Made by a program: the position numbers and the translations under genes. DNA of 64,000 nucleotides from Dyadobacter fermentans DSM 18053 (lineage in GTDB: Bacteria; Bacteroidota; Bacteroidia; Cytophagales; Spirosomataceae), in contig NC_013037.1 of NCBI RefSeq assembly GCF_000023125.1, positions 3,596,001 through 3,660,000 of the forward strand, read 5' to 3'. The notes below the pieces were generated by a model. That model did not search any database. It saw only the letters and a list, made by a program, of their open reading frames with translations, and had not been told where the DNA came from. Each line of letters begins with the position of its first letter. Within the stretch, counting starts at the first letter, position 1. Positions 1-64,000 of this stretch are shown one piece after another.

Positions 1-1
1 G

Positions 2-1012
2 ATTTTGTTCGATAAGCCTTTCATGAAGAGAATACAGCTGTTCCGTTTCATCCCGGGCGCACTTTTCGTCGTGCTTACCGGCGTTGTACTGAATATCGTA
101 TTCGGTGCCGTGGCGCCGCAATGGGTTTTGACCGGCGAGCACATGGTGCAGCTTCCTGTCGCGTCGAGCGCTTCGGAGTTTTTCAGTTTCTTTAAATCAC
201 CTGATTTCTCCGCATTCAACAAACCGGAGGTTTACACCGTGGCGGTAACCCTTGCCATTGTGGCCAGCCTCGAAACGCTGCTTTCCGTGGAAGCAACCGA
301 CCGTCTCGACCCATTCAAGCGCACTACGCCTACCAACCGGGAGCTCATCGCGCAGGGTACAGGTAACATGGTGTCGGGCTTGCTGGGCGGCTTGCCTGTA
401 ACGCAGGTAATCGTGCGCAGCTCGGCCAATATCGACTCCGGCGGCAGAACCAGAATGAGTACCATCATTCACGGGACCATTCTGTTGATTTCAGCCGTGT
501 TCATTGCCAAATACCTCAACTACATCCCGTTGGCCTCGCTGGCGGCGATCCTGCTGATGGTGGGTTATAAATTGGCCAAATTCGAGTTGTTCAAAGGCAT
601 GTACAAGCTGGGACTCGAACAGTTTATACCGTTTGTAGTGACAATCATCGCGATCCTGAGCACCGATTTGCTCAAAGGTATCGGAATCGGAATGGTCGTT
701 GCGATCTATTTTATCCTGAAAAAGAACCACAAGCATTCTTACCATTATATCAAAGAACAGCACCGCGACGGCGACGTGATCACATTGTTGCTTTCCGAGG
801 AAGTTACATTCCTTAACAAAGGCAGCATCAGCGCTACGCTGGATAACCTGCCCGACGGCGCTACGGTGGTGATCGACGGCAGCAAGTCGATGAATATCGA
901 CTACGACGTGCTCGAAATCATCCAGGATTTCAGGAAGCACCAGGCGCCGCTGCGCGATATTACCGTGGAAACGCGGGGAATCGGCGAAGTGGCAGCCGTG
1001 GGAGCGCATTAA
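2..1012 (+). CDS. SulP family anion transporter, 3' part (5' end outside window)
   Basis: Inner-membrane secondary transporter of the SulP/SLC26 family, which moves sulfate, bicarbonate or similar anions. The reading frame is open to the left edge, so the N-terminal membrane segments are missing; the apparent TTG start at base 5 is not a real start. The visible 336 residues hold several hydrophobic segments, a conserved SulP stretch (TNRELIAQGTGNMVSGLLGG, then VIVRSSANIDSGGRTR), a last membrane helix near residue 235, and a cytoplasmic C-terminal STAS domain of about 80 residues. The substrate cannot be told from this part. It is followed by a strong hairpin terminator. Confidence 0.9.
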   Translation: MLFDKPFMKRIQLFRFIPGALFVVLTGVVLNIVFGAVAPQWVLTGEHMVQLPVASSASEFFSFFKSPDFSAFNKPEVYTVAVTLAIVASLETLLSVEATDRLDPFKRTTPTNRELIAQGTGNMVSGLLGGLPVTQVIVRSSANIDSGGRTRMSTIIHGTILLISAVFIAKYLNYIPLASLAAILLMVGYKLAKFELFKGMYKLGLEQFIPFVVTIIAILSTDLLKGIGIGMVVAIYFILKKNHKHSYHYIKEQHRDGDVITLLLSEEVTFLNKGSISATLDNLPDGATVVIDGSKSMNIDYDVLEIIQDFRKHQAPLRDITVETRGIGEVAAVGAH

Positions 1013-1030
1013 ACAGTACATAACTCAATA

Positions 1031-1070
1031 CAAAGGCCCGCCTCCATTCGGACGCGGGCCTTTTGTTTTG
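1031..1070. terminator. Bidirectional terminator between convergent genes
   Basis: A 7-bp GC stem (GGCCCGC / GCGGGCC), extended by three A-T pairs, is followed by TTTTGTTTTG. An A-rich flank lies on the other side. It sits between the SulP gene and the convergent Spy-like gene and can serve both. Confidence 0.8.
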
Positions 1071-1093
1071 TAATAAGTCGACAAGCAGGTTAC

Positions 1094-1558
1094 TCAATTC
1101 TTTTGCTTCAACCGTTGGATCAGCATGTCGTTAAATGTACGCTCAGCCTTATACAATTCGATCACCTGGCTGGCGGTAATCACCTTTAAAAATTTATTTT
1201 GATAATCTTTTTCGAGGTCGAGTTCTTTCTGGCGGAGTTCCTGCACTTCTTTCAGGTTGTTCAGCACCGCTTCGTCGTTCTGTCCTTCGGCCTTTTTATC
1301 ATTGATGATCTTGCGCTGTGCACGATGGATTTCACGTCTCTTCTGCGCGTATTCATTATACATCGGCCAGAAGCCCGTCGATTGCTCGGGCGTCAGGTTC
1401 AGGCGGTTGGTAATGATCGCGACCTTGGCGTCCTGAATGCGCTTGATTTCTTCCTCGGAACGACGCTGAGCATGAGCCGTTGTGGACACGGCACCGACCA
1501 ATAGGAGCAAAAGAGCAAAAGTGTTCCGATACCGTTTGAATCTAAATTGTAAGTTCAT
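1094..1558 (-). CDS. Spy/CpxP-like periplasmic protein of the ECF sigma cluster
   Basis: Small secreted helical protein. A signal peptide covers residues 1-30 (cleavage after AHA). The mature part is almost wholly charged helix, with an LTPEQ motif at 55-59 followed by FWPMYNEY, the kind of motif seen in Spy/CpxP/CnrX-type periplasmic chaperones and sensors. It is the last gene of a run: ECF sigma factor (2072-2614), single-pass protein (1577-2017), then this gene 18 bp on. In such clusters the periplasmic helical protein often senses envelope stress or metal and controls the anti-sigma step; that role is inferred here. No metal-binding His or Cys cluster is visible, so a folding-stress sensor is more likely than a metal sensor. 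Confidence 0.7.
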   Translation of the reverse strand: MNLQFRFKRYRNTFALLLLLVGAVSTTAHAQRRSEEEIKRIQDAKVAIITNRLNLTPEQSTGFWPMYNEYAQKRREIHRAQRKIINDKKAEGQNDEAVLNNLKEVQELRQKELDLEKDYQNKFLKVITASQVIELYKAERTFNDMLIQRLKQKN

Positions 1559-1576
1559 TTCGATTGTTCGTTAGGG

Positions 1577-2017
1577 TCAAATCTTGTCCGGCGCAACCAT
1601 AACTTCCTCCAACTGCTGGCGAAGAATATCGTCGTCCAGGCCATCCAGGTAATTCAGCACCGTCGAATCGGCGTCGAATGCCTTCTGGACCACCTTGTGT
1701 TCGCTTAAATCGTAATAACTAAGGTCCTGTTCTTCCAGGTAACTGATGATAGAGGCATTACTGATGCCGCTCAATGGCTCCTGCCCCAGCGATCCCTGGC
1801 GCTCCGGTACCGTTACCCACACGAGCACCAGAATCAATGCCGATGCCGCCGCCAGGCCAACGGAACGTTGCCATGACCAGCTCACGAGGGGTTTCCGGAC
1901 GGGCTCCGCGGGGATCCGTGACTGGATCATTTGCGGCAGCTTGTCAAAATAACCTTCCGGCACGGTAAAGGGCGTCTCCCTTTTCAGATCATCCAGCCGT
2001 ATACGTTTTTTGTCCAT
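1577..2017 (-). CDS. Putative anti-sigma factor (single-pass membrane protein)
   Basis: A 146-residue protein encoded 54 bp downstream of an ECF sigma gene. The N-terminal ~45 residues are charged and cytoplasmic and include FTVPEGYFDKLP, a segment common in Bacteroidota proteins next to ECF sigma factors. One hydrophobic helix lies at about 51-70; the remainder (71-146) is acidic and probably periplasmic. There is no zinc-finger HxxxCxxC motif, so it is not a ZAS-type anti-sigma. The anti-sigma role rests on gene position and topology rather than on a recognised domain. Confidence 0.6.
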   Translation of the reverse strand: MDKKRIRLDDLKRETPFTVPEGYFDKLPQMIQSRIPAEPVRKPLVSWSWQRSVGLAAASALILVLVWVTVPERQGSLGQEPLSGISNASIISYLEEQDLSYYDLSEHKVVQKAFDADSTVLNYLDGLDDDILRQQLEEVMVAPDKI

Positions 2018-2071
2018 GATTATTTATATTTCCTGTCTTGTGAAGGTTTGACCAACCTGAATGCAAATAGT

Positions 2072-2614
2072 TTAATCGGTGTCGTTCAAAAAATCCTCAA
2101 TTTTTTTCGAAGCCCAATGATATGAGGCTTTTAGCGCTCCTACCGACGTTCCGGTGATCTCCGAAATCTCTTCATAGGGTAAATCTTCAAAATATTTCAG
2201 GTTAAATACCAAACGCTGCTTTTCCGGTAATTTTAATATTGCTTTCTGCAATTTGAGCTGAATGGCGTCGCCGCTCACGTCGGGATCGGCTTCCAGTTTT
2301 TCGCTCAGCTCATTCTCTACATCGTAAATGGGGATGAAATATTTCCGGCGTTTTTTGTTCAGAAAATTTATGGCTTCGTTGCTCGCAATACGATAGAGCC
2401 AGGTGTACAGCTTGGCGTCGCCGCGGAAATTTTCCAGCGCGGTCCATGCCTTGATAAACACATCCTGGGTAATGTCATTGGCATCGTCATGATCCACCAC
2501 CATCTTCCGTACCAGCCAATATACTTTTTGCTGGTACTTCCGCACCAGCTGATTGAAAGCGTTCCTCCGCGTTTCGGGATTCTCAAAAAGGGATAATAAT
2601 TCTTCGTCGGACAT
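2072..2614 (-). CDS. ECF-type RNA polymerase sigma factor (sigma-70 family)
   Basis: Directs RNA polymerase to a small regulon. Sigma region 2 spans about residues 20-90 (DDANDITQDVFIKAWTAL, then the -10-reading stretch with TWLYRIASNEAINFLNKKRR). Sigma region 4 spans 125-175 (LPEKQRLVFNLKYFEDLPYEEI plus the helix-turn-helix SEITGTSVGALKASYHWA). At 180 residues with no region 1 or 3 it is a standard ECF factor. It heads a three-gene run with a membrane protein and a Spy-like protein. No exact TAnnTTTG element is seen upstream, which would fit self-transcription from an ECF promoter, but that is inference. Confidence 0.92.
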   Translation of the reverse strand: MSDEELLSLFENPETRRNAFNQLVRKYQQKVYWLVRKMVVDHDDANDITQDVFIKAWTALENFRGDAKLYTWLYRIASNEAINFLNKKRRKYFIPIYDVENELSEKLEADPDVSGDAIQLKLQKAILKLPEKQRLVFNLKYFEDLPYEEISEITGTSVGALKASYHWASKKIEDFLNDTD

Positions 2615-2723
2615 TTAATCAGTATTAACCTGATCGCTTTTACAGGGAAATCTGCGTGACCAATAATTGTACCTGCGCCCGAAGGCAACGCCGGTCAATA
2701 ATAGTTTATTTTTTGGTTCAGGA

Positions 2724-2781
2724 CAAATAAAAAGAGCTCTGAGAAAGCAAAATCAACTGTTTTGCATTCCCAGAGCTCCGT
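2724..2781 (-). terminator. Terminator of the transketolase operon
   Basis: Read on the minus strand, a long stem (GAGCTCTG with CAGAGCTC, inner TGCAAAA with TTTTGC) is followed by TTTTTATTTG. It lies 60 bp after the stop of the transketolase C-terminal subunit. Confidence 0.85.
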
Positions 2782-2844
2782 CTTGCGTGGATCAGATCAG
2801 CTATATCCGATCAAATCGACATAACTGTCAGTTTGGCTTCGCGA

Positions 2845-3798
2845 TTACTTTCTTGCTATCGCGCGTTTTGCCGCTTCTACAATGTGTTTTGCATCGAGGC
2901 CGTATTTTTCCAGCAATTGTGCCGGCGTTCCGCTTTCACCGAAGCTGTCGTTTACAGCTACATATTCCTGCGGAACAAGTTTGTTTTTAACCAAAACCTG
3001 CGCCACGCTGTCACCCAAACCACCGATGCGGTTGTGCTCCTCAGCTGTTACTACGCAGCCTGTTTTCTCCACCGATTTCAGGATCGCCTCTTCGTCCAGC
3101 GGCTTAATGGTGTGGATATTGATGATCTCTGCATTGATACCCTCTGCTTCAAGGATTTCGCCAGCCTGGATCGCTTCCCATACCATGTGGCCGGTTGCGA
3201 AGATGCTCACGTCAGTACCTTCGTTCACAGTCCACGCCTTACCGATTTCGAACTTCTGGTCCGGATCAGTGAAAACAGGGATTACCGGACGGCCAAAACG
3301 CAGGTAAGCAGGGCCTTCATGTTCTGCCAATGCGATGGTAGCCGCTTTGGTCTGGTTGTAGTCGCAAGGGTTGATAACCGTCATGCCCGGAAGCATTTTC
3401 ATCATCCCGATATCTTCGAGGATCTGGTGTGTAGCACCATCTTCACCCAAAGTCAAACCTGCGTGTGAAGCACAGATTTTCACATTTTTGCCTGAATATG
3501 CTACGCTCTGACGGATCTGGTCGTACACACGGCCGGTCGCAAAGTTCGCGAAAGTTGTTGCGAAAGGAATTTTGCCTCCGATGGTCAAACCGGCCGAAAC
3601 ACCGATCATATTCGCTTCGGAAATACCGCATTGGATAAAGCGCTCAGGGTTTTCTTTGATGAACGGTTCGAGTTTCAAAGAACCCACGAGGTCGGCACAA
3701 AGCGCCACAACGTTGGGATTTTGCTGCCCCAGCACGTGCATTCCGGCACCGAAGCCCGAACGCGTATCTTTCTTCTCAGTGAAGGTGTATTTTTTCAT
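2845..3798 (-). CDS. Transketolase, C-terminal subunit
   Basis: Pyrimidine-binding and C-terminal half of transketolase, a thiamine-diphosphate enzyme that moves two-carbon ketol units between sugar phosphates in the non-oxidative pentose phosphate pathway. Its 317 residues carry GISEANMIG with the conserved Glu61 that activates the cofactor, then the SHAGLTLGEDGATHQ segment typical of the family. It lies 52 bp downstream of the N-terminal-half gene; the two polypeptides should form one enzyme. Such split transketolases occur in Bacteroidota, archaea and some Firmicutes, so this is not a broken gene. A strong terminator follows. Confidence 0.93.
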   Translation of the reverse strand: MKKYTFTEKKDTRSGFGAGMHVLGQQNPNVVALCADLVGSLKLEPFIKENPERFIQCGISEANMIGVSAGLTIGGKIPFATTFANFATGRVYDQIRQSVAYSGKNVKICASHAGLTLGEDGATHQILEDIGMMKMLPGMTVINPCDYNQTKAATIALAEHEGPAYLRFGRPVIPVFTDPDQKFEIGKAWTVNEGTDVSIFATGHMVWEAIQAGEILEAEGINAEIINIHTIKPLDEEAILKSVEKTGCVVTAEEHNRIGGLGDSVAQVLVKNKLVPQEYVAVNDSFGESGTPAQLLEKYGLDAKHIVEAAKRAIARK

Positions 3799-3850
3799 TT
3801 TTTGTATATCTGTTTAAGGAAACCGCGCATTGCTGCCGCTGGTCCGGATA

Positions 3851-4708
3851 TTAATAATCTCCCAAAGTTTCGTCAAGCTGAGCCAGTGCCGCTGCCAATT
3901 GCTCGTCGTTTGGCGCTACACCGTGCCATTTGTGGCTGCCCATCATGAAATCGACGCCGTAGCCCATGCCCGTGTGGAGCAATACCATGATTGGTCTGCC
4001 ATGCCCCAGACGTCCTTTGGCTTCGTACAGACCTTTCACTACTGCGGCCATGTCGTTTCCTTCTTCGATGTTGATTACTTCCCATCCGAATGCCTCATAT
4101 TTGGCACCCAGGTCGCGGTTGTTCATGACCTTCACAGTAGGGCCGTCGATTTGCTGGCCGTTGAGGTCGATGAATGCAACGAGGTTATCCACCTGGTGGT
4201 GCGGAGCAAAAGTAGCGGCTTCCCAAACCTGGCCTTCCTGCTGCTCGCCGTCGCCCATCAGTACATATACGGTTCCTTTGTCGTTATTCAGTTTCTTGGC
4301 TGTTGCCGCGCCCAGCGCTACCGACAATCCCTGGCCCAGTGAGCCCGACGCGATGCGGATACCTTCGAGGTGCTCATGCGTGGTAGGGTGTCCTTGCAGA
4401 CGTGAATCCAGCTTGCGGAAAGTAGCCAGCTCCGATACAGGGAAATAGCCCTTGCGCGCCAATACGCTGTACCATACCGGGGAAATGTGGCCGTTCGAAA
4501 GGAAGAAAAGGTCTTCGTCCTTACCGTCCATATCGAATACAACCTTGCCATCATTCTCTTTAAGCTTCATGCGCTCAAAGTACAATGCTACCAACAATTC
4601 GGTGCAGCCCAGCGACCCGCCAGGGTGTCCCGACTGACAACCGTGTACCATTCGTACGATGTCCCTGCGAACCTGGGATGCTACTTTTTCTAATTGTTCA
4701 ATTTCCAT
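3851..4708 (-). CDS. Transketolase, N-terminal subunit
   Basis: Diphosphate-binding half of transketolase, 285 residues. It shows the substrate and cofactor histidine in GHPGGS (His28) and the thiamine-diphosphate/Mg motif GDGE at 152-155, with the closing Asn at 183 (DLNGQQIDG). It works with the C-terminal half encoded just downstream on the same strand. The two genes are co-transcribed; upstream lies a ~100 bp gap to the bcp stop codon, so an own promoter is likely, though no exact TAnnTTTG box is evident there. Confidence 0.93.
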   Translation of the reverse strand: MEIEQLEKVASQVRRDIVRMVHGCQSGHPGGSLGCTELLVALYFERMKLKENDGKVVFDMDGKDEDLFFLSNGHISPVWYSVLARKGYFPVSELATFRKLDSRLQGHPTTHEHLEGIRIASGSLGQGLSVALGAATAKKLNNDKGTVYVLMGDGEQQEGQVWEAATFAPHHQVDNLVAFIDLNGQQIDGPTVKVMNNRDLGAKYEAFGWEVINIEEGNDMAAVVKGLYEAKGRLGHGRPIMVLLHTGMGYGVDFMMGSHKWHGVAPNDEQLAAALAQLDETLGDY

Positions 4709-4812
4709 TTTTATTTATTTTCTATTGGACTGTCCTTAATCGGGTTACCCGAAGCGGGACGATTTAGGCGGCGTAAATGTCCTGCTATTCGGAATGGTAA
4801 AATGACTGATTA

Positions 4813-5271
4813 TTATTCAGTTTTTCCAAGAATTTGATCAGTGTGTTTCGATGATTCCACTTTGGAAATAATCTCCTCGATGATCCCTTTTTTATTGATG
4901 ACGAAGGTTGTGCGGAGTAAACCCATGTAGGTCCGTCCGAAAGTTGTTTTTTCTCCCCAAACGCCGTAAGCATTAATCATTTGATGCTCGGTATCTGCCA
5001 GCAGGGGGAATGGCAGGTTATGTTTTTTGATAAACCGCTGATGCGATTTTTCGCTGTCCGGGCTCACTCCGAACACCTTATAACCCTTTTTCAGGAGCGC
5101 CGCGTAGTTGTCGCGGATGTTGCAGGCCTGGTTGGTGCAGGTAGGTGTGTTATCTTTGGGATAAAAGTACAAAACGACTTTTTCTCCTTTCAAATCCGAC
5201 AGTTTTACTAGATTTCCATCCTGATCTTTTACTGAAAATGCGGGTGCGGGGTCACCGACTTTTAGGCCCAT
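4813..5271 (-). CDS. bcp: Thioredoxin-dependent thiol peroxidase (Bcp/PrxQ)
   Basis: Cytoplasmic peroxiredoxin of the Bcp/PrxQ class that reduces hydrogen peroxide and organic peroxides with electrons from thioredoxin. The active-site motif is YPKDNTPTCTNQAC, with peroxidatic Cys45 and resolving Cys50 five residues later, as in atypical 2-Cys PrxQ. The length (152 residues) is normal. Its start codon lies 3 bp after the stop of the M23 peptidase gene, so it is the last gene of an operon with that peptidase and a FAH-family hydrolase. Confidence 0.95.
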   Translation of the reverse strand: MGLKVGDPAPAFSVKDQDGNLVKLSDLKGEKVVLYFYPKDNTPTCTNQACNIRDNYAALLKKGYKVFGVSPDSEKSHQRFIKKHNLPFPLLADTEHQMINAYGVWGEKTTFGRTYMGLLRTTFVINKKGIIEEIISKVESSKHTDQILGKTE

Positions 5272-5274
5272 AAG

Positions 5275-7260
5275 CTATCTTCTACGTTTTTTGGTTTGCT
5301 TAGGTTTAACAACCAGATCCACCAATTCTGTTCGCAAGATAGTACTATTTCCCGCCCTATCTGTCACCTCCAATACGAGTTCACCATCAAAAACATCGTT
5401 TTCACCAAGTTTCTCCGACCAGATATAGCCCTTTTTAAAGTCGTAATTCAACAATACCCATTCCCCATTCACCAGCGCCTTGAAATTCGCTATTCCCGAC
5501 AAGCCGTCGCCGATGTAGCCCCGGATGCTCTTCCTGCTATGCTCCACCAGGCGCGCACGCGGCGGAACGGTATCCTGCTGGATCACAAATGTGCCCAGTT
5601 CACGCGTATCGAAGCGGATCTGGTCGCCATCCCAGGTCCCGCCCAGAAAGCGGTAATCGCCGTTCAGGTAACGGTACACATACGTTCGTGATTTGTCCTC
5701 GGGCACGTTTTCGGGCGTGAATGCGACGTGAATGTAGTCGTTCAGTGCCGTGCCGCGGTTATTGATCGTCAATGCATTGAAATTGCGCTGGCCCATCAGA
5801 AAAAGCGTATCGAACAGGCTGGTATTGTCAAATTCCACCGACCATTTCTCCGCTTTAAATGACGACGCAACGCCCGGCAGCACCTGACTGCGCAGGAATG
5901 TCTTCACCGTTGTAGCGCCTACTTTCACCGAATCCGGCATTTCTTTCCTTAAATCAGTCAAAAACACCGCCGATTCGCCGGCGTACAAGTTAGGCGCTTT
6001 TTTCTCCTCCTTCCCTTTTATGAAGAATGTCGCAAACGGCTCCTGGCTGCGGTAATATTTGGCTTTTACCACCAATGTGTTCTCCCGGATTTCAGTTTGC
6101 ACATATTCCGGGTTCACTTCGGTGTTGTAAAGCGGCAGCGGCTGGTCCTGCGGCTCGCCTTTGATGGTGAAAGTCAGTTCTGAAAAGTTTTCATACGAAT
6201 CCGAAATGCGGACTTTCACCTCGTGGCTCAGCGTGTCGGAAATGTTCAGCTTGCCATTGATCGCATTGGTTTTATATAAATTGAACTGATTGCCGTCGGG
6301 CACGTAGCATTTCAGGAAACGCTGCCCGGTGGCCTGCTCGGTTTCGTAGTCTATCAGGTTGTTGTAGTCGCGCGTTTTGGCATTTGGAAATACTTCAATA
6401 TTGTATGAAAACACTTCCTGCCCATCCATTTTAATCTCAATGCATTGCAAACCGTACCGGAACCCGGTGCCGGTCATTTGGTCGTGAGCGATGAGGTCCA
6501 GGCCTACGATACCCGTAGCGGAAACCGGTTCCGACAAGCGCCAGCTGCCGTCTTTGAGCTTCACCGGTGTGTAAACCCGGCGGTCGAACTGCCCGTTTAC
6601 GCGGCCATTGATGTCGAGCGGACGGATCGCCAGGTTTACAAACTTCGGCGGCGTCACGTCGTTGATTTCGTTGAACCCGAAATACAATGGGTTCAGGTAA
6701 TTGTCCTTCGAGTCGCGCACTTCGAAATGCAAATGCGGCCCGGCCGAACCGCCCGTATTTCCCGACAATGCGATCACCTCGCCCTTTTTGACGGCAAACT
6801 GGCCCGCCTCGGGAAACAGATCGATCTCGAAAGTCTGCTTCTTATATTGCTCCTGCCGCACCCAGGTGGCCAGCGGATCGCTGAATTTCAGCAAATGGCC
6901 GTAAACCGTGGTCTGTCCATTGGGATGGCGCAGATAGATGACATTGCCGTAGCCTGTCCGCTGAACCGCCACTTTGTACACATACCCTTCCGCCGCCGCA
7001 TACACCGGCAATCCTTCCCGCTGCTGCGTGCGAATGTCGAGGCCCGCGTGGAAGTGGTTGCTGCGTAAATCGCCGAGGCCGCCCGCGAGCGAGTTGGGCA
7101 GACCCGGACGGATCGGAAATTGGTAGTAACCTTTTGGATACGATTGTTTTTGGGCCAAAGAAACCTGTGCAACACCTGCCAAACCCAATACAAACAGCCC
7201 TGAACGGACAAATGCCCGAAAATAATGACGCATGAAAAAGTGCATGAATAGTCGGTACAA
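5275..7260 (-). CDS. Secreted M23 family metallopeptidase
   Basis: LytM/M23-type zinc endopeptidase, expected to cut peptidoglycan cross-links or act as an envelope factor. A signal peptide covers the first ~37 residues (ends SLAQ). The peptidase domain lies at about 60-190: His71 and Asp75 in HAGLD, and HLH at 176-178 in GPHLHFEVRD, the full zinc and catalytic set. The remaining ~470 residues are beta-rich with no domain I recognise, and the tail is basic (KPKQTKKRRR). Three nearby starts exist; the one at 7233 (MRHYFRAF) gives the most typical signal peptide, while 7260 is the longest. It follows a FAH-family gene by 26 bp and abuts bcp. Confidence 0.9.
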   Translation of the reverse strand: MYRLFMHFFMRHYFRAFVRSGLFVLGLAGVAQVSLAQKQSYPKGYYQFPIRPGLPNSLAGGLGDLRSNHFHAGLDIRTQQREGLPVYAAAEGYVYKVAVQRTGYGNVIYLRHPNGQTTVYGHLLKFSDPLATWVRQEQYKKQTFEIDLFPEAGQFAVKKGEVIALSGNTGGSAGPHLHFEVRDSKDNYLNPLYFGFNEINDVTPPKFVNLAIRPLDINGRVNGQFDRRVYTPVKLKDGSWRLSEPVSATGIVGLDLIAHDQMTGTGFRYGLQCIEIKMDGQEVFSYNIEVFPNAKTRDYNNLIDYETEQATGQRFLKCYVPDGNQFNLYKTNAINGKLNISDTLSHEVKVRISDSYENFSELTFTIKGEPQDQPLPLYNTEVNPEYVQTEIRENTLVVKAKYYRSQEPFATFFIKGKEEKKAPNLYAGESAVFLTDLRKEMPDSVKVGATTVKTFLRSQVLPGVASSFKAEKWSVEFDNTSLFDTLFLMGQRNFNALTINNRGTALNDYIHVAFTPENVPEDKSRTYVYRYLNGDYRFLGGTWDGDQIRFDTRELGTFVIQQDTVPPRARLVEHSRKSIRGYIGDGLSGIANFKALVNGEWVLLNYDFKKGYIWSEKLGENDVFDGELVLEVTDRAGNSTILRTELVDLVVKPKQTKKRRR

Positions 7261-7286
7261 CGACCGGGTGATATGAAGAGTACGGT

Positions 7287-7898
7287 TTACTTAACGAACA
7301 GTTCGAGCATCTTCTTGCCTTCAATCGAGGCCGTCAGCTTATCGCCGATCTGCACCGGACCCACGCCTTTTGGCGTGCCTGTGAAGATGAGGTCACCCGT
7401 TTTGAGCATGAAGTATTTGGAAACGAAGGAAATCAGGTAGTTAATGCGGTAGATCATCATCGATGAATTTCCACTTTGGCGCGTTTCGCCATTCACATCC
7501 AGGCTGAAATTAATGTCCTGAATATCACCAAAATCCGACACCGGCACAAAATCCGAAACCGGCGCCGAGCCGTTGAATGCCTTCGCGAGCTCCCACGGCA
7601 GGCCTTTCGATTTCAGCTCCGATTGGAGATCGCGGGCCGTGAAATCCACGCCAATGCCGATCTCGCTATAATATTTATGTGCGAATTTCTCTTCGATGTT
7701 CTTCCCTGCCCGGTTGATCTTCACTACGAGCTCCACTTCGTAGTGAACGTCTTTTGAAAATTCCGGGTAGTAAAAGTCCTCGCCCGGGCGGAGTTGTGCG
7801 GTTTCAGGTTTCAGAAATATAACCGGGGAATCGGGTGTCTGGTTGTTCAGTTCGGCGATATGCTCTGCGTAATTCCGGCCTACACAAATAATTTTCAT
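7287..7898 (-). CDS. Fumarylacetoacetate hydrolase (FAH) family protein
   Basis: A 203-residue FAH-fold enzyme, the short single-domain form similar to FAHD1-type acylpyruvase/oxaloacetate decarboxylases. The metal ligands are visible as Glu54 and Glu56 in HYEVELVVK and Asp85 in GVDFTARD, with the family spacing, and there is a C-terminal FTGTPKGVGP signature. Likely substrates are small acylpyruvates or oxaloacetate; the sequence does not settle which. It is the first gene of an operon with the M23 peptidase and bcp and has a clear promoter upstream. Confidence 0.9.
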   Translation of the reverse strand: MKIICVGRNYAEHIAELNNQTPDSPVIFLKPETAQLRPGEDFYYPEFSKDVHYEVELVVKINRAGKNIEEKFAHKYYSEIGIGVDFTARDLQSELKSKGLPWELAKAFNGSAPVSDFVPVSDFGDIQDINFSLDVNGETRQSGNSSMMIYRINYLISFVSKYFMLKTGDLIFTGTPKGVGPVQIGDKLTASIEGKKMLELFVK

Positions 7899-7939
7899 CA
7901 GGGGTCAAATGCTAATTTAAAAGGAATGATCGTCAGGGA

Positions 7940-7971
7940 CAAAGCTACTTACAAAGCCGGGAGCCTACAAT
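7940..7971 (-). promoter_or_regulatory. Bacteroidota-type promoter for the FAH-M23-bcp operon
   Basis: On the minus strand, ATTG is followed by 20 bp and then TAGCTTTG, an exact TAnnTTTG -7 box at 7940-7947. The predicted start of transcription near 7933 gives a leader of about 35 nt before the ATG at 7898. Confidence 0.6.
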
Positions 7972-8038
7972 ATTTGCCACAATTTTTCGGCCGTAATGCA
8001 GTTAAAATAGTAATGCCTACACCGAAAGATTAAATTAT

Positions 8039-8046
8039 TATTTTTG
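8039..8046 (+). promoter_or_regulatory. -7 promoter element for the C40 peptidase gene
   Basis: TATTTTTG matches TAnnTTTG exactly; no good -33 TTG is seen at the usual distance. A transcript would begin near 8053, which excludes the upstream TTG at 8044 as start codon and favours the ATG at 8077. Confidence 0.4.
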
Positions 8047-8076
8047 AAAAAAGTAATCAGGCCAATTCGCTTACGC

Positions 8077-8730
8077 ATGAAGAAGTACCTTTCCCGCCCC
8101 CTTTCCTGCACCATTTTCACCCTCCTGATCACCACATTGCTATTTTCCTGCGACACGCTCCGCAAAACGCCGGAGCGCAACTCGTCCTATCGCAGTTCAC
8201 GCGGGCCCGCCTCGCGGAGCACCGCCTCGCGCGGACGCACCTCACCCGCCCGCAAGCCGGTAGCCAAAGCGCCGGTCAGAAAGCCAGCCCCCACCCGCAC
8301 CGCCACCACTTACTCGCGCCCCGGCGACGCCAATACTGCCAATGTACCCGAAGTAGTGCAAATAGCCCGCACGTATACCGGCACGCCCTATCGCTCGGGC
8401 GGTAACGACAAGCAGGGCATCGACTGCTCCGGCCTCATTTGCCAGGTGTATTCCGAAATGGGCGTAAAAGTGCCCCGCATTTCATGGCAGCAGTCCGAGT
8501 TTGGGCAGGAAGTGGGCAGCGTGGCCGAAATCAAGCCCGGCGACTGGCTGTTTTTCGTGCCCGAAGCCGGAAAGGAAGGCTACGTATCGCACGCCGGCAT
8601 TGTAACCGACGTGCGCAGCCGCGACGAGATCATATTCATCCACGCCTCCACGTCCCGCGGCGTGCGTGAAGACAATCTGTTTTCTACCTATTTTAAAGGC
8701 CGGTTCGTGAAAGCCATGCGGCCGTTCTGA
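8077..8730 (+). CDS. NlpC/P60 (C40) family peptidase, lipoprotein
   Basis: Cell-wall cysteine peptidase that probably cuts peptide stems of peptidoglycan from the membrane or outer membrane. The lipobox LLFSC puts the lipidated Cys at residue 25. Residues ~30-85 form an Arg/Ala/Pro/Ser-rich linker, then comes the NlpC/P60 domain: Cys117 in DCSGLICQVY, His172 in SHAGIV and His189 in IHAS form the catalytic triad. A TTG start 33 bp upstream is possible but lies within the promoter box, so ATG 8077 is preferred (217 residues). Confidence 0.92.
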   Translation: MKKYLSRPLSCTIFTLLITTLLFSCDTLRKTPERNSSYRSSRGPASRSTASRGRTSPARKPVAKAPVRKPAPTRTATTYSRPGDANTANVPEVVQIARTYTGTPYRSGGNDKQGIDCSGLICQVYSEMGVKVPRISWQQSEFGQEVGSVAEIKPGDWLFFVPEAGKEGYVSHAGIVTDVRSRDEIIFIHASTSRGVREDNLFSTYFKGRFVKAMRPF

Positions 8731-8850
8731 TCACCATCCGACCGCTTACGAACTGACCCTGAATAAAATCCGCCAAAGCCATAGGGGTAGCATGGAATGT
8801 GATTGTCCTTTTCGAAATTTGCAGTCATAACTCAATTTCCTCTCCCCAAT

Positions 8851-10071
8851 ATGCAAGACACCTTTGCCCCTCCGCCGATCACCGGCGACCGGACATTAAC
8901 CATCCAGGCCAGTCCAGGCATTCCCGTTTACATTTACGCTACCGTTTTTGCCTCATTCTGCGTCATTACCGGGCTCATCTGGGACATATGCTGGCACATG
9001 AGCATCGGCCGCGACGGGCTGCTTTCTCCGCCGCATTTGGTCATTTACCTTGGTGCAGTGGTAGCCGGGCTGTTTTCGGGTTACGAGATTTTGAGAAAAA
9101 CATTTTTTGGAAGTGACATTGAAAAAGCGGCCAGCGTGAAAATCTGGGGCTTTTTTTACAGTTCGCTCGGTTCGTTATTCTGCGTTTGGGGGGCATTATC
9201 CATGCTCACCTCGGCCCCATTCGACGACTGGTGGCACAACACCTACGGGCTGGACGTCACGATCCTTTCCCCGCCGCATACCGTGCTCATCCTCGGCATT
9301 ATCGGCATTCAGTTCGGGGCGATGATCAGCGTGATTGCCGTAAAGAATCAGATGAAGCTTTTTGATGACTCGGGCAGAGAAAAGGCTAAGGCATTGGATA
9401 AAACACTCTTTTGGCTGTTCGCGTTGTCGGCCGGGTTTCTGCTGACGATCTGGTTTACATTGATATCCGAAGAGCTGGGCCGGATGCGTGTGCACCGGTC
9501 GAGCTACTACATATTTGCAGGGGCTGCATTCCCGCTGCTGTTAATGGCTGTGGGGAAGGCGGTTTCGCACAAATGGGCCGTTACGGCGGTTGCCGGCGTG
9601 TACACAGTATTAATGGCGGGCACCTTATGGATCATTCCCCTCTTCCCCGCAGAACCCAAACTCGGACCGATTTTGAACCACATCACCCATTACCAGGGCT
9701 TCCACTTCCCGTTGCTGCTCATCGCACCGGCCATTGTGATCGACATACTCCGCAACCGATTCGCGCATTGGAACGACTGGAAGCTGACATTCCTGCTCGG
9801 CGCCGCGTTTCTGGCTGTGTTTTTTGTAGTTCAATGGTTTTTCGGGGCATTTCTGATGGAATCGCCGTATGCCCGCAACTGGTTTTTCGGCAGCCATTAC
9901 TGGTATTTCGGAAACGACCCGAACTGGGAATACCGCTACAAGTTCGGGCCGTGGATGGTGGAAGAAACCCCCGAATTGCTCAAAGGAATGGGCATTGCAT
10001 TGGTATTAACATTAATCTCGACCCGCATCGGACTAGCGTGGGGTAACTGGATGTATCAAATTCAACGATGA
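8851..10071 (+). CDS. PmoC/AmoC-like membrane protein (divergent copper membrane monooxygenase subunit; possible C-A fusion)
   Basis: Polytopic membrane protein of 406 residues with about ten hydrophobic helices. Two polar loops carry matched motifs. The first is DICWHMSIGRDGLLSPPH, Asp45-His49-His62, spacing D-x3-H-x12-H; this is the spacing of the CuC site of PmoC (Asp156, His160, His173 in Methylococcus) and it shares the W-H, R-D and P-x-H flanks of AmoC/PmoC. The second, DDWWHNTYGLDVTILSPPH, gives Asp125-His129-His143, D-x3-H-x13-H, the spacing of the CuD site (Asn227, His231, His245) with Asp in place of Asn, and the same W-x-H and P-x-H...ILG context. PmoC is normally about 260-290 residues; the extra C-terminal ~200 residues add helices and a late NW-x-FG-x-H segment that resembles the end of PmoA. 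The ATG at 8851 is preferred to a TTG at 8803. The stop overlaps the next start by 4 bp (ATGA). Homology is inferred from motifs; the substrate is unknown. Confidence 0.7.
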   Translation: MQDTFAPPPITGDRTLTIQASPGIPVYIYATVFASFCVITGLIWDICWHMSIGRDGLLSPPHLVIYLGAVVAGLFSGYEILRKTFFGSDIEKAASVKIWGFFYSSLGSLFCVWGALSMLTSAPFDDWWHNTYGLDVTILSPPHTVLILGIIGIQFGAMISVIAVKNQMKLFDDSGREKAKALDKTLFWLFALSAGFLLTIWFTLISEELGRMRVHRSSYYIFAGAAFPLLLMAVGKAVSHKWAVTAVAGVYTVLMAGTLWIIPLFPAEPKLGPILNHITHYQGFHFPLLLIAPAIVIDILRNRFAHWNDWKLTFLLGAAFLAVFFVVQWFFGAFLMESPYARNWFFGSHYWYFGNDPNWEYRYKFGPWMVEETPELLKGMGIALVLTLISTRIGLAWGNWMYQIQR

Positions 10072-11723
10072 AAAAATATATCTCCCTCATTCTATTCGCG
10101 CTGCTCAGTATCGCTTCGCATGCGCACGTAGGCAGCGCGGGCGTGCAAATGCAGGCGCAGGCGGGTGCCTACAAGGTGCTCGTAAGCATTACACCGCCCG
10201 ACGTGATTCCCGGAACGGCACAGGTATCCGTTTTTATTGAAAACGGCGAGGCCCGCAAAGTGACGGTGCGGCCTATTTACTTCTACTCCGGCGATAAAGG
10301 AGCGCCTTCCGCAGACCCGCTTTCACCCGTTGCAGGCCAGAAAGGACAATTCCAGGGAGCCGTTTGGCTTATGGAACCGGGTTCGTCCAGTGCGCAGATC
10401 AACATTGAGGGAATCCAGGGCGATGCCGAGCTGATCATTCCTATCGTAGCCGTTTCCACCGCGGAGCGCGATATGCCGAAGGGCCTCGGCATCGGTTTGA
10501 GCATTCTGGGACTGTTATTGTTTTTGCTCATGATCACGACCATCGGCGCCAGTGTAAGCGATGGCTTGCTGAAACCCGGCCAGGTCCTTACCGGCGCGCA
10601 GAAACGGAAGCGGTGGATCAATATGGGCATCGCCACGGTGGTATGCTCGCTCATTTTATATGGCGGAAGCAGCTGGTGGGATAGCTGGGCAGCCGAATAC
10701 AAACAATGGTTGTACAAGCCTTTGAAAGCTAAAACCGCGGTGATGGAAGCGGATTCCCAGCGGGCTTTTCAGCTAAAAATCGATACTACCGGCTGGGACC
10801 GGCGCATGAAGGGAAGTATGCTGAGCACACTCGTTCCCGACCACGGGAAGATCATGCACACGTTTCTCGTGCGCACGCCGGGGCTCGATGCATTTGCCCA
10901 CGTGCACCCCGATCGCAAAGATAGCCTCACGTTCCAGGCAGCGCTGCCCGATTTGCCGGCGGGGAAATACTTGGTTTATTCAGACATCGTCCAATATTCT
11001 GGCTTTGCCGAAACGATCGTAGATACACTGGTTATCCCGGCCCCGAAAACTGCCGCTCAAACAGCCCGGGCGGCATCGGAGGACGACAACTACATCATCA
11101 CCGACCCGCTCGATACCCCCGGCAGGGTGCCCATGGGCGAAAACGTCGTGATTTGCGGGAAGCCTGGCACCAAAACCGTTTTCAAGGACGGGTCCTACGC
11201 CATTTGGGAAGGCAAGCCCGACAAGCCGCTCGATGCCGGAAAGCCTTATCAGCTTAACTTCGAAATTTTCAATCCCGATAACAGCCCCTGCTTTCCCGAG
11301 CCTTACCTGGGAATGCTCGGCCACGCGGTGGTCATGCGGTCGGATGGCTCGGTGTACATTCACCTCCACCCGAGCGGCTCCTATTCGATGGCGGCAGAGC
11401 AATCGTTCGAAAACCGCATTTCGGACACGGCCCATGTGGCCAGGCGGCCCAAACCGGACGTGTTCCGCGACAGCATCGACCGGCACCTGGCCCGGCTGAA
11501 CACCATGCCCACGGTGGACCGCGAGCTGTTTCTCATGGGGGAAATGGGCATGTATAATGCTGAGGAAGGCGGCATGACGGGCATGGAGCACGGCACACGC
11601 ATTTCTTTTCCGTATGCATTCCCGAAAGCCGGACAGTATCGGATATTCCTTCAAATCAAAAGAAACGACAAAGTCCTGACCGGCGCCTTCGATGTGAAGG
11701 TCACCGATCCGGTTGCATTATAG
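10068..11723 (+). CDS. PmoB/AmoB-like periplasmic subunit with two H-x-H-P metal-binding modules
   Basis: A 551-residue exported protein, translationally coupled to the PmoC-like gene (ATGA overlap). The signal peptide ends SHA, so His20 would be the first mature residue, as His33 is in PmoB. Next come a beta-type domain (about 20-135), two membrane helices (about 138-160 and 183-200) and a large periplasmic part: the N-domain, helical hairpin, C-domain plan of PmoB/AmoB. The HxH pair that completes CuB in PmoB is not seen in the N-domain. Instead the C-terminal part has two similar modules, one with His259, His264, His278 and His280 (AFAHVHP), one with His419, His432 and His434 (VYIHLHP). 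These look like the H-x-H-P beta modules of secreted copper or heavy-metal proteins (YtkA/FixH-like). The conserved tail has a Met- and His-containing stretch (GMTGMEHG). The role as metal-bearing partner of the upstream protein is inferred. Confidence 0.6.
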   Translation: MKKYISLILFALLSIASHAHVGSAGVQMQAQAGAYKVLVSITPPDVIPGTAQVSVFIENGEARKVTVRPIYFYSGDKGAPSADPLSPVAGQKGQFQGAVWLMEPGSSSAQINIEGIQGDAELIIPIVAVSTAERDMPKGLGIGLSILGLLLFLLMITTIGASVSDGLLKPGQVLTGAQKRKRWINMGIATVVCSLILYGGSSWWDSWAAEYKQWLYKPLKAKTAVMEADSQRAFQLKIDTTGWDRRMKGSMLSTLVPDHGKIMHTFLVRTPGLDAFAHVHPDRKDSLTFQAALPDLPAGKYLVYSDIVQYSGFAETIVDTLVIPAPKTAAQTARAASEDDNYIITDPLDTPGRVPMGENVVICGKPGTKTVFKDGSYAIWEGKPDKPLDAGKPYQLNFEIFNPDNSPCFPEPYLGMLGHAVVMRSDGSVYIHLHPSGSYSMAAEQSFENRISDTAHVARRPKPDVFRDSIDRHLARLNTMPTVDRELFLMGEMGMYNAEEGGMTGMEHGTRISFPYAFPKAGQYRIFLQIKRNDKVLTGAFDVKVTDPVAL

Positions 11724-11742
11724 GTTTTCAGGAAATGTTATT

Positions 11743-12399
11743 TCAAAAGAGCGCAGCGATCTTTTCGAAGGAAAGGTCGCTGTAATCATTTATATAGAGG
11801 TTGCACGGCGGCAGCTCTTCGCGCGAATGCGAGCTAAGCACGCCTACCACACGCATACCGGCGTTCAATGCGGCCGACACGCCGGAGAATGAATCTTCGA
11901 ACACCACGCATTGGTGCGGCTCCACGCCCAGGTTACGGGCGGAAGTAAGGTACACTTCGGGATCGGGCTTATGTTTTTTCACATCCTCACTCGCCAGGAT
12001 CGACCCGAGCATTTCCTCAATGGGCACTTTGCTAAGGATCAGGTCGAGGTTCGCGCGGGGAGCGGACGTTGCCACGCCCAGCACCGCACCGTTCGCTTTC
12101 AGATCTTGCATGAATGCTACAATGCCACCAATGGGCTCCACATAGGGTGCATACAGTTCGCGGAAAAGCCCTTCTTTTTCCTCTTCCATTTGTAACAATT
12201 CTTCTCCTTCCACCACACGTTGTAAAAAATGGCTCAGGATGTAGCTGTTGCTTTTGCCGTACATATGCTGGGCAAAGTCTTCTTCGGTAGGCGAAAGATT
12301 TCTTTTTGAAAAAAACTCGCGGAAAGCGCGGGAATGGTACGGATTGGTATGCACGATCACGCCGTCCATATCAAAAATGACTGCTATTTTCTCTTTCAT
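11743..12399 (-). CDS. HAD superfamily hydrolase, beta-phosphoglucomutase-like
   Basis: Cytoplasmic phosphatase or phosphomutase of HAD subfamily IA. Motif I is FDMDGVI with Asp10 as nucleophile and Asp12 as acid/base. A helical cap follows (about 20-85), then motif II at ATSAPRANL (threonine/serine), motif III Lys in KKHKPDPEVY, and the acidic motif IV in VFEDSFSGV. The 218-residue length and the KPDPEVY and EDSFSGV forms fit beta-phosphoglucomutase or sugar-phosphate phosphatases such as 2-deoxyglucose-6-phosphatase; the substrate cannot be set. It converges on the copper-type locus and is not part of it. Confidence 0.88.
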   Translation of the reverse strand: MKEKIAVIFDMDGVIVHTNPYHSRAFREFFSKRNLSPTEEDFAQHMYGKSNSYILSHFLQRVVEGEELLQMEEEKEGLFRELYAPYVEPIGGIVAFMQDLKANGAVLGVATSAPRANLDLILSKVPIEEMLGSILASEDVKKHKPDPEVYLTSARNLGVEPHQCVVFEDSFSGVSAALNAGMRVVGVLSSHSREELPPCNLYINDYSDLSFEKIAALF

Positions 12400-12646
12400 T
12401 CCGCAAAGTTAACAGCCGCAAAGCGCCGAAAAAACGAATTCAATCTTAAATCCCTGGCCGTGTATTGAGAAATAGTTTGATAAATAGATTCCAGGTTTTT
12501 ATGACGAAGATCATTTTTTTTATTGCATTCTATTAAATTTACCACCGAAGCTTCGCACTAAATCTTCAAAACTTACTTAAATTCAGCTTTATAATACAAG
12601 CGCCATACATTATCCGACCCAATTCCAGATTAATTAATTGCAGTGT

Positions 12647-13099
12647 ATGAATGAATTAGAACGAACTGGCAACGGAGTGAACGGCCAGGCGCTTTCCAAG
12701 CCTAAAACACTCACTTCGCTGGAAGTGTACGACCGGTACGGAGCTATGGCCTACGGCATAATCCTGCAAATATTGCCTCAGGTGCATCTCGCCCAGGAAG
12801 TCCTGGTGAGCGTGTTTTCTTCCCCGCAATTGCAATCCTGCAACAGCTATCCATTCACCTTCGCGGCGTGTGTGATTAAGCTGGCGCGCGCCAAAGCGGT
12901 GGAAGCCAAGCGCAAACTAACCGCACTTGCGCCCGCAGGAGCCGAGTATGCAAGCGGCGACACATCGCCACAGAGCATTTTCGACCTCGCATTCCGTCAG
13001 GGATTTACGCCCGACGAAGTGGCCGGGAAGCTGAATATTTCCAAGTCGGAAGTCCTGCGGTCATTCCATGAGTTTTTCAAATCCTATCGCAACGCATAA
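12647..13099 (+). CDS. Degenerate ECF sigma-like protein
   Basis: A 150-residue protein (ATG at 12647; a TTG 9 bp upstream is less likely). The middle, LEVYDRYGAMAYGIILQILPQVHLAQEVLVSVF, has the layout of sigma region 2.1-2.2 but lacks the acidic DxxQDxF core. A charged linker follows, and the last 40 residues form a helix-turn-helix like sigma region 4 (GFTPDEVAGKLNISKSEVLRSF). The next gene starts 12 bp on and looks like an anti-sigma K-type protein. This suggests a sigma/anti-sigma pair that has drifted, or a DNA-binding adaptor derived from one. Core RNA polymerase binding is uncertain. Confidence 0.5.
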   Translation: MNELERTGNGVNGQALSKPKTLTSLEVYDRYGAMAYGIILQILPQVHLAQEVLVSVFSSPQLQSCNSYPFTFAACVIKLARAKAVEAKRKLTALAPAGAEYASGDTSPQSIFDLAFRQGFTPDEVAGKLNISKSEVLRSFHEFFKSYRNA

Positions 13100-13111
13100 C
13101 GGTCACACGCA

Positions 13112-13573
13112 TTGAGCAAACAGGAATTTATCGAAAGCGGTATTCTCGAATCGCATTTAATGGGGCTTACCAACGAGGACGAGCAGGCGCAGGTCGCGGA
13201 GATGATGCTTTCGGATCATGAGCTATCCGAATATGTGACCGAGCTGGAAGAAGACATGAAGCGCTACTTCGCGGGAGGCGCCGTACCGCCGCCGGAGGCC
13301 GTCAGGGATATTATCGTATTGCGGAGCATTCGTGAAAAGAACGGCCGCAGCAAATCCGAATCGCAAGGGCCGGTGGATGCGCAGCAATATCTCAATGTGG
13401 AGGTCAACGACACGCACATGAAAGTGCACAAATTGTGGCGACCGGCTTTTATTGCAGTATTTATCCTGTCAAAAATCTTCCTTATTGCCGGGTTGTATTT
13501 CTATTTCAAATCGGTGGCGCAGCAGGAAGAAATCGAGAAGATCAAAACTGAAATGCATTCAGAAAACAAATAG
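13112..13573 (+). CDS. Putative anti-sigma factor, RskA-like, single-pass
   Basis: A 153-residue protein starting at TTG 13112; no suitable ATG lies near, and the N-terminus is needed for the fold. Residues 6-50 (ESGILESHLMGLTNEDEQ and on) resemble the N-terminal helical domain of RskA-type anti-sigma factors, which clamps region 4 of its sigma. A membrane helix lies at about 110-131, followed by only ~20 periplasmic residues. It is encoded 12 bp after the sigma-like gene, which fits a cognate pair. A strong terminator ends the unit. Confidence 0.55.
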   Translation: MSKQEFIESGILESHLMGLTNEDEQAQVAEMMLSDHELSEYVTELEEDMKRYFAGGAVPPPEAVRDIIVLRSIREKNGRSKSESQGPVDAQQYLNVEVNDTHMKVHKLWRPAFIAVFILSKIFLIAGLYFYFKSVAQQEEIEKIKTEMHSENK

Positions 13574-13592
13574 CTATTGACCTGTACACACT

Positions 13593-13630
13593 AAAGCCGG
13601 CGGACCGAATGGTCCGACCGGCTTTTTTTA
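13593..13630. terminator. Bidirectional terminator
   Basis: A near-perfect 13-14 bp stem (AAAGCCGGCGGACC / GGTCCGACCGGCTTT) with a GAAT loop and seven T residues. It separates the anti-sigma-like gene from the convergent dps. Confidence 0.9.
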
Positions 13631-13635
13631 TGATG

Positions 13636-14106
13636 TTATTTCAGGAATGCGCGGAGCATCCAGGCCATTTTCTCGTGTTCGCGGAGCAGGCCGGTCACAT
13701 AATCGCTCGATCCCAGGTCTTTGTAGGTATCGGCAAATTCGGTGATCAGGTTACGCAGGATGCGGATGATCGTTTCGTGGTCGTTGAGCAGGTTTTGAAG
13801 CTGCGTTTTCGAATCGGTGGTGTATTCGGGTTCGAGCAGATCGGTCAGTTTCAGAATATCGGCCAGGCGGGCTTCGGAATAGTGTCCGATAGCGCGGATG
13901 CGCTCTGCGATATCGTCCAGGATCACCTGCAATTGTTCATACTGGCCTTCAAACAGCTTGTGCAGCTCGAAGAAATTCATTCCGCCGATATTCCAGTGGT
14001 AATTGCGGGTTTTGGTATAAAGTACAAACTCGTTGGCGAGCAATTTATTCAACTGGTAAGCAACTGCCTGGGTATGCTCGTCAGAAATTCCAATGTTGGT
14101 TTTCAT
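13636..14106 (-). CDS. dps: Dps family DNA-protection ferritin
   Basis: Forms a 12-subunit cage that oxidises and stores iron and protects DNA in starvation or peroxide stress. The ferroxidase ligands are all present with family spacing: His37 (NYHWNI), His49 and Glu53 (LHKLFEG), Asp64 and Glu68 (DDIAER). At 156 residues the length is standard. The N-terminal tail is short and not Lys-rich, so tight DNA binding through the tail is unlikely. It is a single gene with its own upstream region of about 200 bp. Confidence 0.94.
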   Translation of the reverse strand: MKTNIGISDEHTQAVAYQLNKLLANEFVLYTKTRNYHWNIGGMNFFELHKLFEGQYEQLQVILDDIAERIRAIGHYSEARLADILKLTDLLEPEYTTDSKTQLQNLLNDHETIIRILRNLITEFADTYKDLGSSDYVTGLLREHEKMAWMLRAFLK

Positions 14107-14287
14107 GCTTTCTGTTTAATATAGTTGATTTGTGTTGGTTTATATACGTAACCAAAGCTGCTCGCTAAAAAGTTGCCCTGCACGCCGAAAAAGCGCGCTT
14201 TTTAACACTTTTTTAACCGCAGGAAAATTGCTGCCCGATATGTCGTTACCAAACCCCGGTTCTTCCGTATAGGTAGGAAAGAATTGT

Positions 14288-14295
14288 TATATTTG
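14288..14295 (+). promoter_or_regulatory. -7 promoter element before the coiled-coil gene
   Basis: TATATTTG is an exact TAnnTTTG box that ends 14 bp before the ATG at 14310. The transcript would have a leader of only a few bases. No TTG is seen at the -33 distance. Confidence 0.4.
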
Positions 14296-14309
14296 TTAAC
14301 GTATCGTTT

Positions 14310-14744
14310 ATGAAAGACAGCGAAAGAATCAGTAATCTGGAAGAAATGACGGCAGAAATTCTCATGCGCCTCGACCGCATCGACGCAGAACTTGGACAAC
14401 TCCGTAAAGGACAATCTCAAACGATTGGCCGGATGGATTCGATGGAAGAAACTATGCGAGAACTGGCAAAGTACATGTTCGAGCTCAACGACCGCCAGAC
14501 AATGGTGGAAGAAACCATGCGGGACATTTCGACCATGAATAGAATTATGCTCAAAAAAATGGACAGGATGGTGACAAAGGACGACCTGGAAGCTATGGCT
14601 ACCAAAGACGACCTTATTAAGCTATTCGATTTCGTTGTCGATCGCTTTAACGCAGCTGACACCAGATTTGATCAGATCGACAAGCGCCTCGATAATCTCG
14701 AAAAGCAAAACGGCAGCGACCAGCCTGATAGCCCACAATCTTAA
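14310..14744 (+). CDS. Coiled-coil protein of unknown function
   Basis: A 144-residue soluble protein that is almost all heptad-repeat helix: ISNLEEMTAEILMRLDRIDAEL at the start and a second coil near 100-135 (FNAADTRFDQIDKRLDNLE). It contains a tandem VTKDDLEAMATKDDLIKLF stretch, a sequence seen in many short bacterial coiled-coil proteins of unknown role, including phage and t-SNARE-like families. No signal peptide or membrane segment. It is followed 23 bp on by ispF, but a functional tie is not evident. Confidence 0.7.
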   Translation: MKDSERISNLEEMTAEILMRLDRIDAELGQLRKGQSQTIGRMDSMEETMRELAKYMFELNDRQTMVEETMRDISTMNRIMLKKMDRMVTKDDLEAMATKDDLIKLFDFVVDRFNAADTRFDQIDKRLDNLEKQNGSDQPDSPQS

Positions 14745-14767
14745 CCATTATCAATTTCAGTTTTATT

Positions 14768-15271
14768 ATGTTCCCATTCCGCGTAGGCCAGGGCTACGAT
14801 GTTCATCAGTTGGTAGAAGGCCGGCCTTTCTGGCTCGGCGGTATTTTGATCCCCCACACACACGGTGCCAAAGGCCATTCCGACGCCGATGTGGTGTGCC
14901 ACGTAATGTGCGACGCGCTGCTCGGCGCAGCCAATCTCCGCAATATCGGCTACCATTTTTCCGACAAAGACCCGCAATGGAAGGGCGTCGACAGCAAAAT
15001 TCTGCTGGCCAAAGTATTGGAAATGATCCGCGAAAAAGGCTACGAAGTCGGAAACGTGGATGTGACCATCGTACTCCAAAATCCAAAACTGAACCCGCAC
15101 ATTCCTGCCATGAAAACCTGCCTGGCAGAGGTGACGGGCATATCCGAAGAAGACATTTCGATCAAAGCTACCACTTCCGAGCATTTGGGATTTGTGGGAC
15201 GGGAGGAAGGCATTGCGGCGCATTGCGTAGCGTTGATCTATCAACCCGGCACGTTCCCGGGAATTGCCTGA
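14768..15271 (+). CDS. ispF: 2-C-methyl-D-erythritol 2,4-cyclodiphosphate synthase
   Basis: Trimeric enzyme of the MEP isoprenoid pathway; it turns CDP-ME 2-phosphate into the cyclic diphosphate with release of CMP. Zinc ligands are Asp11 and His13 in GYDVHQL and His45; the SDADV loop and the C-terminal TTSEHLGFVGREEGI signature are intact. The 167-residue length is normal. It overlaps in another frame with the spurious upstream extension of the next ORF. Confidence 0.96.
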   Translation: MFPFRVGQGYDVHQLVEGRPFWLGGILIPHTHGAKGHSDADVVCHVMCDALLGAANLRNIGYHFSDKDPQWKGVDSKILLAKVLEMIREKGYEVGNVDVTIVLQNPKLNPHIPAMKTCLAEVTGISEEDISIKATTSEHLGFVGREEGIAAHCVALIYQPGTFPGIA

Positions 15272-15300
15272 CCAACGACCTGTATAATCCATCGATCCTC

Positions 15301-16440
15301 ATGAAAAAAGTATTGCTGTGCCTTTCGGTTTCACTTTCCGTCACTTTCAGCGCATGCGCCCAGCAGCAGTCGGCGCCGCTTACCGAACAGCCGCTCGGTT
15401 TTGAAGAATATGACCCGGTTTCCACATTGAAAGTCGAGGAACATCCGGTGAAAAAGGCGAAGTTTCCGTTTATCGACGTCCACAATCATCAGTACCAAAT
15501 GCCCTCGCAGGATTTGAAAGCGTTGGTGAAACAGATGGATGCATTAAATATGGCCATTATGGTCAACCTGAGCGGTCGCGGGTGGACGCAGGAATGGGCG
15601 GAGGGCACTGCCACGCTGAAAGGCTCGCTGGAAAACGTTTCAAAAAACGAACCGAAGCGGATTGCCGTTTTCACAAACCTGCAATTCAAGGGGTTTGGTG
15701 AAAAAGATTGGTCGGCCAGGGCTGTGAAACAATTGGAAGAAGATGTAAAAATGGGCGCGAAAGGCCTGAAAATCTATAAAAGTTTGGGCTTTACGGGCAT
15801 CAAGGACGACAAAGGCAACCGTGTGCCGGTGAGCGATCCGCGTTTGCAGCCCGTTTGGCAAAAATGCGGCGAACTAGGCATTCCCGTGCTGATCCACACC
15901 GCCGATGTGCCTTCGTTCTGGGACCCGATGGACCGCTACAACGAACGCTGGCTGGAACTCAAAACCCACCCCGGACGCAAGCGCGGCATCAATGACCCCA
16001 TCCCGTTCGACTCGCTGATCGCCGAACAGCACCACATTTTCCGGATGAACCCCAAAACGACGTTCATTAACGCGCATATGGGCTGGTATCCCAACGACCT
16101 CCGAAAACTCGACAGCCTGATGATCGCGTTTCCGAATATGTATGTGGAAATTGGCGCGGTGATCGCGGAATTGGGCCGCCAGCCCCGGACCGCCAAGAAG
16201 TTTTTTGATAAATACCAGGACCGAGTGCTTTTCGGGAAGGACAGCTGGGTGCCTGCCGAATACGCAACCTACTTCCGGGTGCTGGAAACGGAGGATGAAT
16301 ATTTCCCTTACCATAAAAAGTACCACGCGTTCTGGCGCATGTACGGTATGGGGCTTTCCGACGAAGTTTTGAAAAAGCTCTATTATAAAAACGCACTGAA
16401 AATCATTCCGGGACTCGACAAAAGCCAGTTCCCAAATTGA
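15301..16440 (+). CDS. Secreted amidohydrolase family protein (TIM-barrel metal-dependent hydrolase)
   Basis: A 379-residue amidohydrolase-2 family protein. The leader MKKVLLCLSVSLSVTFSAC has a lipobox-like Cys at about residue 19, so it is likely a lipoprotein or a secreted protein. The metal-binding DVHNH motif lies near residues 59-63; later family elements are PVLIHTADVP, INAHMGWYPND and FGKDSWVP, supplying the further His and Asp ligands. Members hydrolyse or decarboxylate small cyclic or aromatic compounds; the substrate is unknown. The ATG at 15301 is chosen because the longer open frame runs back through ispF with no coding character. Confidence 0.85.
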   Translation: MKKVLLCLSVSLSVTFSACAQQQSAPLTEQPLGFEEYDPVSTLKVEEHPVKKAKFPFIDVHNHQYQMPSQDLKALVKQMDALNMAIMVNLSGRGWTQEWAEGTATLKGSLENVSKNEPKRIAVFTNLQFKGFGEKDWSARAVKQLEEDVKMGAKGLKIYKSLGFTGIKDDKGNRVPVSDPRLQPVWQKCGELGIPVLIHTADVPSFWDPMDRYNERWLELKTHPGRKRGINDPIPFDSLIAEQHHIFRMNPKTTFINAHMGWYPNDLRKLDSLMIAFPNMYVEIGAVIAELGRQPRTAKKFFDKYQDRVLFGKDSWVPAEYATYFRVLETEDEYFPYHKKYHAFWRMYGMGLSDEVLKKLYYKNALKIIPGLDKSQFPN

Positions 16441-16447
16441 TATTCAC

Positions 16448-17575
16448 TTACTTAAATGCCTTGGCCTCGCGGATCACCGACCGGTATTCGGCTTTGCCAA
16501 GGCATTTTTTATAGTATTCCTTGGCCTTGGCCTTGTTACCCGCCCGGGCTGAAATGCGTGCGAGCCCCGCGTAGGCGAATGCGTGGTATTCCTTCGTGTA
16601 TTGGTCGTCGTGAGGGGTTTTGAGTGCCGCCAGGTATTCTTTCTGAGCCGCAGCATCGTTTTTCATGCTTTTCTCCTCCCAAATTCCCTGGAAAGTCCGC
16701 CAAGCAACCGGGAAAAAGCCCGTATGATGTTTACGCAAGACCTGAATGCCCTCCCCTGCTTCGTTATATTTACCCGAAAGCAGTTGTGACTCAATGTTTT
16801 TCATCAAAAAAATAGGATTGCGCGGGTATTGGTCTACAAGCCGCTCCATATACGGAACAGCCTTCTCCGGTTTGGCTTCGTATTTGAGGTAAATATGTGA
16901 AATGTAGTAGCACGATTCCGCTTTCGTGATCGTCCCCACTTTCGTTGCAGTATCAATCTGCTTCAAACCCAAAGCCTTATCACCATTCTTGAAAAATACC
17001 AGCAGCGGCTTCACAATCGGGTGCTCCTCGGGGTAAACCTCCACATAATAATTGTACATTCCCGAAGTGAAGTAGAACTCCGGGTTCTTATGCATTAGCT
17101 TAAAACCTTCCACAAACGCATTGTAAGCCTTTTTCCCCTCGCCCGCAGCGGCCATCATTTCGCCGCGATAGTTGTACATCATCGCCATGTAACCGCGCGC
17201 CACCATTGTGTAAAACACCGCCTCCGGGTCCAGGCTATTCTTACCGTAACGCTTATTGATCGCTTCCAGGCATTGATCCAGCTTTTGAATGTATTCCTTC
17301 GATTTCGTGGGGTTGTCTTTAATGGGCAGGTATTTCCAGTAGAGGATAAACGAGTCGAGAATGTAGGAAACCGGGTGGTTGGGGTACTTTTTCTCGACCT
17401 GATCGATGATATGCAGGGCGTCGTCGAATTCGTAATTGTAAATTTTGTCGAGGCTGTTTTGGATGCTTTTTAACGAAGCGGGGTCATTGAGTAATTGCGC
17501 ATTGGCCTGAAATGAGCACAGGGCAAAGAAAAACCCTATGCATAGGGAACGAAGTGTAATTTGCATGGCTCTCAA
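16448..17575 (-). CDS. Secreted TPR-like repeat protein
   Basis: A 375-residue exported protein (signal peptide 1-26, ending ANAQ). The rest is helical with degenerate tetratricopeptide repeats, for example YNYEFDDALHIIDQVEKKYPNHPVSYI at the N-terminus and AYAGLARISARAGNKAKAKEYYKKCL near the C-terminus. Such proteins are common scaffolds in the Bacteroidota periplasm. No catalytic motif is seen. It is convergent with the amidohydrolase gene (7 bp gap) and divergent from the M16 peptidase gene. Confidence 0.8.
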   Translation of the reverse strand: MRAMQITLRSLCIGFFFALCSFQANAQLLNDPASLKSIQNSLDKIYNYEFDDALHIIDQVEKKYPNHPVSYILDSFILYWKYLPIKDNPTKSKEYIQKLDQCLEAINKRYGKNSLDPEAVFYTMVARGYMAMMYNYRGEMMAAAGEGKKAYNAFVEGFKLMHKNPEFYFTSGMYNYYVEVYPEEHPIVKPLLVFFKNGDKALGLKQIDTATKVGTITKAESCYYISHIYLKYEAKPEKAVPYMERLVDQYPRNPIFLMKNIESQLLSGKYNEAGEGIQVLRKHHTGFFPVAWRTFQGIWEEKSMKNDAAAQKEYLAALKTPHDDQYTKEYHAFAYAGLARISARAGNKAKAKEYYKKCLGKAEYRSVIREAKAFK

Positions 17576-17703
17576 CTAAATTGGTTTGGTGGTGTCCCAG
17601 CTGAACAGTAGCTTTGTTTATAACCCATAATCAGGATCGCGGGTTTCGGTCGGCGGTTTTATTTTGGGCAAAATATAGCTATTCAACTTCCTTTTTTGAA
17701 CAT

Positions 17704-18945
17704 ATGATTCGTTACAAGCAGTTTACATTGGGCAATGGCCTTCGGGTATATGTGCACGAAGACTTTTCGACTCCCATGGCTGCGGTCAATATCTTGTACA
17801 ATGTCGGGTCGCGGGATGAAGACGAAGACCGCACCGGCTTCGCGCATCTGTTTGAGCATTTGATGTTTGGCGGTTCCAAACACATCCCCAGTTACGACAT
17901 TCCCGTCCAGAATGTGGGCGGCGAGAACAATGCATTCACTTCACCGGACATTACCAATTACTATATCACACTGCCCGCCGACAATGTAGAAACGGCGTTC
18001 TGGCTGGAATCCGACCGGATGCTGAGCCTCTCCTTCGACCCGAACGTGCTCGAAGTGCAGCGGAAAGTGGTGATCGAGGAGTTCAAACAAAGGTATCTCA
18101 ACCAGCCCTACGGCGATATGTGGCTCAAATTGCGGCCGCTTGCCTACAAAAAGCACCCTTACCGCTGGGCCACGATCGGAAAAGACATTGGTCACATCGA
18201 ACGTGCCACTATGGACGACGTGCAGGACTTTTTCTTCCGTTTTTACCGGCCCAATAATGCCGTGATGGTTGTGGCGGGCGCCGTAACCTTCGAAAAAGTG
18301 CAGGAACTCGCCGAAAAATGGTTTGGCAACATCCCTGCTGGTCCGGCTTATGTGCGTAACCTCCCGCAGGAGCCCGTGCAAACCGAGGCCAGGCACCTCG
18401 AAACCTCGGCATCCGTTCCGCTTAATTCACTCGTAAAGGTCTTTCACATGCCGGGCCGCTACGACGAGGGTTTTTACGCCGGCGACTTGCTGAGCGATGT
18501 CCTGGGCAGGGGGAAATCATCGCGGCTATATCAGAAACTCCTTAAAGAACGCGCCATGTTCAACAGCATCAGCGCAAGCATTATATCATCCCTCGATCCC
18601 GGATTGCTCATGATTAAGGGCAATCTGAATCCGGGCGTTTCGCTGGAAGATGCCGACGAGGCGGTAACCGAAATTTTGCAGGAAGTCATTGAAAACGGTG
18701 CTTTGGAAGAGGAAGTGACCAAGGTTAAAAACCAGTCGGAGGCCTCGCTGGCATTCTCGGAAGTGGAACTGCTCAACCGCGCCATGAACCTGGCTTTCGC
18801 CGCGAATGCGGGTAATGTGGAATGGGCCAATGCCGATGCGGAAATCATCCGTGCGCTCACGCCGACCGACATTCACAACGCCGCAAAAACCATCCTGAGG
18901 CCGGAAAATACATCGACGCTGTATTACAGAACAGAGGGAAAGTAA
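17704..18945 (+). CDS. M16 family zinc peptidase (pitrilysin-like)
   Basis: A 413-residue M16 peptidase with the inverted zinc motif HLFEH and a downstream acidic ligand in the ETAFWLESDRM region, so the active site is complete. The second half (about 180-400) is the pseudo-symmetric inactive domain (FFFRFYRPNNAVMVVAGAV, GRGKSSRLYQKLLKE). No signal peptide is present with the ATG at 17704; the open frame extends 90 bp further but has no homologous sequence. Likely a peptide-degrading or quality-control enzyme. A second M16 gene lies convergent just downstream. Confidence 0.92.
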   Translation: MIRYKQFTLGNGLRVYVHEDFSTPMAAVNILYNVGSRDEDEDRTGFAHLFEHLMFGGSKHIPSYDIPVQNVGGENNAFTSPDITNYYITLPADNVETAFWLESDRMLSLSFDPNVLEVQRKVVIEEFKQRYLNQPYGDMWLKLRPLAYKKHPYRWATIGKDIGHIERATMDDVQDFFFRFYRPNNAVMVVAGAVTFEKVQELAEKWFGNIPAGPAYVRNLPQEPVQTEARHLETSASVPLNSLVKVFHMPGRYDEGFYAGDLLSDVLGRGKSSRLYQKLLKERAMFNSISASIISSLDPGLLMIKGNLNPGVSLEDADEAVTEILQEVIENGALEEEVTKVKNQSEASLAFSEVELLNRAMNLAFAANAGNVEWANADAEIIRALTPTDIHNAAKTILRPENTSTLYYRTEGK

Positions 18946-18960
18946 ATATTGACATACAGA

Positions 18961-19000
18961 AAAGCCCTGCCGTTCAGCGAGAACCGGCAGGGCTTTTTTA
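18961..19000. terminator. Bidirectional terminator between the two M16 genes
   Basis: Stem GCCCTGCCG / CGGCAGGGC, flanked by AAA and TTTTTTT, with an 11-base loop. Confidence 0.88.
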
Positions 19001-19015
19001 TGGGTATTTCAACCG

Positions 19016-20308
19016 TTATTCCTCCGGGAGGAACGTGAGGTAACTGAAATTCTGCTCATTGAAAAGCTCGATGGCGATTTCCTGCAACTGGCTGGCAGTA
19101 ATCTGCTCGATTTCAGCGAAAATCTCCGGCAGCGAGTCGACCTTCCCGTTGTCGAGAATGCTCTTCGCCATCATCAGCATAAAACTCATATTGCTTTCCT
19201 CCGACATCGCGAGCTGGCCCATTAGCTGCACTTTGGTCTGATGCAACTGTAAAACCGACAAAGGCACCTCCCGGATCCGTCTTAACTCCTTATTGATCAG
19301 TGAAATACTCTTATTCAATTGCTTTTTCTCGGTACCGAAGAAGATGCCCATAAACCCGGTATCGAGGTAAGGCGTGTAGTTGGCTTCGATGGAATAGACA
19401 AAGCCATATTTCTCACGCAGCGACAGGTTGAACCGCGAGTTCATTCCCGGTCCGCCCAGCAAATTCACGAGCATGAAAAATGGCAACCGGCGCTCGTCGA
19501 GCAGCGAATAGGCGGGCTGGCCCATCGCGCATTGTGCCTGCTGGATCGGCCGCTCGCGTTCCTGCCGTACGGGCGTGTAAATGATCGGTGCATTCCGCTG
19601 GCGACTGGTATTTTTATGCGGCACGCCGCCCAGGTATTTCTCGGCAATGCGGATCACTTTCGAAAACGGCAGCCGGCTCACCGACGACACCACGATGCGC
19701 TCGGTGTCGATATTATGGTTGATAAATTCATACAAATGCTCCCGGCCGAAAGAGTTCACAGTTTCGGACGTGCCTAGGATATTGCTCCCTAATGCATGCT
19801 CGGGAAAAATGAGCTGATCGAAATCGTCCTGGATAGCGTCCTCAGGAGAATCAACATACATCGACATTTCTTCCAGGATCACATTCCGTTCCCGCTCAAT
19901 CTGCTTGTCGGGAAACACCGAATGGAATGTAATATCGGCCAGCAGATCCATCGCTTTATCGAAATGATCGTCGAGCACGGAGGCGTGAAAGCAGATTTTT
20001 TCTTTGGTCGTGTAGGCATTCAGCTCGCCGCCCACATTCTCCAACCGGTTGATCACGTGGTAGGAGCTCCGTTTTTCGGTGCCTTTGAAAGCCATATGTT
20101 CCCAGAAGTGCGCAAGGCCCTGCTGGTGCGGCAGTTCATCGCGACTGCCAATGTCGAGCATGATGCCGCAATGCGCTATTTGCGTGTAAGGAACCTGCTT
20201 ATGTGCAATGCGGATCCCGTTGGCCAGCGTGTGTATCTGATATTCTTCGGCTGTTGAAAGGGAGGATGCTTTGGGGTTGCCCCGTTTGCGGACATTGTTT
20301 CTCTTCAT
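19016..20308 (-). CDS. M16 family zinc peptidase
   Basis: Second M16 peptidase, 430 residues from the ATG at 20308 (a GTG 27 bp upstream is also open). It has HFWEHMAFKGT with the inverted zinc motif and a downstream LDDHFDKAMDLLADI segment with the third ligand region, followed by the usual C-terminal half (GGPGMNSRFNLSLREKYGFVYSIEANY). Many Bacteroidota carry M16 pairs in which one member lacks the motif; here both keep it. The N-terminus is basic (KRNNVRKRG) without a signal peptide. An exact TATTTTTG box on this strand at 20355-20362 could drive it. Confidence 0.9.
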   Translation of the reverse strand: MKRNNVRKRGNPKASSLSTAEEYQIHTLANGIRIAHKQVPYTQIAHCGIMLDIGSRDELPHQQGLAHFWEHMAFKGTEKRSSYHVINRLENVGGELNAYTTKEKICFHASVLDDHFDKAMDLLADITFHSVFPDKQIERERNVILEEMSMYVDSPEDAIQDDFDQLIFPEHALGSNILGTSETVNSFGREHLYEFINHNIDTERIVVSSVSRLPFSKVIRIAEKYLGGVPHKNTSRQRNAPIIYTPVRQERERPIQQAQCAMGQPAYSLLDERRLPFFMLVNLLGGPGMNSRFNLSLREKYGFVYSIEANYTPYLDTGFMGIFFGTEKKQLNKSISLINKELRRIREVPLSVLQLHQTKVQLMGQLAMSEESNMSFMLMMAKSILDNGKVDSLPEIFAEIEQITASQLQEIAIELFNEQNFSYLTFLPEE

Positions 20309-20398
20309 TCCTTTGTAACACAAAATAGCCACCAATAATTTTCGGTGGTATCCGCAAAAATACGGACTTTTGCCCGGAAACCCTTGCAGTTACACATT

Positions 20399-21517
20399 AT
20401 GCGCATCGGATTTGACGCCAAAAGAGCGTTTGCCAACAAAACAGGTCTCGGAAATTACAGCCGCTTTATTCTGAATGCATTAATGGTCCACGAGCCGGGC
20501 CACGAATACCTCGCCTATACGCCCAAAAACAGCCGGCACCTCTTCGACGAATACCCCGCCGGCTCGATCCGTTATCCCGAGGGTTTTATCGATCAGAAAC
20601 TTTCGGCATACTGGCGCTACGCACGCATTACCCGGCAATTAACGGCTGATAAAACGGACGTTTACCACGGCCTCAGCAACGAAATCCCGCAAGGATTGCA
20701 GCAGGCGGGCATTCGTTCGGTAGTAACCATCCACGACCTCATATTCGAACGGCTCCCGCATTTGTTCAAACCGATTGATCGCGCTATCTACCGGCACAAG
20801 TTCCAGTCGGCCTGCCGCCGTGCCGATGCCGTAGTAGCCGTAAGCGACCAGACGCGCCGCGATCTGATCGAGCTTTATGGGGTGGACGATTCGAAGATCG
20901 AGGTCATTTACCAGGACTGTAACCCGGTGTTTCAAACGCAGCTCGCATCCGCCGAACGGGACCGCATTTGTGCTGAGTATGGCATTAGCGGGCCATTTAT
21001 CCTCTGCGTAGGCACGCTGGAAGAGCGCAAGAACCAACACAGGCTGGTGGAAGCATTTGCACAACTAAAAAACCATGATTTCAAACTGGTACTGGTGGGG
21101 AAATCAACCGGCTATGTGCAAAAGATCAAAGAAACGATTCAGCGGCTGAAACTCGAAGGCCGGGTAATGCTGCTCCATGATGTTTCCACACCGCATTTAC
21201 CCGCATTGTACCAGGCCGCGGAAGTGTTTGCCTACATTTCTGTTTATGAGGGTTTTGGTATTCCAATTGTGGAAGCATTGCACAGCGGTACCGCGGTGCT
21301 GGCTGCAAAGGGCTCCTGCTTGGAAGAAGCGGGCGGCCCCGGAGGGCTTTATGCGGACCCCTATCAAACAGAAAACATCAGCGAACAGCTGCAAAAGCTG
21401 GTCACTGATGTTCATCTTCGGAATTCTTTATCGGCAGCCGGCCGGGCGCATGTGCAACAGTTTTCAGGAAAACACATTGCCGGGCAGCTTGTACAGCTTT
21501 ACAAAAGTATCAGCTGA
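20399..21517 (+). CDS. Glycosyltransferase family 4 (GT-B) protein
   Basis: A 372-residue retaining glycosyltransferase of the GT4 type. The N-terminal domain starts MRIGFDAKRAFANKTGLGNYSR with the donor/acceptor loop; the C-terminal domain has GTLEERKNQHRLVEAF and the nucleotide-sugar motif YEGFGIPIVEAL (E-x7-E). Probably transfers mannose or a similar sugar to a glycan or lipid carrier. The ATG at 20399 is preferred over the upstream open frame because it begins the conserved fold. It ends immediately before the convergent TPR gene. Confidence 0.9.
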   Translation: MRIGFDAKRAFANKTGLGNYSRFILNALMVHEPGHEYLAYTPKNSRHLFDEYPAGSIRYPEGFIDQKLSAYWRYARITRQLTADKTDVYHGLSNEIPQGLQQAGIRSVVTIHDLIFERLPHLFKPIDRAIYRHKFQSACRRADAVVAVSDQTRRDLIELYGVDDSKIEVIYQDCNPVFQTQLASAERDRICAEYGISGPFILCVGTLEERKNQHRLVEAFAQLKNHDFKLVLVGKSTGYVQKIKETIQRLKLEGRVMLLHDVSTPHLPALYQAAEVFAYISVYEGFGIPIVEALHSGTAVLAAKGSCLEEAGGPGGLYADPYQTENISEQLQKLVTDVHLRNSLSAAGRAHVQQFSGKHIAGQLVQLYKSIS

Positions 21518-22924
21518 TTATTTCTCGCGGTATTGTTCGATAATGCGGTACAATGCCTTTTGCTTTTCGAGATCTGGGAAAAAGTCGAAAAGCTGCTCGT
21601 GGCCGTCGTAATCGAGCGTCAAACCGATTTCGAGGTTTACCAATGCTTCGCGGTACTGACCGGCGTGGATCTGGTAAACGGCCATCCGGTAATACAAATC
21701 TGCCTCTTCCGACATTTCGTCGATCGCCGCCTGCAATAAGTCGCAAGCGCGGGCGTAGTTGCCTTGCTCAAACAGCACATACGACCATTTCAGCCAGATA
21801 TCCGGATTCGAAGGCTCGATTTCCGCTGCTTTTTCGAATGCTTCGAATGCCGAAACGACATTACCTACTTTGAACTCCGTTTCGGCTAATGCCAACCAGT
21901 AATCCGGGTTCAGTTCGGTGATCTGGATCGCTTTCCGCAGGAAACCTACGGCTTCATACCAACGGCCCAATTCACTGAAACAAATGCCGAGGCCGTACCA
22001 GCCATCGTCCCACTGGCTGTCCAGCTTCACGGTTTGGCGGTAGTATTTAATGGCTGTCTCAAATTCGCCCAGTTTCTCGTAGCAGGTACCCAGGCAGCAG
22101 CAGGTTTCCGGCTGATTGCCTTCCAGCTCGATCGCGCGCAGGTATTGCACTTTGGCATCCTCGAATTTTTCCAGGTTCATGTAGGAATTCCCGAGCTGGA
22201 AAAACGCCGAGGCGAAATCGTCCTTGATCAGCGTCGCGTATTCGTAGGCGTGCACGGCATCCTCGTGGCGTTCCAGTTTGCTGAAAGCAATGCCGAGGTT
22301 GTACCACGCGTGATGCGAGAACGGGTCACGATCGACGAGATCATTGTAATATCCTAAATGGCTTTCCAGCTGCCCTACCAGGTCGAGGCAATGGGCCAGT
22401 TCGTAAAGCGCATTCTCATTGTTCAGATTGTTGCGGAGCGAGCGTTTGTAATACTTGATCGCATCCTCATATTTGCCCCAGTTCTGGTAAGTCTGCCCGA
22501 TCTGAAAATAGATCTCATCCCGGTCCTCTACCCTTCCGAGCAGGTTTTCGAGGATTTCGATCGCCTCTTCATATTCACCCATCATATTGGCCACCGCCAC
22601 CTGCATGAATGAAATTTCGATGTCGCCGGGGTGAAAGAGCGATGCGCGTTCCAGAATTTCGAGGGCTGATTCGTGCTCGCCGCGGTTGGCGTGCAGCTGT
22701 ACCATGCTAAGCAGCAGGTCGAGCGAATAGGGGTAATCCGACAGTCCCATCTCACAGGCTTTAAACGCCTTTTCCCAATCCCCTTTTTCTATGTAATGTA
22801 CTGTAACCTTTTCGTAAGTATCCAAATCGAAAAAGGCCGGCTCGCTGGTTTTCAGCATTCTTTCGAACCTGAGCAGTGTCTCCTTCATATAATCCTTCCT
22901 TTCTCCGAAATTTTTCTCCATCAT
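21518..22924 (-). CDS. Cytoplasmic TPR protein
   Basis: A 468-residue protein made of about twelve tetratricopeptide repeats that run from residue ~30 to ~455; good copies are DEIYFQIGQTYQNWGKYEDAIKYY and PDYWLALAETEFKVGNVVSAFEAF. No signal peptide, membrane helix or catalytic motif. Probably a protein-protein interaction scaffold; it is widely seen in Bacteroidota as a housekeeping-like TPR protein of unknown job. The start is uncertain: MMEKNF at 22924 or MKETLL 36 bp later. The stop lies directly against the stop of the glycosyltransferase gene. Confidence 0.85.
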   Translation of the reverse strand: MMEKNFGERKDYMKETLLRFERMLKTSEPAFFDLDTYEKVTVHYIEKGDWEKAFKACEMGLSDYPYSLDLLLSMVQLHANRGEHESALEILERASLFHPGDIEISFMQVAVANMMGEYEEAIEILENLLGRVEDRDEIYFQIGQTYQNWGKYEDAIKYYKRSLRNNLNNENALYELAHCLDLVGQLESHLGYYNDLVDRDPFSHHAWYNLGIAFSKLERHEDAVHAYEYATLIKDDFASAFFQLGNSYMNLEKFEDAKVQYLRAIELEGNQPETCCCLGTCYEKLGEFETAIKYYRQTVKLDSQWDDGWYGLGICFSELGRWYEAVGFLRKAIQITELNPDYWLALAETEFKVGNVVSAFEAFEKAAEIEPSNPDIWLKWSYVLFEQGNYARACDLLQAAIDEMSEEADLYYRMAVYQIHAGQYREALVNLEIGLTLDYDGHEQLFDFFPDLEKQKALYRIIEQYREK

Positions 22925-23000
22925 ACGAACCGCTAGGTTAGAATCGAGGGCAAACGCACCACTATTAATGAAAGAAAGTTATAAAATAATTCCCCGGATT

Positions 23001-23999
23001 TCAAATCCTGCCGAGCAAACTTTCACTAATGCGGGACACCGTTTGCTCAACCGACTGAAATTGAAAATCTAATGCTTTCATGACTTTTCCATTGTCATAG
23101 GTTATTTTTCTGGCGGCCGATTGCGCTGTTTCTTTGGTAATCAGGGGCTTCGTTCCCAGCAACCACGTCCGCACCGCCTCCACACGCCAGATCACTCCTG
23201 CCAGGCCAGGCCCTACCTTGAATGAGGGCCGTTTACGGCGCATTTTATCCGCTATCATATTGAACAAATTATGATAAGAAATGCTCCCCGCATTGAGCAG
23301 ATACCGCTCGCCGCTGATATCCGACACGGCCAGCCGGAACACGATTTCGGCCACATCCTGCACGTCCACAACGTTTGCGATGCCTTCGGTATAAAATGGC
23401 TTTTCTCTATATACGTACCTGAAAATCTGTGTGCTGCTCTTGTCCCAATCGCCCTCGCCCAGGATGAGCGTCGGGTTCACGATCACCCCGCTGAGCCCTT
23501 CCGCAATGCCGCGCCACACTTCCAGCTCGGCCAAATGCTTGGTTTTGGCATACTCCGAATTCTCCGGCGAATCCTCCCAGCGCTGCTCCTCGTTCAGCAC
23601 CACGGCTTGTCCGGCGGTTTGCTTCCGCTTGTCGGGCCGGCCGATGGCGGCAATGCTGCTCACATGCACGAGCTTTTTGGTTTGGTATTTCAAACAGACG
23701 TTCACCACATTGGCGGTGCCTTCCTGGTTCACTTTGTACATCAATTTACGGTCGCGCGGCACGAACGACACCACCGCGGCGGTATGTACCACGTAATCCA
23801 CCTGCCCCACAGCCGCTTCCAGCGAAAGAATATCCAGAATATCGCCTTCGAGCCAGATCAGTTTCGGGTGCTCTTCGGCGAGCAGGCGCCTGTCCGCTCC
23901 CGGGCGCGTGAGGGCAAAAACTTCATGATTTTCAGACAGGAACCTCCGGGCTACCGCGCTGCCCACCAGGCCCGTCGCACCGGTAATGAGTACTTTCAT
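23001..23999 (-). CDS. NAD(P)-dependent epimerase/dehydratase family protein
   Basis: Extended short-chain dehydrogenase of 332 residues. The Rossmann motif GATGLVGSA starts at residue 7, the conserved VVHTAAVVSF follows, and the active-site YAKTK (Y-x3-K) lies near 155. The C-terminal substrate part is like that of dihydroflavonol-4-reductase or 3-beta-HSD types. Possible substrates are sugar nucleotides, aldehydes or ketones; the sequence does not decide. The ATG at 23999 is chosen because it begins the first beta strand. Confidence 0.88.
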   Translation of the reverse strand: MKVLITGATGLVGSAVARRFLSENHEVFALTRPGADRRLLAEEHPKLIWLEGDILDILSLEAAVGQVDYVVHTAAVVSFVPRDRKLMYKVNQEGTANVVNVCLKYQTKKLVHVSSIAAIGRPDKRKQTAGQAVVLNEEQRWEDSPENSEYAKTKHLAELEVWRGIAEGLSGVIVNPTLILGEGDWDKSSTQIFRYVYREKPFYTEGIANVVDVQDVAEIVFRLAVSDISGERYLLNAGSISYHNLFNMIADKMRRKRPSFKVGPGLAGVIWRVEAVRTWLLGTKPLITKETAQSAARKITYDNGKVMKALDFQFQSVEQTVSRISESLLGRI

Positions 24000-24074
24000 G
24001 TAAGCGAAACAAATTGTTTGGGTCAAAGTTCGTAGTAAAAAAGTAGTTTGTCACACCATTGCAAGCCTTTTTGC

Positions 24075-24082
24075 TAATTTTG
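24075..24082 (+). promoter_or_regulatory. -7 promoter element for metG
   Basis: TAATTTTG is an exact TAnnTTTG box; a transcript starting near 24089 would have a leader of about 58 nt before the metG ATG. TTG triplets occur upstream but not at the ideal spacing. Confidence 0.4.
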
Positions 24083-24146
24083 CGCTCCGGTTGCCCCGGC
24101 AGGGCACAGCACTGCCCCGATGATTGAACCAAATCCCTGAATTCAG

Positions 24147-26222
24147 ATGCCGATTTCAAATCCCAAAAGATATACCGTCACAGCAGCGCTGATCTACGCC
24201 AACGGCCCGATCCACATCGGCCATTTGGCGGGATGTTACGTTCCGGCGGACATTTACGTACGTTACCTGCGCTCTTCGGGCAAGGACGTCGCGTTCATCA
24301 GCGGTACCGACGAGCACGGCGTGCCCATCACCATCCGCGCTAAAAAGGAAGGTTTGACGCCCCAGCAGGTGGTGGATAAATATTACGAGCAGATCGACGC
24401 CTCGTTTAAGGCCCTGGGCATTTCTTTCGACATTTACTCCCGCACCAGCAAGCCTGTGCATCATGAAACGTCCCGCGAAATTTTTAGGGATTTGTATGAT
24501 AAAAAGGTGTTCATCGAGGAAACCACCGAGCAGTATTATGACGAAACCGCCCAGCAGTTCCTCGCCGACCGCTACATTGTAGGAACCTGCCCCGTTTGCG
24601 CTAATCCCAATGCATATGGCGACCAATGCGAACGCTGCGGCTCTACATTGAGCCCTCTGGAACTGAAAGACCCGCGCTCGACGCTCTCCGGCGCCAAGCC
24701 CGTTTTGAAGGCCACTAAAAACTGGTATCTGCCGCTGGACAAAATGCAGCCGGACATCGAAGCCTATGTGAACGGCCATTCCGAATGGAAAACCAACGTA
24801 TTCGGACAATGCCAGAGCTGGCTGAAAGACGGCCTCAAACCCCGCGCGATGACCCGCGACCTCGACTGGGGCATTAAAGTACCCGTAGAAGACACCGAGG
24901 GTAAAGTGTTATATGTCTGGTTTGAAGCGCCTATCGGCTACATTTCGGCGACCAAAGACTGGCTCATCCAGAAGAACGGCACCGACGAAGGCTGGAAAAA
25001 GTGGTGGCAGCCAGCCGCCGACGCATCCGAAGGCGAAACGAAGCTGGTGCATTTCATTGGAAAAGACAATATCGTTTTCCACTGCATCATCTTCCCGGCG
25101 ATGCTGATGGCCGAAGGCAATTACATCCTGGCCGATAATGTCCCTGCCAACGAATTCATGAACCTCGAAGGCGACAAAATATCGACCTCGCGCAACTGGG
25201 CCGTGTGGCTGCATGAATACCTCGAAGAACTTCCCGACAAGCAGGATGTGCTTCGCTACGTGCTCACCGCCAATGCGCCGGAAACAAAAGACAGCGAATT
25301 CACCTGGAAAGACTTCCAAACCCGCAACAATAGCGAGCTTGTGGGCATTTACGGCAACTTCATCAACCGCGCCGTGGTGCTTACCCAGAAGTTCTGCGAA
25401 GGCAAAGTACCGCAGCGCGGCGCATTGCAGGAAATTGACCAGGCTGCGCTAAAGGACCTGGCCGCATTCCCGCAAAAAATCGCCGATGCGATGGAAAACT
25501 ACCGTTTCCGCGAGGCATTAACCCTGATTATGGACCTGGCCAGAACCGGAAACAAATACCTGGCCGATACCCAGCCGTGGCACGTGATCAAGACCGATCC
25601 CGAGCGCGTGAACACGATTTTGAATATCGCATTGCAGATTTCAGCCACGCTTTCGATTGTTTCCGAGCCGGTATTGCCTTTTACGGCCGCGAAAATACAG
25701 GAGCAATTGGGGCTGTCGGGCAAAAACTGGCAAGATGCCGGCCATGCCGACCTCCTCACGCCCGGACAACCGGTGCTGGAAGGAAAGCTGCTTTTTGAAA
25801 AAATCGAAGACCATGTCATTGAAAAACAGATCCAGAAACTGCACGATGCAAAACGGTTGAATGAACTGGAAGGAAAAACAGTGGCGCCGGTGAAATCGGA
25901 AATTCAATATGATGATTTTTCGAAAATGGATATCCGCATTGCTACCATTCTCGAAGCCGAAAATGTGCCGAAGAGCAAGAAACTGCTGAAACTCCGCATC
26001 GACATTGGTTCGGAGCAGCGCACCGTGCTGAGCGGCATTTCCGAGCATTTCAAAGCGGAAGACGTGATCGGCAAAAAAGTGCTGTATCTGGCCAATCTTG
26101 CCCCGAGAAAGATGATGGGAATGGAGAGCCACGGGATGATTCTCATGGCCGAGGACCGCGACGGCAGCCTGGCGTTCGTGCAGCCGGGAAAAGATGTGTG
26201 GAACGGCGGGACCGTTAACTAG
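24147..26222 (+). CDS. metG: Methionine-tRNA ligase
   Basis: Class I aminoacyl-tRNA synthetase, 691 residues, which loads methionine on initiator and elongator tRNA. The HIGH motif is HIGH at 23-26; the zinc knuckle lies at about 147-165 (CPVC and CERC); the KMSKS-type loop is GDKISTS at about 341-347. The C-terminal ~110 residues form the EMAP/Arc1-type tRNA-binding domain ([20 protein letters not shown]), so this is the dimeric long form. A hairpin terminator follows. Confidence 0.97.
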
Positions 26223-26243
26223 TAGCACCGCAACGATGCGCCT

Positions 26244-26286
26244 GCCCTGCAAAAGTGTTTCGAAACGATTGCAGGGCTTCTTTTTT
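26244..26286 (+). terminator. Terminator after metG
   Basis: Stem GCCCTGCAA / TTGCAGGGC with a 16-base loop that is itself self-complementary (TTTCGAAA), followed by TTCTTTTTT. Confidence 0.85.
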
Positions 26287-26614
26287 ACTGAAACTCCCGC
26301 TTCACTGAATCGTAGATCGAATTTACCCGTTCTACCAGCGCCACGCACTCGGCATCGCTCAGGTGGTCGATCGTGTTGCTGACTGCGTTCGAAACGACCC
26401 GACCTTCTTCATTCACTTTGGCACCTTTCTGCTTGATCACCGACAGGATGCTCTCCCACTCGCCGACCAATCCGTCGGAAAAATACCTGGGTTCAATAAT
26501 GTTGAAATAGGCCGACTGGGATTTCAGTTTCTGCCTGAGTTTGGACTGGTCGCCTTGGAGCTCATTGACCAGCTTGGTTAGTTCAATAAATGCGAAGATG
26601 TTTGACTTTTTCAT
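26285..26614 (-). CDS. Small helical protein of unknown function
   Basis: A 109-residue soluble protein (start MKKSNIFAFIELTKLVNEL, ATG at 26614). It is predicted mostly helical with the pattern of a small helical bundle: a helix with LQGDQSKLRQKLKSQSAYF, then GEWESILSVIKQKGAKV and LSDAECVALVERVNSIYDSVKREF. I do not recognise a family. The open frame extends a further 68 codons upstream, but this part is Ser/Leu-rich with no coding character. It lies convergent to metG and shares its 3' end with the terminator T-run. Confidence 0.55.
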   Translation of the reverse strand: MKKSNIFAFIELTKLVNELQGDQSKLRQKLKSQSAYFNIIEPRYFSDGLVGEWESILSVIKQKGAKVNEEGRVVSNAVSNTIDHLSDAECVALVERVNSIYDSVKREFQ

Positions 26615-26814
26615 AACGTTGAGCATGAGGAGCAATAAGGTGTTCCAAATGCAAGATACAGATATGTAAGTCCTTTTCAGAGAAAGTGGGGAATCTTTAC
26701 TCAATCTTAATGCATTCTGTTGGACGGATGCAACCGATCCACAAATAAGTACTATACTTTCATGCAGCGTTGTAATGCGGTCACTTTCCAACGGCCCGGT
26801 GTGACCGACAGGCA

Positions 26815-26843
26815 ACAAAAAAGCCCGGCTTCCGCCAGGCTGT
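26815..26843 (-). terminator. Terminator after the Hsp20-like gene
   Basis: On the minus strand AGCCTGGC, loop GGAA, GCCGGGCT (one G-T pair), then six T residues. Confidence 0.75.
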
Positions 26844-26862
26844 ATGTGATGATTTCAGAATC

Positions 26863-27285
26863 TTACCAACGTTCGATATCGACCTTCCGGTGATAATCTC
26901 CCTGCTCATCTCCGAATGGGAGAAAGAGCACCAATTGACGACGATCATCGTCGTATCTTGCTGATATATTGTCTATATCGACTCCGTCCGGGATGACGAA
27001 GGTATTGATGAAACGGATTGTCTTCCACTGCTCTTCATCGGACAAATTTTCCTGTGAAAATATCGGCAGTAAGTGAAAAAGCTTCAAATTATTCGAGTTT
27101 CTTTTTCCCTTCACAACTTCCAATTGTAAATCCTCAACCTCGATGCCTGGAATTTTCACAACTACTTCAAAACCGTCCGATCCTTTGTCAAGCTTGATAG
27201 AGGGCTCACTCATTCCACCGTTTACTGTGTTGATAAAATCAATATTCATCAACATCTCCCGTGGTATTTTCAGTTTGCTTTCCAT
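26863..27285 (-). CDS. Hsp20/alpha-crystallin-like protein
   Basis: A 140-residue protein whose centre reads like an alpha-crystallin domain: SDGFEVVVKIPGIEVEDLQLEV (beta strands 2-3 region), then FINTFVIPDGVDIDNISARYDDDRRQLVLFLP, the usual closing part with the P-x-V-D...I-x-A-x-Y-x-x-G-x-L-x-L pattern, here with D-D-D-R-R-Q in place of the glycine turn. The C-terminal I-x-I/V anchor of true small heat-shock proteins is absent. It may be a short-oligomer chaperone or a diverged Hsp20-fold protein. The A+T content is somewhat higher than in the neighbours. Confidence 0.65.
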   Translation of the reverse strand: MESKLKIPREMLMNIDFINTVNGGMSEPSIKLDKGSDGFEVVVKIPGIEVEDLQLEVVKGKRNSNNLKLFHLLPIFSQENLSDEEQWKTIRFINTFVIPDGVDIDNISARYDDDRRQLVLFLPFGDEQGDYHRKVDIERW

Positions 27286-27529
27286 AGCTATCGCGTTTTA
27301 GGTTCACAAGTTTTATCTATTAACGAAAAACTGCGTGCCAAAGATCGTTTTCGGCCAAAAAACTGCGTTGCACTACGTTTAAGAATCGCCGTTTGTGTGT
27401 CAATAATCACCACCTTTTCCTAATTCATCTGCGATATTGCCCTTATTTGGGACGCAAAGGGCTATCATGCCAAAATTACAGCACACCCTCGCTCCATACG
27501 CCATTATGGCACAATAAATCACCAAGGGT

Positions 27530-27811
27530 TTACTTTGATCGATCGTTATGGCCCAGATCCCGGTCGGGTGCGGCGACATCGCGAACGCGCTGCTTGATTT
27601 CCTTGGGTTCCGGAAAATGCCCCTCCCGCTTCCTGTCCCACAACAGCTGTTTGTCTATTGTAATAGTATAGCGCCCGGCCACCTCCGACGGCCGGAGCTT
27701 CACGGCATGAAGGTCATCCGAAAACGTGGTCAGCAGCTCCTGCGCCATCCAGGCAGCCCTGAGCAGCCAGCCGCATTTCGGGCAGTATTCGATTTCTATG
27801 GTAGGTTTCAT
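27530..27811 (-). CDS. SelT/SelW/SelH (Rdx) family protein
   Basis: A 93-residue thioredoxin-like protein with the redox motif CPKC at residues 9-12 (EYCPKCGWLLRAAWMAQELL), the non-selenium Cys form of the SelW-type CxxU motif. The later VKLRPSEVAGRYTITIDKQLLWDRK segment matches the family (strand, G-x-F-x-V, then W-D-R-K). These proteins are thought to act in thiol redox control, but their bacterial role is unknown. Single gene, no clear partner. Confidence 0.85.
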   Translation of the reverse strand: MKPTIEIEYCPKCGWLLRAAWMAQELLTTFSDDLHAVKLRPSEVAGRYTITIDKQLLWDRKREGHFPEPKEIKQRVRDVAAPDRDLGHNDRSK

Positions 27812-27861
27812 GTGCTCGTTTGGTATAAAAAGCCAAAAATCGGCAATGCCTGCAAGGAATC

Positions 27862-27952
27862 AAAAAAGCCGCGAAGGACATTCCCTCGCGGCTTTCGAAT
27901 ATAACCTAACCCTTTAATCTTGATGAGAAAGCCTTTACAAGTTTTCCCTAAC
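27862..27952 (-). ncRNA. Candidate small RNA in a 408-bp intergenic region
   Basis: The gap 27812-28219 has no convincing ORF. On the minus strand it holds an exact -7 box, TACATTTG, at 27959-27966, and about 60-90 bp downstream a strong intrinsic terminator (stem AAAGCCGCGAAGG / CCCTCGCGGCTTT, then TTTTTTG, ending near 27862). No minus-strand gene lies upstream that this terminator could serve, because the next gene (28220) is on the plus strand. This suggests a ~90-nt transcript. The TTG at -33 is not at the best distance. A 62-codon frame across it only translates the hairpin. Confidence 0.4.
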
Positions 27953-28154
27953 GCTTTACAAATGTACAGCCCTCTATGCAAGCATTTTAGCGTCAAAATC
28001 CCTGATTTTTCCGGTGCGTAAGCTTACAATCCGGTAATGGTAGTATTGCCCGAAGGCTATACGTAAAATTACGCGATTTTATGCCGGAAGGAACAAATTA
28101 TACTGATTTACAATTAGTTACAAATAAACCGTTAAATCAATTGCAAACAGCTTG

Positions 28155-28186
28155 CTTGACCTTCCTTAGACCGGTCTTTACATTTA
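28155..28186 (+). promoter_or_regulatory. Promoter with embedded palindrome, upstream of 28220
   Basis: CTTG, 20 bp, TACATTTA (7 of 8 match to TAnnTTTG). A perfect 10-bp palindrome AGACCGGTCT (28168-28177) sits between the -33 and -7 boxes, a good place for an operator. It would drive the hypothetical, membrane and two-component genes that follow. Confidence 0.45.
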
Positions 28187-28219
28187 CATTGGTTTAATTG
28201 TCACATATTAACTAGAACA

Positions 28220-28618
28220 ATGGATACAAAAAGATTCACAGGCCGGGAGGGTCGGCTGATCTCGGTGTCAGAAGCCCAGGAACTTACTTCTCCGCACCAA
28301 AAAAGGGAACGCGATTTCGCCGCCAGAGGTGAAAATTATGTCAAAGCAGAATTTTTCGGCATCCACACGTTCAATGATCTGATCAAAATGCATGGTGAAA
28401 ATTGTGTGGGTTTCCGGGTGTATTATGGATTGAGGGATGAGGAAGAAGATGACGACTCCAAAAAAGAGCGATTCAAAAAACCTACGCCCCGACTCGTCCT
28501 TGTTCCGGTCGATGAAGACGGCAACGACATTATGAGAGATGCTGCCGGTGGCTTGAAAGATATGCCTGTCCAAGGCGGGGCCATGACAGGCGGACCACTT
28601 TGCCCACGCCAATGTTAG
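28220..28618 (+). CDS. Hypothetical protein with C-terminal Cys motif
   Basis: A 132-residue soluble protein with no signal peptide or membrane helix. The middle (GENYVKAEFFGIHTFNDLIKMHGENCVGFRVYYGL) looks alpha/beta; then comes an acidic/basic patch (EEEDDDSKKERFKKP) and a strand-like PRLVLVPVDEDGNDI. The end is GGPLCPRQC with Cys128 and Cys132. I do not recognise a family. It is the first gene before a 7-helix-type membrane protein (30 bp gap), a histidine kinase and a response regulator, which hints at a link with that signalling module. Confidence 0.65.
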   Translation: MDTKRFTGREGRLISVSEAQELTSPHQKRERDFAARGENYVKAEFFGIHTFNDLIKMHGENCVGFRVYYGLRDEEEDDDSKKERFKKPTPRLVLVPVDEDGNDIMRDAAGGLKDMPVQGGAMTGGPLCPRQC

Positions 28619-28648
28619 GAAGCCGAAAGATCGTTAATCGATTCGTGT

Positions 28649-29347
28649 ATGTTCGATAGCTACTTTGCATATATTGTAAAAAATCCTATTTCTTCTATTG
28701 CAGTATTTGTCACAGTTTTACCTCTAACACTCGCTATTGTCAGAAGAGCATTTTTGGACCCATCATTGAGATTGCTTTTCTGCTACCTAGTATTGAAGTT
28801 CATAGTTGACCTGTCCATGCTTCATTTTGCATCGAACAGGACTAATAACATTATATTTTATAATCTGAGCATCCCGCTTTTTTACACACTATTGGGCGGG
28901 ATGTTTTATTTTAAGTTCCAAGAAAGAGTGCAAAGGCAATTTCTGATCGCATCGATAGTCGGACTTTTCTTTTTTAGTGCCTGGGACGTAATCAACTCAA
29001 ATGAAGACCTGCATAATATGAGGGAACATAGAGTTGTGCTGTATTCCAAAACCGTTGAAGGCGTTTTGATGATCTTATTGATCCTACTGTACTTTTACGA
29101 GATTATCAAATCTCTGCAAATACCTAACTTACTGACGTTCCCATTTTTCTGGGTTTGTTCTGGACTACTGCTGTACTATTCGAGCCTGATATTTATAGCA
29201 CCGGTCATTCACTATGCATACACCTGGAATAACACAATGGATTTGGGCATAACCGAGGTCATTCCCAGCATTTTTGAGATACTTTGCGCATTGCTTTTCA
29301 GCGTGGGCATCTACCATTTTTCACCCAGGAATTATGCAAAACAGTGA
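28649..29347 (+). CDS. Polytopic membrane protein coupled to a histidine kinase
   Basis: A 232-residue integral membrane protein with about seven hydrophobic helices and short loops; no catalytic motif or signal peptide. Its 3' end overlaps the start of the kinase gene by 14 bp, so translation is coupled. Proteins like this in Bacteroidota sit directly upstream of NarL-type kinases with a single membrane helix, and may be the sensing part that the kinase lacks; that is inference. The gene is visibly richer in A+T than its neighbours. Confidence 0.7.
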   Translation: MFDSYFAYIVKNPISSIAVFVTVLPLTLAIVRRAFLDPSLRLLFCYLVLKFIVDLSMLHFASNRTNNIIFYNLSIPLFYTLLGGMFYFKFQERVQRQFLIASIVGLFFFSAWDVINSNEDLHNMREHRVVLYSKTVEGVLMILLILLYFYEIIKSLQIPNLLTFPFFWVCSGLLLYYSSLIFIAPVIHYAYTWNNTMDLGITEVIPSIFEILCALLFSVGIYHFSPRNYAKQ

Positions 29348-30197
29348 AGAACTGAAATGGGCACTGCTGATTGCTTCCATGGCCATGCTGGCCATGGCGT
29401 TTTGCATGATTGCGTTCGTGATGTATTACCAGAAGAAGCGCTTCGAGGAAGAAAAGAAGATCAACGACATTGAAAAAAATTACAACCGACTCCTCCTCGA
29501 TACCGCGTTGAACTCCGAAGAAACGGAACGAAGGCGGATTGCGCAGGATTTGCACGACGATATCGGCACAATGCTCTCACTCACCAAGCTTAGTCTCAAT
29601 CAGTTGAGTAAATTGGTAGCCAGCTCGGGGGACGAGAAAGAGGAAAGCATTATGAAAAAGTCGCAGTCGCTCGTGGAAGAGACCATCCTGCACGTGCGGC
29701 GCATCACACGGGACCTCGTACCCACCACGCTCGAACGTTTCGGACTGATGGAGGCGATCGAGGAATTCATTCACAAGCTGGAAGAGAACAACAACCTGGT
29801 GATCGCCTTTCAGTCCAATACAGAAGAATTTCCGCGTCAGGGCCAGAAACTGGAACTGACGCTTTACCGCATTATGCAAGAGCTGGTGAACAATGCGATT
29901 AAGCATGCCAGCTGCACAAAAATCGATATTGTGCTGGAAATCGACGAAGAAATGATAGGTTTGCGGGTTACCGACGACGGCGTCGGCTTCGACCCTGAGA
30001 AAATAAAGGAGAGCAACCTGGCCGGTCTCGGTCTGCTGGGAATCGAAAGCCGGCTGGCGATCGTGAACGGGACCGTCCAATATGAGCAACCGGCCAAGGG
30101 CGGTTCGAGCGCCATTGCGAGGATTCCGGTCAATCCGGCGTCCGGTAACAAACCTGAACCTTTACATCCATTCCGCCGGGAGCGTGTGAATATTTAA
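29334..30197 (+). CDS. Sensor histidine kinase (NarL/DesK type, HisKA_3)
   Basis: A 287-residue kinase: one membrane helix at 9-31, a coiled linker, then the dimerisation/phospho-acceptor domain ERRRIAQDLHDDIG with His74, and the ATPase domain with ELVNNAIKHA (N box), DDGVGFD (G1) and GLGLLGI (G2). It has almost no extracytoplasmic part, so signal detection likely depends on the membrane helix or on the overlapping upstream membrane protein. The ATG at 29334 starts the hydrophobic helix and overlaps the upstream gene; the response regulator gene follows after 4 bp. Confidence 0.93.
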   Translation: MQNSEELKWALLIASMAMLAMAFCMIAFVMYYQKKRFEEEKKINDIEKNYNRLLLDTALNSEETERRRIAQDLHDDIGTMLSLTKLSLNQLSKLVASSGDEKEESIMKKSQSLVEETILHVRRITRDLVPTTLERFGLMEAIEEFIHKLEENNNLVIAFQSNTEEFPRQGQKLELTLYRIMQELVNNAIKHASCTKIDIVLEIDEEMIGLRVTDDGVGFDPEKIKESNLAGLGLLGIESRLAIVNGTVQYEQPAKGGSSAIARIPVNPASGNKPEPLHPFRRERVNI

Positions 30198-30201
30198 TCC
30201 T

Positions 30202-30861
30202 ATGAGCACCCTTAAACTAGGAATCGCCGACGATCACGAATTGTTCAGAAAGGGGTTTATCTCCATGCTGAGCGGCATTCCCGATTTCGAATTCATACTG
30301 GAAGCCGGCAACGGCCAGGAACTGCTGGACCGGCTGCCCGCCAATACGCCCGACATCGTCTTCATGGACCTGCAAATGCCCGTGATGGATGGCATACAGG
30401 CCACGGAAGCCGCTTTCGAGCGCTTTCCGAACATCAAGATCATCGTCGTTTCGATGTATAATGAAGACCGTTTCGTGATCCACATGCTCGAAAAAGGCGT
30501 GCAGGGATATTTGCTGAAAGATACCAGTCCCGACGAAGTGGAAAAAGCCATCCGGCGCGTGCACGAAGAAGGTTTCTACTACAACGACTTCGTGTCCAAG
30601 GCCATGCACCGCAAAATGGTGAACCGGCAGGTCAACAAGCACCCATTCTTCCCGAATGCATGTAATGTGGCACTTTCATCGCGCGAAAAAGAGGTACTGC
30701 AACTGATCTGCGACGGACTTTCAACCACAGAAATCGGCGATAAGCTTTTCATCAGCGTCCGCACAGTCGAAGGCCACCGGTTACGGGTTTTGGAAAAAAC
30801 AGGCACGAAAAGCACCGCGGCGGCTGTCGCATTTGCCTACAAAAACCAGCTGCTGAGCTAA
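30202..30861 (+). CDS. NarL/FixJ family response regulator
   Basis: A 219-residue DNA-binding response regulator. Receiver domain 1-125 with Asp10/Asp11 (ADDHELF), phospho-acceptor Asp56 (FMDLQMP), the Ser/Thr and Lys switch residues in VVSMYNE and LLKDTSP. LuxR-type helix-turn-helix at about 155-205 (LSSREKEVLQLICDGLSTTEIGDKLFISVRTVEGHR). It is encoded 4 bp after the kinase gene and is its clear partner. The target genes are unknown. Confidence 0.95.
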   Translation: MSTLKLGIADDHELFRKGFISMLSGIPDFEFILEAGNGQELLDRLPANTPDIVFMDLQMPVMDGIQATEAAFERFPNIKIIVVSMYNEDRFVIHMLEKGVQGYLLKDTSPDEVEKAIRRVHEEGFYYNDFVSKAMHRKMVNRQVNKHPFFPNACNVALSSREKEVLQLICDGLSTTEIGDKLFISVRTVEGHRLRVLEKTGTKSTAAAVAFAYKNQLLS

Positions 30862-30954
30862 GCACAATGCTTTCATAGTGGGAAACTTCCGGGGTTTGTG
30901 CTATATTTCCCGGGGGCATCCATGGCCCCATCCACGGCCATTCCACATACAGCT

Positions 30955-31635
30955 ATGAAAGTCCTGATCGTTTGCACGAACCACGATTCCTATCCTGCCA
31001 AAACCAATAAAACAGGTCTCTGGCTGAATGAATTGACGCATTTTTACGATGTAATGGCCAGGCGACGCATCATCATGGATTTTGTGAGCCCGCTGGGCGG
31101 CGCCATACCGGTGGACGAAAGGAGCCTCGACCTGAAAGACGAATGCAATGCGCGGTACTGGGAAGACGCCGCATTCCGCGAGAAGCTGCAAAATTCACTC
31201 AAACCATCCGACATTATCGCCAGCGACTATCGCGTGATCTACTTTGCCGGGGGCCACGGCGCGATGTGGGATTTTGAAGAAAATATCGAGCTGCAAACCA
31301 TCGCCCGGACGATCTATGAACGCAACGGCATGATCATCGCCGTGGCGCATGGCGTGTGCGGATTGCTCAATATCCGGCTTTCGGACAACACATTGCTCAT
31401 CCAGGACAAATACGTAACCGGATATTCCAATGTTGAAGAAGCACTGGTAAGCTTTGTCAGCGAAGTGCCATTTTACCTGGAAGACAAATTAAAGGAGCAC
31501 GGCGCGCATTATACCAAAGCCATGATACCGTTCGTCGAGTTCATTGAAATGGACGAACGGCTCATTACCGGGCAAAATTCGCATTCCGCCCGGAAAGTAG
31601 CCAGCAAAGCGCTTGAAGAGCTTTTTGAAAAATAA
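30955..31635 (+). CDS. DJ-1/PfpI superfamily protein (type 1 glutamine amidotransferase-like)
   Basis: A 226-residue protein of the Hsp31/DJ-1 class. The nucleophile elbow is AHGVCG with Cys135; FAGGHGAMWDFEEN with His101 and an acidic residue completes the site seen in Hsp31-like chaperone/glyoxalase proteins. Possible roles are methylglyoxal detoxification or protein deglycation. The ATG at 30955 begins the first strand (MKVLIVCTNH); 19 further upstream codons are open but not conserved. The stop lies 4 bp from the convergent rfbC stop. Confidence 0.88.
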   Translation: MKVLIVCTNHDSYPAKTNKTGLWLNELTHFYDVMARRRIIMDFVSPLGGAIPVDERSLDLKDECNARYWEDAAFREKLQNSLKPSDIIASDYRVIYFAGGHGAMWDFEENIELQTIARTIYERNGMIIAVAHGVCGLLNIRLSDNTLLIQDKYVTGYSNVEEALVSFVSEVPFYLEDKLKEHGAHYTKAMIPFVEFIEMDERLITGQNSHSARKVASKALEELFEK

Positions 31636-31639
31636 CTTA

Positions 31640-32185
31640 TTACTTCGTCAACTCGCCGAACAGGGAGCGGAAAGTAGGAAGCACCAGATCTTTTTCGGAA
31701 ACGATCGGATCGGCAATGCCCCAGTCGATGTTCAGATCGGGATCGTTCCAGAGAATCCCTGACTCCGACTCTTTATTATAGAGGTTAGTACACTTGTAGC
31801 TGAAAATCGTATCCTCCAACGCCACAAAACCATGCGCGAAGCCTTCCGGAATGTAGGCAATGTTGTTTTGCTCGCCGCTTAGTTCGAAAACTTCGTGCTT
31901 TCCGAAAGTAGGTGAACCCGGACGGATATCCACCGCCACATCCAGCACCCTACCCGTGATCACGCGCACGAGCTTGCCCTGCGCAAACGGCGCATTCTGA
32001 AAATGCAGGCCCCGCACTACGCCCTTCTTCGAAAACGACTGGTTGTCCTGCACAAAATTCACAGGCAGCCCGAGTTTGGTAAATGCTTCCTCATTAAACG
32101 ATTCAAAGAACATCCCACGGTCGTCACCGAAGACCCTTGGAAAAATTTCAACTAGACCGGCAATGGAAGTTTCTCGAATCTGCAT
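31640..32185 (-). CDS. rfbC: dTDP-4-dehydrorhamnose 3,5-epimerase
   Basis: Cupin-fold epimerase of the dTDP-L-rhamnose pathway, making dTDP-4-dehydro-L-rhamnose for surface polysaccharide. Residues match the family along the length: FNEEAFTKLG, QDNQSFSKKGVVRGLHFQ (catalytic His in LHFQ), GRVLDVAVDIR, IPEGFAHGFVALEDT and the tyrosine-containing YKCTNLY. 181 residues is normal. rfbA, rfbB and rfbD are not in the window. Confidence 0.95.
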   Translation of the reverse strand: MQIRETSIAGLVEIFPRVFGDDRGMFFESFNEEAFTKLGLPVNFVQDNQSFSKKGVVRGLHFQNAPFAQGKLVRVITGRVLDVAVDIRPGSPTFGKHEVFELSGEQNNIAYIPEGFAHGFVALEDTIFSYKCTNLYNKESESGILWNDPDLNIDWGIADPIVSEKDLVLPTFRSLFGELTK

Positions 32186-32283
32186 ATAGGAGTAAAGTGT
32201 TGGTTATACCAAAGTTTAATGTTGTGGCAAATTTATGAATCTATTGATAGAGGTTGTAATTTCGCCGCAATATTTACAAAATC

Positions 32284-33108
32284 ATGACGTATCAAGAGCT
32301 CTTCCAGCAAATTTCGACTAAAAGGTCTTATTTGTGTGTGGGATTGGACACCGACATCCGCAAAATCCCGGCGCATTTGTCGAAAACCGACGATCCTATT
32401 TTTGAATTCAACAAGCAGATCATCGACGCCACCGCGGACCACTGTGTTTCGTACAAACCGAACATCGCGTTTTACGAAGCATTGGGCCCAAAAGGTTGGG
32501 AGAGCCTTCAAAAAACCGTCGAATACATTCCAAAAAGCCATTTCACGATTGCTGATGCCAAGCGGGGCGATATCGGGAACACTTCGGGATTGTACGCCCG
32601 CGCATTTTTCGATAAAGCATCATCCGGCCTTGATTTCGATTCGATTACCGTGGCGCCTTACATGGGCAGCGACTCGGTAACGCCTTTCCTTGCATTCGAA
32701 AACAAATGGGTGATCCTGCTCGCATTGACCTCCAACCCTGGCAGCGCCGATTTCCAGCGGCTCGATGTGGGCGACGCTGCCTTATTTGAAAATGTCCTGC
32801 GCACGTCGCAAACCTGGGCGGGTGCCGAGCGCATGATGTACGTGGTAGGCGCAACGCAGGCTTCCGATTTCGAGAAAATCCGCACCGTTGTGCCCGACCA
32901 TTTCCTCCTCGTGCCCGGCGTGGGCGCGCAAGGCGGTAACCTGGAAGAAGTTTCGAAGTTTGGTATGAACAAAAGCTGCGGCCTGCTCGTGAATGCATCG
33001 CGCAGCATTATCTACGCCGGCAATGGAACCGATTTCGCCGAAAAAGCCAAACAGGAAGCCCGGGCGCTCCAACAGGAAATGGCCATTTACCTAGACAAAT
33101 ATCTCTAA
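32284..33108 (+). CDS. pyrF: Orotidine 5'-phosphate decarboxylase
   Basis: Last step of UMP synthesis: decarboxylation of OMP. The 274-residue length and the start [14 protein letters not shown] fit the long (type 2) bacterial form. The catalytic array is DAKRGDIGN with Asp91, Lys93 and Asp96; the phosphate-binding end is VPGVGAQGG and NASRSIIYA. It lies 41 bp upstream of lysA on the same strand; the two may be co-transcribed but belong to different pathways. Confidence 0.96.
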
Positions 33109-33149
33109 TTACATCATTCCGGCACATTGCGTGCGATCCATATCTCGAA

Positions 33150-34379
33150 ATGCAACTCTCTGACCACTACCCCTATTCGATCCAGGGAATCGACCCGATC
33201 CAGCTTACCAAGCAGTATGGAAGCCCACTTTACGTGTACGATGGCGCCACCATCCGCCGAAAAGCGGCCGAGCTGCAATATGCATTTGCGGGGGTGAATA
33301 TGAAGATCAAGTTTGCCTGCAAAGCCAATACTAACCTCGCGATTCTCCGACTGATGCGTGAAATCGGGGTAGAACTCGATGTTGTTTCTCCGGGAGAACT
33401 TGAAATGGGGAAAATCGCCGGGTACGATGCCAGCCAGATCACTTTCACGCCCAGCGGCGTGGACTTTGAGGAAGTGCGCGAGGCGGTGGAAACGGGCGCG
33501 ATCGTGAATGTCGACAGCCTTCCGTTGCTGGAATGGTTTGGCCAGACATACGGCAACTCAAAACCGTGCATGATCCGCATAAAGCCCAATGTAGCCGCCG
33601 GCGGGCATACCAAAATCATGACTGCGCACGCCGATTCCAAGTTCGGGATTTCGGTACTGCTGCTGGACGAGATCCTGGAAATGATCAAAAAATACGATAT
33701 CAAAGTGATCGGCCTGCATCAGCACACCGGTTCGGACATCAAAGACGCCGAGCCGTTCCTGAAAGTAGCCGATATTCTCCTGGAAACCGCAAAGCATTTC
33801 CCCGATCTCCAAATCATTGATTTGGGCGGCGGCTTCAAGGTTTCTTACCTGCCGGGCGATGCCATTACGGATATGGATTTGCTGGGTAAAAAGATTTCCA
33901 AACGCTTCCGGACATTCTGCGAGGAATACGGGCGCGATTTGCAGCTCTGGTTTGAACCGGGCAAATTCCTGGTGAGCGAATCGGGTTTCCTGTTTGTGAC
34001 CACCAACGTGGTGAAAGAAGATCCCGCGCGCAACTTCGTGCACGTGGATTCTGGCCTGAACCACCTCATCCGCCCGATGATGTATGGCTCCTACCACCAC
34101 ATCCTCAACATTTCAAACCCGAAAGGCGAGCCCAAGCATTACAATGTAGTGGGTTACATCTGCGAAACCGACACATTCGCGACAGACCGCGAGCTGCCCG
34201 AAGTACGCCAGGGCGATGTACTCGCATTCCTCAACGCAGGCGCCTATGGCCTCACGATGAGCTCCAACTACAATGCCCGCTTCCGCCCGGCCGAAGTGCT
34301 GATCGACAATGGCGAAGCGAAACTGGTGAGGCGCCGCGAAACGATGGAGGACTTGCTGAGAACACAAACCGGCCTTTAA
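33150..34379 (+). CDS. lysA: Diaminopimelate decarboxylase
   Basis: PLP enzyme that makes L-lysine from meso-diaminopimelate. The PLP lysine is Lys58 in KFACKANTN; then HQHTGSDI (His over the ring), the EPGKFLV phosphate/substrate motif and the interface cysteine in CETDTF that completes the partner active site. 409 residues is standard for the fold-III enzyme. No lysine riboswitch is seen upstream. A hairpin terminator follows. Confidence 0.96.
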   Translation: MQLSDHYPYSIQGIDPIQLTKQYGSPLYVYDGATIRRKAAELQYAFAGVNMKIKFACKANTNLAILRLMREIGVELDVVSPGELEMGKIAGYDASQITFTPSGVDFEEVREAVETGAIVNVDSLPLLEWFGQTYGNSKPCMIRIKPNVAAGGHTKIMTAHADSKFGISVLLLDEILEMIKKYDIKVIGLHQHTGSDIKDAEPFLKVADILLETAKHFPDLQIIDLGGGFKVSYLPGDAITDMDLLGKKISKRFRTFCEEYGRDLQLWFEPGKFLVSESGFLFVTTNVVKEDPARNFVHVDSGLNHLIRPMMYGSYHHILNISNPKGEPKHYNVVGYICETDTFATDRELPEVRQGDVLAFLNAGAYGLTMSSNYNARFRPAEVLIDNGEAKLVRRRETMEDLLRTQTGL

Positions 34380-34399
34380 CAACCGGCCATCAATATTAC

Positions 34400-34430
34400 C
34401 GAAAGCTGCATGGGACACCGTGCAGCTTTT
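34400..34430 (+). terminator. Terminator after lysA
   Basis: Stem AAAGCTGCA / TGCAGCTTT with a 10-base loop, followed by TCTGTTTTC. Confidence 0.75.
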
Positions 34431-34501
34431 CTGTTTTCAAGCCATTAGTTTTCAGCCAAATTTGAATACTTTTAACCATAACCTACTGAAAATCGACAAC
34501 T

Positions 34502-34948
34502 ATGAAAACGCTGTATTGCACACTGCTCGCCTGCCTGCTTTCTGCCGCGGCCCACGCGCAAAACGCCTACGATTCCACCCTGGCCAAAAAGCTCGGCGCG
34601 GATGAATATGGCATGAAAAAGTACGTCATGGTGTTCCTCAAAACAGGAAGCGCGACGAATGTTCCCAAAAGCTCTTCCGACAGCGCATTCGCCGGCCATA
34701 TGCAAAACATTAACCGCCTGGTCGAAAGCGGGAAGCTCGTAGTGGCCGGCCCGTTCTTCAAAAACGACAAATACCGGGGCATTTTCATACTCAATACTGA
34801 TTCCATCGAGGAAGGCCGCAAGCTGGTGGAAACGGACCCGGCGGTGCAGGCGAAATTGCTCGATATGGATTTGCTGCTGTGGTATGGCTCCGCGGCACTG
34901 GCCGAAACACTCGAAATCCACAAGAAGATCGAGAAAAAAAGCCATTAA
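34502..34948 (+). CDS. Secreted YciI-like domain protein
   Basis: A 148-residue protein with a signal peptide (1-19, ending AHAQ) followed by a ferredoxin-like YciI-type domain: KKYVMVFLKTG (strand 1), the conserved His66 in FAGHMQNINRLVESGKLVVAGPF, and RGIFILNTDSIEEGRKLVETDP. YciI proteins are mostly cytoplasmic and of unknown activity; one member is a dehydrochlorinase. Export of such a domain is less usual but occurs in Bacteroidota. No partner gene is evident. Confidence 0.8.
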   Translation: MKTLYCTLLACLLSAAAHAQNAYDSTLAKKLGADEYGMKKYVMVFLKTGSATNVPKSSSDSAFAGHMQNINRLVESGKLVVAGPFFKNDKYRGIFILNTDSIEEGRKLVETDPAVQAKLLDMDLLLWYGSAALAETLEIHKKIEKKSH

Positions 34949-35031
34949 TTCTTGCCATTTTGTCCGAAACACCCCTCTCCCATCCTTTTTTCGAGACAAA
35001 ATTTCCGATTTAACCAGCAGGCACACCGTTT

Positions 35032-35048
35032 TTCCAATAGCGTTGGAA
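35032..35048. promoter_or_regulatory. Palindrome upstream of clpB, candidate operator
   Basis: TTCCAA, 5 bp, TTGGAA: a perfect 6-6 inverted repeat that ends 22 bp before the clpB start codon. It is neither CIRCE nor the HspR (HAIR) sequence. It could be a repressor site or a 5'-leader stem. Confidence 0.3.
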
Positions 35049-35070
35049 CATTAACAAAGCGATCAACGCC

Positions 35071-37674
35071 ATGAACTTTAACCAATATACCATTAAGGCA
35101 CAGGAGGTGATCCAGCACGCGGCCCAGATGGTGCAGGGCAACCAGCAGCAAGCCATCGAAACCGGTCACGTGCTCAAATCCATCCTGGAAGAGGACCCCA
35201 ACACTTCATTATTTCTATTGAACAAACTCAATATCAGCGCGGACGTTCTCGATAACCGTTTGCAAAAGATATTGGACGGCTACCCGCGCGTGAGCGGAGG
35301 CCAGCCCTACCTGGGCAACGACATGGCCGCTGCGAGCGGCAAAGCGCAGAATTACCTGAAAGAATTCGGCGACGAGTTCATCAGCATCGAACTGCTGATG
35401 CTGGGTATTCTCAGCGGAAAAGATTCCACAGCAAACCTGATGAAGGAGCTGGGTTTCAAAGAGAAGGAACTGATCAATGCAATTAAAGAACTTAGAGGAA
35501 AGAATAACCCTGTGAAAGATCAAAATGCGGAAGCCAAATACCGCTCCCTGGAACGGTACAGCAAAAACTTGAATGAATTGGCCAAAGCCGGAAAAATTGA
35601 CCCGGTAATCGGCCGCGACGAAGAAATCAGGCGCGTGTTGCAGATTTTGAGTCGCCGTACCAAAAACAACCCGATCCTGCTCGGCGAGCCGGGTGTAGGT
35701 AAAACGGCGATTGTGGAAGGACTCGCCCAGCGCATTGTGCAGGGCGACGTTCCCGAAAACCTGAAATCGAAAACAATCGTGTCGCTCGACATGGGCTTGC
35801 TCATTGCCGGCGCGAAATACAAAGGTGAATTTGAGGAAAGGCTGAAAGCGGTTATCAAAGAAGTAACCGATTCGGAAGGCGAAATCGTGCTCTTCATTGA
35901 CGAGATCCACACGCTCATCGGAGCCGGTGGCGGCGGCGAAAGCGCAATGGACGCAGCGAACCTGTTGAAACCGGCCCTCGCCCGCGGCGAACTGCACGCG
36001 ATAGGCGCAACCACATTGAAGGAATATCAGAAATACGTCGAGAAAGACAAGGCATTAGAACGCCGATTCCAGGCGGTAATGGTGGATGAACCGAACATTT
36101 CCGACGCAATCAGCATTCTCCGGGGTATTAAGGAAAAATATGAACTGCACCACGGCGTGCGCATTCAGGACGATGCGGTGATCGCCGCGGTAGAGCTTTC
36201 GAACCGCTACATTAGCGACCGCTTCCTGCCCGATAAGGCCATTGACCTCATGGACGAGGCCGCTTCGAAATTGCGACTCGAAATGGACAGCGTACCCGAA
36301 GAACTCGACGAACTGAACCGCCGGATCATGCAGCTCGAAATCGAGCGCGAGGCGATCCGTCGTGAAAATAACAAGGACAAAGAAACCGTCCTGAACAAGG
36401 AAATCGCCGATCTCAGCGAACAGCGCAATGCATTGAGAGCCCAATGGGAGAATGAAAAAGGCAAGGTAAACGAGGTGCGCTCGCTGAAAGAGCAAAGCGA
36501 ACAGCTGCGTCTCGAAGCGGAACAGGCCGAACGTGCGGGCGATTTCGGAAAAGTTGCGGAGATCCGCTACGGACGCATTCCGGAAGTGAATGCGAAGCTG
36601 GAAGAACTGCAAAAATCCGAAAATGCGGAAAGCCTGATGCAGGAAGAGATCACGCCGGAAGACATTGCGGAAGTAGTAGCGAAATGGACGGGTATTCCGG
36701 TGAGCAAAATGCTGCAAAGCGACCGCGAAAAACTGCTGCAACTCGAAGAACACCTGCACCAGCGCGTAGCCGGCCAGAATGAAGCCATTGAAGTCGTTTC
36801 CGACGCCGTACGCCGCAGCCGCGCAGGCTTGCAGGATGCGAAACGCCCCATCGGCAGCTTCCTCTTCCTCGGCCCGACCGGCGTAGGTAAAACCGAACTC
36901 GCGAAAACGTTGGCGGAATACCTCTTCAATGACGAAAACGCCATGGTCCGCATTGATATGAGCGAATACCAGGAGCGCCACGCGGTAAGCCGCCTGGTGG
37001 GAGCGCCTCCGGGATACGTGGGTTACGACGAAGGCGGCCAGCTTACCGAAGCCGTACGCCGCAAACCGTACAGCGTGATCCTGCTCGACGAGATCGAAAA
37101 AGCGCACCCGGACGTTTGGAATATCCTGCTCCAAGTGCTCGACGAAGGCCGCTTGACCGACAACAAAGGTCGCGTGGCAAACTTCAAGAACACGATTATC
37201 ATCATGACGTCGAACATCGGCAGCCATATTATCCAGGAAAAATTTGCTGAGGATGAAGGCTGGAATCACACGCTGGTGGTGGAAGAGGCCAAACAGGCCG
37301 TGCTCGATCTGCTGAAAGCTTCGGTAAGGCCCGAGTTCCTGAACCGGATCGATGAGATCGTGCTGTTTGAACCGCTGTCGCTGAAAAACATCCGCAAAAT
37401 TGTGGATATCCAGTTCAAAGGCATTCAGAACATGCTCAAAGAACAGGGCATCACGCTCGACGCAACCGACGAAGCGCTTACCAAACTCGGCGAAGACGGG
37501 TTCGATCCGGCATTCGGTGCACGTCCATTGAAACGCGTGCTTCAAAGAAGAATCCTGAACGAATTATCGAAAGGTATTCTGAGCGGGCACGTGGCGAAAG
37601 ATTCGGTGATCATGATGGAACTGGATTCCAACGGCGAGCTGATCTTCGAAAATGTAGGCGGTGTAGAGATCTAA
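35071..37674 (+). CDS. clpB: ATP-dependent disaggregase ClpB
   Basis: Hsp100 chaperone that pulls proteins out of aggregates together with DnaK. 867 residues: N-terminal Clp_N repeats (1-145); first AAA module with Walker A GEPGVGKT near 205 and Walker B LFIDEIH; the long coiled middle domain (about 410-525), which separates ClpB from ClpA/ClpX and binds DnaK; second AAA module with GPTGVGKT near 601, [11 protein letters not shown], and sensor/arginine-finger segments; C-terminal domain with [12 protein letters not shown]. No ClpP-binding IGF loop is seen. Single gene with a terminator. Confidence 0.97.
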
Positions 37675-37697
37675 TTCACAGAATAATGCTAATTCAG

Positions 37698-37726
37698 AGA
37701 GCGGCAGCAATGCCGCTCTTTTTGTT
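37698..37726 (+). terminator. Terminator after clpB
   Basis: Stem AGAGCGGCA / TGCCGCTCT, loop GCAA, then TTTTTGTTTT. Confidence 0.88.
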
Positions 37727-37888
37727 TTCCCCAAATCGCGAAGTGGGACGGCCCGCTTTCCCAAGTTGTGGAGCCGCCGTTTGCGCTACCTATCGCGTGC
37801 TCGTCCAAATGCAAGCCCCACAAACTGGCATAATTTTTGTACAATTATTTACCCCAATAATCTAACCTTTAATCTTTAACGAGAATCC

Positions 37889-38440
37889 ATGGAACAATCA
37901 ATGAATTTGATCAAAGTCGCTATACTGGTTGCCGATGGATTTGAGCAGGTCGAAATGACATGCCCCAGAAAAGTCCTAAACCAACACGGAGCGACTACTC
38001 ACGTTATCTCGCCCAACAAAGACATCGTAAAAGGGTGGAGCCATCTCGATTGGGGCGAAAACCACAAAGTGGATGTGCCGCTCGACATGGCCCGCGCCGA
38101 ATACTACGACGCGCTGCTGCTTCCTGGCGGTGTAATGGGCCTGGACGCCTTGCGGATCAACCACAAAGCGGTCGATTTCGTGCGCGCATTCTTCTTTGCA
38201 GGCAAGCCCGTAGCGGCAATTTGCCACGGACCACAAATCCTGATCGACGCCGACGTTGTGCTGGGCCGCACCCTCACCTCTTACGCCGCCATCCGCCACG
38301 ACCTCGAAAACGCTGGCGCCATTTGGGTGGACCAGGAAGTAGTTACCAACAACGGATTGGTTACAAGCCGCACCACGGACGACCTTTCGGCGTTCGTCGA
38401 CACGATGATTAAGGAATTCAATATGGAACTACATCAGTAG
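37889..38440 (+). CDS. DJ-1/PfpI family protein (YhbO/PfpI-like)
   Basis: A 183-residue PfpI-type protein. The nucleophile is Cys112 in AAICHGPQ, with His113 next to it and Glu19 (DGFEQVE) contacting the cysteine. Related proteins act as protein/nucleotide deglycases or general stress proteins; the older claim of protease activity for the family is doubtful. The start may be MEQSMN at 37889 or MNLIKV 12 bp later. About 160 bp upstream are free of genes; a near-consensus -7 box (TAATTTTTG) lies there with one extra base. Confidence 0.9.
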   Translation: MEQSMNLIKVAILVADGFEQVEMTCPRKVLNQHGATTHVISPNKDIVKGWSHLDWGENHKVDVPLDMARAEYYDALLLPGGVMGLDALRINHKAVDFVRAFFFAGKPVAAICHGPQILIDADVVLGRTLTSYAAIRHDLENAGAIWVDQEVVTNNGLVTSRTTDDLSAFVDTMIKEFNMELHQ

Positions 38441-38472
38441 CTACACCGACACAAAGTCAAACGCTTAGCAAC

Positions 38473-38500
38473 GGCATCCCGAAACGGATGCCTTTTTTGT
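38473..38500 (+). terminator. Terminator after the PfpI gene
   Basis: Stem GGCATCC / GGATGCC with a 6-base loop, then TTTTTTGTTT. Confidence 0.85.
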
Positions 38501-38555
38501 TTCCATTTCAGGCCAAAATTTTGGTATTTGCCCCTTCATTATTTTGCCTTTCCGA

Positions 38556-40058
38556 ATGACACTCATTTCGCTACAAAACGTTTCTGTCCGCAAATACGAA
38601 TCCACCGTCCTTTCCGAGATTAACTGGAATATAGAAGAAGGAGAAAACTGGGCGATCGTTGGCCCGAACGGCGCCGGTAAGTCGGTGCTGCTGGACGTAC
38701 TTGCGGGCAGATGGCCTGTTTTGAATGGCAAAATCAGCTACGCATGGACGTCGCCGCTGCGTGAAACGATCGAACTCGCTTCGAACGACTATTCCTTTAA
38801 TCGCATTGTGAGTGCCGGCGCCGAATATTACCAGCAGCGGTTCCACGCCTACGAGTCCGAGCGTGCACCTTCCGTGCGCGCGATCCTCACCGACCAGCTG
38901 AAACCGGTCGGCACCGTGGACGATAAATCCGTGACGCTGGCCCCTTCAAAAGTGACCGACGACGAGTTAGCGCGGGTAAGCGGACTGCTGTCCATTACCC
39001 ATCTGCTCGACCACCCATTTGTGACCCTTTCCAACGGCGAAACGCGACGGATGCTTTTGGCAAAATCCCTGTTGAAAGAACCGAAGGTGCTGATGCTCGA
39101 CAATGCATTCAGCGGCCTGGATGTGCATTCGCGGGAAGTACTTCGAAGTGCCTTGACGGAACTGACTATTCAAGGCGTCACCATCATCATGGCCACCACA
39201 GCCACCGAAATACCCCCTTGCATTACCCATGTGCTCGAACTCGAAGCAGGGCATATCCGCGCAAAACAGGCCGTAGGAACATTCCAATCGGGAGCAGGCC
39301 ACGCGCCGCATTTCCCCCAGCCCGACCCGCAAAAGCTCGCGCATTTTGGACATCCTGAATTTACGGACTTCACAAACGCGCTCGATCTCCGGAATATCCG
39401 CGTCAAATACGGCGAAGATCAGATCCTGGACAGCGTGAACTGGAAAATAGCGAAGGGTGAAAAATGGGCGCTATCCGGCCCGAACGGCTCGGGCAAATCC
39501 ACATTGCTCAGCATTATCACTGCCGATAACCCGCAGCGCTTTGCGAATGACTATGATTTGTTCGATCAGAAACGCGGCGGCGCGGGCGCATCGATCTGGG
39601 ATATCAAGCAGAAAATCGGACACGTTTCGCCGGAGCTGCATTTGTATTTCCCTAGAAACACAACTGTTTTCAAGACGATCGCATCCGGCTTTTTCGATGC
39701 TACGGGCGTTTTCTTCAAAAAACTCACCGAAACGCAGATCGAACGGGTACATGAGGTTGCCGAACTCCTGCACGTGCATGAACTGATCGAAAAGGACTTC
39801 TCCCAACTATCCAAAGGACAGCAAAGAATGGTGCTGCTTGCCCGTGCATTGGTCAAAAACCCGCCGCTGCTCATCCTCGACGAGCCTTGCCAGGGGTTGG
39901 ACGCAGATGCGATTGATTATTTCAAATCGGTAGTCAATGCAATCTGCGATACCGACCAGCGCACGCTGATCTACGTTTCGCATTACCCGCATGAAATTCC
40001 CAGCTGCGTGACGCATTATTTGAAACTGGAAAAAGGAAAAGTGCTCGAATCGCTCTGA
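38556..40058 (+). CDS. Tandem ABC ATPase (ModF/PhrA-like)
   Basis: A 500-residue protein with two ABC nucleotide-binding domains and no membrane segment. Walker A motifs are GPNGAGKS (about 36) and GPNGSGKS (about 308); the signature loops are degenerate LSNGETRRM in the first and LSKGQQRMV in the second; Walker B is LMLDNAFSG (Asn in place of the catalytic Glu) in the first and LILDEPCQG in the second. This layout matches ModF/PhrA-type proteins linked with molybdate uptake in other bacteria; no mod genes are nearby, so the role here is open. The ATG at 38556 is chosen over an upstream TTG. Confidence 0.88.
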   Translation: MTLISLQNVSVRKYESTVLSEINWNIEEGENWAIVGPNGAGKSVLLDVLAGRWPVLNGKISYAWTSPLRETIELASNDYSFNRIVSAGAEYYQQRFHAYESERAPSVRAILTDQLKPVGTVDDKSVTLAPSKVTDDELARVSGLLSITHLLDHPFVTLSNGETRRMLLAKSLLKEPKVLMLDNAFSGLDVHSREVLRSALTELTIQGVTIIMATTATEIPPCITHVLELEAGHIRAKQAVGTFQSGAGHAPHFPQPDPQKLAHFGHPEFTDFTNALDLRNIRVKYGEDQILDSVNWKIAKGEKWALSGPNGSGKSTLLSIITADNPQRFANDYDLFDQKRGGAGASIWDIKQKIGHVSPELHLYFPRNTTVFKTIASGFFDATGVFFKKLTETQIERVHEVAELLHVHELIEKDFSQLSKGQQRMVLLARALVKNPPLLILDEPCQGLDADAIDYFKSVVNAICDTDQRTLIYVSHYPHEIPSCVTHYLKLEKGKVLESL

Positions 40059-40120
40059 CCGTTCCAACTATTGCCCCAAAACGGCCATCCTCTTTTTCTG
40101 TATCAAACTAATCAGCAGCT

Positions 40121-40648
40121 ATGACCAGAAAAGTATTCGTTTACATTGCCGCTAGCCTCGACGGCTACATTGCCAAGCACGACGACGACCTGACGTTCCT
40201 GTCCCTCGTGGAGCAACCCGGTGAAGATTATGGCTACGCCGAGTTCATCGACACCATCGATACGGTAATCATCGGTCGCAAAACATATGACAAAGTGCAG
40301 GCAATGGGCATCGAATATCTCCGGGCCGACAAGGAGTACCACATCCTCACACGCACGCCGCGAGCGCAGGAAGGCAACGTGCGCTTCCACACCGGCGACC
40401 TGAAAACGCTTATCGAAGGCCTGAAACAAAAAGGCGGTAAACACATTTTCGTAGACGGCGGCGCCGAAGTGGTCAACCAGCTCATACGAATGGACCTGAT
40501 TGACGAATACATCGTGTCACTGATCCCCATTCTGCTTGGTGACGGCATTCGCTTATTCCACGACGGTCGGCCTGAGCAAAATCTCGCTTTCGTGAGCAGC
40601 AAATCTTTTGAAAAAGGTTTGGTACAACTGCATTATAAGCGCAGGTAG
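40121..40648 (+). CDS. Dihydrofolate reductase family protein (RibD C-terminal-like)
   Basis: A 175-residue NADPH-binding reductase fold similar to the C-terminal domain of RibD and to YwjB/YyaP. Family segments: VFVYIAASLDGYIAK at the start, IDTVIIGRKTYDKVQ, HIFVDGGAEVVNQLI (nucleotide loop) and IPILLGDGIRLF at the end. It lacks the usual folate pocket of FolA, so it is probably not the housekeeping dihydrofolate reductase. The substrate is unknown. Confidence 0.9.
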   Translation: MTRKVFVYIAASLDGYIAKHDDDLTFLSLVEQPGEDYGYAEFIDTIDTVIIGRKTYDKVQAMGIEYLRADKEYHILTRTPRAQEGNVRFHTGDLKTLIEGLKQKGGKHIFVDGGAEVVNQLIRMDLIDEYIVSLIPILLGDGIRLFHDGRPEQNLAFVSSKSFEKGLVQLHYKRR

Positions 40649-40695
40649 CTCAACGGCAATTTCACATTACATTCAAGCGCAGTCCACGCGTTACA

Positions 40696-41793
40696 TCAAT
40701 GGACGGGCCGGGCTTTCACCGGCTCGTCCCATTTGTTTCTGGCGAAGCCATTTTTGAGATTCATCACAATCGAAATAGAACTGCTGCCAAAGCCCGGCAC
40801 GTATTGCGCCCGGCCGTAGCCGACTTCAAACCGCTTGATGCGCAGCCACGCACCGAAAGAAAAACCAGCCAGTGCGCCGCGGTTGTTCAGTCTGAGTTCC
40901 TGCCTTTTCAAATGGTCGTAACCGAGCAGAATGCGGAAATTGGAATGCGCAATGAATTCCGCGCCAATGGACAAATGCCTGCCCAGCTTTTCGGCAATTC
41001 CCACTTTTTTCGGCAGCCTGTTGCCATTGATATCGTAGGTATAAAACAAGTTGGGATCATTATAAACCATATCGAAACGGTTTAAATGGTGCGCGGTGAG
41101 CGACACGCGAATGGGCATGTATTTCGGCTTGAAGGTCACCCCTACGCGCAGGTCCAACGGCAGTACCGGCGTCGTTGCACCGTTGTAGTTTTGTCTTAAA
41201 AACCCAAAGTTCTTAGCGACGAAACCGATCGTCAAATCTTCTCTCGGGTGCCGGAACGTAGCTCCCCAGTCGAAGGCCATGCCCCATGCCTGATAACTCT
41301 CGATCGACGCGCCCACAAATTTGGCCGTCGCACCGAGCGTGAATGCACCTATCGTATGACCGTAACCGGCTGATAATCCGTAATCCGCAGCGCGGAACTC
41401 GCCAACCACATTGCCGATATCGTCGGTTTCCTGCATAGTACCGTAATTCAGGTATTGTAAGCCTACGGCCCAGATGCCGCCGGTTTTGCGGATGCGGTTG
41501 GCATAACCGAGGTTCACAAACCTGGTATCGGCCAGGTAGGGCATCAGGTTCAGCGACACGTTATTGACCTTCGCGGTATCCAGCAATGCGGGGTTTTGGA
41601 GAAACAGCGCGGGGTCATTCCCCTGCGCGGTGATGTGGTTGGAACCCAGCGCGGTACTGCGGGCCTGAGCGGGCAATTGCAGGAAATCGAGACATGAACG
41701 GCCGCCTGTTACCTGGGCAAAAGACGCATTCCACGGCCAGCAGAGCCATGCGATCAGGAATAGCACACCGCAGCCAGGCAACCTCATAAACAT
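40696..41793 (-). CDS. porQ: Type IX secretion system protein PorQ
   Basis: Outer-membrane beta-barrel of the PorV/PorQ family (FadL-like fold). PorQ is needed for the attachment complex that handles cargo of the type IX system specific to Bacteroidota. A signal peptide (1-26) is followed by QVTGGRSCLDFLQLPAQARSTALG, the family start, and many amphipathic strands; the end ...GFGSSSISIVMNLK is barrel-like. 365 residues. The start may be MFMRLP or MRLPGC 6 bp later. No other T9SS gene is in the window, which is normal since these genes are scattered. Confidence 0.88.
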   Translation of the reverse strand: MFMRLPGCGVLFLIAWLCWPWNASFAQVTGGRSCLDFLQLPAQARSTALGSNHITAQGNDPALFLQNPALLDTAKVNNVSLNLMPYLADTRFVNLGYANRIRKTGGIWAVGLQYLNYGTMQETDDIGNVVGEFRAADYGLSAGYGHTIGAFTLGATAKFVGASIESYQAWGMAFDWGATFRHPREDLTIGFVAKNFGFLRQNYNGATTPVLPLDLRVGVTFKPKYMPIRVSLTAHHLNRFDMVYNDPNLFYTYDINGNRLPKKVGIAEKLGRHLSIGAEFIAHSNFRILLGYDHLKRQELRLNNRGALAGFSFGAWLRIKRFEVGYGRAQYVPGFGSSSISIVMNLKNGFARNKWDEPVKARPVH

Positions 41794-41872
41794 CCAATAA
41801 TTTCCCGAATCATTAAAATGCAGCTATATTTATAACCGTTCACCAGCAAATGTAACCATATCCCCGCATTAC

Positions 41873-43432
41873 ATGGAATCCCGATCAGCCGCTGCTTCAA
41901 AAAAAGAACTTTTAGATCAAAAAAATGCCGAGGCCGAACTCGGGGGCGGTGAAAGCAGGATTCAGGCGCAACATGCAAAAGGTAAACTTACAGCCCGGGA
42001 ACGCATCGCGATCCTGCTCGACAAGGGTTCTTTTGAAGAAATAGGCCGGTTTGTGATGCACCGCAGCAAGGATTTCGGACTCGACAAGGAGCATTACCTC
42101 GGCGACGGCGTGGTAACCGGCTACGGCAAAGTGAATGGCCGGCTGGTGTACGTTTTTGCGCAGGATTTCACGGTTTTCGGCGGGTCGCTGTCGGAAACGC
42201 ATGCTGAAAAAATCTGTAAGATCATGGACCTGGCCATGAAAAACGGCGCTCCGCTGATTGGATTGAACGATTCGGGCGGCGCGCGGATTCAGGAAGGCGT
42301 GCTGTCGCTGGCGGGGTATGCCGATATTTTTTATAAAAACACATTGGCCTCGGGCGTGATCCCTCAGATTTCGGCAGTAATGGGCCCCTGCGCGGGCGGG
42401 GCCGTGTATTCGCCTGCGATCACCGATTTTATCTTAATGGTTGAAAACACGAGCTACATGTTCGTGACGGGGCCTAATGTGGTAAAAACCGTGACGCACG
42501 AGGAAGTGACGGCCGAAGAACTCGGCGGAGCCATGACCCACGCTACCAAATCGGGCGTGACGCACTTTGTCTCTGCCAATGAGGTCGAATGCCTGCAAGC
42601 GATCAAAAAGTTGCTGAGCTACATGCCCCAGAACTGCGAGGACGAGGCGCCGCGGCAGCCCTACACACCCGGCGACGAGCTGCGTCCCACCCTGAATACC
42701 CTCATTCCCGAAAGCGCCAACCAGCCTTACGACATGCGGGAAGTTATTACAGAGCTCTCCGATCCCGACAGTTTTTTTGAAGTACATGAAAATTTCGCCG
42801 AAAATATCGTCGTAGGCTTTTCCCGCATTGCTGGGCGCAGCATTGGTATTGTAGCCAACCAACCTGCGGTACTGGCCGGCGTGCTCGACATTCACGCAAG
42901 CCAGAAAGCCGCCCGTTTCGTGCGTTTTTGTGATAGTTTCAACATTCCGCTACTGGTTTTGGAAGATGTTCCCGGCTTCCTGCCCGGCACCGACCAGGAG
43001 TGGAATGCGATTATTACCAACGGCGCCAAGCTGCTCTACGCGTTCTGCGAAGCCACGGTGCCGCGCATTACGGTAATTACGCGCAAGGCCTACGGAGGCG
43101 CGTACGATGTGATGAACTCGAAACACATCGGTGCGGACATGAACTTTGCGTGGCCGTCCGCCGAAATTGCCGTGATGGGCGCCAGCGGTGCCGCCGAGAT
43201 TATTTTCAAACGCGAGATCGCCCAGGCGGAAAACCCCGTGGAGAAATTGCAGGAAAAAATCGACGAATACACGCATAAGTTTGCCAACCCCTACCGCGCC
43301 GCCCACCGGGGCTATATCGACGAGGTGATCCACCCCGACCAGACCCGCGCCAAGCTGATCCGCGCATTTGAAATGCTCGAAAACAAGGTGGATGTATTGC
43401 CCCGGAAGAAGCACGGCAACATTCCGTTGTAA
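41873..43432 (+). CDS. Acyl-CoA carboxylase beta subunit (propionyl-CoA carboxylase type)
   Basis: Carboxyltransferase subunit of 519 residues, which moves CO2 from biotin to propionyl-CoA or another acyl-CoA. Family motifs: [13 protein letters not shown] at the N-terminus, [34 protein letters not shown] (oxyanion-type glycines), and in the second half [14 protein letters not shown] and [24 protein letters not shown]. The biotin-carboxylase/BCCP partner is not in the window. Likely role is propionate or branched-chain amino-acid breakdown through methylmalonyl-CoA; methylmalonyl-CoA decarboxylase alpha subunits look similar. Confidence 0.92.
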
Positions 43433-43598
43433 CGAGCACGCAGCCTGTATTGTGCCTTTTTTGAACTTTTCGACGCCATTCCGTGGCCTTACCCGATTAA
43501 TGTGCGGTAATGCCTGGGAATGCTTTGGCGCATTCCTGATATTGTCATAATTTCACAAGCACTTAGTATTCATTTTATTTCCTAAAGAACCTTAACTA

Positions 43599-44873
43599 AT
43601 GAAAGAAGAGAAAGGAGCCTCCAATTCGCGGAGGCGCTTTATCAAAGGCTCACTGGCGACGCTGGCGACGTTTTCGATCGTCCCCCGGCATGTGCTCGGA
43701 AAAGGTTACCTCGCCCCCAGCGACACGCTCACCAAGGCCATCGTAGGTACCGGCTCCATGGGCCGCGGCCACATTCCCTACGCGGGTACGAAAGTGGTTG
43801 CATTATGTGACGTAGACAAGCGGCACCTCGAAACGGCCGTTAACATGGTCGATAAGGGTGTTAAAACCTTTTCGGACTACCGCGAGCTGATCCAGCTGCC
43901 CGAAGTCGACATCGTGCACGTTGCCACGCCGCCGCATTGGCACGGCATTATCGCCGCCGACGCCGCCCGTGCGGGTAAGGATGTGTGGTGCGAAAAACCG
44001 ATGACCCGAACCATCGGCGAAGGAAAACGCCTGGTGGAGGCCGTGCAGCAGCATGGACGCGTGTTCCGTCTCAACACCTGGTTCCGTTTCGAAAGCAATT
44101 TCTACGGAATGAACACCACCGTAAAACCGATTAAAAAACTCGTTCAGAGCGGCTTGCTGGGATGGCCGTTGAAAGTGACCGTGAGCAAGCATACCGGCTT
44201 CGACTGGAAGTTTTATTGGGTAGGTAAAACAAACAACGTACCTCAGCCGGTGCCATCCGAGCTCGACTATGAAATGTGGCTCGGCCCGGCGCCCTACAAA
44301 CCATATAGCGAACACCGCGTGCACCAGACATTCCGCGGCTACTGGGATTACGACGGCGGCGGACTAGGCGATATGGGCCAGCATTACATCGACCCCATTC
44401 AATATTTCCTCGGCAAGGACGATACCAGCCCCGTAAGTGTGGAAGTGGATGCCCCTCAGCAGCATACCGAAGCCGTAGGGACCTGGCGCCGCATTAACTA
44501 CACTTACGCCGACGGTTGCCAGATCGTGCTCGACGGCGAGGCCAAGGACGACAAAGTGGCCTACATTGAAGGCCCGAAAGGGAAACTGTACCCTAATTTC
44601 AAATCCGACATTCCGGACCTGGAAAAGAAACTGGCCGCATTCCCTGATCCTGAGCCGCAGGTTACCGACTTCGTGGATGCTGTGAAAAACCGTAAAAAAT
44701 TCGCACTGAACGAAGAAAACGGGCACCGCTCCTGCACAATCGTGAATATGGGCCTCATCGCGTTACGCCTGGGCCGTTCGTTGAAATTCGATCCTGACAA
44801 ACAGGAATTTATCGATGACGAAGGCGCCAACCGGCTCATTAACCAGCCAATGCGCGCTCCCTGGACCATTTAA
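43599..44873 (+). CDS. Gfo/Idh/MocA family oxidoreductase with Tat-type leader
   Basis: NAD(P)-dependent sugar oxidoreductase of 424 residues. The N-terminus has a twin-arginine-type leader (SRRRFIKGSLATLATFSIVP), so the folded, cofactor-loaded enzyme probably goes to the periplasm. The Rossmann part follows (VGTGSMGRGHIPYAG), with the conserved EKPMTR (catalytic Lys) and later DYDGGGLGDMGQHYIDP (active-site Asp/His). Its downstream neighbour, 52 bp on, is a DUF1080/HEAT protein. Such pairs occur in pathways that process 3-keto-glycosides, where this enzyme would oxidise the sugar; that link is inferred. Confidence 0.9.
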   Translation: MKEEKGASNSRRRFIKGSLATLATFSIVPRHVLGKGYLAPSDTLTKAIVGTGSMGRGHIPYAGTKVVALCDVDKRHLETAVNMVDKGVKTFSDYRELIQLPEVDIVHVATPPHWHGIIAADAARAGKDVWCEKPMTRTIGEGKRLVEAVQQHGRVFRLNTWFRFESNFYGMNTTVKPIKKLVQSGLLGWPLKVTVSKHTGFDWKFYWVGKTNNVPQPVPSELDYEMWLGPAPYKPYSEHRVHQTFRGYWDYDGGGLGDMGQHYIDPIQYFLGKDDTSPVSVEVDAPQQHTEAVGTWRRINYTYADGCQIVLDGEAKDDKVAYIEGPKGKLYPNFKSDIPDLEKKLAAFPDPEPQVTDFVDAVKNRKKFALNEENGHRSCTIVNMGLIALRLGRSLKFDPDKQEFIDDEGANRLINQPMRAPWTI

Positions 44874-44925
44874 GAAACCTAATAGCCAAGCCAGCAAGCC
44901 CACGGCTCAGGCACCGGCATATCCG

Positions 44926-47900
44926 ATGAAAAAAAGACTACACCATATTCTGGCCCTCTGCCTGGCTTCCTCGCAGCTCATGGCCCAAACCGACAATGCG
45001 CTCGACGCCAAGGTGAAGGCGGTATTGTCGAAATTCCCCTCGCAAAACGAGGCCGCATTGAAGAAAAACATGGAAGAACTGGCGCAGCTCGGCAAACCGG
45101 GCCTTGTACAGATCGCCTCCATGCTCACGCCTCCCGGCAAGGGCGACAATACAAAAATCCAGTTCGCATTGGGCGGATTCAGCTATTATGCTTCGCAGGC
45201 AGGTAAAGAGGCGTTGCGCAAGGACGCCGCCGAAGCCTATGGCGAAGCATTGTCCAAAGTAGCCGACCCTGATAGCAAGAACTTCCTCATTTACCAGCTC
45301 CAAACGGTTGGTAGAGACGAATCGGTGGATGTTTTGAAAGGTTATCTCAAAGATGAAAGACTTTCACAACCCGCCGCCCGGACGCTCTCGCGCATTGGCT
45401 CGCCTGCTGCCGGTGCCGCATTGCTGCAAGCGCTGGGGAATGCCGGCGGAAGCGTGCAGCTTGCCATTACCGAGGCATTGGGGGATGTTCATTACAAAGA
45501 AGCCGCACCGGCTATCGAAAAAACGGCAGCCAGCGCTGAGTCGGACCTCCGAAAGGTGAGCCTTTACGCCTTGTCTGAAATAGGCGTTCCTTCTTCCGAA
45601 AATACGCTGGCAAGTGCCGCTCAAAAAGCATCCTACCGCTACGACGTGACGGATGCAACGGCCGTTTACCTCAAATATCTGGCAAAACTAGCCGCCAACG
45701 GCCATGGAGCTACGGCTGAAAAAGCGGCGCTCGCGTTGATAAAAGCTACGCCCGACGTTAAGCAATCGGCCACGCGTTCTTCGGCATTGAAGATTTATTC
45801 GGATATCAAAAAGCGGGAATCCGTGCCGGTGCTCGTCAGTGCCCTGCAAAGCACCGACGCGCAATATCGCGCAGCGGCATTGAAACTCGGACAGAAATAC
45901 CTCATGGCCGACGGCACCACGCCCTGGCTGAATGCATTCAAAAAAGCAAATCCGACGGTTCAGGCGGAGATTATCACCATGCTTGGCCATGCCGAATCGA
46001 AAGACGCATTGCCTCTTGTACTGAAAGCACTTTCCTCGAAAGACAACAAAGTAAAAACAGCTGCAATATGGTCGGCGGGCAGAATCGGGCAGGAAAGCAG
46101 CATTGCAAAACTGATCCCGGTTTTGAAAACGGCCAATGCCGACGAAATTGCAGCGGTAAAAAGCAGCTTGCTGACCATTAAAGGCGCCTCGCTGGCGGAC
46201 CAGGTGGCTGCGGCCATTCCCCGCGTACCAGCCCCCGCACAAGCCGCGCTGATCGACGTGCTCGCGGCCCGCGCCGCCACTTCGAAACTGCCGGTAGTAT
46301 CGGCGCAGTTAAAAAGTGCTGATGCGGATGTGCGAAAATCTGCATTCAATGCATTAAAATCCCTGGCAACCGCCAACGACCTGCCGCAGCTTTATGCGCT
46401 GCTCAATGGTGGCGGCTCGGCCGAGGAAATTGCGGCTACACAGGCTGCTATCGGCGCGGCGATCAAAGAAAGCGGCGATACCAACAGCCAAACAGAAGCG
46501 ATCCTGAAACAAATGCAAGCCTCGCCCGCCGACAAACAAGGCAATTACCTGGCGGTACTGGCCGGCATTGGCGGTAAAAAAGCGCTAGCCGCGGTGGTAA
46601 CAGCTTACGGAAACGGTGATGCGGCTAAGAAAAAGTCCGCCATCGCAGCGCTTTCCGCCTGGGCGGACGCAAGCGCAGCGAAAGAGCTCCTTTCAATCGC
46701 CGGCAGTACCAGCGATACCGACGATTTTCAGACCGCATTGACAGGCTACGTGTCTGCCGCTTCAAAATCCGGCAAAACGCCTGCCAACAAGGTACTGATG
46801 CTCCGTGAGGCGCTTGCCATTGCCAAAACGGATGCGCAGAAAGAAGCGATCATTAAAGAGTTGGGACGAAACAGGACTTTCAATTCCCTCCTGCTGGTGG
46901 GCAAATACCTGGATAATGCAGGTACGCAGCAAGCCGCTGCCCAGGCTGTGATGAGCATTGCGCTGGCTAACAAAAACCTGTACAGCACCGAAATCCGCGC
47001 GCTGCTCACCAAGGCCGGACCGCTTCTGAAAGGTCAGGATGCCGATTACCAGCGGGAATCGATCCGTAAGCATTTGGCCGAAATGCCGGCTGGCGAAGGA
47101 TTCGTGTCGCTGTTTAACGGCAAAGACCTCTCGGGCTGGAAAGGTTTGGTCCAAAACCCAATCGCCCGCCGCAAAATGAGCGCCGATTCGCTGGCCTACA
47201 AGCAGAAAAAGGCGGATGAAGCGGCATTCAAGGATTGGTTCGCAAAAGACGGCGAGCTGGTTTTCTCCGGTCATGGCGATAACCTTTGCACGGCAAAACA
47301 ATACGGCGATTTCGAAATGTACGTGGATTGGAAAATCCAGAAAGACGGTGATGCGGGCATTTACCTGCGTGGGACGCCGCAGGTGCAGATATGGGACACC
47401 TCGCGCGTAAGCGTTGGCGCGCAAGTGGGTTCGGGCGGACTTTATAACAACCAAAAGAACCCCAGCAAGCCGTCCAAAGTAGCGGATAATGCCATTGGAG
47501 AATGGAACACCTTCCACATTACGATGATCGGCGACCGCGTGTCTGTGGACCTGAATGGGGAAAACGTGGTGGATAATGTGGTACTGGAAAACTACTGGGA
47601 CCGCAATCTGCCGATTTTTGCCAAGGAGCAACTCGAATTACAGGCGCATGGCAACGAAATCCATTACCGCGACATTTACGTTCGGGAAATCCCGCGTCCA
47701 GAGTTTACATTGCCCGAAGTTGAGCAGCAAGACGGCTTCAAGGTTCTTTTCGATGGCACAAATATGTTTGAATGGGTTGGCAACAAAACCGACTACTTCA
47801 TCCAGAACGGTGAACTGGTGGTTGATCCTAAAAAAGGCGGCAAAGGCAATCTCTACACCAAGGACGAGTATAGCGACTTTGACTTCCGTTTTGAATTCCA

Positions 47901-48363
47901 GCTTACGCCGGGTGCGAACAACGGTCTGGGCATCCGCACACCGATGGAAGGCGACGCCGCCTACGTGGGTACCGAAATCCAGATCCTCGACAATGACGCC
48001 GAGATTTACAAGGACTTGAACGAATACCAATACCACGGCTCGGCCTATGGCATTATTCCCGCAAAAAGAGGCTTCCTCAAACCCATGGGCGAATGGAATT
48101 ACCAGGAAGTGAGGGTGCAGGAATCGAAAATAAAAGTAACCCTGAACGGCACCGTGATCCTCGATGGCGACCTCGCCGAAGCCAGCAAAAACGGCACGGT
48201 AGACCACAAAGACCACCCGGGATTGAAACGAACAAGCGGCCACCTCGGATTCCTCGGACACGGTTCCGAACTGAAATTCAGGAACATCCGCATTAAAGAC
48301 CTGAGTAAAGCGGCGCCGGAGCCGGTGGAAACAGGGAAGAAAAAAAGTAAAAAGAAAAAGTGA
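44926..48363 (+). CDS. Large secreted HEAT-repeat protein with two DUF1080 (3-keto-disaccharide hydrolase) domains
   Basis: A 1145-residue exported protein: signal peptide 1-20 (ending LMAQ), then about 700 residues of Ala-rich HEAT-like helical repeats (for example AARTLSRIGSPAAGAALLQAL and DVRKSAFNALKSLA), then two DUF1080 domains at about 725-920 (SLFNGKDLSGWKGL) and 936-1125 (VLFDGTNMFEWVG), each with the concanavalin-like EFQL..GANNGLGIR or W-K-I-Q-x-D-G-D-A-G-I-Y-L-R core. The tail is KKKSKKKK. DUF1080 proteins include hydrolases acting on 3-keto sugars. The ATG at 44926 is preferred; the longer open frame overlaps the upstream gene. It probably forms an operon with the Gfo/Idh/MocA gene. 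Confidence 0.9.
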   Translation: MKKRLHHILALCLASSQLMAQTDNALDAKVKAVLSKFPSQNEAALKKNMEELAQLGKPGLVQIASMLTPPGKGDNTKIQFALGGFSYYASQAGKEALRKDAAEAYGEALSKVADPDSKNFLIYQLQTVGRDESVDVLKGYLKDERLSQPAARTLSRIGSPAAGAALLQALGNAGGSVQLAITEALGDVHYKEAAPAIEKTAASAESDLRKVSLYALSEIGVPSSENTLASAAQKASYRYDVTDATAVYLKYLAKLAANGHGATAEKAALALIKATPDVKQSATRSSALKIYSDIKKRESVPVLVSALQSTDAQYRAAALKLGQKYLMADGTTPWLNAFKKANPTVQAEIITMLGHAESKDALPLVLKALSSKDNKVKTAAIWSAGRIGQESSIAKLIPVLKTANADEIAAVKSSLLTIKGASLADQVAAAIPRVPAPAQAALIDVLAARAATSKLPVVSAQLKSADADVRKSAFNALKSLATANDLPQLYALLNGGGSAEEIAATQAAIGAAIKESGDTNSQTEAILKQMQASPADKQGNYLAVLAGIGGKKALAAVVTAYGNGDAAKKKSAIAALSAWADASAAKELLSIAGSTSDTDDFQTALTGYVSAASKSGKTPANKVLMLREALAIAKTDAQKEAIIKELGRNRTFNSLLLVGKYLDNAGTQQAAAQAVMSIALANKNLYSTEIRALLTKAGPLLKGQDADYQRESIRKHLAEMPAGEGFVSLFNGKDLSGWKGLVQNPIARRKMSADSLAYKQKKADEAAFKDWFAKDGELVFSGHGDNLCTAKQYGDFEMYVDWKIQKDGDAGIYLRGTPQVQIWDTSRVSVGAQVGSGGLYNNQKNPSKPSKVADNAIGEWNTFHITMIGDRVSVDLNGENVVDNVVLENYWDRNLPIFAKEQLELQAHGNEIHYRDIYVREIPRPEFTLPEVEQQDGFKVLFDGTNMFEWVGNKTDYFIQNGELVVDPKKGGKGNLYTKDEYSDFDFRFEFQLTPGANNGLGIRTPMEGDAAYVGTEIQILDNDAEIYKDLNEYQYHGSAYGIIPAKRGFLKPMGEWNYQEVRVQESKIKVTLNGTVILDGDLAEASKNGTVDHKDHPGLKRTSGHLGFLGHGSELKFRNIRIKDLSKAAPEPVETGKKKSKKKK

Positions 48364-48365
48364 AA

Positions 48366-48396
48366 AAATGCCCTGCAACTTGCGGGGCATTTTTAA
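48366..48396 (+). terminator. Terminator after the DUF1080 gene
   Basis: Stem AATGCCCTGCAA / TTGCGGGGCATT (one mismatch) followed by TTTAATTTC. Confidence 0.75.
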
Positions 48397-48448
48397 TTTC
48401 GTACCTTAGTATAAAAATGGATTAGAGAGAGTATAAATTTAAATCCAC

Positions 48449-48961
48449 ATGAAAAAACACACACCAAAGCAATACCTCGAAGCCGACGACACGCCGGGCG
48501 CTGCATTCAATGAACCTTATGCTGCCTATCATGGCGCACCGAATCCAGGCATCATCTTCAAAACTCCCCTCCATCGGCCCGAGAGCCAGATGACCAGCTT
48601 CCAGAAAATCGATATGATCCGGAAAGGGATCAGTAAGAATGATTTTGAGCGGTTTAAGAACAAAGCCGGCCTCGATTATGACCAACTGGCTCATGCATTG
48701 TCGGTGGCGCGTGCTACCCTCATTAATAAAAAAGGGGATGAGAAATTCAACCAGGCGCTAAGCGAGCGGATCGTGAGCCTGGCGGATATCTATTCTTATG
48801 GTTATGAGGTTTTTGAAGATGTGGAGCGCTTCAATAGCTGGGTGTTCAGGCCGAACCCGGCGCTGGGCGGTCAGCGGCCTTTTGATTTTCTGGACAATCA
48901 GTTTGGCCGTGAAGAGGTCAGAAACATGATTGGCCGGATCGACTATGGCGTTTACTCTTAG
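48449..48961 (+). CDS. Xre/ParS-type antitoxin of a RES-Xre system
   Basis: A 170-residue antitoxin. It has an N-terminal extension (1-50), a helix-turn-helix core (FERFKNKAGLDYDQLAHALSVARATLINKKG), and the C-terminal MbcA/ParS domain of unknown-function family DUF2384 (VSLADIYSYGYEVFEDVERFNSWVFRPNPALGGQRPFDFLD), which blocks the toxin active site. The toxin gene starts 12 bp downstream. The antitoxin normally represses its own promoter. Confidence 0.9.
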   Translation: MKKHTPKQYLEADDTPGAAFNEPYAAYHGAPNPGIIFKTPLHRPESQMTSFQKIDMIRKGISKNDFERFKNKAGLDYDQLAHALSVARATLINKKGDEKFNQALSERIVSLADIYSYGYEVFEDVERFNSWVFRPNPALGGQRPFDFLDNQFGREEVRNMIGRIDYGVYS

Positions 48962-48973
48962 GCGCTGTTTCCG

Positions 48974-49429
48974 ATGATCGTGCACAGAATCGGGCGTACA
49001 CGTTATGCCCGCGACCTCGACGGCGAAGGGGCGCGCCTGCATGGCGGCCGCTGGAACCACCCGCTCACTCCCTGCATTTATACCTCGGAAAGCCGCGCGC
49101 TGGCCTTGCTCGAATATACAGCCAATGTGAATATCGACGACATCCCGCGATCGCTCAGCATTACAACGTTCGAAATAGATCCTGCCTATATGCTCGACCT
49201 GCACGCCAGCGCATTGCCCGGCGACTGGAAAAATGCGCCCGCGCCTGCTTCCACGAAGGATTTCGGCACGGCATTGCTTCGGAAGGCCGATTATGGGATT
49301 ATCAGAATACCCTCCGCCATTATGGACGACGAATACAATTACCTGCTCAATCCGCTGTTTCGGAAAACGGTTGCCTATTCCATCCAGTCGGTCCGCGATT
49401 TTATTTACGACGTCAGGCTCAAATTATAG
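48974..49429 (+). CDS. RES domain toxin (NAD+ phosphorylase type)
   Basis: A 151-residue RES toxin. RES proteins break down NAD+ and stop growth. The namesake residues are seen in order: Arg in ARLHGGRWN, Glu in ALLEYTAN and Ser in RIPSAIMDDEYNYLLNP, together with the family YTSES. It is paired with the Xre antitoxin gene just upstream. The length is normal and no frameshift is seen, so the toxin should be active. Confidence 0.92.
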   Translation: MIVHRIGRTRYARDLDGEGARLHGGRWNHPLTPCIYTSESRALALLEYTANVNIDDIPRSLSITTFEIDPAYMLDLHASALPGDWKNAPAPASTKDFGTALLRKADYGIIRIPSAIMDDEYNYLLNPLFRKTVAYSIQSVRDFIYDVRLKL

Positions 49430-49597
49430 AAAAAAATTAAAAAATGCCCCCTTGGAACAGATTGGGCAATTTTATTTAGCTTTGATATAATAATCAGAAA
49501 ATCAAGTTCAAGAAAAGTAAATAAGCCGAGTTTGGCTCTTGATATGAAAATGTACTCTTGTTCCTAACAGACAGATTTATTTTCAATTTCAAACTGT

Positions 49598-50431
49598 ATG
49601 AAAACCAAACATTTCCTGATTGCATCGCTGCTAACCTCATTCACTGCCCTATCCACTCAGGCACAACATTCGCTTACCCAGCTATGGTCTTCGGAGGCAT
49701 CGCTGCCGGTTCCGGAATCGGTGCTGTACAGCGCGGCGGGGAAAGCGCTTTATGTGGCGCAGATCGACGGTAAAGCAGGTGAAAAAGACGGCAAAGGAGG
49801 TATCGCGAAGGTCGGCCTCGATGGCAAGATCATCGCGCAGGACTGGGTAACCGGCCTGAATGCACCGAAAGGAATGGGCATCAAGGGCGGCAAACTGTTT
49901 GTGGCCGACATTACCGAGGTTGTAGAAATCGATATCAAATCGGGCAAAATCGACAAAAAGCATCCGGTAGAAGGCTCCAAGTTCCTGAACGACCTCACTA
50001 TCGACTCCAAAGGCACGATTTACGTTTCCGACTCGGACACCAAGAAAGTGCATGCGATCAAGGACGGCAAGGTTTCAACCTATTTTGAAGACCTGACCCG
50101 CCCGAACGGCTTGCTGGCCGTGGGCAGCGACCTTTTGATCGCCGATAGCGGCACTTTGAAAAAATTGAGCCCTTCCAAACAAATCACTGTGCTGGCAGAA
50201 GGAATGGACAAAAGCACCGATGGCATCGAGCAGGTGAAACCGGGCGAATATATTGTTTCTTGCTGGGCAGGTGTAGTGTATTACGTTAAATCAGACGGAA
50301 CAACCGAAAAATTGCTCGATACGACTGCTGAAAAAACGAATTCGGCAGATATAGGTTACGACCCCGTGAAGAAGATCGTGTACGTCCCTACATTCATGAA
50401 AAACAATGTCGTGGCATATCAATTAAAGTAA
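49598..50431 (+). CDS. Secreted SMP-30/gluconolactonase-like beta-propeller protein
   Basis: A 277-residue exported protein (signal peptide 1-22, ending TQAQ). The mature part reads as a six-bladed propeller with repeated strand patterns such as GKLFVADITEVVEIDIKSGKI, KGTIYVSDSDTKKVHAI and NGLLAVGSDLLIADSGTLKKL, with Asp/Asn residues in the positions that bind Ca2+ or the substrate in SMP-30. It may be a lactonase or a non-enzymatic propeller. The 168 bp upstream have no ORF; a TTTG, 18 bp, TACTCTTG element there is a fair promoter. Confidence 0.82.
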   Translation: MKTKHFLIASLLTSFTALSTQAQHSLTQLWSSEASLPVPESVLYSAAGKALYVAQIDGKAGEKDGKGGIAKVGLDGKIIAQDWVTGLNAPKGMGIKGGKLFVADITEVVEIDIKSGKIDKKHPVEGSKFLNDLTIDSKGTIYVSDSDTKKVHAIKDGKVSTYFEDLTRPNGLLAVGSDLLIADSGTLKKLSPSKQITVLAEGMDKSTDGIEQVKPGEYIVSCWAGVVYYVKSDGTTEKLLDTTAEKTNSADIGYDPVKKIVYVPTFMKNNVVAYQLK

Positions 50432-50474
50432 ATATATTTATAACATCTAAATCAATAAAAAACAAGGCGTTTCC

Positions 50475-51200
50475 ATGGACATTTTTGTTGGGAGTCTTTC
50501 TTTTAAGTTAAGGGAAAGCGAGCTGCGTGAAGCTTTCGAAAAGTATGGCAAAGTGAGCTCGGCGAAAATTATCATTGACAAGATCACGCGTCAAAGCAAA
50601 GGTTTCGGGTTTGTTGAAATGCCCGATGAAGTGGAGGCCAGAACCGCCATTAATGCATTGAACGGGGCGGATATGTACGGCAGGCCACTCGTTGTGAATG
50701 AATCCCAAAAGAGAGAACCCAGAGGCGACGGCGGAGGTTCTTCCCGGCCCGATAACCGCAACCACGAGGGCGGCGGCTATAACCGGGAGGGAGGCTATAA
50801 CCGTGAAGGCGGATACAACCGCACGCCACGACCGGCCGGAAACGATGCTCCGGGCGGCGGCAGGCCTTATCCTTCGGATGACAGAAATACAGGCAGAGAC
50901 TATAACCGGCCGTCGGTCGATGACGACGATCAGGACGACGACGACGCACCAAGCAGACCAACCCCGCCCGACCGCAGTTTCAGCGACCGGGGCTTTGGAG
51001 GAGGTGGTAATGCGGGAGGTGGTTTCAGGCAGCCCGATAAGCAGCGCGATAAAGGCCATCACGACCGCGGCCATAACGACCATAACCGCCACCAGCAAGG
51101 AGGCAAACCGAAGTTCGAAGATCGTTACAGCAGTAAAAAAGGCGGAGGCGGATCGAAAGATTACAGCCGCCGTATCAATGACGACGACGACGATTGGTGA
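50475..51200 (+). CDS. RRM RNA-binding protein with low-complexity Gly/Asp/Arg tail
   Basis: A 241-residue protein: one RNA-recognition motif at residues 2-80 with RNP2 IFVGSL (3-8) and RNP1 KGFGFVEM (42-49), followed by a 160-residue disordered tail rich in Gly, Arg, Asn, Asp and His, with four NREGGY-type repeats, a run of Asp, and a basic/acidic end (RRINDDDDDW). RRM proteins of this type are frequent in Bacteroidota and act as RNA chaperones, often in cold response. The long tail suggests weak multivalent RNA binding. A bidirectional terminator follows. Confidence 0.92.
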   Translation: MDIFVGSLSFKLRESELREAFEKYGKVSSAKIIIDKITRQSKGFGFVEMPDEVEARTAINALNGADMYGRPLVVNESQKREPRGDGGGSSRPDNRNHEGGGYNREGGYNREGGYNRTPRPAGNDAPGGGRPYPSDDRNTGRDYNRPSVDDDDQDDDDAPSRPTPPDRSFSDRGFGGGGNAGGGFRQPDKQRDKGHHDRGHNDHNRHQQGGKPKFEDRYSSKKGGGGSKDYSRRINDDDDDW

Positions 51201-51216
51201 TAAGAACCAAATGCTA

Positions 51217-51253
51217 TAAAAAAGGCCTGCAAGCAACTTGCAGGCCTTTTTTC
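51217..51253. terminator. Bidirectional terminator
   Basis: Stem AAAAGGCCTGCAAG / CTTGCAGGCCTTTT with a 3-base loop and T-runs on both strands. It separates the RRM gene from the convergent DUF486 gene. Confidence 0.9.
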
Positions 51254-51620
51254 ATTTCCTGAATATGAAGTAAACCGCCAGGACCAGAAAGACGAAGCCG
51301 ACGAAGTGGTTCCATCGGAACGTTTCGGTTTTAAAAAATAGCAGGGTAAAAACCATAAAAATGACCAGGGTAATTACTTCCTGGATCACTTTGAGCTCTA
51401 CCAGCGAAAACGGGCCGCCGTTTTCCTTAAACCCGATCCGGTTGGCCGGTACCTGGAAACAATATTCAAACAGGGCTATTCCCCAACTGATGAGGATAAT
51501 GGAGAACAGCCCCAGTTTGCTGAACCATGCCATCTCCTTGAATTTAAGATGCCCGTACCACGCCATCGTCATGAAGGCGTTGGACAAAATCAGCAGGCCG
51601 ATGGTCAGGAAGGATTTCAT
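51252..51620 (-). CDS. DMT family membrane protein (DUF486)
   Basis: A 122-residue inner-membrane protein with four helices, one half-size unit of the drug/metabolite transporter superfamily. Family segments are NAFMTMAWYGHLKF, WGIALFEYCFQVPANRIG and SLVELKVIQEVITLVIF. Such half-size units act as dimers. Substrate unknown. Its ATG overlaps the stop of the upstream MFS gene by 4 bp, so the two are co-translated. Confidence 0.88.
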   Translation of the reverse strand: MKSFLTIGLLILSNAFMTMAWYGHLKFKEMAWFSKLGLFSIILISWGIALFEYCFQVPANRIGFKENGGPFSLVELKVIQEVITLVIFMVFTLLFFKTETFRWNHFVGFVFLVLAVYFIFRK

Positions 51621-52807
51621 GCCGCAGCTTTGACCTTATTATCCCGGAAGAATAATACGAAAAGCACCAATACCACCGCCGCAATGCCCGCAGGCACCAT
51701 CCAGATCGACGTCCAGTTTTTGACGCCATCCACGGTGTACATATCCGCCACCACACCCGAAATCCACGAACCGATACCCATACCGATACCGTAGGTAGCG
51801 ATCGAGATCAACCCCTGGGCTGACGAACGGTATTGTTCGCCGGCTTTGCTGTCGGTGTAAATCTGGCCGGTTACGAAGAAGAAATCGTAGCAAACGCCAT
51901 GCAGAACGATCGCCAGGTAAAGCAGCCATTCGCTGGATGCATCGCCATAGCCGAAGCCGATGAAACGGATAATCCACGCGATCAGTCCAACTACCAGCAT
52001 CCATTTCACGCCGAAACGGGCGAATGCAAGCGGGATAAGGAGCATAAATACGACTTCCGAAGCCTGGCCGAGCGACATTTTATTCTCCACGTTGGTCATA
52101 CCCGAGTCGGTGAGCGAAGGGTTGGCCATCGCGTAGTAGAACGAAAGCGGGATACAGATCAGCAGGGAAGAAATGAAGAAGATCGCAAATGAGCGGTCTT
52201 TGAACAACTTAAACGCATCTAGTCCCAGAATGTCGGAAAAGGAAGTGTGCGAGGTTGGTTTTGGAGGCGTATCGGGCAGAAAAAACGAGTACACACCCAG
52301 GAATGCCGCGGTGAACATGGAAATTTTGAAGATCAATGCAGTACCGCCGATCTCGTAGTAACCGATGATATTGGTTACCGCGATCCAGGCCACTGTTCCC
52401 ATCACGCGTATCGCGGGAAAGTCCTTTTCGGAATTGGTCACCTGCTGCATGGCAATCGACGTGGTAAGCGACATGGCGGGCGCAAATGTGATACAGTAGG
52501 CCAGAATCACCCAGAAAAACGTATCAGGGTCTTTCACTTCCGAAAGCACATACAGAATGGCGGCGCCTGCTATGTTCAAAATCCCAAGCACTTTTTGCGC
52601 CGCAAAATAACGGTCGGCGATCATTCCCACGAAGAATGGCGCGATGATCATCGCAATGGAGAATGCGGCATAGGCATTTCCCACCTGGACGCCCGTTGCG
52701 CCCAGCTCGGTAAACATATACTTGCTCATTTGCCCATACCATGAGCCCCATATAAAATAGAGCAGGAACATCATGGCCATCAACTGAAAGCGGGTCGAGT
52801 TTTTCAT
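51617..52807 (-). CDS. MFS transporter, nucleoside:H+ symporter (NupG/XapB) type
   Basis: A 396-residue permease with twelve predicted helices and the start FQLMAMMFLLYFIWGSWYGQMSKYM, which is typical of the nucleoside/H+ symporter family in Bacteroidota. Likely role is uptake of nucleosides or small sugars. It forms a two-gene unit with the DUF486 gene (4-bp overlap). The 50 bp between it and mutS (same strand, upstream) has no strong terminator, so read-through from mutS is possible. Confidence 0.88.
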   Translation of the reverse strand: MKNSTRFQLMAMMFLLYFIWGSWYGQMSKYMFTELGATGVQVGNAYAAFSIAMIIAPFFVGMIADRYFAAQKVLGILNIAGAAILYVLSEVKDPDTFFWVILAYCITFAPAMSLTTSIAMQQVTNSEKDFPAIRVMGTVAWIAVTNIIGYYEIGGTALIFKISMFTAAFLGVYSFFLPDTPPKPTSHTSFSDILGLDAFKLFKDRSFAIFFISSLLICIPLSFYYAMANPSLTDSGMTNVENKMSLGQASEVVFMLLIPLAFARFGVKWMLVVGLIAWIIRFIGFGYGDASSEWLLYLAIVLHGVCYDFFFVTGQIYTDSKAGEQYRSSAQGLISIATYGIGMGIGSWISGVVADMYTVDGVKNWTSIWMVPAGIAAVVLVLFVLFFRDNKVKAAA

Positions 52808-52856
52808 AAACTAGGTTGTCGGTTGTAGGAGATTTATTTGGTGTAAATAGATAGTT

Positions 52857-55451
52857 TTATTTCTTGATCAGTTTCTGAAACTCGTTTAGTTTCAGAAGTG
52901 CTTCAATGGGCGACAGTGTGTTTACGTCCACCAGCAGCAGCTTTTCTTTCAGCTCGTCCAAACGCGGATCGGCCGGCTCGAAAATGCTGAGCTGGAAATT
53001 GTTTTTAGGAATGTCCTTCACACGCTTCTTGTGCTCGTGCGCCACGTGGTCCTTTTCCAGATGCTGCATGATTTCGCTCGCACGTAACACGATAGGCTGC
53101 GGCATACCGGCGATTTGCGCCACGTGGATACCGAAACTGTGCGCGCTGCCGCCAGGTTTCAGCTTGCGCAGGAACACCACCTTGTTGTCCACCTCCTTTA
53201 CGGCTACATTAAAGTTTTTGATGCGCGGGAAGTCCTCCGCCAGCTGGTTCAGCTCGTGGTAATGCGTCGCGAAAAGCGTTTTGGGCCGGCAATCGGATTG
53301 GTTGTGAAGGTATTCGGTAATGGCCCAGGCAATGGAAACGCCATCGTAGGTGCTCGTTCCCCGGCCGATTTCATCCATTAATACCAAGCTTTTACTGCTC
53401 AGGTTATTGAGAATGCTGGCGGTTTCGGTCATTTCGACCATAAAGGTACTCTCGCCACGGCTCAGGTTGTCGCTCGCTCCCACCCTTGTAAACACTTTGT
53501 CGACAATGCCGACGGTCGCCGATCTGGCGGGGACGAATGAACCCATTTGCGCCATGAGCACGATCAGCGCCGTTTGGCGCAGCAATGCGGACTTACCGGC
53601 CATGTTCGGACCGGTGATGATGATGATCTGCTGGCTCGAATCGTCCAGGTAAACGTCGTTCGGCACGTAGCTTTCGCCCACGGGCAGCTGCTGCTCGATC
53701 ACCGGATGCCGGCCTTCTTTGATATCCAGCTCATTGCCTTCGCTGATCACCGGCTTTGCATACTTGTTTTTACGCGCTGCCAATGCAAACGAGCTTAGCA
53801 CATCGAGGGCCGAAATTACCAAAGCATTCTGCTGGATGGCACCTACAAACTCGGCTGCTTTTTGCACCAATTCACTGAAAATCCTGAACTCGATCGCGGA
53901 AATGCGGTCTTCGGCATTCATGATCTTCTCTTCGTATTCTTTGAGCTCGGGCGTGATGTATCGTTCGGCATTTACGAGCGTCTGTTTCCTGATCCAGTCC
54001 GCAGGCACCTTGCTTTGGTGTGCGTGCGTAACTTCCAGGTAATAGCCAAAAACCTTGTTATAGGCGATTTTGAGCGAGCTGATACCCGTCCGCTCTATCT
54101 CCCGGTTTTGGAGTTTGATCAGGTAATCCTTCCCTTCGTAAGAAATGGCGTGCAGTTCGTCGAGCTCGCTGTCCACCCCGCTCTGGACCATCCGGCCCTG
54201 GTTCGACAGCACCGGCGCGTCGTCGCGCAGCTCCTTATCTATCTTTTCAACCAATGCCCCGCAGGCATCGAGCTGGGAAGCAAACTTGTCCAGGATACCG
54301 CCCGCTAGCAGTTGTTTCACCGGCGCAACCTGTTTCAGGGACTTTTTAAGCTGAACCAGTTCACGCGGATTGATACGCCGCACCGCCACTTTGGAAATAA
54401 GCCGTTCCAGATCACCGATCTGTTTGAAATAGCCCACCAGCGACTCGTGTAATTCCTCACTTGCGAGGAAATGCTCCACGGCACTCAGGCGCTCTTCGAT
54501 CGGCGCCTTGTCTTTCAAAGGCAGAACCATCCATTTCCGCAACTGCCTCGCACCCATAGGTGTAACCGTGTGATCGAGGATGTCGATCAGCGGCACACCG
54601 CCTTCCTGCTGGGCATATACGAGTTCGAGGTTGCGGACGGTGAAACGGTCGAGCCACACGTATTTCTCTTCTTCGAGCCGGGTAATGCGGCTAATGTGCG
54701 CCACTTCCTTATGCTCGGTTTCGCGCAGGTAATGCAGGACAACGCCCGCCGCGATAATACCCAGCGGCAGTGATTCCACGCCGTAACCTTTCAGGGTTGT
54801 GGTCTGAAAATGCCCCGTGAGCTGCTCGTAGCCGTAATCGTAGCCAAAGCACCAGTCTTCGAGGTGAAAAGTATGGTATTTACCGCCGAAAAGTTCGTTA
54901 AATTCCTGCTTATGCTTTTTGCAATACAGCACCTCCGCGGGACCAAAGCCCTGCAACATTTTATCAATGTAAGCCGCATTGCCCTGAGAGGCCATAAACT
55001 CGCCCGTCGAAATATCGAGGAACGCGATCCCGTACAGCCCATCGGAGCCGACGTGCACGGCGGCCAGGTAATTATTTTTGCGGATGTCCAGCACATTGTC
55101 GTTGAACGACACGCCGGGCGTTACCAATTCGGTTACGCCCCGTTTCACGATGCCTTTGGCTGCGGCGGGATCTTCGAGCTGGTCGCAAATGGCCACGCGC
55201 TCGCCGGCACGGACGAGCTTGGGAAGATAGTTATCCAGTGAATGGTGCGGAAAACCGGCCAGCTCCTCATGCGCACCGCCATTGTTGCGACGCGTGAGTA
55301 CGATGCCGAGAATCTTGGAAGCCCTTACGGCATCCTCTCCGAAAGTCTCATAAAAATCGCCGACCCGGAAAAGCAGCAGTGCTCCGGGGTACTTGGCTTT
55401 GATCTGATTGTATTGTTTATTAAGCGGAGTTTCTTTGTGTGCCTTTGCCAA
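52857..55451 (-). CDS. mutS: DNA mismatch repair protein MutS
   Basis: Mismatch recognition ATPase, 864 residues. The mismatch-reading F-x-E is Phe33-Tyr34-Glu35 in GDFYETFGED; the connector, lever and clamp domains follow; the ATPase has Walker A GPNMAGKS near 614, Walker B VLMDEIGRGTSTYDG, and the closing helix-turn-helix. It keeps the MutS1 N-terminal domain, so it is the repair enzyme and not MutS2. mutL is not in the window. It has its own promoter upstream. Confidence 0.97.
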   Translation of the reverse strand: MAKAHKETPLNKQYNQIKAKYPGALLLFRVGDFYETFGEDAVRASKILGIVLTRRNNGGAHEELAGFPHHSLDNYLPKLVRAGERVAICDQLEDPAAAKGIVKRGVTELVTPGVSFNDNVLDIRKNNYLAAVHVGSDGLYGIAFLDISTGEFMASQGNAAYIDKMLQGFGPAEVLYCKKHKQEFNELFGGKYHTFHLEDWCFGYDYGYEQLTGHFQTTTLKGYGVESLPLGIIAAGVVLHYLRETEHKEVAHISRITRLEEEKYVWLDRFTVRNLELVYAQQEGGVPLIDILDHTVTPMGARQLRKWMVLPLKDKAPIEERLSAVEHFLASEELHESLVGYFKQIGDLERLISKVAVRRINPRELVQLKKSLKQVAPVKQLLAGGILDKFASQLDACGALVEKIDKELRDDAPVLSNQGRMVQSGVDSELDELHAISYEGKDYLIKLQNREIERTGISSLKIAYNKVFGYYLEVTHAHQSKVPADWIRKQTLVNAERYITPELKEYEEKIMNAEDRISAIEFRIFSELVQKAAEFVGAIQQNALVISALDVLSSFALAARKNKYAKPVISEGNELDIKEGRHPVIEQQLPVGESYVPNDVYLDDSSQQIIIITGPNMAGKSALLRQTALIVLMAQMGSFVPARSATVGIVDKVFTRVGASDNLSRGESTFMVEMTETASILNNLSSKSLVLMDEIGRGTSTYDGVSIAWAITEYLHNQSDCRPKTLFATHYHELNQLAEDFPRIKNFNVAVKEVDNKVVFLRKLKPGGSAHSFGIHVAQIAGMPQPIVLRASEIMQHLEKDHVAHEHKKRVKDIPKNNFQLSIFEPADPRLDELKEKLLLVDVNTLSPIEALLKLNEFQKLIKK

Positions 55452-55484
55452 TTATCAGCCTAATTTTAAGAACAAGGATTTGTA

Positions 55485-55515
55485 CAAAATTAAGCCTTCT
55501 CTCCGGTTTGGCAAG
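55485..55515 (-). promoter_or_regulatory. Bacteroidota-type promoter for mutS
   Basis: On the minus strand CTTG, 19 bp, TAATTTTG (exact TAnnTTTG). Transcription from about 55478 leaves a 27-nt leader before the mutS ATG. Confidence 0.6.
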
Positions 55516-55540
55516 TCAGGGCAAATGAATTATACCATCG

Positions 55541-56146
55541 TCAAATGGTTCTTTCATAAAAAAGTTTGGCCTCTTTTGGTGTAACTTCCCATACGTCCCC
55601 GGGGTTAGGAAAATTTATTTTTTTGTCCGCCAATGAAATTTTTCCGATAGACCACCGCACCAGCCGCAGGGTCGGAAAACCCACCGCCGCGGTCATCCGC
55701 CGTACCTGCCGGTTTTTGCCTTCACGCAATGTAACCGACAGCCACGAAGTAGGTATATTTTTCCGGAAACGAATGGGTGGGTTCCGTTCGGGCAGCTCCG
55801 GCTCCGCTATCTTCGCAATTTCGGCCGGTAGCGTTTTGTATTGTTTCCCGTTGATGGAAATGCTCACGCCGGCCGACAGTTGCCGGCAAGCCTCGTCGGT
55901 CACTTCACCTTCTACCTGCACGTAGTATGTGCGGGTGTGCCTGTTGCGTGGTTCGAGGAGTTTTGTTTTGAGAAAATTGTCGTTGGTGAGAAGCAACAGC
56001 CCTTCGCTATCGGCATCCAGCCGACCGACGGGGTAAATATCTTTGGCAAATGTAAAACCGAGATCAGCCAGTGTCTGATGATCGCCCTCGCGGGAAAATT
56101 GCGAGAGCATGTTGAATGGCTTGTAAATGAGGAAGTATTGGAACAA
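55541..56146 (-). CDS. Pseudouridine synthase of the RsuA/RluE family
   Basis: A 201-residue rRNA pseudouridine synthase. The catalytic aspartate is Asp44 in VGRLDADSEGLLLLTND; other family motifs are KTYYVQVEG-like RTYYVQVEGEVTD, LREGKNRQVRRMTAAVG and LVRWSIGKI. There is no N-terminal S4 domain, which fits the RluE branch (23S rRNA) better than RsuA or RluB. It starts 11 bp after the Uma2 gene on the same strand. Confidence 0.92.
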   Translation of the reverse strand: MFQYFLIYKPFNMLSQFSREGDHQTLADLGFTFAKDIYPVGRLDADSEGLLLLTNDNFLKTKLLEPRNRHTRTYYVQVEGEVTDEACRQLSAGVSISINGKQYKTLPAEIAKIAEPELPERNPPIRFRKNIPTSWLSVTLREGKNRQVRRMTAAVGFPTLRLVRWSIGKISLADKKINFPNPGDVWEVTPKEAKLFYERTI

Positions 56147-56157
56147 AATGAAAAGTT

Positions 56158-56739
56158 TTACGACTTAGGCTGTTTGAGCAACGTTCCCAGATCAACTGTT
56201 AAACCAGGAAGAACGTTCTCGCCCGAAAGAACTGCATCGAAATCCTCAGTCGAAACTGACCCATCTTCCCGAAAAACATACACCTTACGATCGAACCGGT
56301 CAACCATCCACCCGAGCCTGGTACCATTCTGAATATATTCCGTCATCTTTTCAAGCACGTATTGCTTTGAATCAGATTTAGAACGGATTTCAACGACGAA
56401 GTCCGGGCAGACGTGGGCGAACTTCTCTCTTTCTTCCTCGTCCAAATTAATTAACCTTTCCGGGCTGACCCAGGATATGTCGGGTGATCTCACGGCGCCG
56501 TTTGGCAATGTAAAACCCGAAGAAGAATCCAGAAATTCACCCAGGCCTGTTTGTTCAAACCATTTGAACATAACTCCACCAATGCGGAAATTCAGGCTTG
56601 ACGTAGACATTGTTGTTGGTGACATAACTATGATATTTCCATGCGAGTCCCTTTCGAACTCCAGTGTGTCGTTTACCTGGCAGAACTCAAAGAATTCATC
56701 TTCGCTCATCGGCGTCACCGTTTTCAATGTCCTTGGCAT
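56158..56739 (-). CDS. Uma2 family protein (PD-(D/E)xK nuclease fold)
   Basis: A 193-residue protein of the DUF820/Uma2 family. The nuclease core is seen as RSPDISWVSPERL (Asp), then CPDFVVEIRSKSDSKQYVLEKMTEYIQNG (Glu and Lys) and the closing LGWMVDRFDRKVYVF. Expanded families occur in cyanobacteria; in Bacteroidota copies are few and the function is unknown. Base use is more A+T rich than in the flanking genes. No partner or mobile element lies next to it. Confidence 0.85.
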   Translation of the reverse strand: MPRTLKTVTPMSEDEFFEFCQVNDTLEFERDSHGNIIVMSPTTMSTSSLNFRIGGVMFKWFEQTGLGEFLDSSSGFTLPNGAVRSPDISWVSPERLINLDEEEREKFAHVCPDFVVEIRSKSDSKQYVLEKMTEYIQNGTRLGWMVDRFDRKVYVFREDGSVSTEDFDAVLSGENVLPGLTVDLGTLLKQPKS

Positions 56740-56827
56740 CGTGAGTTCTATAAAATCATTTAGTTTCTACGTGCATCAAAAATAAACAAATATCACCGGC
56801 ATTGAAACATCCATTATCCCGGGTGCG

Positions 56828-57592
56828 CTACTGAATTTCCAACCACACCGGACAGTGGTCCGAATGGACGGCGTCGTTGTACTGGCGGCTGGCGATGATG
56901 CGGAATTTGAGGGGTTCGGAGACGGAAATGTAGTCGATGCGCCAGCCTTTGTTATTGCCGCGGGCGCCGGCGCGGTAGGTCCACCAGGAGTATTGCCGCA
57001 GGGTCGGGTTCATGAAACGAAACGCGTCGGTGTAACCGTTTGAGAACCATTCGGTCATCCAGGCGCGCTCTTCGGGAAGGAAACCGGATGATTTCTGGTT
57101 CCTCACCGGATCGTGGATGTCGATTTCGGTGTGCGCGATGTTATAGTCGCCGCAGATGATCAGGTTCGGGCGCTCTTTTCTCAATTCATTCACCCAAACC
57201 AAAAAATCGGTTAGGAAACGCATTTTCACACTTTGGCGCACATCGCCACTGGTGCCCGAGGGGAAATAGCAGTTCAGCACCGTCAAATCGCCGAAATCCG
57301 CCCTCAGCACGCGCCCTTCCGCATCGTAAGCGGGAATGTCGCAGCCCATTACCACGCGATCGGGCTGGATCTTCGAAAATATCGCTACACCGCTGTAACC
57401 CTTTTTCTCGGCCGCATGCCAGCCTGCGAGCTCATATCCCAGAGCCCGGAAGCCTGATAAATCCACCACATCGGGCGTGGCTTTCACTTCCTGGAAACAA
57501 AGAATGTCGGCGGGAGTGGTTTGCAGCCAGTCGAGGAGGCCGTTTTTCAATGCGGCGCGGATGCCGTTCAGATTATAGGTCAGTATTTGCAT
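56828..57592 (-). CDS. xth: Exodeoxyribonuclease III
   Basis: AP endonuclease / 3'-5' exonuclease of the ExoA/XthA family, used in base-excision repair. The 254-residue length is standard. Active-site residues: Asn in YNLNGIRAA, Glu in CFQEVKA, the GDYNIAH metal site, and the catalytic SDHCPVW at the end. It lies 25 bp after the large membrane protein gene and may be transcribed with it. Confidence 0.95.
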   Translation of the reverse strand: MQILTYNLNGIRAALKNGLLDWLQTTPADILCFQEVKATPDVVDLSGFRALGYELAGWHAAEKKGYSGVAIFSKIQPDRVVMGCDIPAYDAEGRVLRADFGDLTVLNCYFPSGTSGDVRQSVKMRFLTDFLVWVNELRKERPNLIICGDYNIAHTEIDIHDPVRNQKSSGFLPEERAWMTEWFSNGYTDAFRFMNPTLRQYSWWTYRAGARGNNKGWRIDYISVSEPLKFRIIASRQYNDAVHSDHCPVWLEIQ

Positions 57593-57617
57593 AAACGAGG
57601 GTGGCCGATGGACGGCA

Positions 57618-59444
57618 TTAGTGATAAAGCACGTGCTTACCGGTGGAAAAAGACGCCCATTGGCCCGATTCCCCGCGTGACATGATCCACGCGCGGTATT
57701 TTCCTTCGGGAAGCTTGGGTTTGTAAACCGCGTACTGGTAATTGTTACTGTAATATGTCGCTTTTTGCAGAAAATCGGAAACCGTGTTCGGCACCGGCAC
57801 CGCGGGAAGCACGATACTGTTCTTTTGGGATTCGAGCAGGAAGTAAAATGTGCCTTTGGGCGGATTTTGCGGTGTCACAAAAAACTGGAAATACTTCATA
57901 TAGCGGTTGTATTCGCCGTTCCGGTATTGGAACAATGCGTCGAAGCTGCCTTCGAAGGACTTGCCGGCCACCGCTGTCTCACGAACCAGGTCTTCCTGCG
58001 CGGGCATGTCGTAAAACTGGTAAAATTCAGTGAGCCCCTCCGATTCCAGGCCGATGATCAGATCCCGCATCCGGGTCGGGTGGTTCCAGAATGGGATATC
58101 GGTGAAATTTTCGCCCACGGTCAGAAAAGTTTTATAGTTTTTCCAGAAATAGCTGTCGATCACGAGCTCGTCGTGCAGCTTACGGATCGAGACGATGGAC
58201 GTGAAATAGCTCACAAAGTTTAGCCCCACAAAAAACACCGCAGCCGTAACCGCGGCAGCATTTTTCCACGATTTGAAATTCTTCAAAACCACGAGCACAC
58301 ACACATAACACACCGCCACCAGCACCACGCCGAATATCATATAACGCCGCGAGAATGCGGTGCCTCCGTACATCACGTAGTCATTGATCGGCCGGCTCAC
58401 GACGAACATAGCGCCTGTGCCCATTAGGAACATCATCGCACCAAGGAGGAACCATTCGGCCCAGCCCGGCTTGCGGGCTATCAGTATCCGGACCGCCCAC
58501 ACGGCAAATACCAGCGCTAGCCCCGCCCCGAGCAGCACACAGGCAATAATGTCCTGATGAAAAGCCGGCACGAGCGGGTGCCGCACGTCGAGAAACAGGA
58601 CATTACCCCAGAATGCCATCAGGAAAATCACATTCAAAACCGGGTGGTCCCAAATTTTGGTGCCTTCCGAGCTGATAAACTGGTAATCGAAAAAGAAATA
58701 GAATAGCAGCACCGCCACACTCGCGGCTACCCACCAGAGCAAGCTTTTGAAACGCTTTTGAAACGCCAGAATAATGACGCCGACGATCCATGTAAGCATG
58801 CCGCTGCCGCTCGTGAAAGTTGTGAGCAATGCCGCAATGAGCGCGATCCGGAAGCCCTTGCCATCCTCCCGCGCAAGCCCGTAGGAGGTCAGCATCGCGA
58901 AGAAGATCAGCGGGGTGTTTTGCAGCGCGGCGATCCCCCAATAGGCATTTTCAAAGAAAACCAGGTTGAAAAGTATGTAAGGTACCGGAATGAACAGGTA
59001 CCAGGAAATGCGTTCTTTCCGAAGGCCGAGATATAACAGGTAGCCAATGCCCAGCAAAAAGAGGTTACCGATCACGATCTGCGTCTTGATATTGACCGTT
59101 CCCGTAACCAGCAGCATCAGCACCATGACAATCCGCTCGAAGCCGAACCGATGCTGATTGACCTGCTCAAAAAGCGCTTTCATCATGTCCGTCAAACTGC
59201 CCGCGTTACGCAGCTTCTGCACCGTTTCCAGCAGGTTAAAGTCGTCGGTGTAGGGAATATTCACGACGTGCGCATCGAGCAGTATGAAAAAGTAAACCAC
59301 CGGAATTGCAATCAGGCCGATACCCAGCCATGGCCGCCACGAACGCATTTTAGCAACAAAAAACGTAGCTCCGAAAAGTAACAGCACGGCAACAACGATG
59401 CTGTAATACTCAAACAAATGAGGATTTTCTAGAAATAGCTTCAA
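57618..59444 (-). CDS. Large polytopic membrane protein, possible GT-C glycosyltransferase
   Basis: A 608-residue membrane protein with about eleven helices in the first 410 residues and a soluble C-terminal part of ~190 residues. The first large loop after helix 2 has HVVNIPYTDDFNLLETVQKL; the position of Asp-Asp there recalls the DD/DE catalytic loop of GT-C enzymes, but this is weak. The C-terminal part (SFDALFQYRNGEY, GTFYFLLESQKNSIVLPAVP) looks beta-rich. I do not recognise a named family. It lies between a lipoprotein gene and xth on the same strand. Confidence 0.6.
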   Translation of the reverse strand: MKLFLENPHLFEYYSIVVAVLLLFGATFFVAKMRSWRPWLGIGLIAIPVVYFFILLDAHVVNIPYTDDFNLLETVQKLRNAGSLTDMMKALFEQVNQHRFGFERIVMVLMLLVTGTVNIKTQIVIGNLFLLGIGYLLYLGLRKERISWYLFIPVPYILFNLVFFENAYWGIAALQNTPLIFFAMLTSYGLAREDGKGFRIALIAALLTTFTSGSGMLTWIVGVIILAFQKRFKSLLWWVAASVAVLLFYFFFDYQFISSEGTKIWDHPVLNVIFLMAFWGNVLFLDVRHPLVPAFHQDIIACVLLGAGLALVFAVWAVRILIARKPGWAEWFLLGAMMFLMGTGAMFVVSRPINDYVMYGGTAFSRRYMIFGVVLVAVCYVCVLVVLKNFKSWKNAAAVTAAVFFVGLNFVSYFTSIVSIRKLHDELVIDSYFWKNYKTFLTVGENFTDIPFWNHPTRMRDLIIGLESEGLTEFYQFYDMPAQEDLVRETAVAGKSFEGSFDALFQYRNGEYNRYMKYFQFFVTPQNPPKGTFYFLLESQKNSIVLPAVPVPNTVSDFLQKATYYSNNYQYAVYKPKLPEGKYRAWIMSRGESGQWASFSTGKHVLYH

Positions 59445-59481
59445 AACAATACTCTGGGATGCTAAATGGGTGAATCAGTAA

Positions 59482-60114
59482 TTACCGTCCGCCGGTGACC
59501 ATCTGACTGGTTATTTCTTTTTCAAAAGTAATATAACCGGGGTAATTGACCTGCTTTCCGGCAATATCCAATGTAGGACGCACTTTCACAACGAACCGGG
59601 CGGGTTTCGCGTCCGACTTGCCCGTCAGCGCGAGGATCATGTTCACGAACTGATCGCGCGTTTGGTCATTGGAAAGAAGCTGATATGCATTCGTTTGCAG
59701 GCTCACTGGCACGCGTGTAGGCGTGGTGCCCGGAAGGACCTCGATGAGCTGATTCAGGTAGCCGTTGAATATCTCGCTTTCGGAAAGCAATACTTTGTAT
59801 TCGAGCTGGTTGATCGCGGCGCGTTTGCGGGTCGGGTTGGTGATATCGACATTCACCCGCAGGTTGAGCGGCACGTTTTTCCGCAGCAGCCCCATGGCCA
59901 GCCCGGGATATTTGGCCAGGTCGAAATCGCTGAAACTTCTGAGGTTCCTGAACTCGCGGACATCGATACCGGCCAGATAGACGCTGTCCACCGACCCGAT
60001 GTTATATTTGCAATCCCCGAAAACCTTCGCCTCTGAAACCTGGCGACTCACGCCGCAACCCGTCATAACAGCCGCAATGAGCATGAATGCGGCCATCCAA
60101 ATGTGTTTTTTCAT
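59482..60114 (-). CDS. LEA type 2 / WHy-like lipoprotein
   Basis: A 210-residue lipoprotein from the ATG at 60114 (leader MKKHIWMAAFMLIAAVMTGC with the lipidated Cys at residue 20). The mature part has FDLAKYPGLAMGLLRKNVPLNLRVNVDITNPTRKRAAINQLEYKVLLSE, the classic N-x-T/P-N-P-x pattern of the LEA-2/WHy fold. These Ig-like domains are linked to stress protection in many bacteria. The open frame upstream adds 15 Cys-rich residues that are unlikely to be translated. Confidence 0.75.
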   Translation of the reverse strand: MKKHIWMAAFMLIAAVMTGCGVSRQVSEAKVFGDCKYNIGSVDSVYLAGIDVREFRNLRSFSDFDLAKYPGLAMGLLRKNVPLNLRVNVDITNPTRKRAAINQLEYKVLLSESEIFNGYLNQLIEVLPGTTPTRVPVSLQTNAYQLLSNDQTRDQFVNMILALTGKSDAKPARFVVKVRPTLDIAGKQVNYPGYITFEKEITSQMVTGGR

Positions 60115-60197
60115 TATAATGTATTTTACGCAAGTTAAACAGTAGGTATCAGAACGCATACCTGCGGCGGGGATTATTAGTTTAAGACGTTTATTTT

Positions 60198-60229
60198 TTT
60201 GCGTGCTTTCGGCTCAGCGTCTACATTTG
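60198..60229 (+). promoter_or_regulatory. Consensus Bacteroidota promoter for the DUF4494 gene
   Basis: TTTG (60198-60201), exactly 20 bp, TACATTTG (60222-60229): both boxes match the phylum consensus. Start of transcription is near 60236, 27 bp before the ATG at 60263. It also shows that the longer open frame from 60203 is not used. Confidence 0.75.
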
Positions 60230-60262
60230 CACACTCTAAATTTTCACCCAATCAACACGAAT

Positions 60263-60841
60263 ATGGCCAGCTGGTATTTAGGAAAAATTCGGTATCAAAA
60301 AGAAGATGAAGCAGGAAGGTTGAAAACGATCAACGAGACGTATCTCGTGGATGCCGTTTCTTACACCGAATCGGAGGCCAGGCTGTACAAGCAGATCCTG
60401 ACCGAAGCCAGCGATTTCAGCGTGACGGCCATCAGCAGAATGCGCCTGGCCGATCTTTTCTCCTACGAGGAAGGCGAGCAGTGGTTTAAAGCGAAGGTGA
60501 TCTACTTTTCGGTGGATGAAAAAAGCGGAAAAGAGAAGAAAATCGTGAATTATATGCTGGTAAACGCCGAAGGTATCCAGCAGGCACTCGACCGGATCAA
60601 CGAAAGCATGCGCAATTTCCTGATCCCCTACGAAGTGACCGACATTAACCTCACTCCGATCCTCGACGTATTCCCATACTCCGCCGACGAGGATAAAGAA
60701 CCAGAAATCCCGGCCAATATGCGGCCGTTGAGCGAAGTAATGGCGGAAAGGGCGCAGGCAGCTCCTGCCCAGGCCGAAGCTCCCGCACCGGCCGATGTTG
60801 ACGCCGAGGTCACAGATGAAGTACCGGCAGAGAATGCATAA
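60263..60841 (+). CDS. DUF4494 domain protein
   Basis: A 192-residue cytoplasmic protein. Residues 1-150 match the Bacteroidota-only DUF4494 family: start MASWYLGKIRYQKEDEAGRLK, then YLVDAVSYTEAR-like TYLVDAVSYTESEARLYKQI and EKKIVNYMLVNAEGIQQALDRI. The last ~40 residues are an Ala/Pro/Glu-rich tail. The function is unknown; phage-borne and chromosomal copies are both common in the phylum. It has a perfect promoter and ends one base before a palindromic repeat. Confidence 0.88.
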   Translation: MASWYLGKIRYQKEDEAGRLKTINETYLVDAVSYTESEARLYKQILTEASDFSVTAISRMRLADLFSYEEGEQWFKAKVIYFSVDEKSGKEKKIVNYMLVNAEGIQQALDRINESMRNFLIPYEVTDINLTPILDVFPYSADEDKEPEIPANMRPLSEVMAERAQAAPAQAEAPAPADVDAEVTDEVPAENA

Positions 60842-60934
60842 ATGTCATTCTGAGCGCAGTCGAAGACAGTCCGTACCGCGAACATCTCGCATACGCTTCG
60901 ACCGCCCGGCGGCCCGGTCTGCTCAGCGTGACAT
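60842..60934. repeat. REP-like palindromic element filling a convergent intergenic gap
   Basis: A 93-bp element with imperfect terminal inverted repeats (ATGTCATTCTGAGC and GCTCAGCGTGACAT, 12 of 14 bases pair), an inner inverted repeat GTCGAAG / CTTCGAC, and a GC-rich centre. The outer unit resembles the GTCATTCTGAGCG..GTCGAAG type of short repeats known to be scattered in many bacterial genomes. It fits exactly between the stop codons of two convergent genes and may act as a terminator. Only one copy is in the window. Confidence 0.6.
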
Positions 60935-60937
60935 CAG

Positions 60938-61678
60938 TTATTCTACCTTCAACACGGCATAACCCTTCGCATTTGCCGTGTAAGGGTCTTTTCCGAAGCT
61001 TTTCAGTTTCAAAACCACATCCTTCGAATTCATTTCCGAAAGCAGTAAGTCTGACGGCAGCAGGTTCATATAATCGAACGAAACCGGCAGGCTTACTGCG
61101 CTTTCCACGAATTCGAGGCCGTAGAGCGGATACACGCTGAACGGCGTTTTGGTAAGCCAAATTTTCTCCTGCGTGCCGGAAGTGGCGTAGGTGAGGTCGT
61201 ACTCGGTGCTGGTGAACCCGAAATCTTCACGTTTGTTTTCCGTAGGCACCACGTAGGTCTTGAAATCGTCCTGCTGCTGCTTTTTCGTGTCGACATCCGG
61301 CTTGAATTCCTTCACCAGTTCGTTCACGCGCACTTTTTTACCATTCTCGTCGGTACCGCAGAAAATGTACTTCCCATCGGGAAAGCCGATCGCGAAATCA
61401 AACGCTTTGCCGCCCTGCCCGAAACTCGTTTCTTTCACAAAGCACATGGCGCCCGTGACGGGATCGAGGTGCACTTTTAATGTGCCGCTGGTTTTATCCG
61501 CTTTGTTCTGATAGTCAAAAACCAGGGCATGGCTGAAATAATATTGCCCTTTGTCGGGCTTCCACAGCAATGCGCGCTGCTTGTCGGCGGGGATCTTCTT
61601 CGGGGCTTGTGCCGATGCGGGCAAAACGGTGCCCAACAGGCCAGCCGAAAGGATTAGAATGGCTAGGTAACGTTTCAT
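60938..61678 (-). CDS. Secreted protein of unknown function
   Basis: A 246-residue exported protein (signal peptide 1-24, ending ASAQ). The mature part is beta-rich, with phrases such as YYFSHALVFDYQNKADKTSGTLKVHLDP and KEFKPDVDTKKQQQDDFKTYVVP; no Cys pairs, metal site or catalytic motif stands out. I do not recognise a family. The start at 61678 is chosen for the signal peptide; the longer frame (to 62080) runs antisense through lpxH and is not real. Confidence 0.65.
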   Translation of the reverse strand: MKRYLAILILSAGLLGTVLPASAQAPKKIPADKQRALLWKPDKGQYYFSHALVFDYQNKADKTSGTLKVHLDPVTGAMCFVKETSFGQGGKAFDFAIGFPDGKYIFCGTDENGKKVRVNELVKEFKPDVDTKKQQQDDFKTYVVPTENKREDFGFTSTEYDLTYATSGTQEKIWLTKTPFSVYPLYGLEFVESAVSLPVSFDYMNLLPSDLLLSEMNSKDVVLKLKSFGKDPYTANAKGYAVLKVE

Positions 61679-61780
61679 TTTCGCAGGTTCTTTAAATGGA
61701 TGCAAGCTAGAAAGAGCCTGCTGAAAAACCATACCATTTCGCACGAACATTGTAAATTGCACCGCATTTGTCCCATCTAC

Positions 61781-62587
61781 ATGAGTATTTCTTTCCAGCA
61801 AAAAAGCATTACACTCGCGCAGGGCCGCCGCATTTACTTTTCGTCGGATTTTCACCTGGGCGTACCCACCGCTGCCGCCAGCCGCGAACGCGAAAAACGC
61901 ATTGTACGCTGGCTCGAGTCGATCCGGCACGATGCACAGACGATCTTCCTCGTCGGTGATATTTTCGACTTCTGGTTTGAATATAACCGCGCAATCCCCA
62001 AAGGCTTTGTACGGCTGCTCGGCAAGCTGGCGGAACTGGCCGACGATGGCATTGAACTGATCATTTTTACGGGAAACCACGACATGTGGATGTCAGGCTA
62101 CCTCACCGAAGAGCTCGGCGCGCCCATTTACCGCAATCCCGTGAGCTTCACGATCGATTCCCCGGCGGGACGCAAGAAGCTGCTGGTAGGCCACGGCGAC
62201 GGTCTTGGCCCCGGTGACCATACCTACAAGTTTTTAAAGAAGGTTTTTGAAAATAAATTCTTCCAATGGCTGTTCCGCATCGTTCACCCGGACGTGGGCA
62301 TGTGGATCGCTTCCGAATGGTCGAAACGCAGCCGGCTGGCTAATGTAAATAAGGGCGAAGAGCGCTTCCTGGGCGCGGACAATGAATGGTTATTTCAATA
62401 CTGCCGTGAGGTGGAGGCCACAGCACCGCACGATTACTACATTTTCGGGCACCGGCACCTGGTGCTGGATATGCACGTGAGCGCGCATTCACGCTACATT
62501 AACCTCGGTGAATGGGTTACCCAACAGCATTATGCCGTGTTCGACGGAAATGATGTGCAATTGAAAAAGTTTGAAACGGCAGTTTAG
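61781..62587 (+). CDS. lpxH: UDP-2,3-diacylglucosamine diphosphatase (LpxH family)
   Basis: Calcineurin-like metallophosphoesterase of 268 residues that cuts UDP-diacylglucosamine to lipid X in lipid A synthesis. All five motifs are present: SSDFHLG (D-x-H), GDIFDFWFEY (GD), GNHDMW (GNHD), VGHGDG and IFGHRH. GD-x-x-D-x-W is the LpxH-specific form. The ATG at 61781 starts MSISFQQKS; the upstream open part is not conserved. Its stop overlaps the stop of the convergent gene by 4 bp. Confidence 0.9.
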   Translation: MSISFQQKSITLAQGRRIYFSSDFHLGVPTAAASREREKRIVRWLESIRHDAQTIFLVGDIFDFWFEYNRAIPKGFVRLLGKLAELADDGIELIIFTGNHDMWMSGYLTEELGAPIYRNPVSFTIDSPAGRKKLLVGHGDGLGPGDHTYKFLKKVFENKFFQWLFRIVHPDVGMWIASEWSKRSRLANVNKGEERFLGADNEWLFQYCREVEATAPHDYYIFGHRHLVLDMHVSAHSRYINLGEWVTQQHYAVFDGNDVQLKKFETAV

Positions 62588-63339
62588 TCGCTGCCGCGCT
62601 TTTTAGCAGCTTCCGCTTCGGCCGGACTCGGCAGGATAAAATCCTGCTTGCCGATGTTCTCACGCGGGGTCGCATTGAGCTCTTTGCTCCAATCTTTCTG
62701 TTTCAAATCCCCGTTTTTGACTGATTTGATAAACTTCGCCCACGCAAATGGGTTCAGGAACGGGAAACTTGTCGCAAAACCTTTGTTAGCCGCCGATTCC
62801 CGGCCAAACATAAGCTGGTCCATCGAGTAGCGATAGTTCGTCTGCGCATTGTTGGGCATCTGGGCCGCGAGCCTGTTGATATAATCCGGGTCGGTGCTCT
62901 TCGCCAAAGCGTCGCGCTCCGCCTGATCGGGCAATTTCAATGCAAGAAACGCCTTTTTGAACTCTTCTTCGGTCGAATACGGATAGATCGTCACGCCGGA
63001 AAGTGTTACCACATCCTCACGCAGGGCAACGATGGCCGAGTAAATGTCCGAGTTATAGCCTCTCGGAACGATATGGTATTGCTTTTTAAAACCTACGTAG
63101 CTGAACACGATGCTATCGCCGGGAAATACCGGGATGGTGAATGTACCGTCCGTTCCAGCCAATGTTCCGCGGCCAGCGTTCACGATGAAGATCGTCGCAC
63201 CGGGGAGACGGTCGGTCGTCTTACCGCCGACCACCACGCCGGAGAAGATGATCGCCTTCTTCTCACCCTGAGCAAATGCTTCCCGCCCACACAACATTCC
63301 CGCAAGCACGAGGAAAAATATTAAAAAACTCCGTTTCAT
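62584..63339 (-). CDS. Secreted protein with carboxypeptidase-like regulatory domain
   Basis: A 251-residue exported protein (signal peptide 1-23, ending AFAQ). Residues ~28-110 form a CarboxypepD_reg-like Ig-type beta domain (GVVVGGKTTDRLPGATIFIV ... GTDGTFTIPVFPGDSIVFSYVGFKK), the module found at the front of TonB-dependent receptors and in many stand-alone Bacteroidota proteins. The C-terminal part is helical and basic, without a barrel, so this is a stand-alone protein and not a truncated receptor. The 3' end overlaps that of lpxH by 4 bp. Confidence 0.82.
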   Translation of the reverse strand: MKRSFLIFFLVLAGMLCGREAFAQGEKKAIIFSGVVVGGKTTDRLPGATIFIVNAGRGTLAGTDGTFTIPVFPGDSIVFSYVGFKKQYHIVPRGYNSDIYSAIVALREDVVTLSGVTIYPYSTEEEFKKAFLALKLPDQAERDALAKSTDPDYINRLAAQMPNNAQTNYRYSMDQLMFGRESAANKGFATSFPFLNPFAWAKFIKSVKNGDLKQKDWSKELNATPRENIGKQDFILPSPAEAEAAKKRGSD

Positions 63340-63507
63340 TCCTTCCAGATTTTGCCCCGGGACAGCCGCCCGGTAACTTAGATTAGCACGATGATAAATT
63401 TCCCTTCAAATAGTGTCTGCGAAAAGCTTGTAAAAATTCCGTTCCTTATTTTACAAACGACCCGAGTAACCGGGCATTGCCCTGCGATTTATACAAAGCG
63501 ATTTTAC

Positions 63508-64000
63508 TCAGGAAAATAACTTCAAAAATGTAACAATAAATGGTGCCGACAACAAAAGGCCGTCGAAACGGTCGAGGAAACCGCCGTGGCCGGGGATACT
63601 GCTTCCCGAATCCTTGATGGCGATACTCCTTTTGAAAAGCGATTCCACCAAATCCCCGTAAGTACCCACCACCACGATAATCGCGCCGATGCAATACCAT
63701 TTCCAGGGTTCGAAGGTACGGAAATAATGCCCCAGCGCAAACGCGATAATGCCCGCAAAAACCGCGCTGCCCATCGACCCTTCCCACGACTTTTTGGGCG
63801 AAATGCGTTCGAACAGCTTCCTTTTTCCGAACTTGGTACCCGCAAAATACCCGCCGATATCCGACGCCCACAGGAGCAACAAGCTACCCAGCACGATTTC
63901 GTAGTTATAAACACCGCCGCGCAGCGCCATCACGATGATTAAAGCGAATGGCAATGCCACGTAAATGATGCCCAGGAACGTGAAACCGATATTTGTAAAT
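63508..64000 (-). CDS. cdsA: Phosphatidate cytidylyltransferase CdsA, 3' part (5' end outside window)
   Basis: Membrane enzyme making CDP-diacylglycerol from phosphatidate and CTP, the branch point of phospholipid synthesis. The frame is open through the right edge; 163 residues of the C-terminal half are visible. It has several hydrophobic helices, SPKKSWEGSMG, and the full cytidylyltransferase signature SLFKRSIAIKDSGSSIPGHG followed by GFLDRFD. No strong terminator is seen in the 168 bp to the next gene on the same strand. Confidence 0.94.
   Translation of the reverse strand, partial: FTNIGFTFLGIIYVALPFALIIVMALRGGVYNYEIVLGSLLLLWASDIGGYFAGTKFGKRKLFERISPKKSWEGSMGSAVFAGIIAFALGHYFRTFEPWKWYCIGAIIVVVGTYGDLVESLFKRSIAIKDSGSSIPGHGGFLDRFDGLLLSAPFIVTFLKLFS

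Follow-up and report, generated by a model that had tools for sequence, protein, structure and literature searches.

A remote, two-site relative of the CuMMO C subunit and its predicted periplasmic partner: a candidate copper-binding pair in Dyadobacter fermentans

Introduction

Where pMMO works has long been disputed, and the copper sites of PmoC are central to that debate. PmoC and AmoC (PF04896) are the C subunits of the copper membrane monooxygenases (CuMMO). PmoB (PF04744) has a signal peptide, a mature N-terminal histidine, a soluble domain, transmembrane (TM) helices and a second soluble region, and its CuB ligands are His33, His137 and His139. According to PMC12576850, the pMMO ligands are Asp156, His160 and His173 for CuC and Asn227, His231 and His245 for CuD, and CuD is proposed as the active site.

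Two other described systems are relevant. YcnJ of B. subtilis is a CopC-CopD-YtkA copper importer with an N-terminal-His copper domain, a multi-TM part with an essential His and a YtkA domain, the last of which aids CuA assembly with CtaK and Sco (PMC13344008). YcnI carries the DUF1775 monohistidine brace, a soluble extracytoplasmic domain with a single conserved N-terminal His and a conserved Trp (PMC8424229).

We analysed a window of 64,000 nt from Dyadobacter fermentans DSM 18053 (NC_013037.1); all coordinates given below are positions in this window. It contains two adjacent genes, here called P1 and P2. No description of this family was found in the open-licence papers searched. We judge that the copper module of PmoC forms the basis of a family that is apparently undescribed.

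Two copper-type sites in P1

The following features were assigned to P1.

8851..10071, plus strand: P1, PmoC/AmoC-like multi-TM membrane protein of 406 aa; ORF from ATG at 8851 to stop
8983..9036, plus strand: CuC-like site of P1, D45-x3-H49-x12-H62 with R54; from the alignment
9223..9279, plus strand: CuD-like site of P1, D125-x3-H129-x13-H143; from the alignment, PmoC having Asn at the first position

A mechanical alternative start of the ORF was TTG at 8803. Approximately ten TM helices were predicted, with the two-site core at residues ~26-153 and about six further helices C-terminal to it. The motifs read D45ICWH49MSIGRDGLLSPPH62 and D125DWWH129NTYGLDVTILSPPH143. An earlier note on this DNA had pointed to both of them, and all six residues were present in the 8851-10071 ORF. 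Given the pMMO ligand positions in PMC12576850, P1 agrees with PmoC in both spacings and in their order, as the note had stated. The note put the distance between the two sites at 80, against about 70 in PmoC. Between motif starts we measured 80 in P1; of three CuMMO C subunits, two had 71 and one had 73.

P1 and the CuMMO C subunits have in common the patterns D-x3-H-x12-H and [N/D]-x3-H-x13-H. They also share the order of the flanking helices and, within the R-D pair, the Arg (R54, in register with PmoC Arg165). P1 differs in the Asp in place of the CuD Asn, in Y66, just after the CuC-like site and in register with PmoC Phe177, and in the additional C-terminal helices.

We then surveyed ligand conservation among homologues, which the note had proposed. 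All six ligand-type residues and the Arg were invariant in 50/50 aligned Bacteroidota relatives. The first position of the CuD-like site was Asp, not Asn, in each of these 50, with the spacing and both His retained. Of the flanks that the note had listed, W-H, R-D and the site-2 P-x-H were invariant in the Bacteroidota alignment (A3). In the site-1 P-x-H, however, some rows had Ala or Glu in place of P60, and the ILG likeness to AmoC/PmoC at site 2 was weak. Both motifs, ordered and within 150 residues, were found in 81/81 P1-type ORFs and in none of 843 other ORFs from 80 loci (the top 80 among 457 confirmed GTDB stretches). Beyond residue 153, M401 was the only strictly invariant Met, Cys or His (H215 was nearly so), and therefore a transmembrane copper path in P1 is not evident.

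Invariance of six ligands and a second-sphere Arg is expected of a catalytic site. It favours a reading of P1-P2 as a genuine copper-dependent oxygenase or oxidase, encoded by two genes and similar to CuMMO. The CuD-like site of P1 would activate O2, P2 would give copper or electrons, and the substrate would be either Cu(I) or some small organic molecule. The proposal of CuD as the pMMO active site (PMC12576850) points the same way, while the Asp at the CuD Asn position speaks against it. Taking all the evidence, including that given below, we consider this reading possible but rather doubtful.

Among more distant relatives, a CuC-type and a second motif were present in 116/120 entries of the P1-query list, and the Leifsonia-query list gave the same count, 116/120. 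Eight entries thus did not carry both: seven shorter ones and P0268 (543 aa). The mycobacterial-type relatives had two extra residues within the CuC-type motif (120/120).

Relationship of P1 to the CuMMO C subunit

When P1 and P2 were compared as single sequences with the PDB and Pfam, no usable family came up, and no Pfam or NCBIfam family matched either protein above its cut-off. The Bacteroidota-only profile A3 found no match in the PDB and reached an hhalign probability of 19% with CuMMO C; the highest hhalign probability obtained was 66%. PF04896 had no match in the own genome at E<=10. The PDB searches without a match, the PF04896 result and the 66% ceiling would suit the explanation that P1 is unrelated to CuMMO and came to resemble PmoC by converging on a metal-binding spacing.

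The profile comparisons argue against convergence. With each of the family HMMs A8 and A9, 13/13 CuMMO C subunits headed a set of 864 sequences, above its 843 decoy ORFs. Reciprocally, a CuMMO-C HMM placed 155/221 family members above the first decoy (best E 8e-7), with no mycobacterial-type sequence among its first 150 matches. In PDB profile searches, A2 and A9 gave three matches each at E<=10, all of them AMO subunit C, and A8 gave 15 matches, 11 of which were CuMMO C subunits, among them the top four, in whose alignments both sites are in register. The best matches of all three profiles were ammonia-monooxygenase C subunits, none significant by itself. In hhalign, A8 against CuMMO C gave P 5.6e-5, a score equalled in 0/300 column shuffles and 1/200 block shuffles (PmoA control, P 0.24). 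The helix-loop-helix positions around the sites agree between P1 and CuMMO C. In addition, the inter-motif distance was 71 in 111/116 Leifsonia-type relatives with both motifs, as in two of the three CuMMO C subunits. Convergence is in our estimation very improbable, and the sequence comparisons support a remote homology of P1 to the CuMMO C subunit, with both copper-type sites kept.

Against our reading, single-sequence scans of the A8 members gave matches of similar strength to PF18916 (Lycopene_cyc; 10/19, best E 0.0051) and to AmoC (7/19, best E 0.0042). The C-terminal half of P1 was considered as a replacement of PmoA; the match of A3 to PmoA was weak (P 0.054) and was taken as chance, so we do not claim such a replacement.

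The partner protein P2

P2 lies directly behind P1, its start overlapping the P1 end by ATGA.

10068..11723, plus strand: P2, predicted periplasmic partner of 551 aa, downstream of P1 in 77/80 loci
10068..10124, plus strand: predicted signal peptide of P2; cleavage after A19 gives the mature N-terminus His20
10125..10472, plus strand: N-terminal domain of P2, residues 20-135; H20, W100 and M102 invariant
10488..10673, plus strand: pair of predicted TM helices of P2, at residues 141-159 and 184-202, with the intervening loop
10842..10910, plus strand: first His motif of P2, H259GKxM263H264...FAH278xH280P; from the alignment, region weakly YtkA-like
11322..11372, plus strand: second His motif of P2, H419...YIH432LH434P; from the alignment

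Position 20 was His in 39/39 proteins, preceded by A in 27, G in 8 and S in 4. The order of signal peptide, first soluble domain, two TM helices and large second soluble part, together with the predicted mature N-terminal His, is the gross layout of PmoB. To this extent the PmoB-shaped partner of the earlier note was borne out, and this layout also counts in favour of an oxygenase. However, homology to PmoB was undetected: the P2 profile A4 gave P 0.22 in hhalign against a PmoB profile of four sequences, and PF04744 matched neither the own genome nor the control genomes, so that this search carries no weight by itself. The first domain (residues 20-135) contained no invariant HxH, so the CuB HxH pair (His137/His139) has no counterpart there; the two H...HxHP motifs of P2, both invariant, are C-terminal. 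As an internal repeat these motifs were weak (hhalign P 0.0017-0.005).

The A subunit was searched for with PF02461 and gave no match in the genome at E<=10; the control genomes matched only below the cut-off, and a very divergent copy may be present elsewhere. Since the A subunit was undetected, P2 showed neither PmoB homology nor a first-domain CuB HxH and the CuD Asn is Asp, the locus, as read from sequence, is not a CuMMO as defined. The note's remote CuMMO member thus holds for the P1 homology to the C subunit and not for the locus as a whole. The undetected A subunit and the missing first-domain HxH also weigh against the oxygenase reading.

P1-P2 resembles YcnJ (PMC13344008) in an N-terminal-His domain, a multi-TM part, weak YtkA matches and a probable link to copper. 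It differs in its PmoC-like membrane core, in that CopC and CopD Pfam domains had no match in P1 or P2, and in the weakness of the YtkA likeness: 6/39 P2 proteins matched (best E 0.0009, below cut-off wherever bits were given), while DUF4131 matched 7/39. Like YcnI (PMC8424229), P2 has a soluble extracytoplasmic domain in which a single N-terminal His and a Trp are conserved; no counterpart of the YcnI Glu ligand was identified in P2, which has the invariant Met102 instead, and DUF1775 had no match in four scanned P2 N-terminal domains.

The weak YtkA-like matches, and the role of the YcnJ YtkA domain in CuA assembly, are consistent with P1-P2 being an assembly factor that would deliver copper to the CuA or CuB centre of one particular respiratory cuproenzyme, for example a heme-copper oxidase. 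We regard this as improbable in view of the distribution and gene context described below.

Distribution and gene context

The family reaches well beyond one Bacteroidota genome and is found also in Actinobacteria. Among 200 genomes of one family, P1 was present in 124, P2 in 127 and both in 123, one of which (G326) has P2 fragments only. Presence in 124/200 genomes argues against an assembly factor. Two P1-less genomes of the window's genus retained just the C-terminal part of P2, in which H259, H278, H434 and M416 were changed and 42 or 43/50 otherwise invariant positions were kept. No relative of P2 was found on plasmids at E<=1e-3. Nine stretches of viral contigs fitted a pattern and none was confirmed as a P1 relative.

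In Actinobacteria, a P1-P2-type module is fused in one protein with a conserved A-x-A|H junction (H326 in 120/120, A325 in 119, A323 in 118). YtkA/FixH likeness was weak in 21 fusions (FixH 2/21, YtkA 1/21). The N-terminal domain of P2 matched the actinobacterial C-terminal domain weakly (P 0.0062). One Streptomyces fusion matched Acyl_transf_3 (E 3.4e-5, below cut-off), which we attributed to hydrophobic segments and disregarded.

Of seven actinobacterial plasmid loci, a sample biased towards metal resistance, four were clearly copper-related, two were ambiguous and one was without copper genes. The four carried CopC; a copper-binding four-helix protein with heavy-metal P-type ATPases; a multicopper oxidase; and a cupredoxin. 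This context points to copper handling rather than to hydrocarbon or ammonia oxidation and counts against an oxygenase. The M. vanbaalenii homologue has a gene for subunit III of a heme-copper oxidase nearby, which would fit an assembly factor.

For Bacteroidota, we compared 30 neighbours from 20 loci, a minority of all neighbours, with Pfam. None was a recognised copper gene, which would suit an oxygenase and speaks against copper handling, and none was an oxidase gene, which argues against an assembly factor. In 3/4 Larkinella loci P2 was followed by a small gene of one cluster, and the one tested (L064) was a c-type cytochrome by Pfam, again in favour of an oxygenase. On the other side, P2 was the sole neighbour family to exceed 40 occurrences in the 80 loci (the best of 457), and most other recurring families reflected Dyadobacter synteny.

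Proposed function

We put at about even the chance that P1 and P2 form a copper-binding complex for copper acquisition, buffering or hand-over on a PmoC-type core, and we hold copper capture and hand-over to be likelier than substrate oxidation. The complex would lie in the cytoplasmic membrane and contain the two-site module of the CuMMO C subunit. From the charge bias, both site loops of P1 are probably on the periplasmic side, where the soluble parts of P2 should sit. Copper may be exchanged between P2, which would catch it with its N-terminal-His domain and His motifs, and the paired Asp-His-His sites of P1. The homology of P1 to the C subunit, the co-occurrence of the two genes, the altered P2 residues in the P1-less genomes, the conserved A-x-A|H junction of the fusions and the copper genes around actinobacterial relatives favour this view. 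The layout would be analogous to that of YcnJ (CopC - CopD - YtkA), with a PmoC-type core instead.

A bolder reading, which we think unlikely, takes P1-P2 as a minimal copper membrane enzyme that activates O2 without PmoA and is common among heterotrophs of the Bacteroidota and Actinobacteria. It would then stand for the ancestral lineage to which an A subunit was added to give the three-subunit methane/ammonia monooxygenases.

A wide family in readily cultured heterotrophs, with both sites and one conserved partner, makes the roles of CuC and CuD testable outside methanotrophs. It is also a candidate relative for the origin of the methane- and ammonia-oxidising C subunit, and remote PmoC matches in metagenomes need not imply methane or ammonia oxidation.

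Two neighbours, L050 and L059, had been guessed from size to be efflux pumps; Pfam assigned them to penicillin amidase and a sortilin-type protein. The other neighbours that were run included housekeeping and regulatory genes, a TonB receptor, an ApbE protein, a fatty-acid hydroxylase and a cation P-type ATPase of the Cation_ATPase_N/C type, among others. An FAA-hydrolase-family gene was located near P1-P2 in 34/80 loci.

Genes P1 and P2

The genome containing the window comprises 6.97 Mb in one contig. The two genes under study overlap in ATGA, the end of P1 and the start of P2, and look like a two-gene operon.

8851-10071, + strand: P1, 406 aa
10068-11723, + strand: P2, 551 aa

A simple hydropathy scan gave approximately 10 hydrophobic helices in P1. 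Its two site loops contain 1 and 0 Lys/Arg, the next loops, on the opposite side, 4 and 5, and the N-terminal tail 1. Since the site loops are poor and the opposite loops rich in these residues, the positive-inside rule would place both copper-type sites (CuC-like D45-x3-H49-x12-H62; CuD-like D125-x3-H129-x13-H143) at the periplasmic face. In P2, a signal peptide is followed by a domain that begins with His20 and then by two helices; its C-terminal part carries two H...HxHP motifs, and the mature protein is predicted to start with His. Elsewhere in the window, a mechanical 601-aa ORF (14635-16440), whose first third is probably non-coding, is overlapped in a different frame by a shorter ORF (14768-15271), which by eye resembles IspF.

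P1 is a remote relative of PmoC/AmoC at the sequence level

Neither single-sequence P1 nor a Bacteroidota-only profile matched any PDB protein, and PF04896 (PmoC/AmoC) had no match in the genome of the window at E<=10. The Bacteroidota P1 alignment compared by hhalign with CuMMO C subunits (copper membrane monooxygenases) reached a probability of 19%, yet both sites were in register. A tblastn search of plasmids yielded actinobacterial P1 relatives with both sites kept, and once these distant relatives were added to the profiles, AMO/CuMMO C subunits emerged among 177,635 distinct PDB sequences. At E<=10, AMO subunit C was the sole match of profiles A2 (E 0.011-0.027) and A9 (E 0.072-0.19), and CuMMO C headed the A8 matches (11 of 15, best E 0.035; the other 4 were ribosomal eS8); none of these E-values is significant singly, and the three profiles have sequences in common. 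PF04896 weakly matched 10/21 A9 members (best E 0.0032) and 7/19 A8 members (best E 0.0042); every such match for which bits were given fell short of the curated cut-off. Lycopene_cyc matched 10/19 A8 members.

The clearest test was reciprocal HMM ranking, with neighbouring ORFs rather than a membrane-protein-only set as decoys. In the A8 and A9 HMMs alike, 13/13 CuMMO C subunits outranked all 843 decoys, and also 4 A and 4 B subunits. With the CuMMO-C HMM, 155/221 P1-family sequences ranked ahead of every decoy; its first 150 hits included not a single one of the 20 mycobacterial-type sequences. The hhalign score of A8 against CuMMO C was reached by 0/300 column shuffles and by 1/200 shuffles of 10-column blocks. 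P1 is almost certainly homologous to the CuMMO C subunit, as the earlier note had proposed.

Conservation and linkage

Of 8000 protein-database candidates that were scored, 5941 matched P1 at E<=0.001 (120 of them listed), and 457 GTDB stretches encode a relative. The best 80 of these 457 are all Bacteroidota by title, except one titled only 'bacterium', and the named ones nearest to the window are Dyadobacter species. The strict ligand conservation for which the earlier note had suggested a survey was observed: all six ligands were invariant in the P1 alignment (n=50). Its flanking residues W48, R54, D55, P61, P141 and P142 were likewise invariant, but P60 varied. PmoC Arg165 and Phe177 belong to the CuD surroundings according to PMC12576850; by register they correspond to R54 and Y66, both invariant. 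In the P2 alignment (n=39) H20, H259, H264, H278, H280, H419, H432 and H434 were invariant, as were C363, M263, M416, W100 and M102.

P2 followed P1 in 77/80 loci. In L053 and L075 the fetched sequence stops just past P1. An ORF without Pfam match occupies the position of P2 in L051 (Cytophagales, 7404-8864), so P1 may exist without P2. Among 200 Spirosomataceae genomes, 123 had both genes (G326 with P2 as fragments only), 1 only P1 (G426, a partial match), 4 only P2 and 72 neither. The P2-only genomes were G325 and G369 (C-terminal part only), G429 (a fragment with stops) and G422 (a draft of 570 contigs). The P2 remnants of G325 and G369 (L190 3384-4550, and L191), both P1-less genomes of the window's genus, were compared at 50 positions from residue 216 onward, invariant in 39 aligned P2 proteins. 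H259, H278, H434 and M416 were changed, as were D258, Y430 and S469, and in one D306. G325 and G369 are near relatives, hence the changes count as one evolutionary event.

Two copies of both genes occur in G312, G337 and G407. Tandem duplication of P1 was seen in L003/L004 (G249, with one P2 behind the tandem), L053 and G326.

Comparison with CuMMO

The earlier note regarded the locus as a remote member of the CuMMO family with a PmoB-like partner. Membership was not supported: a profile search found no PmoA-family match in the genome of the window, P2 had no detectable homology to a small PmoB profile, and P1 has Asp where CuD has Asn. P1 also differs from CuMMO C in carrying approximately six helices past the core, and the first domain of P2 has no invariant HxH. 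Apart from P2, no gene family was found in more than 40 of the 80 loci; those recurring around P1 mostly represent shared Dyadobacter synteny. Judged by its sequence, P1-P2 is not a CuMMO as defined.

Actinobacterial fused form

The actinobacterial relative is one gene, with a PmoC-like core followed by more helices. In the Leifsonia type these precede A-x-A-H-D-P-G-Q-G, a soluble domain and a last helix; all 120 listed relatives of the Leifsonia protein keep H326, 119 keep A325 and 118 keep A323. Placed behind a helix, A-x-A-H resembles a signal-peptidase site, cleavage of which would free an N-terminal His, as A-H-G-E does in PmoB and as in P2. In the mycobacterial subtype site 1 is two residues longer (D-x3-H-x14-H, 120/120 listed sequences, P0121-P0240). 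We opened seven plasmid loci, leaving out Streptomyces FR1 (same match as F2): 4 had clear copper genes nearby, 2 only ambiguous ones and 1 none.

Plasmid loci of the fused form
M. vanbaalenii, mycobacterial-subtype gene (L086 4749-6599): CopC adjoining
Leifsonia: copper-binding four-helix protein, two heavy-metal P-type ATPases
Streptomyces F2: multicopper oxidase, cupredoxin
S. mirabilis: cupredoxin, heavy-metal-associated protein, P-type ATPase
M. aubagnense, M. chubuense: ambiguous, BlaI/MecI/CopY-type regulators only
Rubrobacter: no copper gene

M. chubuense pMYCCH.01 (L093/L178) also carries a standard CuMMO C-A-B operon at ~572-575 kb, distant from the fused member at ~407 kb.

Possible function

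The comparisons establish conserved copper-type sites, PmoC homology and P1-P2 linkage, and the family is real, widespread and carries what is by sequence the PmoC copper module. The pair would bind copper. We found no description of the family in open-licence PMC literature, including portions of PMC12533140 and PMC6215863; as far as searched, it is undescribed.

Pfam was run on 30 neighbours from 20 Bacteroidota loci, a minority of all neighbours. These 30 included tRNA synthetase, DNA polymerase, regulators, a TonB receptor, ApbE, fatty-acid hydroxylase and a cation P-type ATPase, and neither a recognised copper gene nor an obvious hydrocarbon- or ammonia-oxygenase partner. The lack of copper neighbours there speaks against copper handling, and the strictly conserved second-sphere Arg would suit catalysis. 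Nevertheless, the copper context in Actinobacteria, the undetected A subunit, a weak YtkA/FixH likeness and the absence of catabolic neighbours among those run lead us to weigh copper handling, to which we give an even chance, above oxidation of a substrate, which seems rather doubtful. The layout closely parallels YcnJ, in which, according to PMC13344008, a domain with an N-terminal His lies outside the cell, the membrane part has an essential His and a YtkA domain aids CuA assembly. The observation in the earlier note was right; the enzyme interpretation that it drew is possible, though another reading has better support.

In three Larkinella loci (L064, L073, L082) a small gene of one cluster lies behind P2; the fourth (L074) is without it. 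The single member run, from L064, is by Pfam a c-type cytochrome.
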